Shown: positions 1-53,364 of the stretch, one piece after another | How the letters are laid out: each line of letters begins with the position of its first letter | Numbering within the stretch: position 1 is the first letter of the stretch | Source of the DNA: Lachnospiraceae bacterium | GTDB taxonomy: Bacteria; Bacillota; Clostridia; Lachnospirales; Lachnospiraceae | NCBI GenBank assembly: GCA_021199235.1 | Contig: JAJQIL010000045.1 | Location: forward strand, 1-53,364 | DNA length: 53,364 nt | Reading direction: 5' to 3' | Made by a program: the position numbers and the translations under genes | The notes under the pieces: model-generated | Told to the model about the DNA's origin: nothing | The model's input: only the letters and a program-made list of their open reading frames with translations | Database searches by the model: none

Positions 1-1265
1 TGCATGAGGCGGGGCGCGAGACGATGATGTTTCTCGGCGACAACTGGATCGGGAAGGATCCCTACGTAAAATATTTTGGCGAGATCTTGCTGGACGCGGT
101 GGTCGGCAGCGTCGGCGGCGGCGTGAGCCTGCGGCTGATCTCGGAAATTCCGCATGTAAAATATACGGAGGGACGTTTTCTGCCCTACTTCTTCCCAGAT
201 ACTTTTTATGAGGGGAACGACCCGGTGCCGGAAGCGATGAAGGACTGGATCACGGCAAGGCGCGCGATCATGCGTAAACCGGTCGACCGGATCGGATACG
301 GCGGCTATTTAAGCCTCGCGTACAAATTCCCTGACTTTGTGGATTATATCGCGAAGGTGACGGATGAGTTCCGGCTTATTTATGAAAATATTCATGGAAA
401 GCATCCTTACAGCGGCCTGAAGGTGGCCGTGCTGAACGCCTGGGGCGCGCTCCGTTCCTGGCAGCCCTATATGGTGGCGCATGAGCTCCGCTATAAACAA
501 TGCTATTCTTATATGGGGATCCTGGAGAGCTTAAGCGGGATGGCGGTGGACGTCTCATTTTTGAGTTTCCGGGATATCCGGGAAAACGGGATTCCGGAGG
601 ACATCGACGTCATCATCAATGCGGGAGACGCGATGACGGCGTTTTCCGGCGGCGAGGAGTGGCTGGATGAAGCACTGGTCACGGCCCTTCGCGGATGGGT
701 ATACCGCGGCGGCGGATTGATTGGCGTCGGAGAACCGACCGCATGCCATGCGAACGGGCGGTTTTTCCAGCTTGCGGATGTGCTGGGCGTGGATAAGGAG
801 CTTGGCTTTACGCTCTCGACGGATAAGTATTTTACGGAAGAACAGACGGATCATTTTATCCGCAGAGACCGGACGGAGCCCTTTGATTTTGGCGAGAGTA
901 TGAAAAATATCTATGCGTTGGATGAGACGACAGAGATCATTGAGTATTCGGACGGCGAGGTACACGCGGCCGCGCACCCGTATGGGAAAGGATGCGGCAT
1001 CTATCTGGCGGGACTTCCGTACAGCTTCGCGAATACGCGGCTGCTGCTTCGCGCGCTCTATTACGCGGCGCAGCGGACGGAGGAACTTACCCGCTGGTAT
1101 TCCTCCAACCCGGCCTGCGAGGTACACGCATATCCGGAGGCCGGAAAATACGCGGTGCTGAACAATACCGCAGTTCCGCAGGAGACGAAGGTGTGCGACG
1201 GAGAACGCTGGGTGGACTGCCGCCTGGATGAGGGAGAGATCATCTGGAATACGTTTGAGGCGTGA
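1..1265 (+). CDS. lnpA: 1,3-beta-galactosyl-N-acetylhexosamine phosphorylase (GH112), C-terminal part
   Basis: This is the last ~420 codons of a cytoplasmic GH112 phosphorylase. The reading frame is open from base 3, so the gene starts before the window; full-length members are roughly 700-750 residues. The family uses phosphate to split galacto-N-biose or lacto-N-biose into galactose-1-phosphate and GalNAc or GlcNAc. Recognition rests on family-like stretches such as MMFLGDNWIG, VGSVGGG and EGRFLPYFFPDTF near the start of the visible part. The catalytic Asp of the N-terminal barrel is outside the window and cannot be checked. An N-acetylhexosamine kinase lies 124 bp downstream, as in the known bifidobacterial lacto-N-biose pathway, which favours this substrate class over the galactosyl-rhamnose phosphorylases of the same family. 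The exact substrate remains open. Confidence 0.85.
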   Translation, partial: HEAGRETMMFLGDNWIGKDPYVKYFGEILLDAVVGSVGGGVSLRLISEIPHVKYTEGRFLPYFFPDTFYEGNDPVPEAMKDWITARRAIMRKPVDRIGYGGYLSLAYKFPDFVDYIAKVTDEFRLIYENIHGKHPYSGLKVAVLNAWGALRSWQPYMVAHELRYKQCYSYMGILESLSGMAVDVSFLSFRDIRENGIPEDIDVIINAGDAMTAFSGGEEWLDEALVTALRGWVYRGGGLIGVGEPTACHANGRFFQLADVLGVDKELGFTLSTDKYFTEEQTDHFIRRDRTEPFDFGESMKNIYALDETTEIIEYSDGEVHAAAHPYGKGCGIYLAGLPYSFANTRLLLRALYYAAQRTEELTRWYSSNPACEVHAYPEAGKYAVLNNTAVPQETKVCDGERWVDCRLDEGEIIWNTFEA

Positions 1266-1389
1266 TATTTATTTGAGATGTGCTGCCTGCTTGAAATGCG
1301 TTGCCCATCTGGGCCGATACTTGCAGCAGCCTCTAAGTGTATGCGAAATCAGTTGAGCTGCGGAGCAGGAAATATCGGAGGAAGGTTTC

Positions 1390-2490
1390 ATGGATCAGCA
1401 GAATTTGTATCGTGTGGCAGGACAGTTTTCTCTGGAAGGAGAGATGATCGAAGCAGTCCCTTATGGGAATGGACACATTAATGATACCTATCGGATCACC
1501 TGTCGGACGAAGGACGGGATGAGACGCTATATCCTTCAGAAAATGAACCGCAATGTGTTTGTCCGGCCGGAAGAACTGATGGAAAACGAGTGCGGCGTGA
1601 CCGAATGGCTGAGAAAAAAGATCACGGAGCAGGGCGGCGACGCGCTCCGCGAGACGCTGAATTATGTTCCGACACACGATGGCGCTCCTTATCTGAAGGA
1701 AGCGGACGGAGAGTACTGGAGGGTCGTCCTTTTTATCGAGAATGCTTCCTGCTATGATCTGGTCGAGAAGGATGAGGATTTCTATCAGAGCGCGGTCGCC
1801 TTCGGCCGTTTTCAGCGCCTGCTGGCCGATTATCCGGCCGATACGCTGCATGAGACGATCCCGGATTTTCACAACACGCCGGACCGTCTCGCGAAATTTG
1901 AGGCTGCGCTGCAGTCGGATGTGTGCGGACGTGCGAAAGAGATTCCGGAAGAGATCCGCTTTGTCCTCGAACGGCGTTCGCTTACCCATGTGCTCACCGA
2001 CCGTCTGCAGGACGGCACGCTGCCGCTGCGCGTGACGCACAACGACACGAAGCTGAACAATGTGATGTTCGACAACGAGAGCGGGAAAGCCATCTGCGTG
2101 ATCGATCTGGATACGGTCATGCCCGGGCTGTCCCTCTATGATTTCGGCGATTCCATCCGCTTTGGCGCGAGTACGGCCGCAGAGGATGAGCGGGATTTAA
2201 GCAAGGTTTCCTGCAGCCTGCGCCTGTTTGAGCTATATGGAAAGGGATACCTGGAAGGCTGCGCCGGCGCGCTGACCGACGCGGAGCTGGAACTGCTTCC
2301 GATGGGAGCAATCGTCATGACATTCGAGTGCGGGATCCGTTTTCTGACGGATTACCTGGAGGGAGACCATTATTTCAAAATCCATCGGGAGGGACATAAT
2401 CTCGACCGGGCCCGCACGCAGTTCCGGCTTGTGGCCGACATGGAAAAGAAGCTGCCGCGGATGAAAGAAATTGTAGATTCTCTGCGGTGA
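1390..2490 (+). CDS. nahK: N-acetylhexosamine 1-kinase
   Basis: This 366-residue cytoplasmic kinase of the aminoglycoside-phosphotransferase fold probably phosphorylates GlcNAc/GalNAc at C1, giving the sugar-1-phosphate used after GH112 phosphorolysis. The catalytic loop is visible as VTHNDTKLNN, with the likely base D219, followed by the metal-binding VIDLDT (D239, D241) and DFGD (251-254). The N-terminal YGNGHINDTY (about 25-34) and YILQKMN look like the nucleotide-binding part of NahK. Length matches the family (~360). The start at 1390 is supported by a GGAGGAAGG ribosome site just upstream. It follows the GH112 gene in the same direction and probably shares its mRNA, as no terminator is visible between them. 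A related homoserine-kinase-like function cannot be excluded from sequence alone, but the neighbour argues for NahK. Confidence 0.85.
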   Translation: MDQQNLYRVAGQFSLEGEMIEAVPYGNGHINDTYRITCRTKDGMRRYILQKMNRNVFVRPEELMENECGVTEWLRKKITEQGGDALRETLNYVPTHDGAPYLKEADGEYWRVVLFIENASCYDLVEKDEDFYQSAVAFGRFQRLLADYPADTLHETIPDFHNTPDRLAKFEAALQSDVCGRAKEIPEEIRFVLERRSLTHVLTDRLQDGTLPLRVTHNDTKLNNVMFDNESGKAICVIDLDTVMPGLSLYDFGDSIRFGASTAAEDERDLSKVSCSLRLFELYGKGYLEGCAGALTDAELELLPMGAIVMTFECGIRFLTDYLEGDHYFKIHREGHNLDRARTQFRLVADMEKKLPRMKEIVDSLR

Positions 2491-2527
2491 GGCCCGCCCC
2501 TGATCCCTTTCTTTGCGGGAATTTTGC

Positions 2528-2533
2528 TACAAT
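2528..2533 (+). promoter_or_regulatory. Possible extended -10 promoter for the sulfatase gene
   Basis: TGC followed by TACAAT lies in the gap between nahK and the sulfatase. There is no convincing -35 hexamer 17 bp upstream, so the call depends on the extended TG motif. It would give a leader of about 70 nt before the ATG at 2613. Confidence 0.3.
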
Positions 2534-2612
2534 CCGGCACAGTTTTTTGCATCGGCTGCGAAGGGCGGATCCGGCGCAGAAAACGTAATGTCATAGTATC
2601 AGGAAGAGTAAT

Positions 2613-3971
2613 ATGGACAGAAAAAACATTGTCTTTTATTTCAGTGACCAGCAGCGCGCGGATACCTGCGGCTGCTACGGGCAGCCTCTGGCTGTTACGC
2701 CCAACATCGACCGCCTCGCGGAAGAAGGGGTGCGGTTTGAGAACGCATTTTCCCCGCAGCCGGTCTGCGGGCCGTGCCGGGCGCTGTTTCAGACCGGACA
2801 GTATCCGACGAAGACTGGCTGTTTCCGGAACAATATCATGCTCCCCACTGGGATAAAAACACTCGGGATGTACATGGAAGAGGCCGGGTATGAGACGGCT
2901 TATGTGGGCAAGTGGCATCTTGCCAGTGACGGTGAGCTGGATCAGACGCCGCGGATCGACCATACGGTGACCGCGATCCCCAGAGAGCTGCGGGGCGGTT
3001 ATACCGGCTACTGGAGAGCGGCGGACGTGCTGGAATTTACCTCACATGGTTACGACGGCTATGTATTTGATGAAAATAACCGGAAAATTGAGTTTAAAGG
3101 CTATCGCGCGGACTGCATCAACGACATGGCACTGGAGTTTCTGGATGCGTATGACGGGAACAGGCCGTTTTTTCTGACCGTGTCGCAGATAGAGCCGCAT
3201 CACCAGAATGATCACGCGCATTATGAGGGGCCGCACGGCTCCAGGGAACGGTTCCGGGATTTTGTGCTGCCGGAAGATCTGCGTGTGCTCGGAGGGGATG
3301 CCGCGGAAGAATATCCGGATTATCTCGGGCAATGCGCCAGTCTGGATGAAAATGTCGGACGGCTCATTGCAAAGCTCAAAGAAAAGGGCATCTATGAAAA
3401 TACGATGATCATTTATACGTCAGATCACGGTTCGCATTTCAGGACGCGGAACCGGGACGCTCATCTGAACGGAAATGACGACTACAAGCGCTCCGGGCAT
3501 GACGCGTCCCTGAAGGTTCCCCTGATCATCGCGGGCGGGGCCTGTTCGGGCGGAAAAGTCGTACAGGATCTGGTCAGCACGGAAAGCCTGCCCAAGACCA
3601 TCCTTGCCATGGCGGGCGTGGACGTCGGCGGCGCAATGATCGGAGAGAACCTGTTGGACGTTGTGAAACAAAAAGACCCGAAGCGGGAAAATCAGGTATT
3701 TGCGCAGATTTCGGAGAGCCGGGTCGGTCGGTGCGTCCGCACGCCTGACTTCCTTTATGCCGTGTACGCACCGGACGTGGACGGCGGCGAGACTGCTTCC
3801 TCTGATATTTACGCGGACGATTACCTCTATGATATGCGGACAGATCCGTACCAGCTGCACAATGTGGCCGCGGACAAGGCATATGCCGGTATCAAAGCTG
3901 ATCTTCGGGAAAGGCTGCTGGCATGGATCGAGAGGGTGGAAGGGTGCCGCCCGGTTATCATGGATGCATAG
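2613..3971 (+). CDS. Family S1 sulfatase, Cys-type
   Basis: This 452-residue type I sulfatase hydrolyses a sulfate ester, probably on a sugar. The modification signature CGPCR (C52 to R56, the C-x-P-x-R pattern) marks the cysteine that a maturase converts to formylglycine. Other active-site motifs are SDQQ near residues 11-14, VGKWHL (98-103), TSDHG (269-273) and the H296/K301 pair in GHDASLKVP. No signal peptide is visible, so the enzyme should act in the cytoplasm, after uptake or on phosphorolysis substrates. It sits between nahK and the anaerobic sulfatase-maturase that would activate it. The neighbourhood suggests sulfated mucin or milk-type glycans, for example a 6-sulfated hexosamine or galactose; this is inference, and the sulfatase subfamily was not determined. 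Confidence 0.88.
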   Translation: MDRKNIVFYFSDQQRADTCGCYGQPLAVTPNIDRLAEEGVRFENAFSPQPVCGPCRALFQTGQYPTKTGCFRNNIMLPTGIKTLGMYMEEAGYETAYVGKWHLASDGELDQTPRIDHTVTAIPRELRGGYTGYWRAADVLEFTSHGYDGYVFDENNRKIEFKGYRADCINDMALEFLDAYDGNRPFFLTVSQIEPHHQNDHAHYEGPHGSRERFRDFVLPEDLRVLGGDAAEEYPDYLGQCASLDENVGRLIAKLKEKGIYENTMIIYTSDHGSHFRTRNRDAHLNGNDDYKRSGHDASLKVPLIIAGGACSGGKVVQDLVSTESLPKTILAMAGVDVGGAMIGENLLDVVKQKDPKRENQVFAQISESRVGRCVRTPDFLYAVYAPDVDGGETASSDIYADDYLYDMRTDPYQLHNVAADKAYAGIKADLRERLLAWIERVEGCRPVIMDA

Positions 3972-4149
3972 TAACTATTCAGAACAGGTCTTCGCACTTG
4001 CTGCGAAGACCGTATGAAATCATATAGCATGTGGGGAAAAGCCCTCGCCGGGTGGCATCCCATCCAAAAACCGGATGGGATAATCCCCATCGCGCAGCGA
4101 TTTTAAATGGGCTTTTCCCTCGTAACTGTGAAGTTACTGAACAGTTACG
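3971..4149 (+). repeat. Long palindromic intergenic element, copy 1
   Basis: A composite inverted-repeat element fills the gap between the sulfatase and its maturase. The outer ends are GTAACTATTCAG (3971-3982) and CTGAACAGTTAC (4137-4148). Inside are a perfect 10-bp stem with a 5-nt loop (3987-3996 with 4002-4011), an 11-bp stem (4034-4044 with 4109-4119), a 9-bp stem (4057-4065 with 4073-4081) that copy 2 lacks, a small ATCGC/GCGAT stem near 4089-4101, and the 29-nt unit CGTAACTGT...ACAGTTACG (4121-4149). The sulfatase stop codon overlaps the first base. Copy 2 is at 38711-38845 and keeps the stems with different sequence. It may be a mobile palindromic element or a structured RNA; I do not recognise a described family. 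Confidence 0.85.
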
Positions 4150-4206
4150 ATGCATAAAGAAACGGTATCTGTGATAAAACGGAGCAGTTATGGAGAGGTG
4201 GTTACG

Positions 4207-5337
4207 ATGAAAACACTCAGCCTTCTGATCAAGCCGGCGTCCGGCTTGTGCAACATAAAATGCAGCTACTGTTTTTACCGGGAAGAACTATCGCATCTGC
4301 AGGGCGTCCGTCCAGGAATCATGAGCGACGAGGTCCTGGAGCTTCTGATCCAAAGGGCCTGCGAGAGCGCCGAAGATACTCTGCAGATTACATTTCAGGG
4401 AGGAGAGCCCGCGCTTGCGGGCTTAGATTTTTATCGAAAATTCACGGAACTGCTGCGTAAAACGAAAAAACGGAACCTGCGGGTCAGCTATTCCTTTCAG
4501 ACAAACGGACTTCTGCTGGATGAGGACTGGTGTGCCTTTTTTCAGGAAAACCATTTCCTGGTGGGACTTTCTTTTGACGGGACGGCAGATCTGCATGACC
4601 GATACCGGACGGACGCGAATGGGAAAGGAACCTCCGCACAGGTGCTTGCGGCATGGCAGCTTTTGCGGCAGAACAGGGTCGACACTAATCTATTGTGCGT
4701 GGTGACGAAACAGGCGGCAAAGCGCCCCGGGCGTATCTACCATTTTATGCGGGATCTGGGAGCAGAGTTTCTGCAATACATTCCGTGCATGGACTTTCGG
4801 ACGGACATCCCGGTTGGGCAGAGCCTTGCTCTGGCACCGGCGGATTACGCGTATTTCCTGAAAGGCCTGTTTGACCTCTGGTATCAGGACTGGGAGAGGG
4901 GCGATTATGTCAGTATCCGGCAGTTTGACGATTATCTGCTGGCGCTTGGCGGACGCAGGCCTAATTCCTGCTCCGCCTGCGGCGAATGCGGGGCATACCT
5001 GGTGGCGGAACATGACGGGAGCGTCTATCCCTGCGATTTTTACGTGGAGGATCGATACTGCCTTGGTAATATAAAAGAAGCTTCCTTCGAAGAACTTAGA
5101 TACGGGGAAAACATGAAGCAGTTCCTGCAGACGCCGTATAAGGGGAGCCGATGCAGTGCCGGTATATGCCGGTTTTACGCGCTGTGCAGGGGCGGCTGCA
5201 GAAGAGATTCTGTCACGGCGGAAACCTGCGGACAGAAGGATTATGCCAATCGTTATTGCGAGGCTTATCAGGACTTTTTTCAGTACGCGCTGCCAAGAAT
5301 GCAGAAGGCGGCGCAGAGTGCCGGCCTCCTGCGGTGA
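4207..5337 (+). CDS. Anaerobic sulfatase-maturating enzyme (radical SAM/SPASM)
   Basis: This 376-residue radical SAM enzyme oxidises the active-site Cys or Ser of a sulfatase to formylglycine without oxygen. The N-terminus, MKTLSLLIKPASGLC, is typical of the family. The SAM-cluster motif CxxxCxxC is C15, C19, C22, and FQGGEPAL follows. A SPASM-type C-terminal region holds the cysteines for two auxiliary 4Fe-4S clusters (SCSACGECG, YPCDFY, CSAGICRFYALCRGGC). The start at 4207 was chosen over an in-frame ATG at 4150 because GGAGAGG lies at 4192-4198 and the family N-terminus begins there; the 4150 ATG abuts the repeat element. The adjacent Cys-type sulfatase is its obvious partner. Related SPASM enzymes modify peptides, but this length and context fit a maturase. 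Confidence 0.9.
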   Translation: MKTLSLLIKPASGLCNIKCSYCFYREELSHLQGVRPGIMSDEVLELLIQRACESAEDTLQITFQGGEPALAGLDFYRKFTELLRKTKKRNLRVSYSFQTNGLLLDEDWCAFFQENHFLVGLSFDGTADLHDRYRTDANGKGTSAQVLAAWQLLRQNRVDTNLLCVVTKQAAKRPGRIYHFMRDLGAEFLQYIPCMDFRTDIPVGQSLALAPADYAYFLKGLFDLWYQDWERGDYVSIRQFDDYLLALGGRRPNSCSACGECGAYLVAEHDGSVYPCDFYVEDRYCLGNIKEASFEELRYGENMKQFLQTPYKGSRCSAGICRFYALCRGGCRRDSVTAETCGQKDYANRYCEAYQDFFQYALPRMQKAAQSAGLLR

Positions 5338-5386
5338 AACGGACGAATACACGAAAATATCTCTTAAACATATAAATTTAGATAAT

Positions 5387-5464
5387 CGCGTAGGAGACAG
5401 ATTGTCTGCTCCTACGCGCTGCGCCGGGCGCGAGCAGCAAAGCTGCTAATGTCCATTCGCGCCC
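5387..5464. other. Two adjacent strong hairpins after the maturase gene
   Basis: CGCGTAGGAG (5387-5396) pairs with CTCCTACGCG (5409-5418). A second hairpin pairs GGGCGCGA (5426-5433) with TCGCGCCC (5457-5464) and holds an inner AGCAGC/GCTGCT stem. Neither is followed by a T-run, so they are not classical terminators; they may cap the mRNA 3' end or be repeat-derived. Confidence 0.55.
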
Positions 5465-5510
5465 GTTCGCTATAAACAAAAAAAGACTATTATAAATGAT
5501 AAGAAATGTA

Positions 5511-5539
5511 TTGACAGGCGATTCGCTGTGTGCTACTAT
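5511..5539 (+). promoter_or_regulatory. Sigma-A-type promoter for the Uma2-family gene
   Basis: TTGACA (5511-5516), a 17-bp spacer and TACTAT (5534-5539) form one of the best promoter matches in the window. Transcription would start near 5546, leaving a leader of about 200 nt that contains a GTAACTGTT-type palindrome (5568-5595). In the 411-bp gap 5338-5748 I see only this promoter, the two hairpins and that palindrome. Confidence 0.7.
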
Positions 5540-5567
5540 GCATTTATAAAGTAGTCTGTACATCCTT

Positions 5568-5595
5568 CGTAACTGTTCGGTACCTTCTCAGTTAG
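5568..5595. repeat. Short GTAACTGTT palindromic unit
   Basis: CGTAACTGTTCGG followed by TACCTTCTCAGTTAG matches the reverse complement of the 29-nt unit at the end of the long elements, with a few changes. It lies in the leader of the Uma2-family gene. Confidence 0.6.
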
Positions 5596-5748
5596 CATCC
5601 TTCTTCAATCGAAGTCGAACGACATCGGATGGCAGGCTGCAGTTCCATTCGGGGATTGTCCCGTGATGGATCACTGCCTGCAAAAGATAAAGCGAAAGCA
5701 AAGAGAAAATGACTGAGAAAGACTGAGAGAAAGAAGGAGAGTATTTCA

Positions 5749-6468
5749 ATGAAACAGATGAAAAATCAGAAGGAACGGTCGAAAGCGGATGAGACAAAGA
5801 CGGAATTCGGCCAGGAACACCGGGAAGAAGAGCTGTTTTATGGAGAATGGACGGATCTGACAGGGGCGGATCTGCTGCGTGAGCCGGAGACACTGTATGC
5901 ATATAAGCGGCAGGGTGAGTACACGCTGGAGGATTATTACGCGCTTCCGGACGACCGGCGGGTGGAACTCATTGACGGAGTATTTTTCGATATGGAGGCG
6001 CCCGGAGTTGATCATCAGACAGCAGCAATGCAGATCGTCCGACAACTGGACGAGTACATCGATACGCAGGGAGGCTCCTGTATGCCGTTTGTATCTCCGA
6101 TCGATGTGCAGCTGGACTGTGACGACAGGACGATGGTAGAGCCGGATGTGGTCCTTCTCTGCGATATGAAAAAGAACGCCGGCCGCTGTATTTATGGAGC
6201 CCCGGATCTGGTGATGGAAGTTCTCTCACCATCCACGTTCCGAAAGGATCAGACTTTAAAATTAAGCAAATACAGGAATGCCGGCGTCAGGGAATATTGG
6301 ATTATCGATCTGAAGCGCGAGAAGGTCACCGTGTATGATTTCGAGCATCAGAAGCATCCGGCTATCTATGGGATGGATGTCCCGATTCCGGTTGGAATTT
6401 ATGATGGAAAATGTGAGATACGGTTTGACAGATATTTTGCCAGAATGAAGATGCTGAATCAGGGGTGA
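5749..6468 (+). CDS. Uma2 family (DUF820) putative endonuclease-like protein
   Basis: The 239-residue protein carries the PD-(D/E)XK-like core of the Uma2/DUF820 family: VELIDG (72-77), EPDVVL (D133 as likely metal ligand), LVMEVLSP (E157) and a K-rich helix KLSKYRNAG, then REYWIIDLKR. The family is common in cyanobacteria and gut Firmicutes and its role is unsettled; restriction-like nuclease or transposon-associated functions have been suggested. The first ~55 residues are a charged extension (many K, E, D) ahead of the usual start around YTLEDYYALPDD. The ATG at 5749 is preceded by a GAAGGAG site. It stands alone under its own promoter, with no partner gene. I cannot assign a biological role. 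Confidence 0.75.
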   Translation: MKQMKNQKERSKADETKTEFGQEHREEELFYGEWTDLTGADLLREPETLYAYKRQGEYTLEDYYALPDDRRVELIDGVFFDMEAPGVDHQTAAMQIVRQLDEYIDTQGGSCMPFVSPIDVQLDCDDRTMVEPDVVLLCDMKKNAGRCIYGAPDLVMEVLSPSTFRKDQTLKLSKYRNAGVREYWIIDLKREKVTVYDFEHQKHPAIYGMDVPIPVGIYDGKCEIRFDRYFARMKMLNQG

Positions 6469-6545
6469 AATGATTCCGGGTTTTCGCTGTGTGGCAGCAA
6501 TTAACAGACAGCTGATTCAGGAAACCTTTGATACGGATAATTGAG

Positions 6546-6572
6546 ATAAGAGGCCTTTATGGGGGCTTATTT
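6546..6572 (+). terminator. Weak terminator-like hairpin after the Uma2-family gene
   Basis: An ATAAG...CTTAT stem with an imperfect GGCC/GGGG inner part is followed by a short T stretch. It lies between the Uma2-family gene and the next promoter. The pairing is imperfect and the T-run short. Confidence 0.3.
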
Positions 6573-6614
6573 CACAAAGGATAAAACAGAAGTGACAAAT
6601 CATGCAAAATATGC

Positions 6615-6642
6615 TTGCATCCTGAAAGAACTGTGGTATAAT
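6615..6642 (+). promoter_or_regulatory. Promoter for the folT leader
   Basis: TTGCAT (6615-6620), a 16-bp spacer and TATAAT (6637-6642) with TGG before the -10 (extended -10). The expected start, near 6649, is just ahead of the riboswitch aptamer. Confidence 0.7.
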
Positions 6643-6660
6643 CGGGGCAAGTAAATAATA

Positions 6661-6755
6661 GCGAAGTAGGAATCTATGCGTTAAGTGTTCATTGGATGGG
6701 GAGTCGCCGTGAAACGAAAAATCCGGCCGCCGATGTGTCAATTCCCGGATACATC
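6661..6755 (+). promoter_or_regulatory. Tetrahydrofolate (THF) riboswitch
   Basis: The stretch holds the ordered conserved blocks of the class I THF aptamer as I remember them: AGTAGG, GCGTTAAGTG, GGATGGGGAGT, ACGAA and a 3' half with a CCGGAT-CATC-like end. GGAAT near 6669-6673 can pair with ATTCC near 6740-6745 to close the P1/P2 region. It lies between a good promoter and an ECF folate-type S component, the usual regulated gene. About 240 nt separate it from the ATG; this platform contains a perfect ATTATGAGA/TCTCATAAT stem (6802-6810 with 6822-6830) and a distal CCGGG...CCCGG pairing ending in TTTT near 6950. The switching mechanism was not resolved. Confidence 0.8.
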
Positions 6756-6993
6756 TGGTATGGAAGAGATTTACGATATATTTTCCGCACCCGTTGCTAC
6801 AATTATGAGAATCGTACAACATCTCATAATGTGGAGGGCATATTATTTATGGATGGTTCGGGCTGTCTGTATGATGGCCGGGACTGCAGCCTGTTGACTG
6901 GCATCTGAAGGTAATGGTCTGTTATCTGCCCTTTCCGGTTCCAAAGCCCGGTTTTCTTTGGATGCCGTATGCACATTATGGAGGTGTTTTCTT

Positions 6994-7572
6994 ATGCAAA
7001 AAAAGAAAAAAACTGTATGGGATACCCGTACCCTCGTGTTTCTTGGACTTCTTGTCGCCATGCACATCGTTCTGACCCGTTTTCTGGTGATCGAGCTCGG
7101 CTCCTACCGGATCACAGTCGGTGTGGTATGCACGATCCTTGCCGGTCTCTGGTTCGGTCCGGTCGCGGGCGGTGCCTGCGGCATGGTCGCGGATCTGCTC
7201 GGCTGCCTGCTCAAAGGCTATGCGGTCAATCCGTTTATCACGGCTGCCGCGATGATGTGGGGCATCGTTCCGGCTTTGTTCCGTCCGTTTTTGAACGGTT
7301 CGAGGAAAAAGAAGGTTGTCTTCGTCTGCATCGGTGTATTTCTGGCGTCAGTGTGCTCCACACTTGGTCTCACGACGACCGGCCTTGCGGTATACAATGG
7401 CGGCGAGTTCGTGGTTAGCTTTATGGCGCTGCTTCCGGGCAGACTGATTCAATGGTGCATCATGATGCCGATTTACTGCGTGCTGAGCTCACTTTTATAC
7501 TTAAGCCCGCTGACAAGCTTTGTGGTGAATGCTTCCGGGACAAAAGCCGCCGGGCATACAGTTGAAGTGTAG
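6994..7572 (+). CDS. folT: ECF transporter S component, folate type
   Basis: This 192-residue membrane protein is the substrate-binding S subunit of an ECF vitamin transporter, which would pair with shared EcfA/A'/T subunits encoded elsewhere. After a basic N-terminus (MQKKKKT) come about six hydrophobic segments. Motifs typical of FolT-like S components are visible, including the SYRITVG and AGLWFGPVAGGACGMVADLLG stretch. The start at 6994 was chosen for the GGAGG at 6980-6984 and the Lys-rich start; an in-frame ATG 12 codons upstream lacks a site. The upstream THF riboswitch predicts folate as substrate and repression when folate is plentiful. The gene is monocistronic, with a terminator downstream. 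Other S-component specificities are possible from the protein alone. Confidence 0.8.
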   Translation: MQKKKKTVWDTRTLVFLGLLVAMHIVLTRFLVIELGSYRITVGVVCTILAGLWFGPVAGGACGMVADLLGCLLKGYAVNPFITAAAMMWGIVPALFRPFLNGSRKKKVVFVCIGVFLASVCSTLGLTTTGLAVYNGGEFVVSFMALLPGRLIQWCIMMPIYCVLSSLLYLSPLTSFVVNASGTKAAGHTVEV

Positions 7573-7672
7573 GGAGAACACGGGCGTTCCCCTGATTGAT
7601 GGCTGTTGTAACAGTATCTTGTATCAGTACATATCCGTCCGATCCCCGACGGAAAGGGAAAATGTAAAATCC

Positions 7673-7709
7673 AAAAGGCTTTCTGCGGATGCTGCGGGGA
7701 GCCTTTTTA
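7673..7709 (+). terminator. Rho-independent terminator after folT
   Basis: AAAAGGCT (7673-7680) pairs with AGCCTTTT (7700-7707), giving an A/T-flanked stem ending in a T-run, about 100 bp after the folT stop. Confidence 0.6.
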
Positions 7710-7824
7710 TAATGCACACTGGCACGAGTGGAAATTAGCAGCTTTGCTTCTTGCCTCCGGCTCGATTTCCTAATCAGCATAGATTACTGCAAAAAAAGAA
7801 TAGAACAATGAGCATGAAATGTGG

Positions 7825-7830
7825 TATGAT
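7825..7830 (+). promoter_or_regulatory. Extended -10 promoter for the first GH3 gene
   Basis: TGG precedes TATGAT (7825-7830), 42 bp before the GH3 start. No good -35 is visible, so activity would rely on the extended -10. Confidence 0.4.
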
Positions 7831-7872
7831 TTTTCCATCATAAGATCTGTAAACGTATGGAGGGCGGAGCAA

Positions 7873-9552
7873 ATGAACTTACGGGAAAAACCATTTTATC
7901 TGACGGATGAGCAGGTGCAGTGGGTGGAGGATACGCTTTCTTCTATGACACCGGAACAGAAGGTCGGTCAGCTGTTCTGCGTGATGGGGCAGGACTATGG
8001 GGCGGATGAGCTGAAGACGCTGGTGGAAGACTATAATATCGGCGGTATACTTTTCCGTCCGGCACCGGCGGACGACATCCGGGCCTGGTTTGAGCCTCTG
8101 GATGCGGCGGCAAAGGTCCCGCTTCTGAAAGCGGCGAATCTGGAAGAGGGCGGCACCGGCGGATTGAGCGACGGCACGTTTTTTGGCTGGCCGATGACCG
8201 TGGCGGCCACGGATGACTTAAGCGTGATGGAAAAGTTCGCGAAGGTATGCGCGCTGGAGGGCGAGTCGGTCGGCATCAACTGGACGTTTTCGCCGGTCTG
8301 CGATCTGGATCTGAATTACCGGAATCCGATCACGAATGTGCGCACCTGCGGGTCGGATTTTGAACGGGTAAAGAGTTTTTGTTCGCAGTATGTCCGCACC
8401 CTGCAGGAGAACGGCATGGCGGCCTGCGCGAAGCATTATCCGGGAGATGGTGTGGACTTCCGCGACCAGCATCTGCATCCGACTTATAACAGTCTGTCTG
8501 CGAAGGAATGGTATGAAAGCTACGGCGTAATCTATCAGCAGTTGATCGAAGACGGACTGATGAGCGTGATGGTGGGGCACATCGTGCAGCCGAACGTGGA
8601 GATGGATGTGAATCCGGAGCTGCGTTTTGAAGACTGCCTGCCGGGATCCTTAAGCAAAGAACTGCTGACTGGCGTGCTGAGGGAAAAATTCGGCTTTAAC
8701 GGCGTGATTACGACCGATGCGACTATCATGAGCGGGTTTACGCAGGCGATGCCGCGCCGGGAGGCAATCCCGACCGCAATCATGGCGGGCAACGATATGC
8801 TGGTGTTTACGACCGGTTTTTATGAAGATTATCAGTATATGCTGGACGCGCTCAAGAGCGGCTTCCTTACCGAAGAACGTCTGAATGAAGCGCTGATGCG
8901 AACGCTGGCTCTGAAAGCAAAGGTGGCGGGCAAAGCTCCGACCTGTCAGGCACTGCCGGAGGCAAAGCAGTGGCAGGCGGAATGCGCGGACAAGTGTGTG
9001 ACGCTGGTGAAGAACAATCAGGATGTGCTTCCAATCACGCCGGAACGTTTTCCACTGATCCGCCTGGTGACGCTTGGAAAAGACGAGATCACAGAGGGAT
9101 GTCTGGCGGCACCCGGGGATGATAATTATGCCGCGGAAAGCAGCATGACCGCGATCGCGGAGGAACTGCTTCAGGCTGCGGGCTTTCGGACAGAGCGTTT
9201 TGACATCGAAAAAGAAGACCTGCATGGAACGAAAGACCTGCCGAAGGATCGTCTGACGCTTTATCTGTCGAACTGCGAGCACGCTTCCAATCAGACGGCT
9301 GTGCGTCTGTTCTGGGCGAAAAAGCATGCACTGGACGTGCCGCGTCATGTGGAGGAGGAGCCGTATATTTTTGTATCTTTCTCAAATCCGTATCATCTGC
9401 AGGATGTGCCGCGTGTGAAGACGTACATTAACGCTTACAGCTGCCACCGCCCGATGATTGAGGCTGTGATTGATAAATTACTGGGAAAGAGCGAGTTTAA
9501 AGGCACGTCGCCGGTGGATGCGTTCTGCGGGCTGCCGGACGCAAGGTTGTAA
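7873..9552 (+). CDS. GH3 glycoside hydrolase, beta-N-acetylhexosaminidase-like
   Basis: This 559-residue cytoplasmic enzyme has no signal peptide. The barrel domain carries the NagZ-type motif KHYPGDG (187-193) followed by D198-x-H200, the Asp-His dyad that serves as general acid/base in this GH3 branch, and the nucleophile D282 in VITTDAT. A shorter second domain follows from about residue 375. Family knowledge points to release of terminal beta-linked GlcNAc or a similar sugar, possibly by phosphorolysis in some members; the substrate is not fixed by sequence. Start 7873 follows GGAGGGCGGAGC; an upstream in-frame ATG at 7819 lacks a site and is not GH3-like. It has a paralogue at 35746-37515, which shares the ending motif FKGTxPxDxFCGLxDARL. 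It stands alone upstream of pgmB, which has its own promoter. Confidence 0.85.
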   Translation: MNLREKPFYLTDEQVQWVEDTLSSMTPEQKVGQLFCVMGQDYGADELKTLVEDYNIGGILFRPAPADDIRAWFEPLDAAAKVPLLKAANLEEGGTGGLSDGTFFGWPMTVAATDDLSVMEKFAKVCALEGESVGINWTFSPVCDLDLNYRNPITNVRTCGSDFERVKSFCSQYVRTLQENGMAACAKHYPGDGVDFRDQHLHPTYNSLSAKEWYESYGVIYQQLIEDGLMSVMVGHIVQPNVEMDVNPELRFEDCLPGSLSKELLTGVLREKFGFNGVITTDATIMSGFTQAMPRREAIPTAIMAGNDMLVFTTGFYEDYQYMLDALKSGFLTEERLNEALMRTLALKAKVAGKAPTCQALPEAKQWQAECADKCVTLVKNNQDVLPITPERFPLIRLVTLGKDEITEGCLAAPGDDNYAAESSMTAIAEELLQAAGFRTERFDIEKEDLHGTKDLPKDRLTLYLSNCEHASNQTAVRLFWAKKHALDVPRHVEEEPYIFVSFSNPYHLQDVPRVKTYINAYSCHRPMIEAVIDKLLGKSEFKGTSPVDAFCGLPDARL

Positions 9553-9575
9553 TAATAATTCCAATCGTGTATAAT
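9547..9575 (+). promoter_or_regulatory. Promoter for pgmB
   Basis: TTGTAA (9547-9552) overlaps the GH3 stop codon; a 17-bp spacer leads to TATAAT (9570-9575). A small AATCGC/GCGATT hairpin lies in the leader near 9593-9607. Confidence 0.65.
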
Positions 9576-9737
9576 GAAAGCCACGCAACACAGAATCGCT
9601 TCGCGATTGGTACGGTACCGCATGAAAGAACCTGAACTGAAAATAGAAAATCATGGGATTCTGCACGGTAGTTGTTTTTCAGATTTTTGCCTACGCAAAT
9701 TATATCTATGCAAATAATATTGGGAGGAAAAGGAATT

Positions 9738-10379
9738 ATGAGATATCAGGGAATCATTTTTGATCTGGACGGCGTGATCTGCTTTACAGACAAGTATCAT
9801 TATCAGGCGTGGAAAGCGCTTGCGGATGAGATTGGCGTCTATTTTGACGAGACGATCAACAATCGTCTGCGCGGCGTGAGCCGTATGGCCAGCCTGGATA
9901 TTATCCTGGAGAGAAGCGAAAAGGAGTATACGCAGGAAGAAAAGGAGCAGATGGCGGAGAAGAAAAACGACATGTACCGCGGCCTGCTTTTCCAGATGTC
10001 CGAGGCGGATTTAAGCGCCGAGGTAAAGGAGACACTGGATGCGCTGCGGGCGACCGGCGCAAAGCTGGCGATTGGTTCCTCCAGCAAAAATGCGAAGCTG
10101 ATCCTGGGCCGCATTGGGCTTGGCGAGTATTTTGACGCGATCAGCGACGGCACGAATATCACACACTCCAAGCCGGATCCTGAAGTCTTCCTCAAAGCGG
10201 CTGAATTTCTGGGACTTGATCCGAAGGACTGCCTGGTGGTAGAGGACGCTCTGGCCGGCATCGACGCGGCGGTGGCCGGAGGCTTCGACGGCGCGGGTAT
10301 CGGTGAGGCGGCTACGCATGAAAAGGTGACCTGGCCGATGCTGACGTTTGCAGATCTGCAGAAAATTCAGGAATCCTGA
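9738..10379 (+). CDS. pgmB: Beta-phosphoglucomutase (HAD superfamily)
   Basis: This 213-residue enzyme converts beta-glucose-1-phosphate to glucose-6-phosphate through an aspartyl-phosphate. The nucleophile and acid/base pair are D9 and D11 in IIFDLDGVI; the helical cap bears LRGVSRMASLD (44-54), the substrate-recognition stretch of beta-PGM; further HAD motifs are GSSSKN (113-118), KPDP (145-148) and VEDALAG (E169, D170). Length is typical. The start at 9738 follows GGGAGGAAAAGG. Beta-glucose-1-phosphate normally comes from inverting disaccharide phosphorylases such as maltose or kojibiose phosphorylase; none is in the window, so its supplier lies elsewhere. It has its own promoter and a terminator. 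Confidence 0.92.
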   Translation: MRYQGIIFDLDGVICFTDKYHYQAWKALADEIGVYFDETINNRLRGVSRMASLDIILERSEKEYTQEEKEQMAEKKNDMYRGLLFQMSEADLSAEVKETLDALRATGAKLAIGSSSKNAKLILGRIGLGEYFDAISDGTNITHSKPDPEVFLKAAEFLGLDPKDCLVVEDALAGIDAAVAGGFDGAGIGEAATHEKVTWPMLTFADLQKIQES

Positions 10380-10487
10380 TTTGGTTTCGGACGGAGTCTT
10401 TGGTATTGCGTTTGGCGAGACGGAACGGAGTGGAGAGCGCGCTCGCGCGTAAAGAATTACGTTGCTAAAGCGACCGCGCTCTGCGCG

Positions 10488-10512
10488 AGAATGCGCCATG
10501 GCGCATTCTTTT
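10488..10512 (+). terminator. Terminator after pgmB
   Basis: A perfect 22-bp palindrome, AGAATGCGCCA/TGGCGCATTCT, is followed by TTTT. Just upstream (about 10435-10490) CTCGCGC and GCGCGAG can pair, adding to a GC-rich palindromic tract. Confidence 0.75.
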
Positions 10513-10542
10513 AGTGACAGGCGGATCATTTTGGAGGTCAGC

Positions 10543-11118
10543 ATGAAACGAATCGTCGTAGGCATCAGCGGCGCCAGCGGGTTTCCGCTGGCCGTCTGCC
10601 TTTTGAATGAACTGAAAAAAATACCGGATGTTGAGACACATCTGGTGTATACTTACGGGGCGGAGCTGACGGCGAAGCAGGAGAGCGGCTTCGACCCGGA
10701 GCAGATCCGTGCGCTTGCGGATGTCTGCTATGACAATTATAATATCGGCGCGGCCATCGCGAGCGGTACATTCCTGACAGAGGGGATGATCGTCCTGCCC
10801 TGTTCGATGAAGACCTTAAGCGGCATTGCTCACGGCTTCAGCGACAACCTGCTGCTGCGAGCGGCAGACGTGACGATCAAGGAACAGCGAAAGCTGGTGC
10901 TTGCCGTGCGCGAGTCGCCGCTTAGCCCGATCCATCTGGAAAATATGCTGGCGGTATCCCGGCTGCATAACGTCTTTGTCATGCCGCCGGTAGTGACGTA
11001 TTATATGAATGGAAATGATAAGGAGCCGATCAGCGTTCATGATATGGAACGTCATATGGTCGGGAAAATGCTGCAGCCGTTCGGAATTGAGATGGAAGGG
11101 TTCCGGCGGTGGGCATGA
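10543..11118 (+). CDS. UbiX/Pad1-family flavin prenyltransferase
   Basis: The 191-residue flavoprotein belongs to the enzymes that prenylate FMN to make prFMN, the cofactor of UbiD-type (de)carboxylases. The Rossmann start carries GISGASG (7-13); PCSMKTLSGIA (86-96) and RESPLSPIHLENM (123-135) are the conserved prenyl- and flavin-binding segments, ending in PPVVTYY. Start 10543 follows TTGGAGGTC. It overlaps the next gene, an LpdD-like protein, through ATGA, so the two are translated together. In lactobacilli and enterics such subunits (B type) accompany a UbiD-type hydroxyarylic acid decarboxylase (C type); no such gene is in the window. It is therefore either a general UbiX or the partner of a decarboxylase encoded elsewhere. 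Confidence 0.88.
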   Translation: MKRIVVGISGASGFPLAVCLLNELKKIPDVETHLVYTYGAELTAKQESGFDPEQIRALADVCYDNYNIGAAIASGTFLTEGMIVLPCSMKTLSGIAHGFSDNLLLRAADVTIKEQRKLVLAVRESPLSPIHLENMLAVSRLHNVFVMPPVVTYYMNGNDKEPISVHDMERHMVGKMLQPFGIEMEGFRRWA

Positions 11119-11528
11119 GCGTTATGTCGGGGGATAAGATGAAAGCGGAGCAAAGAGACAATGAATTGCGTCAATACAGAAAATCCGTGTGCGGCGTCAC
11201 AATCCTCTGTGATGTCATTCCAATGGGAAACGACTACACGATCTGCATCCGGGATGAAAAAAACGCTCACATTGGCTCGGCGGTCATGGCAATCGCACGT
11301 CCGAGTCTGACCGGAGAAGGCAGGAGCGCTACTTCCTCCGTGCTGAACTGTATGGGACATAAGGACGAAGAGATCGCGCGGCGGATTGCGGAGAGCGTGG
11401 CAGCAAAGCTTGACTGCACGGTTGTCTGCACCTGCGGGATTCACATCGATAATATTTCACCGGAACAGATTCAGCAGATTCTGGATGCCTGCGGGGAACT
11501 GGAGCAGATGATTCTGGAAAAGTGCTGA
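11115..11528 (+). CDS. LpdD-like prenylated-flavin chaperone
   Basis: This protein of about 137 residues resembles the LpdD-like family linked to UbiD decarboxylases and proposed to hold or deliver prenylated FMN. The C-terminal half shows the family pattern GHKDEEIARRIAES, then GIHIDNISPEQI, and the middle shows AHIGSAVMAIARP. ATG 11115 overlaps the UbiX stop (ATGA); an in-frame ATG at 11139 with GGGGGAT before it is an equally plausible start. It is not the short Cys-rich VdcD type of decarboxylase subunit D. The tight pairing with UbiX supports a prFMN role. The assignment is from remembered family motifs, not a search. Confidence 0.65.
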   Translation: MSVMSGDKMKAEQRDNELRQYRKSVCGVTILCDVIPMGNDYTICIRDEKNAHIGSAVMAIARPSLTGEGRSATSSVLNCMGHKDEEIARRIAESVAAKLDCTVVCTCGIHIDNISPEQIQQILDACGELEQMILEKC

Positions 11529-11538
11529 GGCAGAAGAT

Positions 11539-11567
11539 ATGCATCGGTCGAATGACCGGTGCATTTT
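11539..11567 (+). terminator. Terminator, ATGCATCGGTC hairpin (copy 1)
   Basis: ATGCATCGGTC, loop GAAT, GACCGGTGCAT, then a T-run: a textbook terminator for the UbiX-LpdD pair. The same hairpin, base for base, recurs at 24023-24053 in front of another AAA ATPase gene. Confidence 0.85.
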
Positions 11568-11593
11568 TTGACCACTTCCACTTGAAAAAAGGG

Positions 11594-11670
11594 GATTTTC
11601 GGCATATAATGTTTTTTGAAAACGGAGATTTTCGGCATATACGTGATTTTAAAAACGGGGATTTTCGGCA
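11594..11670 (+). repeat. Three GATTTTCGGCA repeats spaced exactly 33 bp
   Basis: GATTTTCGGCA occurs at 11594-11604, 11627-11637 and 11660-11670. Each is preceded by an A-rich tract plus GGGG or GGAG, and the first two are followed by TATA. The last copy ends 39 bp before the ATPase start. Exact 33-bp phasing places the copies on about the same helix face, as expected for operator sites; a TATAAT overlaps the first unit (11605-11610, reading ATATAAT). Confidence 0.8.
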
Positions 11671-11709
11671 GACATGTCATCAGATGAAGCCAAAAGGAGA
11701 TGCAGTTTT

Positions 11710-13041
11710 ATGATATTTAAAAGAAAATTGTATGATAAAATGCTCGACTGGAAACGCGAGTATGATGGAAAGACTGCTTTGCTGATCAGAGGGGCAAGAC
11801 GGGTTGGCAAATCCACTCTGGCAGAAGAGTTTGCAAAAAATGAATATGACAGCTATATTTTGATTGATTTCTCGATTGCGTCAAAGGAAGTGAATGATCT
11901 CTTTGGAGATTTGTCCGATCTGAATTTCCTGTTTTTACGTTTGCAGATGATTTACCGGGTGAATCTGACAGAAAGAAAATCTGTAATTATTTTTGATGAA
12001 GTGCAGATGCAGCCACTTGCCAGACAGGCAATCAAGCATCTGGTGAAAGACGGAAGATACGATTATATAGAAACGGGATCCCTTCTCTCGATTAAAAAAA
12101 ATATTAAAAACATAGTGATTCCGAGCGAAGAGACGAGGGTGAATCTGTACCCATTGGATTATGAGGAATTTCGGTGGGCTCTTGGAGATAAGGCAACAAT
12201 TCCTCTGCTGAAAAATGCTTTTGAGAGAATGCAGCCTCTGGGTGATGCCATGAATCGACACCTGCTGCGGGACTTTCGCCTCTATATGCTGGTGGGAGGT
12301 ATGCCGCAGGCGGTGGATACCTATATCTCAACAAATAATATGAGCATTGTCGACCAGATGAAGAGAAATATTCTGGACTTATATGAGGATGATTTCAGAA
12401 AGATTGACCCATCGGGACGTGCGGGGATTATGTTTGACGCGATACCGGCCGAGCTTCATAAAAACGCTTCGCGCTATCAGATTTCCAGTGTGATTTCCGG
12501 TGAAAAAGAAGACCGGGTGCGGGAAATTCTGGCGGACATGCAGGACTCCATGACAGTGAATATCGCGTATCATGCGGATGATCCTCATGTGGGTATGGCG
12601 CTGCATAAGGATCCGAGACGTTACAAACTTTTTCTGGCTGATACAGGACTCTTTGTTACCCTTGCCTTTAAGGACAGTGATTACACGGAAAATGAGATTT
12701 ATGAAAAACTCCTGAATGATCATCTGAGTGCCGATCTTGGCTACCTTTATGAAAATATAGTGGCACAAATGTTAAAAACAGCGGGTAATGAGCTGTATTA
12801 TTATACTTTTCCGAAGGAAACATTAAAGAAGAATTATGAAGTGGATTTTCTGATTTCCAGAAAAGGGAAAATCTGCCCGCTGGAAGTGAAATCATCCGGT
12901 TATAAGACGCATTCTTCTCTGGATGCGTTTCAGGAAAAGTTTTCTTCCAGAATACGGAACCGGTATCTGATTTATACGAAAGATATCAGAAAGGATCAGG
13001 ATATTTTCTGCCTGCCGGTCTATATGACACCTTTTTTGTAA
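11710..13041 (+). CDS. AAA ATPase of the DUF4143 type with C-terminal nuclease-like domain
   Basis: The 443-residue protein has a P-loop ATPase domain with Walker A RGARRVGKST (27-36), Walker B VIIFDEVQ (92-99) and an ETGS sensor-like motif (121-124). The DUF4143 C-terminal part holds a PD-(D/E)XK-like core in EVDFLISRKG...LEVKSS (D379, E392, K394). Such proteins are numerous in gut anaerobes; their function is not established, and a role in defence or mobile DNA is only suspected. The start at 11710 follows AAGGAGA (11694-11700); a longer frame from 11674 runs into the upstream repeats. It stands alone, flanked by a terminator and the 33-bp repeats, and its AT-richer text differs from the neighbouring sugar genes, consistent with acquisition. 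Confidence 0.8.
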   Translation: MIFKRKLYDKMLDWKREYDGKTALLIRGARRVGKSTLAEEFAKNEYDSYILIDFSIASKEVNDLFGDLSDLNFLFLRLQMIYRVNLTERKSVIIFDEVQMQPLARQAIKHLVKDGRYDYIETGSLLSIKKNIKNIVIPSEETRVNLYPLDYEEFRWALGDKATIPLLKNAFERMQPLGDAMNRHLLRDFRLYMLVGGMPQAVDTYISTNNMSIVDQMKRNILDLYEDDFRKIDPSGRAGIMFDAIPAELHKNASRYQISSVISGEKEDRVREILADMQDSMTVNIAYHADDPHVGMALHKDPRRYKLFLADTGLFVTLAFKDSDYTENEIYEKLLNDHLSADLGYLYENIVAQMLKTAGNELYYYTFPKETLKKNYEVDFLISRKGKICPLEVKSSGYKTHSSLDAFQEKFSSRIRNRYLIYTKDIRKDQDIFCLPVYMTPFL

Positions 13042-13204
13042 GGAGAGACTGCTGATTGCTCATCAAAGAGGTGCACATTTTTCATTTTTTTTCCGTTTCG
13101 AATATGAATTTTACCATTTCTTTTCAGAAATAAACCGAGTTGAAAAGAGCATCAATTTTTGGGAAAATTCAAATTGAAATCTGTGAAATACAAGGAGAAA
13201 AAAG

Positions 13205-14596
13205 ATGAAAAAACAGGTGTTTAACCCTTATCTGCCTCTGAATGAATATGTGCCGGACGGTGAGCCTCATTTGTTTGATGGAAGAGTCTATATTTATGGC
13301 TCTCATGATAAGGAAAACGGGGAAAAATATTGTTTGCTTGATTATGTTTCCTATTCCGCGCCGGAGGATGATCTGTCCGACTGGCGTTATGAGGGAGTGA
13401 TATATCGGCGGACGCAGGATCCTCATTATGATGAAACCCAGTATCTCTATGCGCCGGATGTGTGTAAGGGAGCGGATGGAAGGTATTATCTGTATTATGT
13501 GCTGAGCGGCGAGTTCGAAGTGGCAGTGGCTGTCTGCGATACACCCTGCGGAGAATTTCAATATCTGGGACGTGTGTGCTGTGAGGATGGGAGTGTTTTC
13601 AGGGAAAATGCGCCGTTTGATCCTGCCGTTCTCTGTGAGGACGGGGAAATATGGCTGTACTATGGTTTTGTGCCGCCTTTTCCAATGCACAGAAAGCTGC
13701 CGGAAAACCTTCCGGGAGCCACAGCAGTGCGCCTGGGGGAGGATATGCTCACAGTAACGAGCACTCCGAGTGTGATCCTTCCTGGCAAAAAGAGCGCGGC
13801 AGGAACTGAATTTGAGGGGCATGCGTTTTTTGAAGCGTGTTCCATTCGGAAAATTAACAATCTGTATATTCTGATCTATGCGTCGGAACTTTCTCATGAG
13901 CTTTGTTATGCGTACAGCCATTTCCCGGATCGGGAGTTTCATTATGGCGGTACGGTTATCAGCAACGCGGATATTGGCTACCGCGGACGCGCCAGAGAAA
14001 TGGCTAACGGATGCGTCAGCAACAATCATGGCGGACTTGTGAAAGCTGCGGGCCAGTGGTACGTGTTTTATCACAGACATACGCATGGGACGCAGTTTTC
14101 AAGACAGGGATGCGCAGAAGCGGTAGAAATCAGTGCTGAAGGGAAGATTGCGCAGGTCGAGGTCACCAGCTGCGGATTGAATGGCGGCCCTCTGAAGGGA
14201 GAAGGCGCGTATTCAGCCGCAATTGCGTGCAACCTGCATGGAAGGGAGCGTGGAGTCACAATCCCTTATATGGGGCGATTGGAGCATCAGCCCTATATCA
14301 TCGGCGAAAATGGTGAATATAAGATTACGCATTTTGAGGACGGCGCGGTTGCAGGTTTTAAATATTTTGAATTTGATGGCGCGAACAGGATATCTGTGAT
14401 TTTGCGTGGAAGCCGGGGAACTGTGCAGGTAAACGATGGGGAGCGCGAAATTGCGGAAATTCCGTTTGAGGCCTGCGTGGAGTTTGCACCATACACCACA
14501 GCTTGCGCTCCGTTGCATGGCGTAAAGCCAGTCTACCTTACTTACAGCGGCGATGGAGAAATTGAAATCAGCGCTCTTGCCTTTTCTAAAGCCTGA
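13205..14596 (+). CDS. GH43-like glycoside hydrolase
   Basis: The 463-residue protein starts with a five-bladed-propeller type sequence, NPYLPLNEYVPDGEPHLF. D18 is in the place of the usual base, D139 in APFDPAVL fits the pKa-modulating Asp, and E210 in FFEACSIRK fits the acid. GH43 enzymes cleave arabinose- or xylose-containing glycans, and some galactans. Residues from about 330 to the end form a beta-rich part that may be an accessory carbohydrate-binding domain. There is no signal peptide, so the substrate should be an imported oligosaccharide. The ATG at 13205 follows AAGGAGA. It is transcribed toward the AraC-GH39 regulator and separated from it by a two-sided hairpin. The 163-bp gap before it holds no convincing promoter. 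Subfamily and substrate are unknown. Confidence 0.75.
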   Translation: MKKQVFNPYLPLNEYVPDGEPHLFDGRVYIYGSHDKENGEKYCLLDYVSYSAPEDDLSDWRYEGVIYRRTQDPHYDETQYLYAPDVCKGADGRYYLYYVLSGEFEVAVAVCDTPCGEFQYLGRVCCEDGSVFRENAPFDPAVLCEDGEIWLYYGFVPPFPMHRKLPENLPGATAVRLGEDMLTVTSTPSVILPGKKSAAGTEFEGHAFFEACSIRKINNLYILIYASELSHELCYAYSHFPDREFHYGGTVISNADIGYRGRAREMANGCVSNNHGGLVKAAGQWYVFYHRHTHGTQFSRQGCAEAVEISAEGKIAQVEVTSCGLNGGPLKGEGAYSAAIACNLHGRERGVTIPYMGRLEHQPYIIGENGEYKITHFEDGAVAGFKYFEFDGANRISVILRGSRGTVQVNDGEREIAEIPFEACVEFAPYTTACAPLHGVKPVYLTYSGDGEIEISALAFSKA

Positions 14597-14611
14597 AAAT
14601 ATCGGGTGACA

Positions 14612-14647
14612 CCCGCCTGATTGTCTGTATCTGTTCAATCAGGCGGG
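14612..14647. terminator. Bidirectional terminator between the convergent GH43 and AraC genes
   Basis: CCCGCCTGATTG (14612-14623) pairs perfectly with CAATCAGGCGGG (14636-14647). It lies between convergent genes; T-runs are weak on both sides. Confidence 0.6.
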
Positions 14648-14684
14648 ACTGCCGGAATCTTTTCCTCTCAATCAGACGAATCTC

Positions 14685-17147
14685 TCAGAATATTTCAATC
14701 TCAATCAGACGAACCTCCAGCGGCTCAAGCTCTGCTTCAAAATTGATAATTCCGTTATTAATCCTGTCAGATTCCACCTGAAGCTCTGTCTGCACATTGC
14801 GGATAAAGTTCATGCTTGATTCACTGAGAAATTTAGGAGCCCCCATCTTTACCCAGACATCATAGGAGGAACCATGGGAGGAACTGACACAGTATTGCTT
14901 CATGGTGTAGTAGTCTCCGTCAATCTTATCGATTTTCAAAGAGTATCGGACCAGCTTCATCTCCTGAAAGGCGGAATGTTTTTGCCGGTAGTCTGCATTT
15001 TTGACCGCATCGTCATAGAAATCATAGTTGTAGAACAAAACAACAATCCTGCTATTTTCCGGATCTCTGGTGGCAATACAGCCGTTTTCTCTGACAAGGA
15101 TTTCACGGCCTAACCGATTTATGAACGCAAACACGTGAAAATAGGGTTTGGCAATGCCATTATAGGTGTACATGGATGTCTCTCCATGAAACAGGGAGGA
15201 GCCTGTCTGTCCGCCGGAAGTATCGGTAAGCTGCCAGAATCCGGTCATATTGGAACGATTCAGATTTTTAACGATGTTGTGCGCGAGGTAGCAGGATTTA
15301 TAGCACGTATCATTGATGGGGTTCGAACGTGAAGTCTGCATGTCATATTCAAATAAATAGGAAGGAATTTCTTCTATATTCCATTGCCTCTGAAAATCCA
15401 GAATCTGCCCATATATTTCCTCTGCCCAGGATTCCGGTGCCGCATTTGTGTATATTTTTCCGTTCTTTATCTGATATTGCCGGGAACTGTATGTGAAATA
15501 AAAGCAGTCCGGAAAACAGTTATGATTCTTACAGAAAGCCGCGAATTCCCGGCTTTTTTCAGATTCACAGGGAAAACCAAAAGAGACGGCGTGGCTGCAT
15601 ACCTTTATACTTGAGGAAACTTTTTTTATGACAGAATAAATCTGATAATACAATTCGAAGAATTCCGAAAAATTGGCTATAACAGAACTATCCTGGATCC
15701 GGGTATACCAGAGTCGGAACCTCCATTGACCAACCATAGCAATTCCATATCGGGTAATGATATGCCGCAGAAAGGATTCAAGCGGTCTGGTGAGCACTTC
15801 TGCAGGCTTTGGAATATCAAGAAAAAGTGTGTCTGATTGTTCTTCATTGGCAATACGCTGATAATCCAGCTTTACTGTAAACATCGGATACAGACGAATG
15901 GACAGCAGAAAATCCAGGATCTGATCGATATAATAGAAGTCGCTGGAACCGTTAAACTCCTCCCGGCTGTCTGAAAAATCATAGAGGTAGGAAGCAATGT
16001 TAAAACTGATGTAGTTGAAACCGATTTCCTGCTGAAGATCAGCGAGAAGACGCTGAATACTGGTGTGCAGCAGGTCCTGATAATTTTCCATGAAACAGAC
16101 TTTCTGAAATTCTCTTGTATTACCGACAGCAGGTTTTGTCATCACCAGGGCAGGACAGGTGATCATTCTCGCTGCCGGTTTCTGTTCGGGGACAACAGGG
16201 GCGTCCGGCAGGTACTCCTGCTGATAGAAAGAAAGCTTCGGGAGGTAAGCGGATTTTGGAACGGAAGGATGAAAAAAATTGCCGCGGCGCGAAACCACCT
16301 GAGGAAATGCACTGTTATCTCTGGCGGATTTACGGTATACGGAAGGAAGCATTCCATATTTCTGGCGAAAAAGCCGGACGAAGGTTCGCGTATCGGTAAA
16401 CCCGTTGTTATGCGCGATCGTATCGATCGAATCATCCAGAGAGAGCATATCATTGACTGCGTGATTCAGCCTCAGGGTATTGTAATATTCTGTAAATGTC
16501 ACACCGATATGTTCCTTAAAAAAAGCGGAAAGGTAAGGAACCGAAAGGTTAAATTCGGACGCGACCTGGTTTAGCGTAAGATTCCTGTTGTAGTTTTGGG
16601 CAATATAATTGATCAGGGACATGCTTCGTTTCTGATATTTGCTTTCCGTATGGGAATTTACAGGGATCTCATTCTCTGAAAAATTCAGGATCAGTTCACT
16701 CAGAATCTCATACAGGACACCTTTAGAAGAAGTGTTCTGGTCATCAATGGACTGCGCGTCCACCAGTCTGGCGATCAGATAACGGAGATGCCTGTATTTT
16801 TCAGGATCCGGGCGCGCAACAGAATTCAGATAAAAAACCGGGGATTCAAGGACAGTCTGTCCCAGTAAAGCGTCAACATCGATCTGACAGACAACGTGAG
16901 TGCATTCTTCTCCGGATGCATCCGGCTGATAGGAGTGCAGGGTTCTGGCGTTGATCAGGAGAAGATCGCCTTCCTGTGTGTCCCAGCTTTCGTTATTAAT
17001 CGTAACCTGCATTTTACCGGACAGCATCAGAAGAAGTTCACTGGTCTCGTGGATATGGGGTGGAAAATAATTGACTTTAGAGATAAATATATTGGCATCA
17101 GAACCTGGAAACTGGCTGACTGTGCCTGGTGTAACGTTTAATTCCAT
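14685..17147 (-). CDS. AraC-family regulator fused to a GH39-like domain
   Basis: This 820-residue regulator has three parts: an N-terminal cupin-like sensor (about 1-110, with H31/H33 in PPHIHETSE), an AraC HTH pair (about 175-275, LNQVASEFNLSVPYLSAFF and IDTIAHNNGF), and a long GH39-like barrel (about 345-820). In the last part the usual acid/base motif WNEP reads WYTR (480-483), so the catalytic Glu is missing, while E600 in YLFEYD fits the nucleophile position. It thus looks like a binding or sensing domain rather than an enzyme. The start at 17147 follows AGGTG on the minus strand and drops a weaker upstream extension. It is divergent from the sugar ABC operon (17433 on), its likely target, and convergent with GH43. 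Confidence 0.85.
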   Translation of the reverse strand: MELNVTPGTVSQFPGSDANIFISKVNYFPPHIHETSELLLMLSGKMQVTINNESWDTQEGDLLLINARTLHSYQPDASGEECTHVVCQIDVDALLGQTVLESPVFYLNSVARPDPEKYRHLRYLIARLVDAQSIDDQNTSSKGVLYEILSELILNFSENEIPVNSHTESKYQKRSMSLINYIAQNYNRNLTLNQVASEFNLSVPYLSAFFKEHIGVTFTEYYNTLRLNHAVNDMLSLDDSIDTIAHNNGFTDTRTFVRLFRQKYGMLPSVYRKSARDNSAFPQVVSRRGNFFHPSVPKSAYLPKLSFYQQEYLPDAPVVPEQKPAARMITCPALVMTKPAVGNTREFQKVCFMENYQDLLHTSIQRLLADLQQEIGFNYISFNIASYLYDFSDSREEFNGSSDFYYIDQILDFLLSIRLYPMFTVKLDYQRIANEEQSDTLFLDIPKPAEVLTRPLESFLRHIITRYGIAMVGQWRFRLWYTRIQDSSVIANFSEFFELYYQIYSVIKKVSSSIKVCSHAVSFGFPCESEKSREFAAFCKNHNCFPDCFYFTYSSRQYQIKNGKIYTNAAPESWAEEIYGQILDFQRQWNIEEIPSYLFEYDMQTSRSNPINDTCYKSCYLAHNIVKNLNRSNMTGFWQLTDTSGGQTGSSLFHGETSMYTYNGIAKPYFHVFAFINRLGREILVRENGCIATRDPENSRIVVLFYNYDFYDDAVKNADYRQKHSAFQEMKLVRYSLKIDKIDGDYYTMKQYCVSSSHGSSYDVWVKMGAPKFLSESSMNFIRNVQTELQVESDRINNGIINFEAELEPLEVRLIEIEIF

Positions 17148-17353
17148 GCGATTCACCTCGAGGATTCTGTAATGGACAGGAGTCCGGATAAAGGGTATCT
17201 GAAAAAACAGGGTCAGCATAGCACGGCCAGGAGCGGAAAGTCAATGCTGTTTCACAGAATTTTGGCATTTTCTTAATGGAAAAAGTGCGTTTTATTAATC
17301 GCGAATTGTTTTTTTATATGAAATTATTGTCGAAAACAAGGAAAGGAATCCCG

Positions 17354-17382
17354 TTGCCTCATGAAAAATCCGATGCTAAAAT
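17354..17382 (+). promoter_or_regulatory. Promoter for the sugar ABC operon
   Basis: TTGCCT (17354-17359), a 17-bp spacer and TAAAAT (17377-17382) with TGC before it. It lies in the 285-bp divergent gap with the AraC-GH39 gene, where operator sites would be expected. Confidence 0.65.
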
Positions 17383-17432
17383 GTTGCTATCTTTTAAGGG
17401 ACGATTCCATTTTCTTGGAAAGGAAATCAAAA

Positions 17433-18959
17433 ATGGAAAAAGAAATTATTTTTGAAGCGAAACATATGCATAAGGAGTTCGGACCGACCATAGCGCTGAA
17501 GGATGTAGATTTCACGCTGCGAAGAGGAGAAATCAGGGGCCTGATCGGGGAGAACGGATCCGGGAAGTCAACGATCATGTCCATCGCTTCCGGAATGCAG
17601 AGTGCAACAAGCGGAGAAATGTTTTATCACGGAAAACCATGGCATCCGCAGACTATGGTGGAATCCCAGAAGCAGGGGATTTCCATGATACTGCAGGAGG
17701 CAAACTCCATTCCGAACATCACAGTTGCTCACAATATTTTTGCCGGGCGCGAAAAAGAATTTATGAGCCACGGAATCTTCAACAGCGGGAAAATGGCAAA
17801 GGAGGCACAGCAGATCCTTGACAGTTTCGGAATCAGTCATATCCGCGCACAGGATTCCATCAATAAGTACAGCTTTGAGGATCGGAAGCTTGTAGAGTTG
17901 GTAAGATGCGTGGATGAAAACACAGAGATTCTGGTCGTGGATGAGACGACGACGGCTCTTTCCCAGCAGGGACGGGACATTCTGTATGATCTGATCCACA
18001 GGATGGCTTCGGAGGGGAAAGCGGTAGTCTTTATTTCCCATGACATTGATGAAATATTTGACCAGTGCAATGCTCTGACTGTCCTGCGGGATGGGGAGAT
18101 TGTTGGGACAGTATCCGAGGAAGAAATCCTTGCCTGCCGCAATTCCGATAACCGGAAAGAGGCTGTGAAGCCGGTTCGACACATGATGGTTGGCCGCGAG
18201 ATGGGGGATAAATATTATCGTGAGGATATGGAACGCTCCAGCCTTCCTGAAACTATTCTGGAGGTCTCGCATCTGACATTTGGGCAGATAAAGGATTTTT
18301 CCCTTTCTCTCAAGCGCGGGGAAATTGTAGGAATCGGAGGACTTTCCGGCTGCGGTATGCACGAAGTGGGACGGGCAATTTTTGGCCTGGAAAAATTAAA
18401 AAGCGGCAGTGTTACCTGTAATAACAAACCAATCCGTACTCCATTGGATGCGATCCGCCAGAATATGGGCTACATCAGCAAAAACCGGGATACCGAAGCA
18501 CTGATCATGCAGGGAGCGATCGGGGATAATATTGCGCTTCCTTCGTTGGACAGGCTGTCTCACTGCACGTTTATCAGCCCGGCAAAGGAGCGGGCATTAA
18601 TCCAGGAACAGATTGATTCCCTCTCTATCAAATGCAATAACAGCAAACAGTACGTCAGTACTCTGTCCGGCGGAAATAAACAGAAGGTATCGTTTGCGAA
18701 ATGGATGGCGAACGACAGCGAGGTCGTTATCATGGATTGCCCGACACGAGGTGTGGATGTCGGAGTGAAGCAGTCAATGTATCAGATTATGGAGGAAATG
18801 AAGAAGAATGGGAAAGCCATTATCATGATCTCCGAAGAAATGACGGAGTTGATCGGCATGTCCGACCGCCTGATTATTATGAAGGACTTTCAGGTGACAA
18901 AAGAATTTGACCGGTCTCCGGATCTGAAACAGACAGACATTATTGAGTACATGATTTAA
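17433..18959 (+). CDS. Sugar ABC transporter ATP-binding protein (two ABC domains)
   Basis: The 508-residue protein has the duplicated ATPase layout of the carbohydrate-uptake 2 family (RbsA/MglA type). Domain 1 has a good Walker A, GENGSGKST (39-47), and VVDETTTALS as Walker B region, but a weak signature (YSFEDRKLVELVRC). Domain 2 has a degraded Walker A (GLSGCGMHEVG, no Lys) and a clear signature LSGGNKQKVSFAKW followed by MDCPTRGVDVG. The single active P-loop is usual for this family. Start 17433 follows GGAAAGGAAA. It is the first gene of a five-gene operon with two permeases, a binding protein and GH1, under the divergent AraC-GH39 regulator. The imported sugar is unknown, probably a short oligosaccharide or glycoside cleaved by the GH1. 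Confidence 0.9.
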   Translation: MEKEIIFEAKHMHKEFGPTIALKDVDFTLRRGEIRGLIGENGSGKSTIMSIASGMQSATSGEMFYHGKPWHPQTMVESQKQGISMILQEANSIPNITVAHNIFAGREKEFMSHGIFNSGKMAKEAQQILDSFGISHIRAQDSINKYSFEDRKLVELVRCVDENTEILVVDETTTALSQQGRDILYDLIHRMASEGKAVVFISHDIDEIFDQCNALTVLRDGEIVGTVSEEEILACRNSDNRKEAVKPVRHMMVGREMGDKYYREDMERSSLPETILEVSHLTFGQIKDFSLSLKRGEIVGIGGLSGCGMHEVGRAIFGLEKLKSGSVTCNNKPIRTPLDAIRQNMGYISKNRDTEALIMQGAIGDNIALPSLDRLSHCTFISPAKERALIQEQIDSLSIKCNNSKQYVSTLSGGNKQKVSFAKWMANDSEVVIMDCPTRGVDVGVKQSMYQIMEEMKKNGKAIIMISEEMTELIGMSDRLIIMKDFQVTKEFDRSPDLKQTDIIEYMI

Positions 18960-18973
18960 AGGAGTCCTGACAT

Positions 18974-20005
18974 ATGGAAACGAAAACAGAGAAAAAAGAA
19001 CTGAATATACGCGGGTGGCTGAAAGGGAACGCGAATTCTCTGGCGGGATGCGCAGGGCTGATTTTCTGTATGATCCTGTTTGGAACGCTCGCACCGGCAA
19101 TCAAAAATATCAATATATTTGATATCTCAGGCAGTTCCTTTAAGACGATTTTTACCGAGGGCGTGACATTTTCCGTTCTGTCAGTCGGCGCCGTGTTTGT
19201 GTATTCCCTTGGCGCGATGGATATCTCCATTGGTGCGCAGATGTCGCTGTATACAGTGCTTCTGGTGGAAATCTATAATGAATTTGGCTCCAACTATACA
19301 GCGATGTTTTTCGGAATCTTTGTGATTCTGATCATTGCTCTTCTCTGTGGCGCCATCAATTCAGTGCTGGCCAGTTTATTGAAGATCAAGCCAATCATTA
19401 CCTCGCTGTTTTTGCAGTTTTTGCTGTACGGGATATCGGTTATTCTGTTTAACCGCTGGTGCGGAGACAGCCAGTCTATGACGTTTAACGCCGGTACGGC
19501 CAGCAGCACAACCTTCGCGCCATTTCGTAAGATCGGAGTGATGTTTGCGGTTCTGGTAATCGTGGCAGTGATTTTTACCTATCTGTTCAATTTTACAAAG
19601 ATCGGCAGATATGCAAAAACAATCGGAGCAAATCAGGAATGTGCCCGACAGGCTGGCGTGAATATTACAGTATATCGGATGGCGGCTTATCTGGTGTTCG
19701 CTGTGGCGATTGTGATGGCTACGGTAGTATTTCTTGCCAACAAGAGCGCCATCACCTATGATGCGTGCAGGGGATATGAGATGAATATTATTATCTGCCT
19801 GATCCTGGGCGGTATGCCGATATCAGGCGGCATGAAATCACGGATCAGCAGTGCAATCGTAGGGTCATTCACATATGCGCTGATTGATATCTGCTTTATC
19901 TTTGTTGGTGTGCCGAGCCGTATGACGAATCTGTTTGTGGCGATTATCTACATCGTTGTTGTGCTGCTCACCTGCCGGGATAAAGGCAGAGTCCTGCCCC
20001 AATAA
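18974..20005 (+). CDS. Sugar ABC transporter permease 1 (RbsC-like)
   Basis: This 343-residue inner-membrane protein of the BPD_transp_2 family has about eight to ten hydrophobic segments. The family stretches SLGAMDISIGAQMSL and the EAA-like GANQECARQAGVNITVYR near the middle are visible, with the late LGGMPISGG loop. The gene begins 14 bp after the ATPase gene with AAAGGAG before the ATG. It would pair with the second permease at 21624 to form a heterodimer, since both belong to the same family and to this operon. Substrate specificity is not visible. Confidence 0.88.
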   Translation: METKTEKKELNIRGWLKGNANSLAGCAGLIFCMILFGTLAPAIKNINIFDISGSSFKTIFTEGVTFSVLSVGAVFVYSLGAMDISIGAQMSLYTVLLVEIYNEFGSNYTAMFFGIFVILIIALLCGAINSVLASLLKIKPIITSLFLQFLLYGISVILFNRWCGDSQSMTFNAGTASSTTFAPFRKIGVMFAVLVIVAVIFTYLFNFTKIGRYAKTIGANQECARQAGVNITVYRMAAYLVFAVAIVMATVVFLANKSAITYDACRGYEMNIIICLILGGMPISGGMKSRISSAIVGSFTYALIDICFIFVGVPSRMTNLFVAIIYIVVVLLTCRDKGRVLPQ

Positions 20006-20095
20006 AGAAGCGCAGAAAAAGGACTGTTCAATCGGATAAAGGCGTGCAGGGCATGCTTTTTATCATAAAAATCATTATTTATGGAGGTAAACGGA

Positions 20096-21442
20096 ATGAA
20101 AGCAAGAATGAAACGTATCCTTGGAGCGGGAATGGCGCTCGCTATGACCGTGTCACTGTTTGGAAGCAGCATCTCATATGCGTCTGAGGACTTTGAGGTG
20201 CAGGAGGCAGTTGGTGATTACAAGATCTGCGTGTTTACCCTGAAGGCGACAGGCTCGATCGTAGAGGCAGTGGACGCTTTCCTTGGGAATGTAAACAGTG
20301 ATCTGGGATTTACATATGATGTCCGCTTTGCCGGGGATGACGCGGCGACTCTGCTGGAAAATGTAGAGATGGCGATCGCTGAGGGTTATAACGGAATAAT
20401 TTCCATGACAGACAAGGGCAATAATGCAGCGATTCTTGAATTATGTGAAGAATCCGGCGTGTATTTTGGCGGCACATGGTCCAATCAGGCGTCCAGTCTG
20501 AACAGTTCAGATGCAGGCTATGATATCTTAAAGAGCAGTTACTATGTAGGTTCCATCGCAGACGGCAATGATACCTATGCTTCAGAAGTAGCGGAATATG
20601 CGGCACAGATCGCGGCAGCGTATGAAGCGCTGGATGATTCTGAAAAAGAAGGTTCCATTGGTATTACGACAAATCCGTCCAAGTGGACCCCGGGACATCA
20701 GATTGCTGCTCAGAATATGTATGAAACACTGACGGAGGAATATGGGATTCCGGAGAGCGCATTTGCGACAGCAACGCTGGAGACCCGCGCGGAAGATGAA
20801 ACCTATGCCGGTGTGACACTTGAGGCAGGTACCTGGCAGTTCCCGCAGGTAGATGTATCCAGCATGGCACTCCCGACCGCGTATTTCCAGAGCAATTCAA
20901 ACCTGCAGCTGATCTGCTCTTTCGCATCGATTACCTATATTGAGCCGGCACTGCAGACAGCAAACCTTCATGGAAAGGTAAAAGTATGGACTTGCGGATA
21001 CGAGTCGGAGGATTATCTGATGGATAATTTTGGTACGGAAGGCGATCAGACCTATCAGGGTTTCCGCACTGCTCCGATTGAGGATGTGGCGTTCCCGCTG
21101 GTACAGATTCTCGACAAGCTGAATGGCTATTCTTATGCAGATAAGGCAGAAACGGTATCCGGACTGGTAGAGTCCATGGAGGCTGATGACGCTTCCGCGA
21201 AGTATCAGCTTAGCAGCTATATGATTCCATATTCGTCCTCCATTATTGTGACGGATGATGAGCAGTTTGCAAATTTCAAGGACAGCTATGTATATGGAAA
21301 TGCGGACGGCACCTGCTCAATCGTGACTTCCGCTCAGCTTCAGAGCCTGATGGTGACTTACAATGAAGAAGCAACCTATGAGGATCTGGTGGCGTTCTTT
21401 GATGAGACGGGTGCTCTGACGGCAGATGCTCTTGGAGAGTAA
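20096..21442 (+). CDS. Sugar ABC transporter substrate-binding protein without a lipobox
   Basis: The 448-residue protein resembles periplasmic-binding-protein type 1 sugar binders; NVEMAIAEGYNGIISMTDKGNN (split here by family pattern around residues 83-105) fits the sugar-binding fold. The N-terminus is a signal peptide (MKARMKRILGAGMALAM..., cleavage expected near SYA-SED), but there is no Cys in its first ~40 residues. In Firmicutes such proteins are normally lipoproteins; here LFGSS stands where LxGC would be. Start 20096 follows GGAGG (20083-20087). It lies between the two permease genes of the operon. A GC hairpin follows the stop. It could be released, held by another protein, or act with a separate anchor; this cannot be told from sequence. 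Confidence 0.82.
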   Translation: MKARMKRILGAGMALAMTVSLFGSSISYASEDFEVQEAVGDYKICVFTLKATGSIVEAVDAFLGNVNSDLGFTYDVRFAGDDAATLLENVEMAIAEGYNGIISMTDKGNNAAILELCEESGVYFGGTWSNQASSLNSSDAGYDILKSSYYVGSIADGNDTYASEVAEYAAQIAAAYEALDDSEKEGSIGITTNPSKWTPGHQIAAQNMYETLTEEYGIPESAFATATLETRAEDETYAGVTLEAGTWQFPQVDVSSMALPTAYFQSNSNLQLICSFASITYIEPALQTANLHGKVKVWTCGYESEDYLMDNFGTEGDQTYQGFRTAPIEDVAFPLVQILDKLNGYSYADKAETVSGLVESMEADDASAKYQLSSYMIPYSSSIIVTDDEQFANFKDSYVYGNADGTCSIVTSAQLQSLMVTYNEEATYEDLVAFFDETGALTADALGE

Positions 21443-21482
21443 TGACTCTGATCACAGATACGGATTCGTAAAAGGTAAATAT

Positions 21483-21530
21483 ACCTGTGTCTCCGGCCGT
21501 GTTTTACGCGCGGCCGGAGGAAGAACAGGT
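21483..21530 (+). other. Intercistronic hairpin after the binding-protein gene
   Basis: CTCCGGCCG (21491-21499) pairs with CGGCCGGAG (21511-21519), extended by ACCTGT/ACAGGT at the base. There is no T-run. Such hairpins after binding-protein genes often protect the upstream mRNA so that this protein is made in excess of the permeases; that role is inferred. Confidence 0.6.
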
Positions 21531-21560
21531 AAATGCGCAGAATTGCGTAAGAAGTTATTC

Positions 21561-21589
21561 TGTAACTGTGAAGGTGCTGAACGGTTACG
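21561..21589. repeat. Short GTAACTGT palindromic unit
   Basis: TGTAACTGTGAAGG followed by TGCTGAACGGTTACG matches the 29-nt terminal unit of the long elements with three differences. It sits in the gap between the binding-protein and second permease genes. Confidence 0.75.
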
Positions 21590-21623
21590 TTTTTCTGCCG
21601 GGATATGAAATGAGGATGAAACT

Positions 21624-22649
21624 ATGAACGGAAATAATAACAGAGTGCTGGACATTATAAAACGGATTGCGGGGACATTGTATATTCCTGTGATTATTTA
21701 TTTCGTGATACTGGCGATTGCAAGAGGCAGCGGACTGACGTTCTTTGGCAATGCAACGACCTGGCAGAATCTGATCCAGAGTATGGCGGCAACGGCAACG
21801 ATTGCTTACGCGCTGGGAATCCAGATTAAAAACGGCAGATTTGATTTCAGCGGCGGCGCAGTGATGACACTTGGTGCAATTGTGTCTGTATATATTGTAA
21901 ATCAGATTGTTGTGAACTGGCTGCTGTTTCTGGTTCTCAGCATCCTGATCTGTACAATCCTGAGTGTTCTGGTAGGCTTGCTTTATACATATGGAAGACT
22001 TCCGGTGATCATAGCAACCATCGGTGCAGCAATCCTGTTTGAATCCCTGACGCTTCTGGTTGACAATGGTCGTGGCATCAGTATTTCCGCGACATCCGCA
22101 CTGAATTTTCTTGGAAAGAATACATGGGTTTGTCTTGCTCTGACAGCAGTTTCTGCAGTGATTTATTTTTGTTTTACAAAGCTGACTATTGCGGGGCAGC
22201 ATGCGAATCTGCTCACGAACAATCAGCTGGCGGCAGTCAACATCGGCATTAATGAGCGTAAAAATGTGATGCAGACATTTGTCATGACAGGATTTTTATA
22301 TGGAATTGCGACTGTAATATTTGCGTCACAATCAGCATCGGTAGCGGCGGTATCCTCGACGCTCGGCACGATCAGTACCGCATTTGGTGCGATATTGCCG
22401 GTATATATGGGATTCTACATCGGGAAATTTATCAATAATGACGCTCTTGGAATTGTATTTTCCTCTTTTGCCGTTGGCACGCTCAAATATGGCCTTTCCA
22501 TTATAGCTCCTTCCGGATATTCGGGTGCGTACACGAATATTGTTTATGGAATCTTCCTGGTCGTATTTTTCCTGATTTCCCATCAGGGTGATGCGATCCT
22601 GGGATGGCTGAAAGAAAAAATCGGAGGCGGAACAGCGCAGCGTGCATAG
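21624..22649 (+). CDS. Sugar ABC transporter permease 2 (RbsC-like)
   Basis: This 341-residue multi-span membrane protein belongs to the same family as the permease at 18974. Visible family features are YALGIQIKNGRFDFSGGAVMTLG near residues 55-77 and NNQLAAVNIGINERK in the cytoplasmic loop. It starts after a GAGGATG site and its stop precedes the GH1 start by 19 bp. It is separated from the binding-protein gene by a 181-bp gap with a hairpin and a palindromic unit, so its expression is probably lower. It likely forms a heterodimer with permease 1. Confidence 0.87.
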   Translation: MNGNNNRVLDIIKRIAGTLYIPVIIYFVILAIARGSGLTFFGNATTWQNLIQSMAATATIAYALGIQIKNGRFDFSGGAVMTLGAIVSVYIVNQIVVNWLLFLVLSILICTILSVLVGLLYTYGRLPVIIATIGAAILFESLTLLVDNGRGISISATSALNFLGKNTWVCLALTAVSAVIYFCFTKLTIAGQHANLLTNNQLAAVNIGINERKNVMQTFVMTGFLYGIATVIFASQSASVAAVSSTLGTISTAFGAILPVYMGFYIGKFINNDALGIVFSSFAVGTLKYGLSIIAPSGYSGAYTNIVYGIFLVVFFLISHQGDAILGWLKEKIGGGTAQRA

Positions 22650-22668
22650 TGCTGTGAGGAGAGACAGA

Positions 22669-23934
22669 ATGAATATGACAACACAGAAATTTTTGATCGG
22701 AGCTTCCACTGCGGCTCATCAGGTAGAGGGAAATAACAGAAACAGTGATTTCTGGGCGATGGAGCAGATGGAGTATTCGGATTTTGCAGAGCCTTCTCTG
22801 GATGCGGTCGATCACTATCACCGTTTCCGGGAAGATATCGATTTATTAAAGAAAGCTGGTCTGAATGCGTATCGTTTTTCGATAGAATGGGCCAGAATTG
22901 AGCCGCAAAAGGGTGTTTTTGATCCGGGAGAGGTGGAACATTATCGCGAAATGCTGCGCTATTGCAGAGAATGCGGAATCGAACCGGTAGTGACGATGCA
23001 CCATTTTTCTTCCCCGAAATGGCTGATCGAACAGGGCGGCTGGGAAGAGGAACGTACGATTGACGCATTTGCTGAATATTGTGTGTTTATCGCGAAAGAA
23101 CTCGGAGATCTGATGAATTATGTCTGTACGATCAATGAAGCCAATATGGGGCTGGCGCTTGGTGTGATAAAGCGCAGCCATACTGCCGGTAAAAACGCAG
23201 ATCTGCAGGTAGGAATCCGGCTGGAAAAAGACGGAGCGGAGCGTCGGGAAAAGCAGGCGAAAGAATATGAGTCGCTTTTTGGAACATCTGTTCCGCAGAC
23301 TTTCCTGGAAATGCGTACAGAGGCGGGAGATCGGATCGTTGCGAGAGCACATCAGACGGCAGCACGCGCGATGAAGTCCGTCTGCCCTCATCTGAAAACG
23401 GGACTGACTTTGTCGCTGCATGATTTTCAGGCGGCAGAAGGCGGAGAGGAAAATGCGGCTGCAGAGTGGGAAAAAGAGTTTCTTCATTATCTGCCCTATA
23501 TGGCGGAGGACGATTTTGTCGGCGTACAGAATTATACCAGAAAACTGGTAGGGGCGAATGGATTCCTTCCGGCTCCGGCAGGGGCGAAGCTGACACAAAT
23601 GCACTATGAGTATTATCCGCAGGCTCTGGAGCATGTGATCCGAAAAGTGAGTGAGTCTACGGATTTACCGATCCTTGTTACGGAGCATGGTGTCGGAACG
23701 GCGGATGATTCGGATCGCATCGCGTTTATTGAAGAAGCCATGTCGGGAATCGGCAAATGTCTCGGGGATGGACTTAAGGTATTGGGCTACCTTCACTGGT
23801 CCCTGATGGATAATTTTGAGTGGCAGAAAGGATATTCGCAGACGTTTGGCCTGATTGCCGTCGATCGAAAAACCCGGAAGAGAACACCGAAGGAAAGCCT
23901 GTATCGTCTCGGTAGCTTTGCATTTCTGGAATAA
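22669..23934 (+). CDS. GH1 family glycosidase
   Basis: The 421-residue cytoplasmic GH1 enzyme hydrolyses a beta-glycoside brought in by the adjoining ABC transporter. The acid/base Glu is E157 in TINEAN and the nucleophile E339 in VTEHGVGT, both in the family positions; FRFSIEWARIEP-like text (69-79) and TMHHFSSPKWL (109-119) are also typical. The aglycone region is shorter than in beta-glucosidase BglA and resembles the glycosidases that some clostridia place next to sugar ABC operons. Start 22669 follows GAGGAGAG; an upstream in-frame ATG at 22642 lies inside the permease gene. It is the last gene of the operon. Specificity (glucoside, galactoside, fucoside) cannot be set here. Confidence 0.88.
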   Translation: MNMTTQKFLIGASTAAHQVEGNNRNSDFWAMEQMEYSDFAEPSLDAVDHYHRFREDIDLLKKAGLNAYRFSIEWARIEPQKGVFDPGEVEHYREMLRYCRECGIEPVVTMHHFSSPKWLIEQGGWEEERTIDAFAEYCVFIAKELGDLMNYVCTINEANMGLALGVIKRSHTAGKNADLQVGIRLEKDGAERREKQAKEYESLFGTSVPQTFLEMRTEAGDRIVARAHQTAARAMKSVCPHLKTGLTLSLHDFQAAEGGEENAAAEWEKEFLHYLPYMAEDDFVGVQNYTRKLVGANGFLPAPAGAKLTQMHYEYYPQALEHVIRKVSESTDLPILVTEHGVGTADDSDRIAFIEEAMSGIGKCLGDGLKVLGYLHWSLMDNFEWQKGYSQTFGLIAVDRKTRKRTPKESLYRLGSFAFLE

Positions 23935-23969
23935 ATCCTTTTCAATTTCTCAAAACATGATAGGATGAT
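23929..23969 (+). repeat. Direct repeat A: promoter copy left of the AAA/nuclease gene
   Basis: Starts in the GH1 stop (GAATAAA) and continues CCTTTTCAATT...AAAACATGATAGGATGAT. It contains TTTTCA (23939-23944), 16 bp and TAGGAT (23961-23966) with TGA before it. Repeat B at 25801-25842 differs by two substitutions and one indel over about 41 bases. Confidence 0.85.
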
Positions 23970-24022
23970 TATCGGAAATTGAAGAGACTGATTTGCTCAC
24001 ATAAAAGGTAATGGACAGAAAA

Positions 24023-24053
24023 ATGCATCGGTCGAATGACCGGTGCATTTTTC
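24023..24053 (+). terminator. Terminator, ATGCATCGGTC hairpin (copy 2)
   Basis: Same hairpin as at 11539-11567: ATGCATCGGTC, loop GAAT, GACCGGTGCAT, then TTTTT. It would stop transcripts from the GH1 operon or from the promoter in repeat A before the AAA gene. Confidence 0.85.
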
Positions 24054-24056
24054 TGC

Positions 24057-24085
24057 TTTCAATAAGGGACAGGATGTGCTAGAAT
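24057..24085 (+). promoter_or_regulatory. Promoter for the AAA/nuclease gene
   Basis: TTTCAA (24057-24062), a 17-bp spacer and TAGAAT (24080-24085) with TGC before it, directly after the terminator and 45 bp before the ATG. Confidence 0.65.
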
Positions 24086-24129
24086 ACAGGCAGCACCGCA
24101 GGGCAAATAAGAAGATGGGAGGGACTGCT

Positions 24130-25806
24130 ATGCTGAAAAAAGTTGCACTGGGCATTACGGACTTTGAAGATATCATAGGAAGAAATGTATTCTATGTAGA
24201 TAAGACGTATTTTATCAGGGACTGGTATAACAGTTCGGATCAGGTGACCCTGATCACACGCCCCAGACGGTTTGGAAAAACACTGACATTGAACATGGTG
24301 GAGACATTTTTTTCAACTCGTTTTAAGGACCGGGGTGGTTTGTTTGAAGGGCTTTCAATCTGGAATGAGGGAGATTTCAGAAAGCTTCAGGGAATGATTC
24401 CTGTTATCAATTTCAGCCTTGCGAATATAAAACAGGATACTTATGCCAGTATGTGTCATGTTATGCGGACAATGCTCTCCCAGTTGTTTCGAAGACATTC
24501 CTATTTGCTGGAATCAGATAAGCTGTCGGGATATGAGAAGGAGAAATTTACAGATATTCTCTGTGAAAAAGCACCGGATGAGGACAGCATGAATGCGATT
24601 TTATTTCTTTCTCAGTGTATGTATGAGCATTTTAGGAAAAAAGTCATAATTCTGATCGATGAGTATGATACTCCCATGCTGGAGGCGTATACTGCAGGCT
24701 ACTGGGAGGATGCGATCAAATATATTCGCCGAATGTTCCATGCCGCGTTTAAGGATAATCCATGGCTCGATCGGGGATTGATGACAGGAATCACCAGAAT
24801 TACACAGGAGTCTATTTTTTCAGATTTAAATAACCTGTCGGTTGTGACGACTACTACAGAGCAATATGAAGACAGTTTTGGTTTCACAGAAAGGGAGGTA
24901 TTTGATGCACTGGATACCTATGGATTTGCTGCCCGCAGGGAAGCAGTGAAGTGCTGGTATGATGGTTTTCAGTTTGGAAAGGAAAAAGGCATTTATAATC
25001 CCTGGTCGATTCTGAATTTTCTGAAAAACGGAAAATTGAAACCTTACTGGATGAATACCAGCGGAAATGCGTTGGTCGGCAGGCTGGTGCAGGAAGGCTC
25101 TCTACGCATTAAGGATGAGTTTGAAATATTGCTGCAGGGTGGTTCTATCGTAACAGATATTGATGAGTCCATTACTTATGCGGAACTCTCCAATGATTCG
25201 AAAACGGTCTGGAGCTGGTTTTTGACTACCGGTTATGTAAAGATTGTACAGGAACGCGAAAAAGATTATGAGATACAGCTGACCAACTATGAGGTGAGGG
25301 AGGCCTTTTATCATTTGGTTGAGAAATGGTTTGCCAGATCCTATGATAACTATACAGGATTTATTGAAATGCTGCTGAAAGGAAATCTGGAGGGGATGCA
25401 GCGGTATATGGAAAAAGTGACTCTTCGGACTTTCAGTTATTTTGATGTAGGGAGTGCTTCTTCAGAAAGTGAAATGGCAGAACAGTTTTATCATGGATTC
25501 ACATTGGGACTGATTGCGGATCTGAATGATACACATATCCTGACTTCAAACCGGGAAAGCGGTTTCGGACGGTATGATGTTTCCATTGAGCCGTTAGATA
25601 AAACACAGGATGGCATTATCATTGAATTTAAAGTGTTTGATTCCAAAAAGGAGAAGACGCTGAACGATACGGCAATGCGGGCTCTTGATCAGATACGGGA
25701 TATGAAATATGAAATGGATCTGAAAGCAAGAGGGACTCAAAGAGTTCGAAAATATGGTTTCGCTTTTCGCGGAAAAGAAGTGCTGATAAAAGAAGATACT
25801 GAATAA
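24130..25806 (+). CDS. AAA-ATPase-like protein with PD-(D/E)XK nuclease domain
   Basis: The 558-residue protein belongs to the AAA-ATPase_like/DUF1703-type family abundant in gut anaerobes. The N-terminal part has LGITDFEDII and YVDKTYFIRDW, Walker A RPRRFGKTLTLN (44-55) and Walker B LIDEYDTPM (175-183). The C-terminal part has the nuclease pattern GRYDVSIEP...IIIEFKVF (D483, E499, K501). Function is unknown; defence or mobile-element roles have been proposed for relatives, without proof that I know of. The start at 24130 follows GGAGGG at 24118-24123. It is flanked by near-identical promoter repeats (23929-23969, 25801-25842) and has its own terminator and promoter in front, so it looks like a self-contained cassette inserted between GH1 and carB. 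Confidence 0.82.
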   Translation: MLKKVALGITDFEDIIGRNVFYVDKTYFIRDWYNSSDQVTLITRPRRFGKTLTLNMVETFFSTRFKDRGGLFEGLSIWNEGDFRKLQGMIPVINFSLANIKQDTYASMCHVMRTMLSQLFRRHSYLLESDKLSGYEKEKFTDILCEKAPDEDSMNAILFLSQCMYEHFRKKVIILIDEYDTPMLEAYTAGYWEDAIKYIRRMFHAAFKDNPWLDRGLMTGITRITQESIFSDLNNLSVVTTTTEQYEDSFGFTEREVFDALDTYGFAARREAVKCWYDGFQFGKEKGIYNPWSILNFLKNGKLKPYWMNTSGNALVGRLVQEGSLRIKDEFEILLQGGSIVTDIDESITYAELSNDSKTVWSWFLTTGYVKIVQEREKDYEIQLTNYEVREAFYHLVEKWFARSYDNYTGFIEMLLKGNLEGMQRYMEKVTLRTFSYFDVGSASSESEMAEQFYHGFTLGLIADLNDTHILTSNRESGFGRYDVSIEPLDKTQDGIIIEFKVFDSKKEKTLNDTAMRALDQIRDMKYEMDLKARGTQRVRKYGFAFRGKEVLIKEDTE

Positions 25807-25842
25807 ACCCTTTTCAATTCCTCCAAAACATGATAGGATGAT
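25801..25842 (+). repeat. Direct repeat B and carB promoter
   Basis: Second copy of the flanking repeat, beginning in the stop of the AAA/nuclease gene. It holds TTTTCA (25811-25816), a 17-bp spacer and TAGGAT (25834-25839) with TGA before it: the likely carB promoter. A small AACGAC/GTCGTT hairpin follows at 25852-25867. Confidence 0.85.
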
Positions 25843-25895
25843 ACAAAGTAGAACGACTTGCGTCGTTTACGATATCACCTATCAGGAGGATTTTC

Positions 25896-28800
25896 ATGTC
25901 AAAGAGAACAGACATCCATAAGGTACTGATCATCGGCTCGGGGCCGATTATCATTGGGCAGGCCTGCGAATTCGATTATTCGGGTACACAGGCCTGCAAA
26001 GCGTTGAGAAAACTTGGCTACGAGATCGTGCTTGTCAATTCCAATCCGGCAACGATCATGACAGATCCGGAGATCGCGGACGTCACGTACATTGAGCCGC
26101 TGAATGTGACGCGGCTGGAGCAGATCATCGCCAGGGAGCGCCCGGACGCGCTGTTGCCGAATCTGGGCGGACAGTCCGGACTTAATCTGTGTTCTGAGCT
26201 GGCGAATGCCGGGGTTCTGGAGAAATACGGCGTGCAGGTTATCGGCGTGCAGGTGGACGCGATCGAGCGCGGCGAGGACCGCATTGAGTTTAAGAATACA
26301 ATGAACGCGCTGGGTATCGAGATGGCGAGAAGCGAAGTCTCCTACAGTGTGGAGGAAGCGCTGGCTATTGCGGATAAGCTGGGATACCCGGTCGTTCTGC
26401 GTCCGGCCTATACGATGGGCGGCGCCGGCGGCGGCCTTGTTTACAATAAAGAGGAATTAAAGACGGTCTGCGCCCGCGGTTTGCAGGCAAGCCTGGTCGG
26501 TCAGGTGCTGGTGGAAGAGTCTGTGCTTGGCTGGGAGGAGCTGGAGCTGGAGGTGATCCGTGATAAGGATAACAACATGATCACGGTCTGCTTTATTGAG
26601 AATATCGACCCGATGGGCGTGCATACCGGAGATTCGTTCTGCGCGGCGCCGATGCTGACGATTTCTGAGGATGTGCAGAAGCGGCTGCAGGAGCAGGCTT
26701 ACAAGATCGTGGAGTCCGTGCAGGTGATCGGCGGCACGAACGTGCAGTTCGCGCATGACCCGAAGACGGACCGCATTGTCGTCATTGAGATCAATCCGCG
26801 TACCTCCCGCTCGTCGGCGCTGGCTTCCAAGGCGACCGGCTTCCCGATCGCGCTGGTATCCGCGATGCTGGCATGCGGCCTTTCTCTTTCCGAAATTCCC
26901 TGCGGCAAATACGGCACGCTGGATAAGTACGTGCCGGACGGCGACTATGTGGTGATCAAATTTGCCCGCTGGGCATTTGAAAAATTCAAAGGCGTGGAGG
27001 ACAAGCTGGGGACACAGATGCGCGCGGTCGGCGAGGTCATGAGCATCGGCAAGACCTATAAGGAAGCATTCCAGAAGGCCATCCGTTCTCTGGAGACAGG
27101 GCGTTACGGCCTTGGCCACGCGAAGGATTTTGATACAAAGACAAAGGAAGAGCTGCTCTCCATGCTGATCACGCCGTCCAGCGAGCGCCATTTTATCATG
27201 TATGAGGCGCTGCGCAAGGGTGCGACGGTGGATGAGATCTATGAGATCACAAAGGTGAAGAAATATTTCATTGAGCAGATGAAGGAGCTGGTGGAAGAGG
27301 AGGAAACCCTGGTAAAGAGCAAAGGGCAGCTTCCACCGGATGAGGCTCTGATCTCCGCGAAGAAGAACGGCTTTTCGGATAAATATTTAAGCCAGATCCT
27401 GGAGATTCCGGAGGACGATGTGCGCAATCGCCGTCTGGAACTTGGCGTGGAGGAAGCCTGGGAAGGCGTGCACGTCAGCGGCACGCAGGACAGTGCGTAT
27501 TATTATTCCACCTACAACGCGCCGGATAAAAACCCGGTTTCGGAGGAAAAGCCGAAGATCATGATCCTGGGCGGCGGCCCGAACCGCATCGGCCAGGGCA
27601 TCGAGTTTGACTATTGCTGTGTTCACGCGTCTCTGGCACTGAAAAAGCTGGGCTTTGAGACCATCATCGTCAACTGCAATCCGGAGACGGTATCGACCGA
27701 CTATGATACCTCGGACAAGCTCTATTTTGAGCCGCTGACGCTGGAGGATGTCTTAAGCATTTACCGCAAGGAGAAGCCGCTCGGCGTCATCGCGCAGTTC
27801 GGCGGTCAGACTCCGCTCAATCTGGCTGCGGATCTGGAGAGGAACGGCGTGAAGATCCTGGGGACCGCTCCGTCTGTCATTGATCTGGCGGAAGACCGCG
27901 ACCAGTTCCGCGCGATGATGGAGAAGCTGGACATTCCGATGCCGGAGTCCGGCATGGCTGTCACTATCGAAGACGCAAAGGCGATCGCCGCGCAGATCGG
28001 CTATCCGGTCATGGTGCGCCCGTCCTATGTCCTCGGCGGCAGAGGAATGGAAGTCGTCTATGATGATGAAAGCATGGAAAATTACATGGCGGCGGCTGTC
28101 GGCGTGACGCCGGACCGTCCGATCCTGATCGACCGCTTCCTGAATCATGCGCTGGAGTGCGAGGCGGACGCCATCAGCGATGGTACGCATGCCTTTGTGC
28201 CGGCTGTGATGGAGCATATTGAGCTTGCCGGGATCCACTCGGGTGATTCCGCCTGCATTATTCCTTCCGTGCATATTTCGGAGGAAAATGTTAAAACCAT
28301 CAAGGACTATACGAAAAAGATCGCCGAGGAGATGCATGTGCGGGGACTTATGAACATGCAGTATGCGATCGAGAACGGCAAGGTATTTGTGCTGGAGGCG
28401 AACCCGCGGGCATCGAGAACCGTGCCGCTGGTCTCCAAGGTGTGCAACATCCGCATGGTGCCGCTTGCCACGGACATCATTACCTCCGAGCTCACCGGGC
28501 GTCCTTCGCCGGTGCCGGGATTAAAGGAACAGAACATTCCGAACTACGGTGTGAAGGAAGCCGTGTTCCCGTTCAATATGTTCCCGGAGGTCGACCCGAT
28601 CCTCGGACCGGAAATGCGCTCGACCGGTGAGGTACTCGGCATCTCCGCGTCTTACGGGGAAGCGTTTTACAAGGCACAGGAGGCGACACAGACGAGACTG
28701 CCGCTTGAAGGCACGGTGCTGATCTCCGTCAGCCGCCGGGATAAGCCGGAGGTCGTGGAAGTGGCCAGAAGCTTTGCGGAGGATGGCTTTAAGATCCTCG

Positions 28801-29204
28801 CGACCGGCACGACTTACGATCTGCTGACAGAGAACGGCATTGAGGCGGAAAAGGTGAAGAAGCTGTACGAGGGCAGACCGAATATCCTTGATCTGATCAC
28901 GAACGGCGACATCGATCTGATCGTCAATACGCCGGTCGGCAAGGAGAGCGTCCATGACGACAGCTACCTGCGGAAGGCTGCCATCAAGGCGAAAATTCCG
29001 TATATGACGACGATGGCCGCCGCACGTGTGACCGCGCAGGGCATCAAATACGTGAAAGAGCATGGGAATCTGGAGAGCCGCCGCATGCAGAATCGCCCAG
29101 TGGGCGATGCGGCGGCCTGCGCCACAGATTCGCGGGGCGAATCTATGACATATGGAGAAGTGAAATCCCTGCAGGAGATTCACAGCGAGATTACGGATTT
29201 ATAA
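25896..29204 (+). CDS. carB: Carbamoyl-phosphate synthase large subunit
   Basis: This 1102-residue enzyme makes carbamoyl phosphate from bicarbonate, ammonia (delivered by CarA) and 2 ATP, for pyrimidines and arginine. Two ATP-grasp halves are clear: the first begins HKVLIIGSGPIIIGQACEFDYSG, the second KIMILGGGPNRIGQGIEFDYC (from about residue 550), and an MGS-like allosteric domain ends the protein. The start follows AGGAGG. Near the C-terminus, after KEHGNLE (E1060), 28 extra codons (29076-29159) interrupt the usual continuation VKSLQEIHSEITD; without them the length would be 1074, close to the 1073 of E. coli. The insertion is palindromic and in frame. carA is not in the window, and the gene stands alone between sugar loci. 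Confidence 0.96.
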   Translation: MSKRTDIHKVLIIGSGPIIIGQACEFDYSGTQACKALRKLGYEIVLVNSNPATIMTDPEIADVTYIEPLNVTRLEQIIARERPDALLPNLGGQSGLNLCSELANAGVLEKYGVQVIGVQVDAIERGEDRIEFKNTMNALGIEMARSEVSYSVEEALAIADKLGYPVVLRPAYTMGGAGGGLVYNKEELKTVCARGLQASLVGQVLVEESVLGWEELELEVIRDKDNNMITVCFIENIDPMGVHTGDSFCAAPMLTISEDVQKRLQEQAYKIVESVQVIGGTNVQFAHDPKTDRIVVIEINPRTSRSSALASKATGFPIALVSAMLACGLSLSEIPCGKYGTLDKYVPDGDYVVIKFARWAFEKFKGVEDKLGTQMRAVGEVMSIGKTYKEAFQKAIRSLETGRYGLGHAKDFDTKTKEELLSMLITPSSERHFIMYEALRKGATVDEIYEITKVKKYFIEQMKELVEEEETLVKSKGQLPPDEALISAKKNGFSDKYLSQILEIPEDDVRNRRLELGVEEAWEGVHVSGTQDSAYYYSTYNAPDKNPVSEEKPKIMILGGGPNRIGQGIEFDYCCVHASLALKKLGFETIIVNCNPETVSTDYDTSDKLYFEPLTLEDVLSIYRKEKPLGVIAQFGGQTPLNLAADLERNGVKILGTAPSVIDLAEDRDQFRAMMEKLDIPMPESGMAVTIEDAKAIAAQIGYPVMVRPSYVLGGRGMEVVYDDESMENYMAAAVGVTPDRPILIDRFLNHALECEADAISDGTHAFVPAVMEHIELAGIHSGDSACIIPSVHISEENVKTIKDYTKKIAEEMHVRGLMNMQYAIENGKVFVLEANPRASRTVPLVSKVCNIRMVPLATDIITSELTGRPSPVPGLKEQNIPNYGVKEAVFPFNMFPEVDPILGPEMRSTGEVLGISASYGEAFYKAQEATQTRLPLEGTVLISVSRRDKPEVVEVARSFAEDGFKILATGTTYDLLTENGIEAEKVKKLYEGRPNILDLITNGDIDLIVNTPVGKESVHDDSYLRKAAIKAKIPYMTTMAAARVTAQGIKYVKEHGNLESRRMQNRPVGDAAACATDSRGESMTYGEVKSLQEIHSEITDL
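29076..29159 (+). repeat. In-frame palindromic insertion in carB
   Basis: 84 bp inside carB consisting of two hairpins: GCCGCCGCAT (29077-29086) with ATGCGGCGGC (29107-29116), with inner TCGCCCA/TGGGCGA, and AGATTCGC (29126-29133) with GCGAATCT (29137-29144). It encodes 28 residues starting SRRMQNRP. The length is a multiple of three and leaves the final residues of CarB intact, so it behaves like a protein-tolerated palindromic element. Confidence 0.75.
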
Positions 29205-30437
29205 ATCCTGATATTTATTTGAGTTGCGCGATTCCCGGTACGCCTTCGGTGTCGTACCGGTGATCCGCTTAAACAGGCGGCTGAAATAATAGATGTCCGG
29301 AATGCCGCACTGCTGCGCGATGGTCTTGGTCGGAAGGTCTGTGCTAAGAAGCAGTCCCTGCGCGTGGCGGATGCGGCTGCGGTTGACATATTCGGTGAGC
29401 GGCACGCCCACCTCTTTTTTGAAGAGGGTGGACAGGTAGCTCGCGTTGACGGAGAGCAGCTCGGAGAATGACTTCAGGCTTAAATCTGCGTCGATGTCGG
29501 TCGAGATGTAGGTGAGCACTTTCTGCGTCAGCGCCGAATAGTTGCCGAGCGTGTATCTGCGGACCAGACGGCAGTAATTCTGGATGCATTCTTTGCGGAA
29601 AGCGGCGCACTGTTCCGTGCTGGTGAGGGATTCGATGGCTTTCACATTCTGATTGGAAAGGGAATCGATATGGATCGGATGCACACCGGCAAGCTCCGCG
29701 GATTTGCGGAGCAGGGTATTTAACGTAATGCAGTAATCCATCTGATCCCGCAGCCGGCTGTTTAAACGATCCGGCATGATGTGCGAGGACTGCCGGGTGA
29801 AGATCTCCAGCGCTTTTTTCTCATTTCCCTTCTGCACGGCAGAGAGCAGCTCGTCCTCCGTCTGATAGCGGGCCTCGATCATCTGCACGCTCAAAAACGG
29901 TTTATCCTCAATACGAAAATAATTATCATAAAGACCTGGCAGCTGCCGGAGCTCCTGAAAGGTCGTCTCTATCAGCTCATACTGATCCGCGCCAAACAGG
30001 CGCTCCGCGAGCAGAGTAAAAAGACTGGTGAGTACGAGCGGTACTGCCACATACGCGACATCCAGATAATAGTCCCGGAAGGAGTCATGCAGCTCTTTGG
30101 GGATTTTCAGATCCTCCATAAGCTGCTTCAGACGTTCTCCCTGCATCCGCTCGCAGGTGAACGGACCGCACAGGAACAGTTCATCCGAATCGGGGATACG
30201 CAGCCCCAGGTAGGAACAGAGATAATCATCCGTCACGGAATACAGCTTCTCCGGCTTCAGCTCCTGCAAAAACCGATTGACAGAATCCTCAAGCCCCTCG
30301 GTGCGGAGAATGTCCTGCCGCAGTCCCTGGTCGAACCGCACCGCGTCCTCGCAGGGAAGCGCAAAACGATGCACCGGCAGCTGGTTCTTTGTGAGGAACT
30401 GACTCACAAAATCCAGAATGATTTCCTGTTCGTTCAT
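29199..30437 (-). CDS. AraC-family transcriptional regulator
   Basis: The 412-residue regulator has a C-terminal AraC DNA-binding domain (about 310-412): LKSFSELLSVNASYLSTLFKKE and TKTIAQQCGIPDIYYFSRLFKR, ending TPKAYRES. The N-terminal 300 residues are mostly helical and do not show a cupin motif; I do not recognise the sensor. The start at 30437 follows GGAG on the minus strand; a longer frame to 30488 has no better site. Its stop overlaps the carB stop by 6 bp in convergent orientation. It is divergent from the GH2-to-SDR catabolic group, its likely target, in the manner of many gut sugar operons. Confidence 0.85.
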   Translation of the reverse strand: MNEQEIILDFVSQFLTKNQLPVHRFALPCEDAVRFDQGLRQDILRTEGLEDSVNRFLQELKPEKLYSVTDDYLCSYLGLRIPDSDELFLCGPFTCERMQGERLKQLMEDLKIPKELHDSFRDYYLDVAYVAVPLVLTSLFTLLAERLFGADQYELIETTFQELRQLPGLYDNYFRIEDKPFLSVQMIEARYQTEDELLSAVQKGNEKKALEIFTRQSSHIMPDRLNSRLRDQMDYCITLNTLLRKSAELAGVHPIHIDSLSNQNVKAIESLTSTEQCAAFRKECIQNYCRLVRRYTLGNYSALTQKVLTYISTDIDADLSLKSFSELLSVNASYLSTLFKKEVGVPLTEYVNRSRIRHAQGLLLSTDLPTKTIAQQCGIPDIYYFSRLFKRITGTTPKAYRESRNSNKYQDL

Positions 30438-30476
30438 AAGTATCTCCATTTCTGCCCTTTGTCTCTTTGTATTATC

Positions 30477-30505
30477 AGTGTAACACACTCCCGGAATCCT
30501 GAAAA
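30477..30505 (-). promoter_or_regulatory. Promoter for the AraC gene at 29199-30437
   Basis: On the minus strand TTTTCA (30505-30500), 17 bp and TACACT (30482-30477) precede the gene by 40 bp. In the 422-bp divergent gap I also see AT-rich TATAAT matches on the plus strand (30635-30640, 30642-30647) without a clear -35, and a palindromic unit at 30798-30826. Confidence 0.55.
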
Positions 30506-30797
30506 GCTTTTTATTTCTGCAGAAGCTTCTTTTTCACCGATTAGAGCTTTTTCTGCCATTTTTTGTACCCTGAACAGAAAAAATGCAAAAAAAACAAGAA
30601 ATTTAACATAGCCAGATTTTTTTGAGGGGTGTAATATAATTTATAATGATTTTGACGAAAAACCACGCCCAGACAAATGATTCTGTGTGGGAAATTCACA
30701 TCCTGGAATGGTTTGATCGGAAGAATCGATGAACATATTTCCTGTTTTCTGCAATTACCCGGGACCTTGCGGCTACGGGTATCATTTCATGAAAAAT

Positions 30798-30826
30798 CGT
30801 AACTGTTCAGTGCCTGGACAATTACG
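30798..30826. repeat. Short GTAACTGTT palindromic unit
   Basis: CGTAACTGTTCAG, then TGCCTGGACAATTACG: arms CGTAACTGT and ACAATTACG. It is in the leader region of the GH2 gene, in the orientation opposite to the long elements' terminal unit. Confidence 0.7.
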
Positions 30827-30859
30827 AAAACCACATTTTTAATCAAAAGGAGGTACAGC

Positions 30860-33130
30860 ATGAGAAACATTATCAGTCTCAACTGTAACTGGCGCTTCAT
30901 TCAGGAAAATGCCGGCCTGCCTGACAAATTGCCGGAAGACTGGCAGCAGGTAAACCTGCCGCATACCTGGAACGCCATTGACGGGATGGACGGGAACGGC
31001 GCGTATGACCGCGGGACGTACTGGTACGCAAAGGAATTTACGACGCCAAAACAGCCGCTGGCCGGCGGACGCGTGTACGTGGAGATTCTTGCCGCGGGAC
31101 AGCAGGCGACTGTCTACGTCAATGGGGCGGAGGTTACATACCATGAGGGCGGTTATTCGACTTTCCACGCAGACATCACAGATCTTTGCAGGGCGGACGG
31201 CGAGAACCTTCTCGTGATCGCGTGCAGCAATGAGTACAAGGACAGTGTTTATCCGCAGTCGGCCGATTTTACCTTTTACGGCGGCCTTTACCGCGGCGTG
31301 AACCTGATCTCTGTGCCGGATGCGCACTTTGATCTTGACTACTACGGAGACCCGGGCCTTAAGGTAACGCCGAAGCCGTGCGAGGAGTGCCAGGGCGCAA
31401 CCTTTGAAGTCGAGGCTTTTGTGACGAACCCGGATGAGAATTTCACCGTTCTGTATTCGATTCAGGATGCGGATGGCCATGAAGTGGCTTCGGCGGCGAG
31501 ACCGGCGGATGACACGAAGACGACCATCTATGTGCCGGATGTCACAAGATGGAATCTGGATGATCCGTATCTGTATACGGTGACCGCGACCCTGCAGCGC
31601 AGGAACGAGGCGTATGACGAGGTGTCCGCCCGTGTCGGCGTCAGGAGCTTTTCCGTGGATCCGGATAAGGGATTTATCATCAACGGAGTGGAGACTCCGC
31701 TTCGCGGCGTGAGCCGTCATCAGGATCAGCTTTACAAGGGCAACGCGCTTTCAAAAGAAGATCATTATCATGACGCGGAGCTCATCAAGGAGCTTGGCGC
31801 GAACACGATCCGTCTGGCGCATTATCAGCACAACCAGTATTTCTACGATGCGTGCGATGAGCTGGGCTTTGCGGTGTGGGCGGAGATCCCGTTCATCAGC
31901 GTGTTCAACGCAGATCCGGCGGCGCATCAGAACTGCATCAGCCAGATGAAAGAGCTGATCATCCAGAATTACAACCATCCGTCGATCATGTTCTGGGGCG
32001 TATCGAACGAGATCCTCATCGGCGGCATCTCCGAGCAGCTGGTAGAGAATCACAAGGAGCTGAATGACCTTTGCCATCAGCTTGACCCGACAAGACTTAC
32101 GACGATCGCACATGTGACGATGACTCCGGTGGAGAGCCCGATCCACAACATCACCGACATCGAGAGCTACAACCATTACTTTGGCTGGTACGGCGGCAAG
32201 ATGGAGGACAACGGTCCGTGGCTTGACAACTTCCATAAGGTGCATCCGGAGATCTGCCTCGGCCTTTCCGAGTACGGCTGCGAGGGCATCATTACTTATC
32301 ATGGCCCGAATCCGGCCTGCAAGGATTACAGCGAGGAATATCAGGCGCTGTATCATGAGCATATGGCGAAGGTGCTTGATGAGAGACCGTGGATGTGGTC
32401 CAGCCATGTATGGAACATGTTTGATTTCGGCTGTGCGGCGCGCGATGAGGGCGGCGTAGCGGGCAGAAACAACAAGGGCCTGATGACCATCGACCGCAAG
32501 ACGAAGAAGGACAGCTACTTTATTTACCAGGCGTACTGGACCACGAAGCCGATGGTGCATGTCTGCGGCAGACGCTATGCGCAGCGCGCGGGCGAGACGA
32601 CCGAGATCCGTGTGTACTCGAATCAGCCGACCGTTGCTCTGTATCTGAACGGGAAGCTTGTAGAAGAACAGTCCGCCGAGAAGGTATTTGTCTTCAACGT
32701 GGCACTGGCAGAGGGCTCCAACATCGTTCTCGTGGTGGCGGGCGATGTGAAGGATTCCATCACGCTGGAGAAGGTGGAAAAAGAGCCGTCGATCTACGTA
32801 CTTCCGGAAGTGAACGAGCGCAATGAGGGTGTGGCGAACTGGTTTAAGCTGGCAGGCGATCTGGATCTGAGCGCACCGATGGAGTTCCCGGAGGGCAAGT
32901 ACAGCATTAAGGATACGTTTGAGGAACTGGCAAAGTGTCCGGAAGCGCTGGAAGCGGCGGCCGAGGCGTTTAGTCTGGCGATGAATATGAAGATGGCTCC
33001 GGGCGAAGGCATGTGGGATATGATGAAAGCCATGACTGTGGAGGCTTCGCTTGAGATGGCAGGCTCTCTGTGTCCGGAAGGCTTTGCCGAGAGCGTCAAC
33101 GCGAAACTGATTAAATTTGATAAAGTATGA
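30860..33130 (+). CDS. GH2 glycoside hydrolase, beta-galactosidase or beta-glucuronidase type
   Basis: The 756-residue cytoplasmic enzyme has the GH2 layout: N-terminal sugar-binding sandwich (about 1-150), Ig-like domain (about 160-265), then a barrel with the acid/base E384 in WGVSNEILIGG and nucleophile E471 in GLSEYG. Overall text is most like beta-galactosidases. RNNKG (536-540) contains an N-x-K pattern like that of beta-glucuronidases, but many beta-galactosidases have NDKG there, so this is not decisive. The neighbours (GPH symporter, mannonate dehydratase and reductase) make a glucuronide substrate plausible. The last ~100 residues form an unusual Met-rich helical tail. The start follows AAGGAGG. 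It heads a six-gene group divergent from an AraC regulator. Confidence 0.85.
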   Translation: MRNIISLNCNWRFIQENAGLPDKLPEDWQQVNLPHTWNAIDGMDGNGAYDRGTYWYAKEFTTPKQPLAGGRVYVEILAAGQQATVYVNGAEVTYHEGGYSTFHADITDLCRADGENLLVIACSNEYKDSVYPQSADFTFYGGLYRGVNLISVPDAHFDLDYYGDPGLKVTPKPCEECQGATFEVEAFVTNPDENFTVLYSIQDADGHEVASAARPADDTKTTIYVPDVTRWNLDDPYLYTVTATLQRRNEAYDEVSARVGVRSFSVDPDKGFIINGVETPLRGVSRHQDQLYKGNALSKEDHYHDAELIKELGANTIRLAHYQHNQYFYDACDELGFAVWAEIPFISVFNADPAAHQNCISQMKELIIQNYNHPSIMFWGVSNEILIGGISEQLVENHKELNDLCHQLDPTRLTTIAHVTMTPVESPIHNITDIESYNHYFGWYGGKMEDNGPWLDNFHKVHPEICLGLSEYGCEGIITYHGPNPACKDYSEEYQALYHEHMAKVLDERPWMWSSHVWNMFDFGCAARDEGGVAGRNNKGLMTIDRKTKKDSYFIYQAYWTTKPMVHVCGRRYAQRAGETTEIRVYSNQPTVALYLNGKLVEEQSAEKVFVFNVALAEGSNIVLVVAGDVKDSITLEKVEKEPSIYVLPEVNERNEGVANWFKLAGDLDLSAPMEFPEGKYSIKDTFEELAKCPEALEAAAEAFSLAMNMKMAPGEGMWDMMKAMTVEASLEMAGSLCPEGFAESVNAKLIKFDKV

Positions 33131-33211
33131 AATCATGATGAACTGTGCCTGGACGCGCTGGGACAATGATTCCCGGTGTGCGCCCGGTGCAATGGATAAT
33201 TGCATAAAGGT

Positions 33212-33237
33212 GGCTGTAAAGGTATTGAACAGTCACG
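33212..33237. repeat. Degenerate palindromic unit before the symporter gene
   Basis: GGCTGTAAAGG followed by TATTGAACAGTCACG: the right half is well kept, the left arm is truncated relative to other units. It lies in the 155-bp gap between GH2 and the symporter gene. Confidence 0.5.
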
Positions 33238-33285
33238 CATAAGTATGATTATGTATGCATGAACAAAGGAAGGGGAATTACAACA

Positions 33286-34683
33286 ATGGCAAAGACAGGT
33301 ACAAAGGTGAAGCCGTTTGGCTGGGCCGATAAGATCGGTTACGCGATGGGCGACTTCGGAAACGATTTTACATTTATTCTTTCCTCCAGCTTTTTGCTGA
33401 AGTTTTACACGGATGTTATGGGGGTTTCGGCCTTTCTGGTCGGCGTGATGATGATGCTGGCCCGTTTCGTGGACGCGTTCACGGATACGGCGATGGGACA
33501 GATCGTGGATCGCTCGGAGGCAACAGCGGGGGGAAAGTTCACACCCTGGATTCGCCGTTTCATGGGACCGGTGGCGGTGGCTTCGTTCCTGATGTATGCA
33601 ACCTGGTTCAAGGGCATGCCGATGGCGTTTAAGATCATCTGGATGTTCGTGACCTATCTGCTCTGGGGCAGCGTCTGCTACACCGGCGTCAACATTCCTT
33701 ACGGATCCATGGCATCCGCAATTTCGGATGATCCGGAAGAACGTGTACAGCTCTCCAGCTGGAGAAACATCGGCGCGACTTTAGCCGGCACTGTGATCGG
33801 TGTGGTGCTGCCGCTGGTTGTTTATTATAAGGACGCGGAAGGTCTCACCCGTTTGTCCGGCACAAAGCTCAGCATTGCGGCTCTCATCTGCTCCATTGGC
33901 GCGGTTGTCTGCTACCTGCTCTGCACGAGCCTGACCACAGAGCGTGTGAAAATTGAGAAAAAGACAGAAAAATTCAGCTTCAATGCTCTGATCAAACAGC
34001 TGTTTTCCAGCCGCGCACTGGTCAGCATTATCGTAGCGGCGATCGTTCTTCTGCTGGCGCAGCTGACCATGCAGGGCATGAACGCTTACATCTTCCCGAA
34101 CTATTTTAACAGCGCTTCCGGCGCTTCCATCGCTTCCCTTGTCGGCAGCGTGCTGATGATCGTCCTTGCATTGTTTGTGATTCCGCCGATGTCAAAGAAA
34201 TACGGCAAAAAAGAGATTGCAATCGCGGGAAATGTTGTGGCCGTGGTCGGATATCTGGCAGCGTTCCTTATGCGCACCACGAATATGTATGTGTACATTC
34301 TTCTGTACACCCTCGGCTATTTTGGCATCGCCTTCTTTAACACCTGCATCTGGGCGATGATTACCGATGTGATCGATGAGGATGAGGTTCGCCGCGGCAG
34401 CCGTTCGGATGGTACGATCTATTCGCTGTATTCGTTCGCGAGAAAGATCGGTCAGGCTCTGTCCTCAGGTCTTACCGGTGCTCTGCTGACGATGATCGGT
34501 TATACAGACGCGACTGCGTTTGATGTGGACGTGCTGAGCGGTATTTATACGGTAGGAACGCTGATTCCGGCCATCGGATTCGGGCTGCTGATCATTGTGC
34601 TGGCATTCTGGTATCCGCTGGGCAAGAAGCAGGTGGATGCGAACGCGGCCACGCTTGCGGCAAGAAAGCAGGGTAAGAGATAA
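33286..34683 (+). CDS. GPH-family glycoside/glucuronide:cation symporter
   Basis: This 465-residue, roughly 12-span membrane protein of the major facilitator superfamily carries the GPH signatures near the N-terminus: IGYAMGDFGNDFTF, FYTDVMGVSAF and MGQIVDRSEATAGGKFTPWI. Relatives (MelB, LacS, UidB, XynB-type) move glycosides with Na+ or H+. Start 33286 was chosen because AAAGGAAGGGG precedes it; an in-frame ATG at 33259 lies ahead of that site. Inside this operon it should import the substrate of the GH2 and GH3 enzymes. A strong GC hairpin (34717-34741) separates it from the HAD gene. Confidence 0.9.
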   Translation: MAKTGTKVKPFGWADKIGYAMGDFGNDFTFILSSSFLLKFYTDVMGVSAFLVGVMMMLARFVDAFTDTAMGQIVDRSEATAGGKFTPWIRRFMGPVAVASFLMYATWFKGMPMAFKIIWMFVTYLLWGSVCYTGVNIPYGSMASAISDDPEERVQLSSWRNIGATLAGTVIGVVLPLVVYYKDAEGLTRLSGTKLSIAALICSIGAVVCYLLCTSLTTERVKIEKKTEKFSFNALIKQLFSSRALVSIIVAAIVLLLAQLTMQGMNAYIFPNYFNSASGASIASLVGSVLMIVLALFVIPPMSKKYGKKEIAIAGNVVAVVGYLAAFLMRTTNMYVYILLYTLGYFGIAFFNTCIWAMITDVIDEDEVRRGSRSDGTIYSLYSFARKIGQALSSGLTGALLTMIGYTDATAFDVDVLSGIYTVGTLIPAIGFGLLIIVLAFWYPLGKKQVDANAATLAARKQGKR

Positions 34684-34716
34684 TACGCAATAAGTAATAA
34701 GCAATATTTGTAAATG

Positions 34717-34741
34717 GCGGGCGGCTGTATAAACCGCCCGC
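34717..34741 (+). other. Intercistronic hairpin
   Basis: GCGGGCGG (34717-34724) pairs with CCGCCCGC (34734-34741), with no T-run after it; the ribosome site of the HAD gene follows at once. It may shield upstream mRNA or partly stop transcription. Confidence 0.55.
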
Positions 34742-34759
34742 TGAAGAAAGGAGCCGGCA

Positions 34760-35620
34760 ATGGCAGATAGTTTAGCAGAATTTACAAAACAACATGAGTA
34801 TCTCATCTGCGTTGACAGTGACGGGTGTGCGATGGACACCATGGATATCAAGCACATCCGCTGCTTCGGCCCGTGTATGGTGGATGAGTGGGAACTGGGA
34901 GAATGGAGAGAAGAGATTCTGGCGCGCTGGAATGAGATTAACCTCTATACCATGACCCGCGGCATCAACCGCTTCAAGGGGCTGAAAATGGCGCTTCGCG
35001 AGATTGACGGAAAATACCGGAAGATCGAGGATCTGGAAGCGCTGGAAAACTGGGCGGACACCTCCCCGGAGCTCTCAAATGACGCGCTGAAAAAGGCGAT
35101 TGACGGGAACAATGAGGCGGGACATCCGCATATCTCTCTGGAGAAAGCACTCTCCTGGAGCAACGCGGTGAACCAGTCCATCTCCAGACTGGCGCAGGAT
35201 GAGAGAAAACCGTTTGAGGGAGTCGATATGGCGCTTACGCTGGCACATCGGCAGGCGGACGTGGTTATCGTCTCCAGTGCGAACCTTGGCGCTGTCCTTG
35301 AGGAATGGGATCTTTACGGACTTCTGGAGCACACGGATGTGGTACTGGCGCAGAACATCGGCAGCAAGGCGTTCTGCATCGGCGAGATGCTCAAAAAAGG
35401 CTATGAAAAGGACCATGTGCTGATGTGCGGCGACGCACCGGGAGATTTGGACGCGGCAAAGCAGAACGGCGTATTTTATTTCCCGATCCTCGTAAAGCAT
35501 GAGGCGGAGAGCTGGGCGGAATTTACGGACGAAGCCTTTACCCGCCTGATCGAGGGCACCTACGGCGGCGGGTATCAGGAGGAGAAGATCCGGGCGTTCA
35601 GGGAGAACCTGGGCGGCTGA
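34760..35620 (+). CDS. HAD-superfamily hydrolase of unknown substrate
   Basis: The 286-residue protein has the HAD motifs: DSDGCAMD near residues 19-26 (nucleophile D19 and D21), SSAN (motif II) and GDAPGDLDAA (motif III/IV). A helical cap of about 120 residues lies between motifs I and II. Most likely it is a phosphatase acting on a small phosphorylated compound. The gene sits in the GH2-GPH-GH3-UxuA-SDR group, so a sugar phosphate made from the imported glycan is a reasonable guess; nothing in the sequence identifies it. The ATG follows AAGGAGCC. Confidence 0.8.
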   Translation: MADSLAEFTKQHEYLICVDSDGCAMDTMDIKHIRCFGPCMVDEWELGEWREEILARWNEINLYTMTRGINRFKGLKMALREIDGKYRKIEDLEALENWADTSPELSNDALKKAIDGNNEAGHPHISLEKALSWSNAVNQSISRLAQDERKPFEGVDMALTLAHRQADVVIVSSANLGAVLEEWDLYGLLEHTDVVLAQNIGSKAFCIGEMLKKGYEKDHVLMCGDAPGDLDAAKQNGVFYFPILVKHEAESWAEFTDEAFTRLIEGTYGGGYQEEKIRAFRENLGG

Positions 35621-35661
35621 GGAACAGTGGCCAGTGATTAATGCTTAGTGATTAGTGACTG

Positions 35662-35702
35662 GCGGGCAGGTCTGAAGCCCGCATCCGGAACTGCTGCCGG
35701 AT
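35662..35702 (+). other. Two small intercistronic hairpins
   Basis: GCGGGC (35662-35667) with GCCCGC (35677-35682), immediately followed by ATCCGG (35683-35688) with CCGGAT (35697-35702). Upstream is an imperfect AT-rich repeat built on GTGATTA/AGTGATT (35633-35660). No T-run is present. Confidence 0.45.
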
Positions 35703-35745
35703 CATGGAATAGTTTTCTGGTAAGGCAAGGAGATGTGTAATTAAT

Positions 35746-37515
35746 ATGGTTGATATGAAAGCAAAACCGTTTTATCTCTCAGATGAGGACTGCGCCTGGG
35801 TGGAGCAGACCATCGCCGGGATGACGGACGAAGAGAAAGTCGGCCAGCTGTTTTTCCAGCTGACGGAATCTCAGGATGAGAGCTATTTGAAAAACCTGAT
35901 GGAGAAATACCATCTCGGCGGCTGCCGCTACAACGGCATGCCGGGGATCAAAGTGCAGGATCAGAACCGTATCCTGCAGAAATACGCGAAGGTACCGATC
36001 TTTATCGCATGCAATACAGAAGCGGGCGGCGACGGCGCCTGCGCGGATGGTACGGCGATCGGTTCCGGTGTGAAGATCGGCGCGACCGGAAAGACAGAGT
36101 ATGCATATGCGCTCGGGAAAATGGCTAACGAGGAAGCGGCCGCCATCGGCTGTAATATGGCATTTGCGCCTGTCTGCGATATCGTGTATAATTGGGAGAA
36201 CACCGAGGTCATCACCCGTGCGTTCGGCAGCGATCCGGAGCGTGTGGCAAGGATGAGCGCAGCCTATGTACAGGGCGCGCACACGATTCCGGGTTTTGCC
36301 TGCGCGGCAAAGCATTTCCCGGGCAACGGGCAGGATTTCCGTGACGCGCACCTCTCCAACAATGTCAATTATTTTGATCCGGAGAAATGGGACGCGACCT
36401 ATGGCCTGGTGTACCGCACGCTGATCGACGAGGGACTGGACGCCATCATGGCCGGACACATTATGCTTCCGAAATACGCGAAAGCGATCAATCCGGACCT
36501 TAAGGATGAGGACATGATGCCGGCCACCTTAAGCCCGGAGATCATGCAGGGACTGCTGCGCGACCGGCTCGGCTTCAACGGCATGGTCGTGACGGACGCG
36601 TCACATATGGTGGGCATGACGAACCGCATGACGAGAAAAGAGATGCTTCCGCGCTGCATCATGGCCGGATGCGATATGTTCCTCTTCTTCAACGATCCGG
36701 ACGAGGACTTTGAGACGATGCTGGCCGCTTACAAAGACGGCACGATCACCGAGGAGCGAATGACCGAGGCCCTGACGCGCATTCTGGCGCTGAAGGCGCA
36801 TCTGGGACTGAACAAAATGGCTCCCGAAGAGCGTGTTCCGGCACCGGAGATCCTGGAGAGCGCGCTTGGCAAAGCAGAATATAAGCAGATGCACAAGGCC
36901 ATCAGCGATGACTGCATCACGCTGGTGAAGTATAAGGATGCGGATGTGCTTCCGCTGACACCGGAGCGCTATAAGAGGATCATGATCGTCCACATTAAGG
37001 CGGCGGAGAGCGGCATGGCTCCTCTGATGAAGATGATGGGCATGGGCGGCGGCAAGAGTGCTGCGGAGCTCTTAAAAGAAAAGCTCTGTGCGAAAGGCTT
37101 TGACGCGTTTATCTACGAGAGCCCGCTTGATAAGATGAAAAAGCAGATCGAAGCGGGTGAGACGCCGAGCCTGAACGTGTATTTTGCCGGCAAGAATGCC
37201 ATCGCGGACTTCACAAGCGGCATGGATCTGGTCATCACACTCTGCGATGTTTCCAGTGGAAGACCGGTATTCGGTATGTCCAAGGGCGGCGGCGAGATCC
37301 CGTGGTATGTATTCGAGGTGCCAGTAGTCGTAGTAGGCTGCGGACAGCCGACGATGCTGGCAGACATTCCGCAGGCACGCACCTACATCAACACCTACGA
37401 CGCGAAGGACGACACCTTTGACGCGCTCATCGAGGACCTGATGACGGGACCGGAGGCGTTTAAAGGAACCGACCCGATCGACAGCTTCTGCGGGCTGTTT
37501 GATGCAAGACTCTAG
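35746..37515 (+). CDS. GH3 glycoside hydrolase, second copy
   Basis: The 589-residue cytoplasmic enzyme is a paralogue of the protein at 7873-9552. It has KHFPGNG (189-195), D200-x-H202 and the nucleophile D284 in VVTDASH, so it belongs to the same Asp-His dyad branch as NagZ-like beta-N-acetylhexosaminidases. The second domain contains a Met/Gly-rich insert, MMKMMGMGGGKS-like, around residues 428-440, that the first copy lacks. Start 35746 follows AAGGAGA with a 12-bp gap; an ATG three codons later is possible. It stands in the operon with GH2 and uronate enzymes, which suggests sequential removal of two different sugars from an imported glycan. The substrate is unknown. Confidence 0.85.
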   Translation: MVDMKAKPFYLSDEDCAWVEQTIAGMTDEEKVGQLFFQLTESQDESYLKNLMEKYHLGGCRYNGMPGIKVQDQNRILQKYAKVPIFIACNTEAGGDGACADGTAIGSGVKIGATGKTEYAYALGKMANEEAAAIGCNMAFAPVCDIVYNWENTEVITRAFGSDPERVARMSAAYVQGAHTIPGFACAAKHFPGNGQDFRDAHLSNNVNYFDPEKWDATYGLVYRTLIDEGLDAIMAGHIMLPKYAKAINPDLKDEDMMPATLSPEIMQGLLRDRLGFNGMVVTDASHMVGMTNRMTRKEMLPRCIMAGCDMFLFFNDPDEDFETMLAAYKDGTITEERMTEALTRILALKAHLGLNKMAPEERVPAPEILESALGKAEYKQMHKAISDDCITLVKYKDADVLPLTPERYKRIMIVHIKAAESGMAPLMKMMGMGGGKSAAELLKEKLCAKGFDAFIYESPLDKMKKQIEAGETPSLNVYFAGKNAIADFTSGMDLVITLCDVSSGRPVFGMSKGGGEIPWYVFEVPVVVVGCGQPTMLADIPQARTYINTYDAKDDTFDALIEDLMTGPEAFKGTDPIDSFCGLFDARL

Positions 37516-37541
37516 TAATAAACAGGAAGGAGGACACACAT

Positions 37542-38615
37542 ATGCAGATGACATTTCGCTGGTACGGCGAAGGCAACGACAGCATCACGCAGGAGATGAT
37601 CAAACAGATCCCCGGCGTGACCGGCCTGGTATGGGCGCTGCACGACAAGCAGCCTGGCGAAGTGTGGGAGATCGATGAGATCGAGGAAGCACGCCGCCAG
37701 ATTGAGGGCGCGGGCTTCAACATGGACGTGGTGGAGAGCGTCAATGTTCATGACGACATCAAGATCGGCCTGCCGACCCGTGACCAGTACATTGAGAACT
37801 ACAAGACAACCCTGCGCAACCTTTCCAAATTTGGTGTGAAGGTCGTGACTTACAACTTCATGCCGATCTTTGACTGGACGCGCACGGACCTGTTCCACCC
37901 GATGGGGGACGGCTCGACCGCTCTCTATTATGAGAAGAACCGGATTCAGGATGATTATAAGGAGATGGCAAATTACATCCTCAACAACCTGCACGGCATG
38001 ACATTCCCCGGCTGGGAGCCGGAGCGCATGGCGAAGCTGGACGAGCTGTTTGAGGCGTATAAGCCGGTCACCAAGGAGAAACTCTGGGAGAATCTGAAAT
38101 ATTTCCTGGAGGCGATCATGCCGACCTGCCATGAGACCGGCATCAAGATGGCGATTCACCCGGATGACCCGCCATGGGACATTTTCGGACTGCCGCGTCT
38201 TCTGGTAGATAAGGAATCCATCGGACGTTTCCTGTCCATGGTAGACGATCCGTACAATGATCTGTGCCTGTGCTCAGGCTCGCTGGGTGCGAATCCGGAC
38301 AACGACATCCCGGATATTATCCGCACCTACTGTGACCGCATCGCGTTCGCGCATGTGCGCAACGTGAAGCATTTCCCGAACGGGGACTTTACTGAAGCTT
38401 CCCACAGGGACTGCGACGGTGATGTACGTATTCTGGATATCATGAAGGCATATCACGACTGCGGATTCAAGGGCTATATGCGTCCGGATCACGGCCGCCA
38501 TATCTGGAACGAGCAGTGCCGCCCGGGTTACGGCCTCTATGACCGCGCACTCGGCATCATGTACCTGCTGGGCTGCTGGGATATGCTGGAAAAAACTGAC
38601 GGACCGATTGAGTGA
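37542..38615 (+). CDS. uxuA: Mannonate dehydratase
   Basis: The 357-residue enzyme dehydrates D-mannonate to 2-keto-3-deoxygluconate in the glucuronate/fructuronate branch. The N-terminus MQMTFRWYGEGND, the VVESVNVHDDIKIG and YENYKTT-like stretch near residues 65-85, HPDDPPW (residues about 205-211), CLCSGSLGANPDND and the RPDHGRH near the end are hallmarks of UxuA, including His/Cys/Asp metal ligands. Length is a little under the enteric enzyme (~394), as usual in Firmicutes. The start follows GGAAGGAGG. The mannonate oxidoreductase gene follows after a gap holding the second long palindromic element. Confidence 0.93.
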   Translation: MQMTFRWYGEGNDSITQEMIKQIPGVTGLVWALHDKQPGEVWEIDEIEEARRQIEGAGFNMDVVESVNVHDDIKIGLPTRDQYIENYKTTLRNLSKFGVKVVTYNFMPIFDWTRTDLFHPMGDGSTALYYEKNRIQDDYKEMANYILNNLHGMTFPGWEPERMAKLDELFEAYKPVTKEKLWENLKYFLEAIMPTCHETGIKMAIHPDDPPWDIFGLPRLLVDKESIGRFLSMVDDPYNDLCLCSGSLGANPDNDIPDIIRTYCDRIAFAHVRNVKHFPNGDFTEASHRDCDGDVRILDIMKAYHDCGFKGYMRPDHGRHIWNEQCRPGYGLYDRALGIMYLLGCWDMLEKTDGPIE

Positions 38616-38710
38616 TCCATATCCTTTTGCTTCTGATATCTGGCAGAACTCAGGGCATGGCTGTTCGTCGAAGAAGTGATTTTACAGGAAACGGCTAATG
38701 TTGTTTCCTG

Positions 38711-38845
38711 ATAACTATTCAGGACAGTACCTCGCACTCGCTGCGAGGTACGTATGAAAACGTTCATTCTACAGGAAAAAGTCCCATCGCGCAGCGATTT
38801 TAAATGGACTTTTTCCCGTAACTGTGAAGGTACTGAACAGTTACG
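38711..38845 (+). repeat. Long palindromic intergenic element, copy 2
   Basis: Same plan as copy 1 at 3971-4149. 5' end ATAACTATTCAG; 10-bp stem (38727-38736 with 38742-38751, loop CTCGC); 11-bp stem (38774-38784 with 38806-38816) enclosing the CATCGCGCAGCGAT core shared with copy 1; 29-nt terminal unit CGTAACTGT...ACAGTTACG (38817-38845). Relative to copy 1 the first stem has three and the second stem two paired changes that keep the pairing. It fills most of the 292-bp gap between uxuA and the SDR gene. Confidence 0.85.
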
Positions 38846-38907
38846 TTTCCTGCAGCATTGGGGCACTCCTGGGGTGCCCCATAATTATTCGAAAAGAGGA
38901 ATGCGAT

Positions 38908-39759
38908 ATGACAAAGAACGTAATCGATACCGATCTTACCGGTAAGGTGGCAGTGGTCACCGGTGCGGGCGGCGTGCTCTGCAGCGCTCTGGCAAAGGCA
39001 CTGGCGCGCGCGGGAGCGAAGGTAGCGCTTTTAAACCGGAGTACGGACGCGATCGAGCGCTATGCCGCTGAGATCAATGCGGAAGGCGGAGTTGCGAAAG
39101 CATACAAGTGCAATGTACTGGAAAAAGACACCTGTCTGGCAGTCGCGGAGCAGGTGTTGCAGGATCTCGGACCGTGCGACATTCTGGTGAACGGAGCCGG
39201 CGGCAACAATCCGAAGGCGCAGACAGAAAAGGAATTCTATGAGGCAGGCGATATTGACGCGGACACCCAGAGCTTTTTTGACCTCTCAGAGGAGGGCGTC
39301 GATGCGGTGTTCAGTCTGAACTTTATCGGTACGCTGCTTCCGACGCAGGCGTTTGCGCGCCAGATGCTCGGCCGCAGCGGCTGCAACATCATCAACATCA
39401 GCTCGATGAACGCATTCACGCCGCTGACAAAGATTCCGGCCTATTCGGGCGCGAAAGCCGCCGTGTCCAACTTTACACAGTGGCTTGCGGTGCATTTTTC
39501 CAAAGAAGGCATCCGTGTCAACGCGATCGCGCCGGGCTTTTTCGCGACAAAGCAGAATGAGAAGCTTCTGTTCTATGAAGACGGCACTCCGACAGACCGC
39601 ACAAAGAAAATCCTTGCCGGGACGCCGATGGATCGTTTTGGCGAGCCGAAGGATCTGGAGGGCGCGCTGCTGTTTCTGGTGAATAATGAGGCGGCCGGAT
39701 TCATTACGGGCGTCGTACTTCCGATCGACGGCGGTTTCCAGGCATATTCGGGAGTCTGA
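38908..39759 (+). CDS. SDR oxidoreductase, probable D-mannonate oxidoreductase
   Basis: This 283-residue short-chain dehydrogenase probably interconverts fructuronate and mannonate with NAD(P)H, supplying UxuA. The cofactor loop is TGAGGVLCSAL (18-28), followed by NGAGG (95-99); the catalytic residues are S165/S166, Y179 and K183 in AYSGAKAAV. The N-terminus DLTGKVAVVTGAGGVLC resembles the Firmicute UxuB/YjmF type. The start at 38908 follows GAGGAA; a longer frame back to 38824 would run through the repeat element. It closes the catabolic group, next to uxuA, which supports this function over other SDR activities. Confidence 0.83.
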   Translation: MTKNVIDTDLTGKVAVVTGAGGVLCSALAKALARAGAKVALLNRSTDAIERYAAEINAEGGVAKAYKCNVLEKDTCLAVAEQVLQDLGPCDILVNGAGGNNPKAQTEKEFYEAGDIDADTQSFFDLSEEGVDAVFSLNFIGTLLPTQAFARQMLGRSGCNIINISSMNAFTPLTKIPAYSGAKAAVSNFTQWLAVHFSKEGIRVNAIAPGFFATKQNEKLLFYEDGTPTDRTKKILAGTPMDRFGEPKDLEGALLFLVNNEAAGFITGVVLPIDGGFQAYSGV

Positions 39760-39787
39760 GGAAAAAAACAGAATGAGGACGGCATTT

Positions 39788-41980
39788 ATGTATAACAGAA
39801 GAACAATGTGGTACTGTATGATTCTGGCCATTTCTGTGACAGCATTTTGTAAGGCGGACTGTGTGTATGTGAGCGCACAGTCCGTTTCCGATGTCACGGA
39901 TACTGTGATGACAGCGAATCTCACAGAACTGCACGCAGATTTTCTGAACGGAGGCGATTATCAGTATGCGGAGCGGTTCGGTGAGAATCTGCTCCTGATC
40001 CGCATGTATGTGCCGGAGACGGACGACGTGACCGTGTATCTGGATGGGGACGGAGAGCTTTGCTATGAGGAAAATTTTTGCTGGCAGTTCGACCTGTATT
40101 CTCCGGAAGAAAATGCCGTCATTGCTTCGCTGAATACGCAGGAGCAGGCCGCGGATTTTTATCTGATCAATGGCTCAAAACTTCTTCTGGCTGATTATGA
40201 GAAGGAACAGATTATCGCATATGACGCGGATCTGTCTCTGCTTGCTTCCTATGATGTTTCGGCTTTTTTGGACGATTCGGACGGATTTGTATATGCGTCC
40301 GCAGATGAGGATTCCTGGTATTTTCTGAATTACGAAGAGCATTGCATACAGAAGGCTGTCTATGAGAACGGATGGGAATGGGCGCCCGGCCTTTTGGACG
40401 GGGAACTGGATGATTACTGTTCCGTGATCCAGATGGCGTCTCCGGATGGCTCGAAGCTGCTGCTTTCTGTGGTGGATGATGAGACGTATCTTAGCAGCTG
40501 CCAGGTTGTGGAAGCCGACGCACTCTCATGCTTACGTTTTTATTCACAGGCTCCCTTTTTCTGGCAGACGATCTCTGACGATGCTTTTCTGGCGGAGCTT
40601 TCAGATGAAAGCGGCGTGTATTTCTGTGACTGGTTTGAGGGGGAAGCGGTTTATTTTGCCATGCCGGAGAACTATAGTGTTTCTCTGGCGGAGGACTGTA
40701 TTCTGGCGATCAGAGACAACCTGTATGCGGGGGAGGATGAAGAACCGGTGTACAGCGCGTCTCTTTATGACAGCACCGGGGCATGTGTGTCGTCAATGTC
40801 TCTTTCGGGAGACAGGGACGGCGACGGAGAAACAGATGTTTATATGCTCTCGGAGCCGATGTACCTTAAGGGGCAGGACAGCATTTTCTGGCTCATGGGG
40901 GCAATGACCGGAGAGGAAGAGAGCGATCCATATGATACATACCTGCTTTGGTGGAATCTGGAGGCGGACAGTGAAGACGCAGGCTCTGTGATCTTTTACG
41001 ATACGGCCGCTGAAGCATCCGGACATGGCGGCGACGCCATCGCTGAAGGAACAGCCCCAGCGGATGCTGACGGCCAGGATACAGAGGCAGATGAAGAATC
41101 AGATGATTCGGAAATCGTGATTATCCTCGGAGAAGACACTGATTCGAATGCGGAGGATAACCAGGAGAACACAGATTCGAATGAAGAGGTTAACCAGGAG
41201 GACGCAGATTCGAATGCAGATATTGTTTGGGGAGACCTCGCGGATATCAAAAGCCGCGCGGATGCTCTCGAGGAGACATACGGCATCTCCATTTATCTGG
41301 GAGCGGAAGTGCCCGAACAGGTCGACAATTATTATACGGAAACCTGTCTGGATCCGGATACACTGGAAGCGGCGATGGATCAGCTGGAGAGGATTCTGGC
41401 GCTTTATCCGGAGAATTTTTTCCCGCAGCTGCTTTATGACGATCTGCTGGGCATCCGGATTTATTTCAGCGGTACCTTATCCGGCGACATGGAAGGAATG
41501 CTGACCGATCCGGGCGCTTACGTGGAGGAGATCGATCAGTTTCAGGTGATGGTTCTGGATGTATACCAGTGGTGGAACTGGGATTATATGGTGAATCACG
41601 AGATTTCCCACATGATCGACCGCAGCCTGGAGTTTCGCAGCATGTATCAGAAAGACACGCTTTTTTCGGAAGAAACATGGAGCAGCTATAACCCGGACGG
41701 ATTTGAGTATCTCTATACCTATGACGGCTATGAGGAGAATGCCGGCTGGATCGGCTATGCGGAGTATTTTGTGGATTCCTATGGAACAACGTTCGCCACG
41801 GAAGACCGGGCAGAACTCTTCGGAACCGCAATGTCGAGCTTCCAGAATGACGGCCTTTACTCGTATCTGTTTGAGGAGGGCAGCGCATTAAGGGAAAAGC
41901 TGGATTATTACTGCGCCTGCATCCGGGACGGATTCGACACGACGGGGTGGGAGGAGACAATGGCGTGGGAGCTGTACTGA
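39788..41980 (+). CDS. Exported HExxH metallopeptidase-like protein, uncharacterised
   Basis: The 730-residue protein starts with a signal peptide or anchor (MWYCMILAISVTAFC...). Residues to about 400 are beta-rich with repeating acidic Tyr/Trp blocks, suggestive of a propeller. A strongly acidic linker with repeats of DSNAED/DSNEEV/DSNADI type (about 445-480) follows. The C-terminal part holds NHEISHMIDR (HEISH at 604-608), a zinc-metallopeptidase motif, with E676 in TEDRAELF as a possible third ligand (gluzincin-like spacing). It also has paired Cys near the end (YYCAC). Two starts are possible (39773, 39788); the latter has GAGGA 8 bp upstream. It begins 28 bp after the SDR gene and may be co-transcribed, though it shares no metabolic theme. 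Substrate unknown. Confidence 0.7.
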   Translation: MYNRRTMWYCMILAISVTAFCKADCVYVSAQSVSDVTDTVMTANLTELHADFLNGGDYQYAERFGENLLLIRMYVPETDDVTVYLDGDGELCYEENFCWQFDLYSPEENAVIASLNTQEQAADFYLINGSKLLLADYEKEQIIAYDADLSLLASYDVSAFLDDSDGFVYASADEDSWYFLNYEEHCIQKAVYENGWEWAPGLLDGELDDYCSVIQMASPDGSKLLLSVVDDETYLSSCQVVEADALSCLRFYSQAPFFWQTISDDAFLAELSDESGVYFCDWFEGEAVYFAMPENYSVSLAEDCILAIRDNLYAGEDEEPVYSASLYDSTGACVSSMSLSGDRDGDGETDVYMLSEPMYLKGQDSIFWLMGAMTGEEESDPYDTYLLWWNLEADSEDAGSVIFYDTAAEASGHGGDAIAEGTAPADADGQDTEADEESDDSEIVIILGEDTDSNAEDNQENTDSNEEVNQEDADSNADIVWGDLADIKSRADALEETYGISIYLGAEVPEQVDNYYTETCLDPDTLEAAMDQLERILALYPENFFPQLLYDDLLGIRIYFSGTLSGDMEGMLTDPGAYVEEIDQFQVMVLDVYQWWNWDYMVNHEISHMIDRSLEFRSMYQKDTLFSEETWSSYNPDGFEYLYTYDGYEENAGWIGYAEYFVDSYGTTFATEDRAELFGTAMSSFQNDGLYSYLFEEGSALREKLDYYCACIRDGFDTTGWEETMAWELY

Positions 41981-42031
41981 GATTTTATCGTGGCATATGC
42001 TCCTGAACAGCATTTTTTTGCAGTGTTTTAC

Positions 42032-42060
42032 TTGTAAAAAGAGGCGTGGGGCGTTATACT
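42032..42060 (+). promoter_or_regulatory. Promoter for the zinc-ribbon gene
   Basis: TTGTAA (42032-42037), a 17-bp spacer and TATACT (42055-42060). The tandem palindromic units begin 13 bp downstream, so they would be the first part of the transcript. Confidence 0.65.
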
Positions 42061-42073
42061 ACGCACAAAGTGT

Positions 42074-42184
42074 GGGAGAAAAGCTGTAACTGTGAAAATA
42101 CAGCTACGGGAGAGATTCGTAACTGTGAAGGAACGAAACGGTTATGGGAGAAGATTCGTAATTGTAAAGATACAGGACAGTTAC
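42074..42184 (+). repeat. Tandem triplet of GTAACTGT-type units
   Basis: Three head-to-tail units, each opening with GGGAGA and holding a GTAACTGT/ACAGTTAC-like inverted repeat: 42074-42107, 42108-42145 and 42146-42184. The units differ in their middle sequence and arms (CTGTAACTGT...ACAGCTAC; CGTAACTGT...ACGGTTATG; CGTAATTGT...ACAGTTAC). The array occupies nearly the whole leader of the zinc-ribbon gene. Confidence 0.8.
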
Positions 42185-42206
42185 AATTCAGAAAGGATGG
42201 AAAGCT

Positions 42207-42680
42207 ATGGCACATGTGAAATATATGGCATCCAACTGGCTCTATTGTCCGAAATGCGCGCTGTTGTCCGCAGGTCCCCTGCCGCGCACCTGGACATGCC
42301 CGCACTGTGGTTATGAGGAATGCAGGGAAATTGATTCTTCGTATGGAATCACCAGCGCGAAGCGGGAGGAGCTTCAGGCAAAACAGGAGAGCGGGGAAAT
42401 TTCAGAGGAAGAACTCTTTCATCAGTGGGAGGATTATTGCCAGCCGTTTATCGATGAAGTGGTAAAGCAGGATCCCGCGTTTGATCCGGAGGCGTACCGG
42501 ACTACTTCCATTTATGAGGAAGAGAACAGAAGACTGCATGGAGAGCATCCGTCCATGCCGCCGGTCGTCCGTTGCCCGTGGTGCGGCTCCTATGAGACAC
42601 AGAAAATTCGCCGCAAGCTCTTTTCCAGACAGGATAAAAGTCTGAAATATCATTGCGGGAGCTGTGAAAAGGACTTCTAA
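42207..42680 (+). CDS. Small zinc-ribbon protein, unknown function
   Basis: The 157-residue soluble protein has two likely zinc ribbons, CPKC...CPHC near residues 14-34 and CPWC...CGSC near residues 130-155, joined by an acidic helical stretch (KREELQAKQESGEISEEE). I know no function; proteins like this are often annotated as TFIIB-type zinc-ribbon proteins. The ATG follows AAAGGATGG. It has its own promoter and a leader made almost entirely of the tandem palindromic units, so its expression may be controlled at that RNA or DNA structure. Confidence 0.75.
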   Translation: MAHVKYMASNWLYCPKCALLSAGPLPRTWTCPHCGYEECREIDSSYGITSAKREELQAKQESGEISEEELFHQWEDYCQPFIDEVVKQDPAFDPEAYRTTSIYEEENRRLHGEHPSMPPVVRCPWCGSYETQKIRRKLFSRQDKSLKYHCGSCEKDF

Positions 42681-42726
42681 GGTCGCTTCCTTTGAGGCAT
42701 TTCTTTGGGGCAGGGCAGAAATTTCC

Positions 42727-42755
42727 TTTACAGAATGCAAAAAGAATCTTATAAT
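42727..42755 (+). promoter_or_regulatory. Promoter for the surface polysaccharide genes
   Basis: TTTACA (42727-42732), a 17-bp spacer and TATAAT (42750-42755), 70 bp ahead of the first glycosyltransferase. Confidence 0.7.
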
Positions 42756-42824
42756 AATTTTTGCTCAGGCACTGAACCGCTGAGAAAAGAAAAACACAAC
42801 AGATTCGAAGGAGAACCTGGATTC

Positions 42825-43844
42825 ATGAAACTGATCATACAGATACCCTGCTACAACGAGGCGGAGACACTGGAGGTAGCGCTGAATGACCTGCCCCGTC
42901 ATATCGACGGCATTGATGAGATCGAATATCTGATCATCAATGACGGCAGCCGCGACAATACTGTTGAGGTGGCGAAAAAATGGGGCGTGAATTACGTTGT
43001 CAATTTCAAACGGAATAAAGGACTTGCGAAGGGCTTTATGGCCGGACTGGACGCCTGCCTGCGCAACGGCGCGGATATCATTGTAAATACGGATGCGGAC
43101 GACCAGTATGTCGGCGCGGATATTGAAAAGCTGATTGCGCCGATCATAAAGGGGGAGGCAGATATTGTGGTCGGAGAACGCCCCATCGACCAGACGGAGC
43201 ATTTTTCTCCGCTGAAAAAGAAGCTGCAGCACTTTGGAAGCTGGGTGGTCCGTGTGGCTTCGAAGACGGATATTCCGGACGCGCCAAGCGGGTTCCGCGC
43301 GTTCAGCCGGGAAGCCGCAATGCACATGAACGTGATCAACGAGTACACCTACACGCTGGAGACCATCGTGCAGGCGGGGCGCAACAAGATGGCGATTACC
43401 TCCGTGCCGATCCGCACGAATGGTGAGCTTCGTCCCTCGCGGTTGTTTTCCAGCATGTTCGGCTATATCAAGAAATCAATCCTGACGATTTTCCGCGCTT
43501 TTCTCATGTACCGTCCGCTGATGGTGTTCACGACCCTCGGCGCGATCATGAGCGCGATCGGCGTGGGCATCGGCGTGCGCTTCCTGGTCTATATTGCACA
43601 GGGCTCCGGGTCGGGGCATGTGCAGTCCCTGATACTGGCCGCTATGATGATCATTCTCGGCGTGCTGACATTTGTGGTCGGACTGCAGGCGGACGTCATT
43701 TCGGCGAACCGCAAGCTGCTGGAGGACATCCAGTATCATGTGAGAAAGCTTGATTACGAGAATGAGGCGCTGAGAAAAGAGAGAGAAGAACGGGATGGAC
43801 AGACAGCAGATTCTGGAGACATCCAGGGAAAAAGTACTGAATGA
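42825..43844 (+). CDS. GT2 glycosyltransferase with C-terminal membrane pair
   Basis: The 339-residue protein is a family 2 glycosyltransferase of the dolichyl/undecaprenyl-phosphate type. The catalytic domain opens with IIQIPCYNEAETL, has NDGSRDNT and the metal-binding NTDADDQY, and SGFRAFSR later. Two hydrophobic segments follow (about 225-255 and 265-290), then a charged helical tail. Relatives put a sugar on undecaprenyl phosphate at the inner face of the membrane. The start at 42825 follows GGAGAACC. It overlaps the next gene by 50 bp, indicating tight coupling. It heads the surface glycan cluster. Confidence 0.87.
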   Translation: MKLIIQIPCYNEAETLEVALNDLPRHIDGIDEIEYLIINDGSRDNTVEVAKKWGVNYVVNFKRNKGLAKGFMAGLDACLRNGADIIVNTDADDQYVGADIEKLIAPIIKGEADIVVGERPIDQTEHFSPLKKKLQHFGSWVVRVASKTDIPDAPSGFRAFSREAAMHMNVINEYTYTLETIVQAGRNKMAITSVPIRTNGELRPSRLFSSMFGYIKKSILTIFRAFLMYRPLMVFTTLGAIMSAIGVGIGVRFLVYIAQGSGSGHVQSLILAAMMIILGVLTFVVGLQADVISANRKLLEDIQYHVRKLDYENEALRKEREERDGQTADSGDIQGKSTE

Positions 43845-44859
43845 GACCGCGGGGAAGCGGGTCCTTTTTATCACCACAAAGGAACTGACGTACATCCGGA
43901 ATTCGCAGGAAAGAGCCCTGCTTGAGGAATCCGCGGCAAAGCTGAAGATCATCGGCTCGGACAGCCGCAGCTATCCGGCCAGACTGCTGAAGGTGTACCG
44001 GGAGCTCTTAAAGACCCGGGCATCAGACTTTGATCTGGTGTTCATCGGGTTCGCCCCGCAGCTGGTGTTGCCGTTCTGGAGCTGGAAATTCAGAAAAAAC
44101 CGGGTGATGATCGACTTTTTCATATCCATGTATGACACCTTTGTGAATGACCGCAAACGTTTCAGCGGCAGTTCCCCGGTCGGGAAGCTGCTGATGAAGC
44201 TCGATCGGAGTACACTGCGGAAAGCGGACAGCATTATCTGCGATACGAAGGCCCATGGAAATTATTTCGCGGAGGATCTGGGCGCGGACAAAGACCGGCT
44301 GATGCCCCTGTATCTGGAAGCGGACAGAAGCATTTACGATCCGGGGAACTTCCCGGAAGCGGGGCGGCGGGAGAACAGGCCGGATCATTTAAAGGACAGG
44401 CTTGTGGTTCTGTATTTTGGCAGTGTGCTGCCGCTGCAGGGGATCGATGTGATCCTTGCCGCCTTTGACAGGCTGAAAGACGACGATCGGTTTTATTTTT
44501 ACATGATCGGACCGGTCGATGCCCGGTATGACCGCCCCGAAAGCAGAAATATTGAATATATTTCCTGGCTCTCCCAGAAGGAACTGGCGGAACATATCGC
44601 CATGGCGGATCTTTGCCTGACCGGACATTTTAACGCCGGAATCGACAAGGCGAAACGGACAATTCCCGGTAAGGCATATATCTATCAGGCGATGGAGAAG
44701 CCGATGATCCTCGGCGATAATCCGGCCAACCGGGAGCTGTTTTCCGAGGAAGACGGCAATATTTATTTTGTACAGATGGGCAGCCCGGAAGCGCTTGCTT
44801 CGAAAATAATGGATATTTATGAAAAATGTAGCGGTTCAGAACAGCAGAACACGTTCTGA
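43795..44859 (+). CDS. GT4-like glycosyltransferase
   Basis: The 354-residue protein has a GT-B look: an N-terminal half with VLFITTKE and DLVFIGFAPQ, and a C-terminal half with LVVLYFGSVLPLQGIDVILAAF and ADLCLTGHF...KAYIYQAMEKPMI, the nucleotide-sugar site of the GT4 family. It transfers a sugar to a growing chain; donor and acceptor are unknown. It starts inside the end of the preceding GT2 gene (50-bp overlap). A hairpin GTTCAGAAC/GTTCTGAAC (44834-44861) overlaps its stop and marks the gap to the next gene. Confidence 0.8.
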   Translation: MDRQQILETSREKVLNETAGKRVLFITTKELTYIRNSQERALLEESAAKLKIIGSDSRSYPARLLKVYRELLKTRASDFDLVFIGFAPQLVLPFWSWKFRKNRVMIDFFISMYDTFVNDRKRFSGSSPVGKLLMKLDRSTLRKADSIICDTKAHGNYFAEDLGADKDRLMPLYLEADRSIYDPGNFPEAGRRENRPDHLKDRLVVLYFGSVLPLQGIDVILAAFDRLKDDDRFYFYMIGPVDARYDRPESRNIEYISWLSQKELAEHIAMADLCLTGHFNAGIDKAKRTIPGKAYIYQAMEKPMILGDNPANRELFSEEDGNIYFVQMGSPEALASKIMDIYEKCSGSEQQNTF

Positions 44860-44861
44860 AC
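44834..44861. other. Hairpin at the end of the GT4 gene
   Basis: GTTCAGAAC (44834-44842) pairs perfectly with GTTCTGAAC (44853-44861), a 10-nt loop, no T-run. The sequence after it (TGTCAC) recalls the right arm of the palindromic units, so it may be a decayed member. Confidence 0.45.
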
Positions 44862-44897
44862 TGTCACATAAAATGCCAAAACAATCACGGAGATATC

Positions 44898-46109
44898 ATG
44901 ATCAATCAGATAAAAAAATTTGCCGGAAAAAACCGGTTCTGCGAAAGACTGATCTATGCGGCGTACAGAATCTGTATGGCGCTTTATTCTCTGGTTTTTT
45001 TTGCCTGCCGGATCTTTCCGGTAAAGGACAATAAGATTGTCTGCTGCAATATGAAAGGGAAACGGTACGGCGACAATCCCAAGTATATCCTCGATGAGAT
45101 CATCCGCCAGGATCTGGACTATGAACTCATCTGGCTGATGAAAAGCAAAGACGACGAGGATATGCCGAAGCAGGTGAAACGCGCCCCCTACAATCCCTTT
45201 TCCATTGCTTATCACCTTTCGACGGCGAAGGTCTGGATCGACTCCAACATGAAATCCTGCGGTGTGCGCAAACGAAAAAATCAGTATTATATTCAGACCT
45301 GGCACGGAAGCTACGGTTTAAAGAAGATCGCCTGCGATATAAATGGAGGTAATAGCCTGATCGATACGTATTCCGCGGTCTGCAATGCGAAGCTGGAAGA
45401 TGTGATGGTCTCCAACAGCCGGAAAACGACGGAGATCTACCGGAACGCGTTCCGCTATTCCGGATATGTACTGGAGTGCGGAAGCCCGAGAAATGATATT
45501 TTTTTCGAGGAACAAAAGCCATACCGGGAGAAAATAGACCGTGTATTCGGTACGGAAAATAAGCGGATCGTGCTTTACGCGCCGACCTTCCGCGCGGATT
45601 TCAACACGGACTGCATGCACATGGATTTTGAAAGGCTGCTTCAGACGCTGGAAGAGCGTTTCGGCGGAGAGTGGGTCGTTCTGGTGCGCCTTCATCCGAA
45701 CAATATGTCGAACGCGGAATCCTTTATCCGCTATTCCAGGCGCATCCTGAACGCGACTGCGTACAATGTCATGCAGGAGCTTCTGGTAGCAAGTGAACTG
45801 CTCATCACGGATTATTCCAGCTGTATGTTTGATTTTGTGACGACCGGCAAGCCCTGCTTTCTCTATGCGACAGACATCGACCGGTACAAAGGGGAGCGCG
45901 ACTTTTATTTTGATATCTTCGACCTTCCGTTTCCGGTGGCGCAGAATAACGACGAACTGGTGCAGAACATCCGGGAGTTTGACCGGGAGCAGTACCGTGA
46001 AAAGCTGGGCGGCCTCTTTGAACAGGTCGGGCTGTGCGACAAAGGAACGGCCTGCAGACAGGTGGTGGAGGCCATTCGGAAGCATTGTGAAGGCGCCGGG
46101 CAGCTGTAA
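44898..46109 (+). CDS. CDP-glycerol glycerophosphotransferase family protein
   Basis: The 403-residue protein belongs to the TagB/TagF-like family that adds glycerol-phosphate or ribitol-phosphate to teichoic-acid-like or capsular chains. Family stretches are QTWHGSYGLKKI, LYAPTFRADF, VRLHPNN and ITDYSSCMFDF, the last two holding the catalytic His/Asp-type residues. It begins with a short hydrophobic segment (MALYSLVFFACRIF) that may attach to the membrane. The ATG follows GGAGATATC. It suggests a phosphodiester-containing surface polymer; no cytidylyltransferase is in the window. Confidence 0.88.
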   Translation: MINQIKKFAGKNRFCERLIYAAYRICMALYSLVFFACRIFPVKDNKIVCCNMKGKRYGDNPKYILDEIIRQDLDYELIWLMKSKDDEDMPKQVKRAPYNPFSIAYHLSTAKVWIDSNMKSCGVRKRKNQYYIQTWHGSYGLKKIACDINGGNSLIDTYSAVCNAKLEDVMVSNSRKTTEIYRNAFRYSGYVLECGSPRNDIFFEEQKPYREKIDRVFGTENKRIVLYAPTFRADFNTDCMHMDFERLLQTLEERFGGEWVVLVRLHPNNMSNAESFIRYSRRILNATAYNVMQELLVASELLITDYSSCMFDFVTTGKPCFLYATDIDRYKGERDFYFDIFDLPFPVAQNNDELVQNIREFDREQYREKLGGLFEQVGLCDKGTACRQVVEAIRKHCEGAGQL

Positions 46110-46178
46110 AGAAGAAGCAGAGGCAACTGTGAGGGCTCCCAGGCGGCTGTAAGGAAGAAGCAGAGCGGAAACAGTGAG
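46104..46178 (+). repeat. Imperfect direct repeat in the gap before the Stealth gene
   Basis: CTGTAAAGAAGAAGCAGAG (46104 on) recurs as CTGTAAGGAAGAAGCAGAG (46147 on), each followed within 10 bases by AACTGTGAG or AACAGTGAG. Spacing is 43 bp and the first copy includes the stop codon of the upstream gene. It looks like a local duplication. Confidence 0.6.
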
Positions 46179-46199
46179 AAAACAGAGGAGAAACAGGGA

Positions 46200-47204
46200 A
46201 TGAGCGACATTGATTTTGTGCTGACGTATCTGGACGCAAATGATGTGGAATGGCAGAAGGAAAAGAACAAATACAGCCCGGACAAGTTCGCTGACGTGAA
46301 TCCCAACCGGTATCGCGACTGGGATAATTTACAGTATTTTTTCAGAGGCGTAGAGAAATATGCTCCCTGGGTCCGCAAAATTCACTTTGTCACCTGCGGT
46401 CACCTTCCCAAATGGCTGAACACGGAGCATCCGAAGCTTCATATTGTGAGACATGAGGATTATATTCCCAAAGAATGGCTGCCGACGTTCAGCAGCCGCT
46501 GCATTGATATGAATCTTCACCGCATCGACGGGTTATCGGAGCATTTTGTCTATTTTAACGACGACATGTTTCTGACCGCGCCGGTGAAAGAAGAGGTGTT
46601 TTTCCAAAACGGGCTGCCGTGTGATTCCGCGATTTTAAGTCCTCAGTCCTTTACATCGGAAGAACAGATACAGCTCTTCCTTGCTCCCGTTATGAATTTA
46701 TCTCTGATCAATAAATATTTTAACCGGAGCAAAGTGATGCGCTCTGATCCGGCCAAATGGTTTTCACCGAAGTACAGGGGAGAACTGTTCCGGACACTGA
46801 CCATGCTGCCGTATCCCCGTTTCCGCGGATTTTTGCCCATTCATCTGCCGTATTCTTATAACAGAAGTACCTATGAAAAAGTGTGGGAACTGGAAAAAGA
46901 CCGTCTGTCGGAAGTGTCCTCCCACAGATTCCGTGAGGTGACAGATTACAACCACTGGCTGTTTTCCTACTGGCAATACGCATCGGGTGAGTTTTCTCCC
47001 CGCAATCCGCATCTGGGCCATGTCTATCAGCTTCGCACCCGGACGGAAGCGGAGAAAGCAGGACAGTCAATCACTGGTCAGAAGTACAAAATGATCTGTC
47101 TGAATGACGCGGTATGTGATTCAGAAGAGTTTGAAGAAACTGTGAGTATCGTGAATTCTGCTTTGGAAACCATTCTGCCGGGAAAAAGTTCGTTTGAAAA
47201 ATGA
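46200..47204 (+). CDS. Stealth-family capsular polysaccharide phosphotransferase
   Basis: The 334-residue enzyme of the Stealth family transfers hexose-1-phosphate to a growing chain, making a phosphodiester link. Conserved region 1 appears as IDFVLTYLDANDVEW (4-18); region 2 spans RDWDNLQYFFRGVEKYAPW, KIHFVTCGHLPKWL and VYFNDDMFLT; region 3/4-like text, including NHWLFSYWQYA, lies near the C-terminus. The start follows GAGGAGAAACAGG. With the preceding CDP-glycerol transferase it predicts a phosphate-rich surface polymer. Confidence 0.88.
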   Translation: MSDIDFVLTYLDANDVEWQKEKNKYSPDKFADVNPNRYRDWDNLQYFFRGVEKYAPWVRKIHFVTCGHLPKWLNTEHPKLHIVRHEDYIPKEWLPTFSSRCIDMNLHRIDGLSEHFVYFNDDMFLTAPVKEEVFFQNGLPCDSAILSPQSFTSEEQIQLFLAPVMNLSLINKYFNRSKVMRSDPAKWFSPKYRGELFRTLTMLPYPRFRGFLPIHLPYSYNRSTYEKVWELEKDRLSEVSSHRFREVTDYNHWLFSYWQYASGEFSPRNPHLGHVYQLRTRTEAEKAGQSITGQKYKMICLNDAVCDSEEFEETVSIVNSALETILPGKSSFEK

Positions 47205-47220
47205 AAGAAAGGATGAACGG

Positions 47221-48345
47221 ATGAAAACACTGTATCTTCATATAGGCACACCAAAAACGGCTACTTCCTCTGTCCAGCTCTTTTGCAGGAAAAACAGGCC
47301 GCAGCTTCACAGATACGGATATGAGTTTCCAATCCTGCTGCAAAAATATCCGCTTGTTGGACATGACCGCAATGGACATTTTCTGGTGGACTCCTCACCG
47401 AAGCTTGACGGGAACGGCCGGATTGAAAACACGGAGGACGATACTCCCAAAAGGCGGGAGATTCGACGGAAGCATCTTGCCGCCGGAATGAAAGCAGTTC
47501 ACAAAGCGTTTGACAGATACGACAATGTGATCTTATCTGATGAAAGCCTCTGGCTGTCATTGAATTATAATCAGCGTAATCCTCTGGATATATTGTGTGG
47601 GGATGCGCAAGAGTATGGCTATCGTATAAAAGTGATCGTATATCTGCGCCGGCAGGATCAGTTTGTGATTTCCCGCTGGAACCAGCTTATAAAAGAAGGG
47701 GCGGTCAGCCAGACATTTCAGGAATATCTGGACGACCTTTTAACAAGACGGCCTCTGATAGTGGATTATGCGGAATCTCTTGATCGCATCGCCGCAAAAA
47801 TCGGCAAAGAAAATGTGATCGTTCGCCGGTTTGAACCATCCACCTGGGTGGGCGGCTCAGTTTATACTGATTTTATGGACGCAATATCACTTGCGCCTGA
47901 CGCACCGGTGAAACCGCTGAAAAAGGCCGCAAATACCAGTCTGACCCTTAACTTTGTTGAGATTCAGAGACAGATCAATGCCAGTACGGACATTTCGAAT
48001 GCCAGAAAGAGCTTTCTTTGCTATTTTCTGCGAAAAGCATCCAGAAAGCATGAGGAGCATTCCGGGTACGGAGCATTTTCTACAGAAGAAACACGGGAAT
48101 TTCTTGCCCGGTACGAGGAAGGAAATGCCCGTCTGGCAAAAGAATATCTGGGAGAAGAGGGCAGCCTGTTTTCGCCGGTCATAAAGGAGACCAGAAAGTG
48201 GACGCCGGACAATGAATACATGGAAGAGGACCGGAATTTCTTCAGTCAGGAGATCTCGAAGGCCTCACATGGACTGCCCCTGTGGGAATACAGGTGCAAG
48301 CATCTTATTAAGGAAGGTACACAGAAGGTGCTGTCCCGCTTTTAA
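47221..48345 (+). CDS. Sulfotransferase-like P-loop protein 1
   Basis: The 374-residue protein opens with YLHIGTPKTATSS (5-17), which matches the phosphosulfate-binding loop of PAPS-dependent sulfotransferases, and has VILSDESLW and KVIVYLRRQDQFV, the latter like the 3'-phosphate site. It may add sulfate to the surface glycan; the assignment rests on motifs only and other P-loop transferases are possible. The start at 47221 follows AAAGGATGAACGG. It has a clear paralogue on the opposite strand at 52029-53162, sharing the same P-loop, RRQDQ and NPLDILC stretches. Confidence 0.7.
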   Translation: MKTLYLHIGTPKTATSSVQLFCRKNRPQLHRYGYEFPILLQKYPLVGHDRNGHFLVDSSPKLDGNGRIENTEDDTPKRREIRRKHLAAGMKAVHKAFDRYDNVILSDESLWLSLNYNQRNPLDILCGDAQEYGYRIKVIVYLRRQDQFVISRWNQLIKEGAVSQTFQEYLDDLLTRRPLIVDYAESLDRIAAKIGKENVIVRRFEPSTWVGGSVYTDFMDAISLAPDAPVKPLKKAANTSLTLNFVEIQRQINASTDISNARKSFLCYFLRKASRKHEEHSGYGAFSTEETREFLARYEEGNARLAKEYLGEEGSLFSPVIKETRKWTPDNEYMEEDRNFFSQEISKASHGLPLWEYRCKHLIKEGTQKVLSRF

Positions 48346-48395
48346 TGCGCAGGGCTGCGTAAGGAATTTTCCCGGCTATTGGTGGAGGAACTGGA

Positions 48396-49613
48396 ATGAA
48401 AAATGTACTGATCGTTGGTGCAAATCTAAAAAATAAAGGCGCACAATCCATGCTTTTTACTACGGTTGACGCGATTCGAAAATACAAACCGGACTGTGCT
48501 GTTTATTATGCCTCCGATGAGACCTGCGACATGTCTGAATACACGTTTGGACACGTCTTTTATTCGAACCACGCGAGACAGATTGCCCTGCAGAATCAGA
48601 AGCTTCTGCATACGATCAAGGCCGCGCTGAGCGATACGGCAAAATATCTGAAGGGGAAAAAGGAGAATCTGTGGTGTTCGAACGATCTGTCAAAGCTGAT
48701 CAAAGAGACAGAATGCATCGTTGACCTCAGCGGATTCGCTCTGGGGGATAAATGGCCGGTAAAAAGAATTGAGCGTTATCTGGACGGCATTCGGCTGGCG
48801 CAGAAATATCAGATTCCGATCATTCTGATGCCTCAGTCTTTCGGCCCGTTCTGTTTTAAACCGGAACAAAGCTATCTGCTCGATGAAATGAAAGAGCTGC
48901 TGCCGTATGCGGACATTATTTTTGCCAGGGAAAAAGAAGGATATGCTTACTTAAAAGAACAGTTCGGCTTATCGAATGTCAGACTGTCTTCCGATCTGGT
49001 GCTGCAAAGCGAAGGAGTCGATCCCGCTAATATATGGAAACACCCGCAGTCCATTGCGGCTCCGGAAATCCGGACGGATGCGGTCGGTATTGTTCCTAAT
49101 AAGAAGTGTTTTACTTTTGGCAGTAAAAACGATATCCTGAATCTGTACCGCGGCATCATGGATGAGCTGCGTGATGCTGGAAAAAAGCTGTATATCCTGC
49201 GGCATTCGAAAGAGGATCGGGAGGTCTGCCGGTGGATCTATGAGTGCTATGCGGACGATCCAGATGTTTATCTGCTGGAAAATGATTTTTCCTGTCTGGA
49301 ATATGATGAGATTGTTAAACACTTTCAGTTTATTATATGTTCGCGGTTCCATGGCGCGGTGCATGCGTATCGAAACGCGGTGCCGTGTGTTTTGCTCGGA
49401 TGGGCTGTAAAATATCAGGAGCTTGCAGAACTGCTGCAACAGGGAAACTATGTTTTTAATATTGTAGAGAATGCTTCTGAGACCACACGGATACGGAAGT
49501 GTGTTCAGGGCATGTTACAGAATTATGAGAACGAATCAGAGATCATAAAAAACAGAGTCGCAGAGATCCAGAGAGAAAGCTGTCTGGACTGCCTGAAAAA
49601 ATATATTAAATGA
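48396..49613 (+). CDS. Polysaccharide pyruvyl transferase family protein
   Basis: The 405-residue protein belongs to the CsaB/PssM-like family that adds ketal pyruvate to cell-wall or capsular sugars. Typical text includes the N-terminal VLIVGANLKNKGAQSML, LSGFALGD, ILMPQSFGPF, and the CSRFHGAVHAYRNAVPC stretch near the C-terminus with the key His. The start follows GGAGGAACTGG. The stop overlaps a possible ATG of the flippase gene. It implies pyruvylated sugars in the surface polymer. Confidence 0.85.
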   Translation: MKNVLIVGANLKNKGAQSMLFTTVDAIRKYKPDCAVYYASDETCDMSEYTFGHVFYSNHARQIALQNQKLLHTIKAALSDTAKYLKGKKENLWCSNDLSKLIKETECIVDLSGFALGDKWPVKRIERYLDGIRLAQKYQIPIILMPQSFGPFCFKPEQSYLLDEMKELLPYADIIFAREKEGYAYLKEQFGLSNVRLSSDLVLQSEGVDPANIWKHPQSIAAPEIRTDAVGIVPNKKCFTFGSKNDILNLYRGIMDELRDAGKKLYILRHSKEDREVCRWIYECYADDPDVYLLENDFSCLEYDEIVKHFQFIICSRFHGAVHAYRNAVPCVLLGWAVKYQELAELLQQGNYVFNIVENASETTRIRKCVQGMLQNYENESEIIKNRVAEIQRESCLDCLKKYIK

Positions 49614-49624
49614 CGAGGCGTGAT

Positions 49625-51052
49625 ATGGCTGTAAAAGAAAACAGAGAAAAAAATTTTGCAAAGAACACATTCATCATTTCTTTGGGAACGGTTTTGCCGA
49701 AGTTTACTTCATTTATCACATTACCGATCCTTACAGGACGTCTGACAACAGCGGAATACGGAACCCATGATCTGATCACAACGCTGGTTTCCCTGTTCCT
49801 TCCTATGGTGACCCTGCAGATACAGTCCGCTGCTTTTCGATTTTTGATTGATCGCCGCAATGATAAAAAGGAAGTAGACCGGGTTATTACAAATATCATT
49901 GCATATATCGTACCGGTATCTCTTGCTGCCCTTGTGATCCTGTTTTTTGTTCTTCAGAATCTGACGGCGGAAATCCGTTTCCTGATCTGCGTGTATTTCT
50001 TTGTGGATATTCTGCTGAAAGCTGCGCAGCAGATCGTGAGGGGACTTTCTAATAATAAACTGTATTCCGCGAGTTCAATCCTTCATTCGATACTAAATAT
50101 GCTGTTTCTGATACTTTTTGTTTCAGTGGCTGACCGCGGACTGGAAGGTGTCCTTGCAGCTTCAACTTTGTCGATTGTTGCGGGAATCCTTCTTTTGACG
50201 ATCAGAAGCGGAATGTTAAAGCATATCCACATTTCGCTTGTTTCGGGTTCCCTGCTGAAAGAGATGCTGAGCTATTCGTGGCCGCTGGTTCCGAATTCGC
50301 TTTCTTTATGGGCGCTGAAAATGTCAGATCGGCTTGTGATTACTTTTTTCCTGGGGGTGGAAGCGAATGCAATGTATTCTGTTGCAAATAAGATTCCTTC
50401 CCTTTTGAACACATTACAGAGTACATTTTCGCTGGCATGGCAGGAAAACGCTTCCCTTGCGGTAAAGGATAACGATTCCTCTGCGTACTATACGCATATG
50501 TTTGATGAGATGTTCTGCATTTTGTCCGGGGTGACAGCACTTTTGATCGCTGCGACTCCGATCCTGTTCTGGCTGCTTATAAACAGCAAATACAACGACG
50601 CGTACGTTCAGATGCCGATCCTGTTTCTGGGAATGCTGTTTTCCTGCCTGTCTTCCTTTATGGGGGGAATTTATATTGCGCATAAGAAAACAAAAAGTGT
50701 TGGCATTATGACAGTGGTAGCGGCCGGGATTAATTTGCTGATCGATCTGCTGCTGGTAAATGTGGTCGGTATCTTTGCCGGTTCCATCTCGACACTGGCG
50801 GCGTATCTGTTTCTTACGATCGAGCGTATGATAGGAGCGACGCGCCTGGAGGATATTCATTATAATATAAAGAAGATTCTGCTGCTTCTGGCGGTTTTAT
50901 GTCTGATGAGCGGGCTTTGCTGGATCAATACACTGCCGGGCAATATTCTCAATATCGTGATCGGGACAGTGTTCACCTGTGCGACTAACTGGCAGATTGT
51001 AAAGCTTTTGTTTCAGATGATCCGGAAAAAAGTGTTTCGGAAGGAGGCATAG
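49625..51052 (+). CDS. Polysaccharide flippase (Wzx/MATE-like)
   Basis: The 475-residue membrane protein has about 12 to 14 hydrophobic segments and the opening NFAKNTFIISLGTVLPKFTSFITLPILTGRL typical of polysaccharide exporters (quoted here only to mark the family; key residues are the PxxT and the Gly-Thr-Val turn). It should move lipid-linked repeat units across the membrane. Start 49625 has GAGG 6 bp upstream; an ATG at 49610, overlapping the previous stop, is an alternative. No polymerase (Wzy) gene is visible in the window, so it may lie beyond 53 kb or chains may be built by the phosphotransferases. Confidence 0.88.
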   Translation: MAVKENREKNFAKNTFIISLGTVLPKFTSFITLPILTGRLTTAEYGTHDLITTLVSLFLPMVTLQIQSAAFRFLIDRRNDKKEVDRVITNIIAYIVPVSLAALVILFFVLQNLTAEIRFLICVYFFVDILLKAAQQIVRGLSNNKLYSASSILHSILNMLFLILFVSVADRGLEGVLAASTLSIVAGILLLTIRSGMLKHIHISLVSGSLLKEMLSYSWPLVPNSLSLWALKMSDRLVITFFLGVEANAMYSVANKIPSLLNTLQSTFSLAWQENASLAVKDNDSSAYYTHMFDEMFCILSGVTALLIAATPILFWLLINSKYNDAYVQMPILFLGMLFSCLSSFMGGIYIAHKKTKSVGIMTVVAAGINLLIDLLLVNVVGIFAGSISTLAAYLFLTIERMIGATRLEDIHYNIKKILLLLAVLCLMSGLCWINTLPGNILNIVIGTVFTCATNWQIVKLLFQMIRKKVFRKEA

Positions 51053-51057
51053 GAGAT

Positions 51058-52035
51058 ATGAATGATACTGCTTCTGATGTGGGCATACAGTTTTCCGTGA
51101 TTATTCCGCATTACAACAGTCCGATGCTTTTGAAGAAACTGCTGCTTACAATTCCCGAAGACAATGACATCGAAGTGATCGTTGTGGACGACCGAAGCGA
51201 TCAGTATCCGGAAGAAACAGAAGAAGTGATCCGATACATCGCAGAAAGAAAAAACGCAGTGTTTCTGCGCAACGAGACAGGTCCCAAAGGCGCCGGGACA
51301 TGCCGCAATCTGGGAATGGAAAAAGCAAAAGGGCAATGGCTGCTCTTCGCTGACGCGGATGATTTTTTTGTGGAAAATGCGTTTCAGGCCATTCGGGAGT
51401 CGATCAATCAGGAAGCGGATCTGCTGTTTTTTACGCCCTGCAGCGTATATCTGGATACGGGAGAACCTGCGGAACGAACCGGAAGATATGAACGGCTGGT
51501 TCGGGCTTACATGAAAGACAGTTCTGACAGCAATGAAACCCTGCTGCGGTACCAGTTTACACCGCCGTGGTCAAAAGTATACCGCCGGTCAATGATCAGG
51601 GATAACCACGTTCTCTTTGAAGAAACACTGGTTTCCAATGATATTATGTTTTCCATGCGTGCCGCGTACTGTGCGAAAAGAATAGCGGCTTCTGAACGGC
51701 AGATTTACTGTGTTACACGTTCATCAGGCAGCCTGACGACCGTACATAATAAAGAATGGCTTCACATTCGCGCACAGGTATTTGTGGAAAGCTATTGCTT
51801 TTTAAAGGGATGCCTGGATCCTGCCGCGTTTGAATCTCTTGAAATGACCGGCATGAAATGGATCTGGGAAGCCATATTGGGAAAATACGGGTTTTCAGAG
51901 CTGCTTTATATTCTGAAGCTGTATAAAAAGAATCACGTAAGGATACTGCTTCCGAAGCATATGAATGTCTTTGCGGATATTCATATGCTGCTGCACAAAC
52001 TGTTCAGGCGTTCGCGTGAAAATAAGCATCAATGA
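51058..52035 (+). CDS. GT2 glycosyltransferase
   Basis: The 325-residue family 2 glycosyltransferase opens with FSVIIPHYNSPMLLKKLL, has VVDDRSDQYPEE, GPKGAGTCRNLGMEKA and the metal site FADADDFF. No membrane segments are obvious. It adds one sugar of the surface polymer; donor unknown. The ATG follows GGAGG and GGAGA. It is the last plus-strand gene of the cluster and its stop overlaps the end of the opposite sulfotransferase-like gene by 7 bp. Confidence 0.87.
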   Translation: MNDTASDVGIQFSVIIPHYNSPMLLKKLLLTIPEDNDIEVIVVDDRSDQYPEETEEVIRYIAERKNAVFLRNETGPKGAGTCRNLGMEKAKGQWLLFADADDFFVENAFQAIRESINQEADLLFFTPCSVYLDTGEPAERTGRYERLVRAYMKDSSDSNETLLRYQFTPPWSKVYRRSMIRDNHVLFEETLVSNDIMFSMRAAYCAKRIAASERQIYCVTRSSGSLTTVHNKEWLHIRAQVFVESYCFLKGCLDPAAFESLEMTGMKWIWEAILGKYGFSELLYILKLYKKNHVRILLPKHMNVFADIHMLLHKLFRRSRENKHQ

Positions 52036-53162
52036 CGGGGCATGAATGTTTCTTTTCCGGAGATCCATGACTTTGCCATCTTTTTATATTTGAATTTCCA
52101 GGCATCAAACCCAAAAGCGGTTGTGGCGAGGAGGGAGAGATAGCAGCCCAGATCCTCGCCCATATGTTCATTCCACGGTTCCCATTTTTTTGTTTCTGCT
52201 ATCGGCTCGGAAAAAAGCGGCCCGGTTTCCCCCAGATATTCTCTGGCAACCCGGGAATTTCCTTCCTCATAACCGGCCAGAAATTTTTTTGTTTCAGCGG
52301 CAGAAAAGAAACTGTATTCGGTGTGCTTCGGGCAGATATCGGAAGCCTTTCTCAGACAACGGCTGAGAAATTCTTTTTGCAGCCTGGGTATTTCATTACT
52401 GCAATTCAGCTGACGCTGTATTTCGGCGTAATTCAACGTCAGACCGGCGTTTTTCTCTTCTGCCGGATACTGAAAATCAGCACAGTGATCAAGCCCCAGA
52501 GCATTCAGAAAATCTGTATACACGGAGCCGCCTGCCCACGAAGAAGCTTCAAAACGCCTGACTATGACATTGTCCTTCCCTGTTTTTTGGGCGATTCGAT
52601 CCAGTGCTTCGGCATAATCCGCGATCAGAGGCCATCGCAGAAGTACGTCATCCAGATATTCCTGAAATGTCCGGCAGTCGCAAGAGTGCTTTACAAACTG
52701 ATTCCAGCGGGATGTCAGATACTGATCCTGTCTGCGCAGATACACGATCACGCGAATACGGTAATCCTCTGTTTTTGCGTCTTCACACAGAATATCCAGC
52801 GGATTCTTCTGATTGTAGCAGAAAGAGATCCAGAGACTCTCATCCGTCAGAATTACATTATCATAATGATGAAACGCGTCATGAATCGTATCCAGTCCAT
52901 CTGTCAGGCGTTTCTGCCGGGGAGCCTGCTTTTCCGGAGCGTCGTCACCCGGCTTTTCCAGAGTGCCGTCTTCCCCATATCTGGGAGAAGAGTCGACCAG
53001 AAAATGCGCATTGCGCTGAATGGGAACGTTCGGATATTTTGGGCGCACAAGTGGGAATGCATAATTGTATTTTTGGAAACGATGCTGATTCATAAGACAG
53101 AACTTCTGGAGTGAGGAGGTCGCTGTCTTGGGTGTGCCTATGTGAAGATAGAGTGTTTTCAT
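52029..53162 (-). CDS. Sulfotransferase-like P-loop protein 2
   Basis: The 377-residue protein on the minus strand is a paralogue of the protein at 47221-48345: same opening YLHIGTPKTATSS (5-17), VILTDESLW, RVIVYLRRQDQYL, FQEYLDD and a similar C-terminus. It is probably a PAPS-dependent transferase modifying the surface glycan at another position, by motif only. The start at 53162 has GGAG upstream on its strand. It faces the rest of the cluster, so it has separate transcription. Confidence 0.7.
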   Translation of the reverse strand: MKTLYLHIGTPKTATSSLQKFCLMNQHRFQKYNYAFPLVRPKYPNVPIQRNAHFLVDSSPRYGEDGTLEKPGDDAPEKQAPRQKRLTDGLDTIHDAFHHYDNVILTDESLWISFCYNQKNPLDILCEDAKTEDYRIRVIVYLRRQDQYLTSRWNQFVKHSCDCRTFQEYLDDVLLRWPLIADYAEALDRIAQKTGKDNVIVRRFEASSWAGGSVYTDFLNALGLDHCADFQYPAEEKNAGLTLNYAEIQRQLNCSNEIPRLQKEFLSRCLRKASDICPKHTEYSFFSAAETKKFLAGYEEGNSRVAREYLGETGPLFSEPIAETKKWEPWNEHMGEDLGCYLSLLATTAFGFDAWKFKYKKMAKSWISGKETFMPRH

Positions 53163-53210
53163 AGAATCGTCTCCAATTACAAACGGACATTAAAAGCAAC
53201 ATAACAAAAC

Positions 53211-53353
53211 TTAACAGAACAATAATATATTTGTAATATTAGCACTGAAATCTGCGATTGTCATGTGTTTAAACGTTTCTTATTATTGAAGAATATCGTG
53301 CTGATTATTTCCGGCAGTTAAACACTTTGGAGAGGTTTGTACCTCTCTTTTTT
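53211..53353 (+). ncRNA. Candidate short terminated transcript or leader
   Basis: On the plus strand TTAACA (53211-53216), a 17-bp spacer and TAATAT (53234-53239) form a promoter. About 90 bases downstream a terminator follows: GAGAGGT (53330-53336), loop TTGT, ACCTCTC (53341-53347) and a T-run. Between them GTGTTTA (53265-53271) can pair with TAAACAC (53319-53325). No plus-strand gene lies upstream, so the terminator has no other obvious client. It may be a small RNA or an attenuated leader of a gene beyond the window. Confidence 0.35.
53330..53353 (+). terminator. Rho-independent terminator at the window end
   Basis: Seven-bp stem GAGAGGT/ACCTCTC with a TTGT loop and a run of six T. Orientation is plus, although the nearest gene is on the minus strand. 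Confidence 0.75.
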
Positions 53354-53364
53354 GTTGTAAATAA

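Follow-up and report, generated by a model that had tools for sequence, protein, structure and literature searches.

A family of miniature transposable elements with a covarying folded interior and IS66-like ends in Lachnospiraceae

What kind of element leaves two intergenic sequences of one plan whose stems differ by paired changes? This question is raised by two sites in a 53,364-nucleotide stretch of Lachnospiraceae bacterium DNA (contig JAJQIL010000045.1), the whole of which is called the window here. The preliminary description placed the sites at 3971-4149 and 38711-38845 and read the pairing as selection on folding, in a structured RNA or in a hairpin-recognised mobile element. Direct reading of the sequence gave 3971-4148 (178 bp) for copy 1 and 38711-38844 (134 bp) for copy 2. 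The element was thus located correctly, but the last base of each span did not belong to it, since 4149 and 38845 are the first bases of 8-bp target duplications. The parts of the two copies, which are identified below as a miniature transposable element (MITE), are as follows.

3963-3970, no strand: left 8-bp target duplication of copy 1, GATGCATA (single copy, GATGAATA, in the relative G008)
3971-4148, + strand: MITE copy 1, the 178-bp form with an inserted hairpin module
3971-3982, + strand: left terminal repeat of copy 1, GTAACTATTCAG; the IS66-like element in L262/L277 has the identical end
3987-4011, + strand: hairpin H1 of copy 1, 10 bp, loop CTTGC
4034-4044, + strand: 5' arm of stem S2 of copy 1, GGGAAAAGCCC
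4045-4087, + strand: 43-bp inserted module of copy 1, which contains the extra 9-bp stem; repeats related to it are also found elsewhere than in the element
4089-4101, + strand: nested mini-hairpin of copy 1, ATCGC-GCA-GCGAT, with a C(GNA)G loop
4102-4108, + strand: conserved 7-nt bulge of copy 1, TTTAAAT
4109-4119, + strand: 3' arm of stem S2 of copy 1, GGGCTTTTCCC
4122-4148, + strand: right-end 27-bp quasi-palindrome of copy 1, ending in the right terminal repeat CTGAACAGTTAC (4137-4148)
4149-4156, no strand: right 8-bp target duplication of copy 1, GATGCATA
38703-38710, no strand: left 8-bp target duplication of copy 2, GTTTCCTG
38711-38844, + strand: MITE copy 2, the 134-bp form
38727-38751, + strand: H1 of copy 2
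38774-38816, + strand: S2 of copy 2 with the nested mini-hairpin and the bulge
38818-38844, + strand: right-end 27-bp unit of copy 2
38845-38852, no strand: right 8-bp target duplication of copy 2, GTTTCCTG

The basic form of the element is 132-136 bp long, and its terminal inverted repeats are GTAACTRTTCAG/CTGAACAGTTAC. The extra 9-bp stem noticed earlier in the 178-bp copy 1 was found inside the 43-bp insert, and in the minimum-energy fold of the 178-nt copy this module partly re-pairs the S2 region. The module sequence (TCGCCGGG..GGCATCCC..) also occurs apart from the element: 3 of 5 pattern matches in 410 kb lay outside it, including L104 4409-4490 (a tandem of about 39 bp) and L110 7468 on the minus strand, and one MITE copy (L041) carries the module at two different places. 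Copy 1 is inserted within the stop codon of a sulfatase gene (PF00884), where the first G of the element completes a new stop, and the gene after it encodes a radical SAM/SPASM protein. Copy 2 is flanked by the genes of a mannonate dehydratase (UxuA) and a short-chain dehydrogenase.

The element is a miniature transposable element and not a stationary RNA gene, because it has 8-bp target duplications, an empty site and many dispersed copies, and the mobility named in the second of the two options raised at first holds on the same grounds. These traits of a MITE were found: the element is short, has terminal inverted repeats and a target duplication, lacks transposase coding capacity, occurs in dispersed copies and is absent from an empty site. 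Both window copies are surrounded by perfect (8/8) duplications. At the copy 1 locus of G008, a relative with 93% identical DNA, both flanking genes are present with the target once and no element between them. G008 lacks copy 2 as well, but the divergence of the intergenic stretch there prevents a clean empty site from being read. Moreover, the duplication score was bimodal among 300 end pairs lying 110-260 bp apart, a set in which each copy is counted once per strand and chance pairs are included: 117 pairs scored 8/8, 58 scored 7/8, 13 scored 6/8 and 7 scored 5/8. The target is AT-rich and asymmetric, with G at 64% and A at 66% at the first two duplicated positions and C at 11% at position 8 (n = 90).

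Searched against the 3.47-Mb draft genome, copy 1 had 64 matches, a number that includes fragments of one and the same copy; with a covariance model there were 68. With the same kind of model, matches were obtained in 33 of the 47 genomes of the genus, this genome included, and none in the other 14. One 134-bp copy from this genome has a 100% identical match at a different locus of G008, and copies in G010 and G014 match it at 99%, against 72-94% for syntenic matches over the surrounding stretch, which suggests a recent spread. A half element of 72 bp, comprising the left end, H1 and the linker, was seen at L116 (about 13120-13191) and is missing in G008.

The paired stem changes of the preliminary description were borne out by direct reading. 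In the 10-bp stem H1 (arms GGTCTTCGCA/TGCGAAGACC in copy 1 and GTACCTCGCA/TGCGAGGTAC in copy 2), pairs 2, 3 and 5 change from G-C, T-A and T-A to T-A, A-T and C-G. In the 11-bp stem S2, whose arms in copy 2 are GGAAAAAGTCC/GGACTTTTTCC, one G-C becomes A-T and one C-G becomes T-A. All five compensatory changes are real, and the core is constant between the two copies, as had been claimed. The RNA fold of the whole element was more stable than dinucleotide shuffles, with z = -8.97 for the 178-nt copy and -7.10 for the 134-nt copy.

The paired changes were also upheld in three larger sets of 70 copies, 30 divergence-chosen rows and 65 distinct rows mostly from other genera. The first alignment (A2) holds 70 distinct copies, 21 from this genome, 10 from other genomes of the genus and 39 from a core-pattern scan that may belong to this genus or to others; only copies with a duplication scoring 6/8 or better were admitted, so that A2 is uninformative on duplication frequency. 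In A2, 98.1% of the cells of the 24 stem pairs were able to pair, compared with 89.3% after shuffling. Changes on both sides were found at 15 of the 24 pairs (153 cells), which was reached by 0 of 500 shuffles, and structures slid along the alignment gave only 4-10 pairs and 5-27 cells. In the second alignment (A3), 30 rows hand-picked for divergence of which 4 are from this genus, 23 of 24 pairs changed on both sides (201 cells; 0 of 500 shuffles) and the covariation was 0.745 relative to 0.171 in the shuffled rows. All 24 pairs changed on both sides in the 65 rows, with 402 cells. The 30-row and 65-row alignments were fitted to the covariance model, and their figures lean towards it. A parse from sequence only, which has no shuffled control, recovered S2 with the nested hairpin and bulge in 29 of the 30 divergent rows, the exception being L222, in which S2 has decayed. 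These results indicate that the fold is maintained by compensatory change across genera.

The unpaired parts are conserved as well. H1 is closed by GCA(5 nt)TGC in 23 of the 30 divergent rows, the linker CGTRNGA is present in 26 of them, and the nested loop C(GNA)G was found in 69 of the 70 A2 copies and in 60 of the 73 rows of alignment A4. These features bear on whether pairing could be kept without function. Template switching during replication between the arms of imperfect palindromes, known as quasi-palindrome correction, copies one arm onto the other. It would be expected to leave nearly perfect Watson-Crick stems with few G.T or A.C mismatches, as seen here, and other small palindromic inserts are present in the window. 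However, from genus to genus the C(GNA)G loop, the 7-nt bulge, the H1 loop and the linker vary little, whereas the stems are wholly replaced and yet keep their positions; copying predicts neither kept positions nor conserved unpaired parts. Arm-to-arm copying is an unlikely cause of the pairing. The conserved core, consisting of H1, the linker and S2 with its nested C(GNA)G mini-hairpin and 7-nt bulge, would do a job as a folded nucleic acid.

An IS66-like mover was suspected because of the terminal GTAACTRTTCAG pattern and the 8-bp duplication. According to two reports, the IS66 elements ISPpa5a and ISPpa7 make 8-bp duplications (PMC3281130), and IS66 ends start with GTAA, for example GTAAGCGTCC and GTAACCGTCC (PMC12888890). 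The element has two traits of an IS66 derivative, GTAA ends and an 8-bp duplication, and its ends resemble ordinary IS66-type inverted repeats. Furthermore, an IS66-like element of 1,696 bp was found in a different genus (G417) with GTAACTATTCAG at both ends, an 8/8 duplication and two reading frames matching PF03050 (E = 5.4e-26 and 3.8e-13). All 12 terminal bases of copy 1 are those of this element, and the MITE copies of G375, which belongs to the genus of G417, share its first 14 bases. In G275, G389 and G194, too, GTAACTRTTCAG 12-mers were found close to IS66-like genes. We therefore consider, with a probability of roughly three in four, that the two sites are non-autonomous MITE copies which are moved by an IS66-like DDE transposase via their GTAACTRTTCAG ends into short AT-rich sites by genes, with the duplication of 8 bp.

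The mover, which would act in trans as judged from the matching ends and the duplication length, is named only as a candidate, because no IS66 transposase was found in this genome (PF03050 and protein search; a draft of 161 contigs and 95% completeness) and no genome with both the element and an IS sharing its ends was found among G417, G275, G389 and G194. Of these four only G417 has a model match, and its copy ends in GTTACTGTTCAC, not GTAACTATTCAG. The Pfam IS66 transposase is present in 21 of the 47 genomes of the genus. The IS66 elements of the genus with GTAAACGTAAGT-like ends, judged by eye, were rejected as the mover because the ends, where they could be read, do not match, with many of these loci cut by contig ends; the nearest IS66-like copies within the genus end in GTTACTRTTCAC. 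With the covariance model, no convincing core was detected in 21 IS66-like loci (best E = 0.0049 and 0.14), so the core is not visibly derived from them. Deletion derivatives usually share interior homology with the parent IS, which MITEs need not do. In comparison with the IS66 family members without the full three-gene set, the element is alike in its GTAA-starting ends and 8-bp duplication, and differs in lacking a transposase gene and in having a structured interior, which the model does not find in these 21 loci.

What could the fold contribute to such movement? Our preferred guess is that extruded hairpins bring together for synapsis the two ends of a very short element, which we take to be shorter than about one DNA persistence length. 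Extruded hairpins might also mark the element for a host factor.

Complementary stems alone do not discriminate between DNA and RNA. The core may have been selected as RNA instead, being transcribed in the sense direction with the neighbouring genes; the RNA fold would make the insertion tolerable or useful, as a processing site, a 5'-leader regulator or an insulator, or would act in trans on transposition. This is the main alternative to the DNA-hairpin guess, and we hold it to be possible and rather doubtful. The folds are stable, with z near -7 for four of the six copies folded and values of -3.7 and -2.9 for the remaining two, and the copies tend to lie in the direction of the genes. In tandem gene contexts, 38 full copies were aligned with gene direction versus 13 against it, and 23 versus 6 solo units (described below), usable genes on both sides being available for 76 of the 77 full copies and for 46 of the 51 solos, and the contexts resting on longest-ORF calls, not on annotation. 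Divergent copies, nearly all from other genera, gave 19 versus 5, with no convergent context among 32; this set may include the genus copies L055 and L056 and has a few loci in common with the main orientation set. On the other hand, the core-less solo units have the same orientation bias, and with an asymmetric target site insertion itself could give such a bias. No promoter association was found either: 22 of 96 copies had a promoter upstream and 22 of 96 in the mirror position, and promoter-associated insertion was rejected. The orientation bias may be due to RNA-level selection or be a consequence of the asymmetric target.

If a sense RNA were selected, G.T should exceed A.C on the sense strand, and no significant excess was found. 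The model-fitted alignments gave G.T over A.C at 33 to 5 and 12 to 3. Symmetric scoring gave 11 to 6 in the divergent set and 10 to 10 in A2, and a MAFFT alignment gave 18 to 13; the weak match L367:523 was left out of the mismatch counts of the divergent set and kept in the 65-row pairing and loop counts. Wobble pairs were rare, at 4 of 288 S2 cells in the divergent set. The G.T excess probably stems from alignment scoring that is tolerant of G.U; it was gone with symmetric scoring, and RNA-specific selection is not claimed from it. As to a DNA role, the C(GNA)G loop of the nested hairpin is the motif of the extraordinarily stable DNA mini-hairpins d(GCGNAGC), which in the accessible part of their source is an aptamer-stabilising motif and is not described as part of a transposon (PMC4686876). 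This analogy fits a role of the element as DNA and is no proof of one.

Another reading of a transcript is that the element encodes a micropeptide (...PSRSDFKW...) from an ATG in the linker. Among 70 copies, this ATG is open in one frame to the core in 54, and 2 more have GTG. These counts reflect the relatedness of the copies, and a stop precedes the core in 6 of 70, three of which form one subfamily (L011, L066 and L145, with a stop at codon 4). The other copies lack a start or use another frame, and single-base length changes are common. The micro-ORF is not maintained among the 70 copies, and the micropeptide was rejected as highly improbable.

With a covariance model built on A2, the distribution of the element was followed through the order. 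Matches were obtained in at least 27 of 392 genomes and at least 12 of 173 genera, this genome included; these are lower bounds, with up to 8 candidates scored per genome, and at that depth 365 of the 392 genomes had no match. One of the 12 genera lies in another family, with one genome, and nearly all others belong to one family, taken as Lachnospiraceae. The records with the core pattern, among the matches listed (80 of 109), were mostly labelled Lachnospiraceae or Clostridiales bacterium, with a few Roseburia, Eubacterium and Dorea and one Afifella. There were no exact 27-mer matches in viral contigs and no element match in plasmids. Of 50,697 phage records, 3 matched 54% of the element, all of them unannotated human-faecal "Bacteriophage sp." contigs.

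Perfect 8/8 duplications were found at 10 of 28 divergent loci and at 7 of 40 further loci, in a search that slid both borders and kept the best, which makes its 7/8 values weak. No acceptable end pair was found at 25 of the 40 further loci, of which 18 are forms of the genus g26 with other ends and two are cut by a contig end. In g26 (G341, G212, G180 and G434), the same core has different ends, such as TTTTTGTCACT or CATGACATCTT, with several copies of each, and no convincing target duplication was found for these end types. One g26 locus (L293) has IS66-type ends with a 7/8 duplication, which is a weak value because it is the best of slid borders. A further end type was seen at L353, L354 and L355 of G212, where long inverted flanks (GAGTCA.TGGGGACGTATC..) enclose elements that carry the core. 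On this evidence the core looks like a module that persists beyond any single set of ends. Tentatively, and at somewhat less than even odds, the folded core may hitch-hike independently, as a structured DNA or RNA module that is selected in its own right and is passed between transposons with unrelated ends. It would recruit IS66-type mobility in most genera and other movers in g26, and would serve a step common to them, such as end synapsis of very short elements or host tolerance via the transcript.

The right end of the element, the 27-bp quasi-palindrome GTAACTGTGAAGGTACTGAACAGTTAC, also occurs alone. In 410 kb of this genome, 51 solo units (at most 7 mismatches) without a recognisable core were counted, and in the whole genome the terminal 12-mer (at most 1 mismatch) had 313 matches, compared with 9 for a mirrored control. 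Four solo units lie in the window.

5569-5595, - strand: solo 27-bp unit with an 8/8 target duplication
21562-21588, + strand: solo 27-bp unit with a 7/8 target duplication
30799-30825, - strand: solo 27-bp unit with a 5/8 duplication; missing in G008, with a difference of 35 bp (27 + 8)
33210-33236, + strand: solo 27-bp unit with a 6/8 target duplication; missing in G008, with a difference of 39 bp

A duplication of 7/8 or 8/8 was found at 14 of the 51 units, where the expected fraction is 0.0004, and at 13 of the 28 best-conserved ones. The solo units are either independent insertions of almost only two ends or recombination remnants between the GTAACT repeats of the full element. We give an even chance to the latter, in which a full element loses all between the left-end GTAACT and the inner GTAACT of the right end. 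The direct GTAACT repeats lie at exactly the required places, remnants would keep target duplications such as those at the 14 units, and duplications also flank other short forms, which measure 38, 50 and 52 bp. However, in the unit at 30799-30825 each of the two arms is of the terminal-repeat type, a GAAG arm being absent, and the unit differs from the empty G008 site by exactly a unit and a target, even though its duplication is now 5/8. Furthermore, among the orthologous loci compared, no site occupied by a full element in one species carried a solo unit in another. Units resembling the 27-bp sequence are also arranged in tandem with a spacing of about 8-12 bp at 42080-42185 of the window and at L124 near 2850-3000, as though units plus target duplications had multiplied.

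Other insertions and RNAs were noticed alongside the element. An 84-bp hairpin-rich insertion (29068-29151) lies in frame close to the C-terminus of the carbamoyl-phosphate synthase large chain (1102 aa), whose gene spans 25896-29204; the insertion is lacking in G008 and is reminiscent of palindromic elements that enter reading frames. Insertions of 53-107 bp at 1265-1371, 7709-7761 and 10430-10506 are missing in G008. Visual inspection showed no clear 8-bp duplications around them, and further families of small repeats may be active in the lineage. A THF riboswitch (RF01831, 67.4 bits) lies at 6660-6798 on the + strand of the window, and a TwoAYGGAY RNA (RF01731, 50.7 bits) at 6120-6285 of the MITE-bearing locus L222.

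The impression that the element was undescribed agreed with the searches. The Rfam comparison called for earlier placed no family at the element in the window or at 8 further loci, and a known RNA family was rejected: there was no match at gathering score, and a permissive scan of 351 bases gave only one at E = 4, overlapping the right edge. In the literature searched, no Lachnospiraceae MITE of this kind was found, nor one described as IS66-derived, and among the papers listed for the terminal 12-mer no title concerned such an element. ERIC, BOX, RUP and Correia/NEMIS are short dispersed intergenic repeats with dyad symmetry, some of which are thought to be MITEs and to be transcribed. As far as is known, their sequences and hosts are unrelated to those of the element. 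What sets the element apart is a fold that persists from genus to genus although its stem sequences are exchanged, together with a 27-bp unit of almost only two ends. REP/BIME sequences moved by RAYT (TnpA-REP) are hairpins with a conserved bulge in many copies, in which the present element is like them. We know of no 8-bp target duplications of REPs; here such duplications make a staggered double-strand insertion evident, and the REP trait of insertion without duplication was not observed.

The element represents a MITE superfamily with a covarying interior, unnamed in Rfam and in the literature searched. A bacterial MITE is usually regarded as a passive product of deletion within an insertion sequence. 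In this family it is not the ends alone that are kept: across a dozen sampled genera of the order, covariation preserves the interior too. For annotators, it is a family with up to about 70 matches per genome, and its covarying interior makes it directly testable whether folding helps very short elements to move or to be tolerated.
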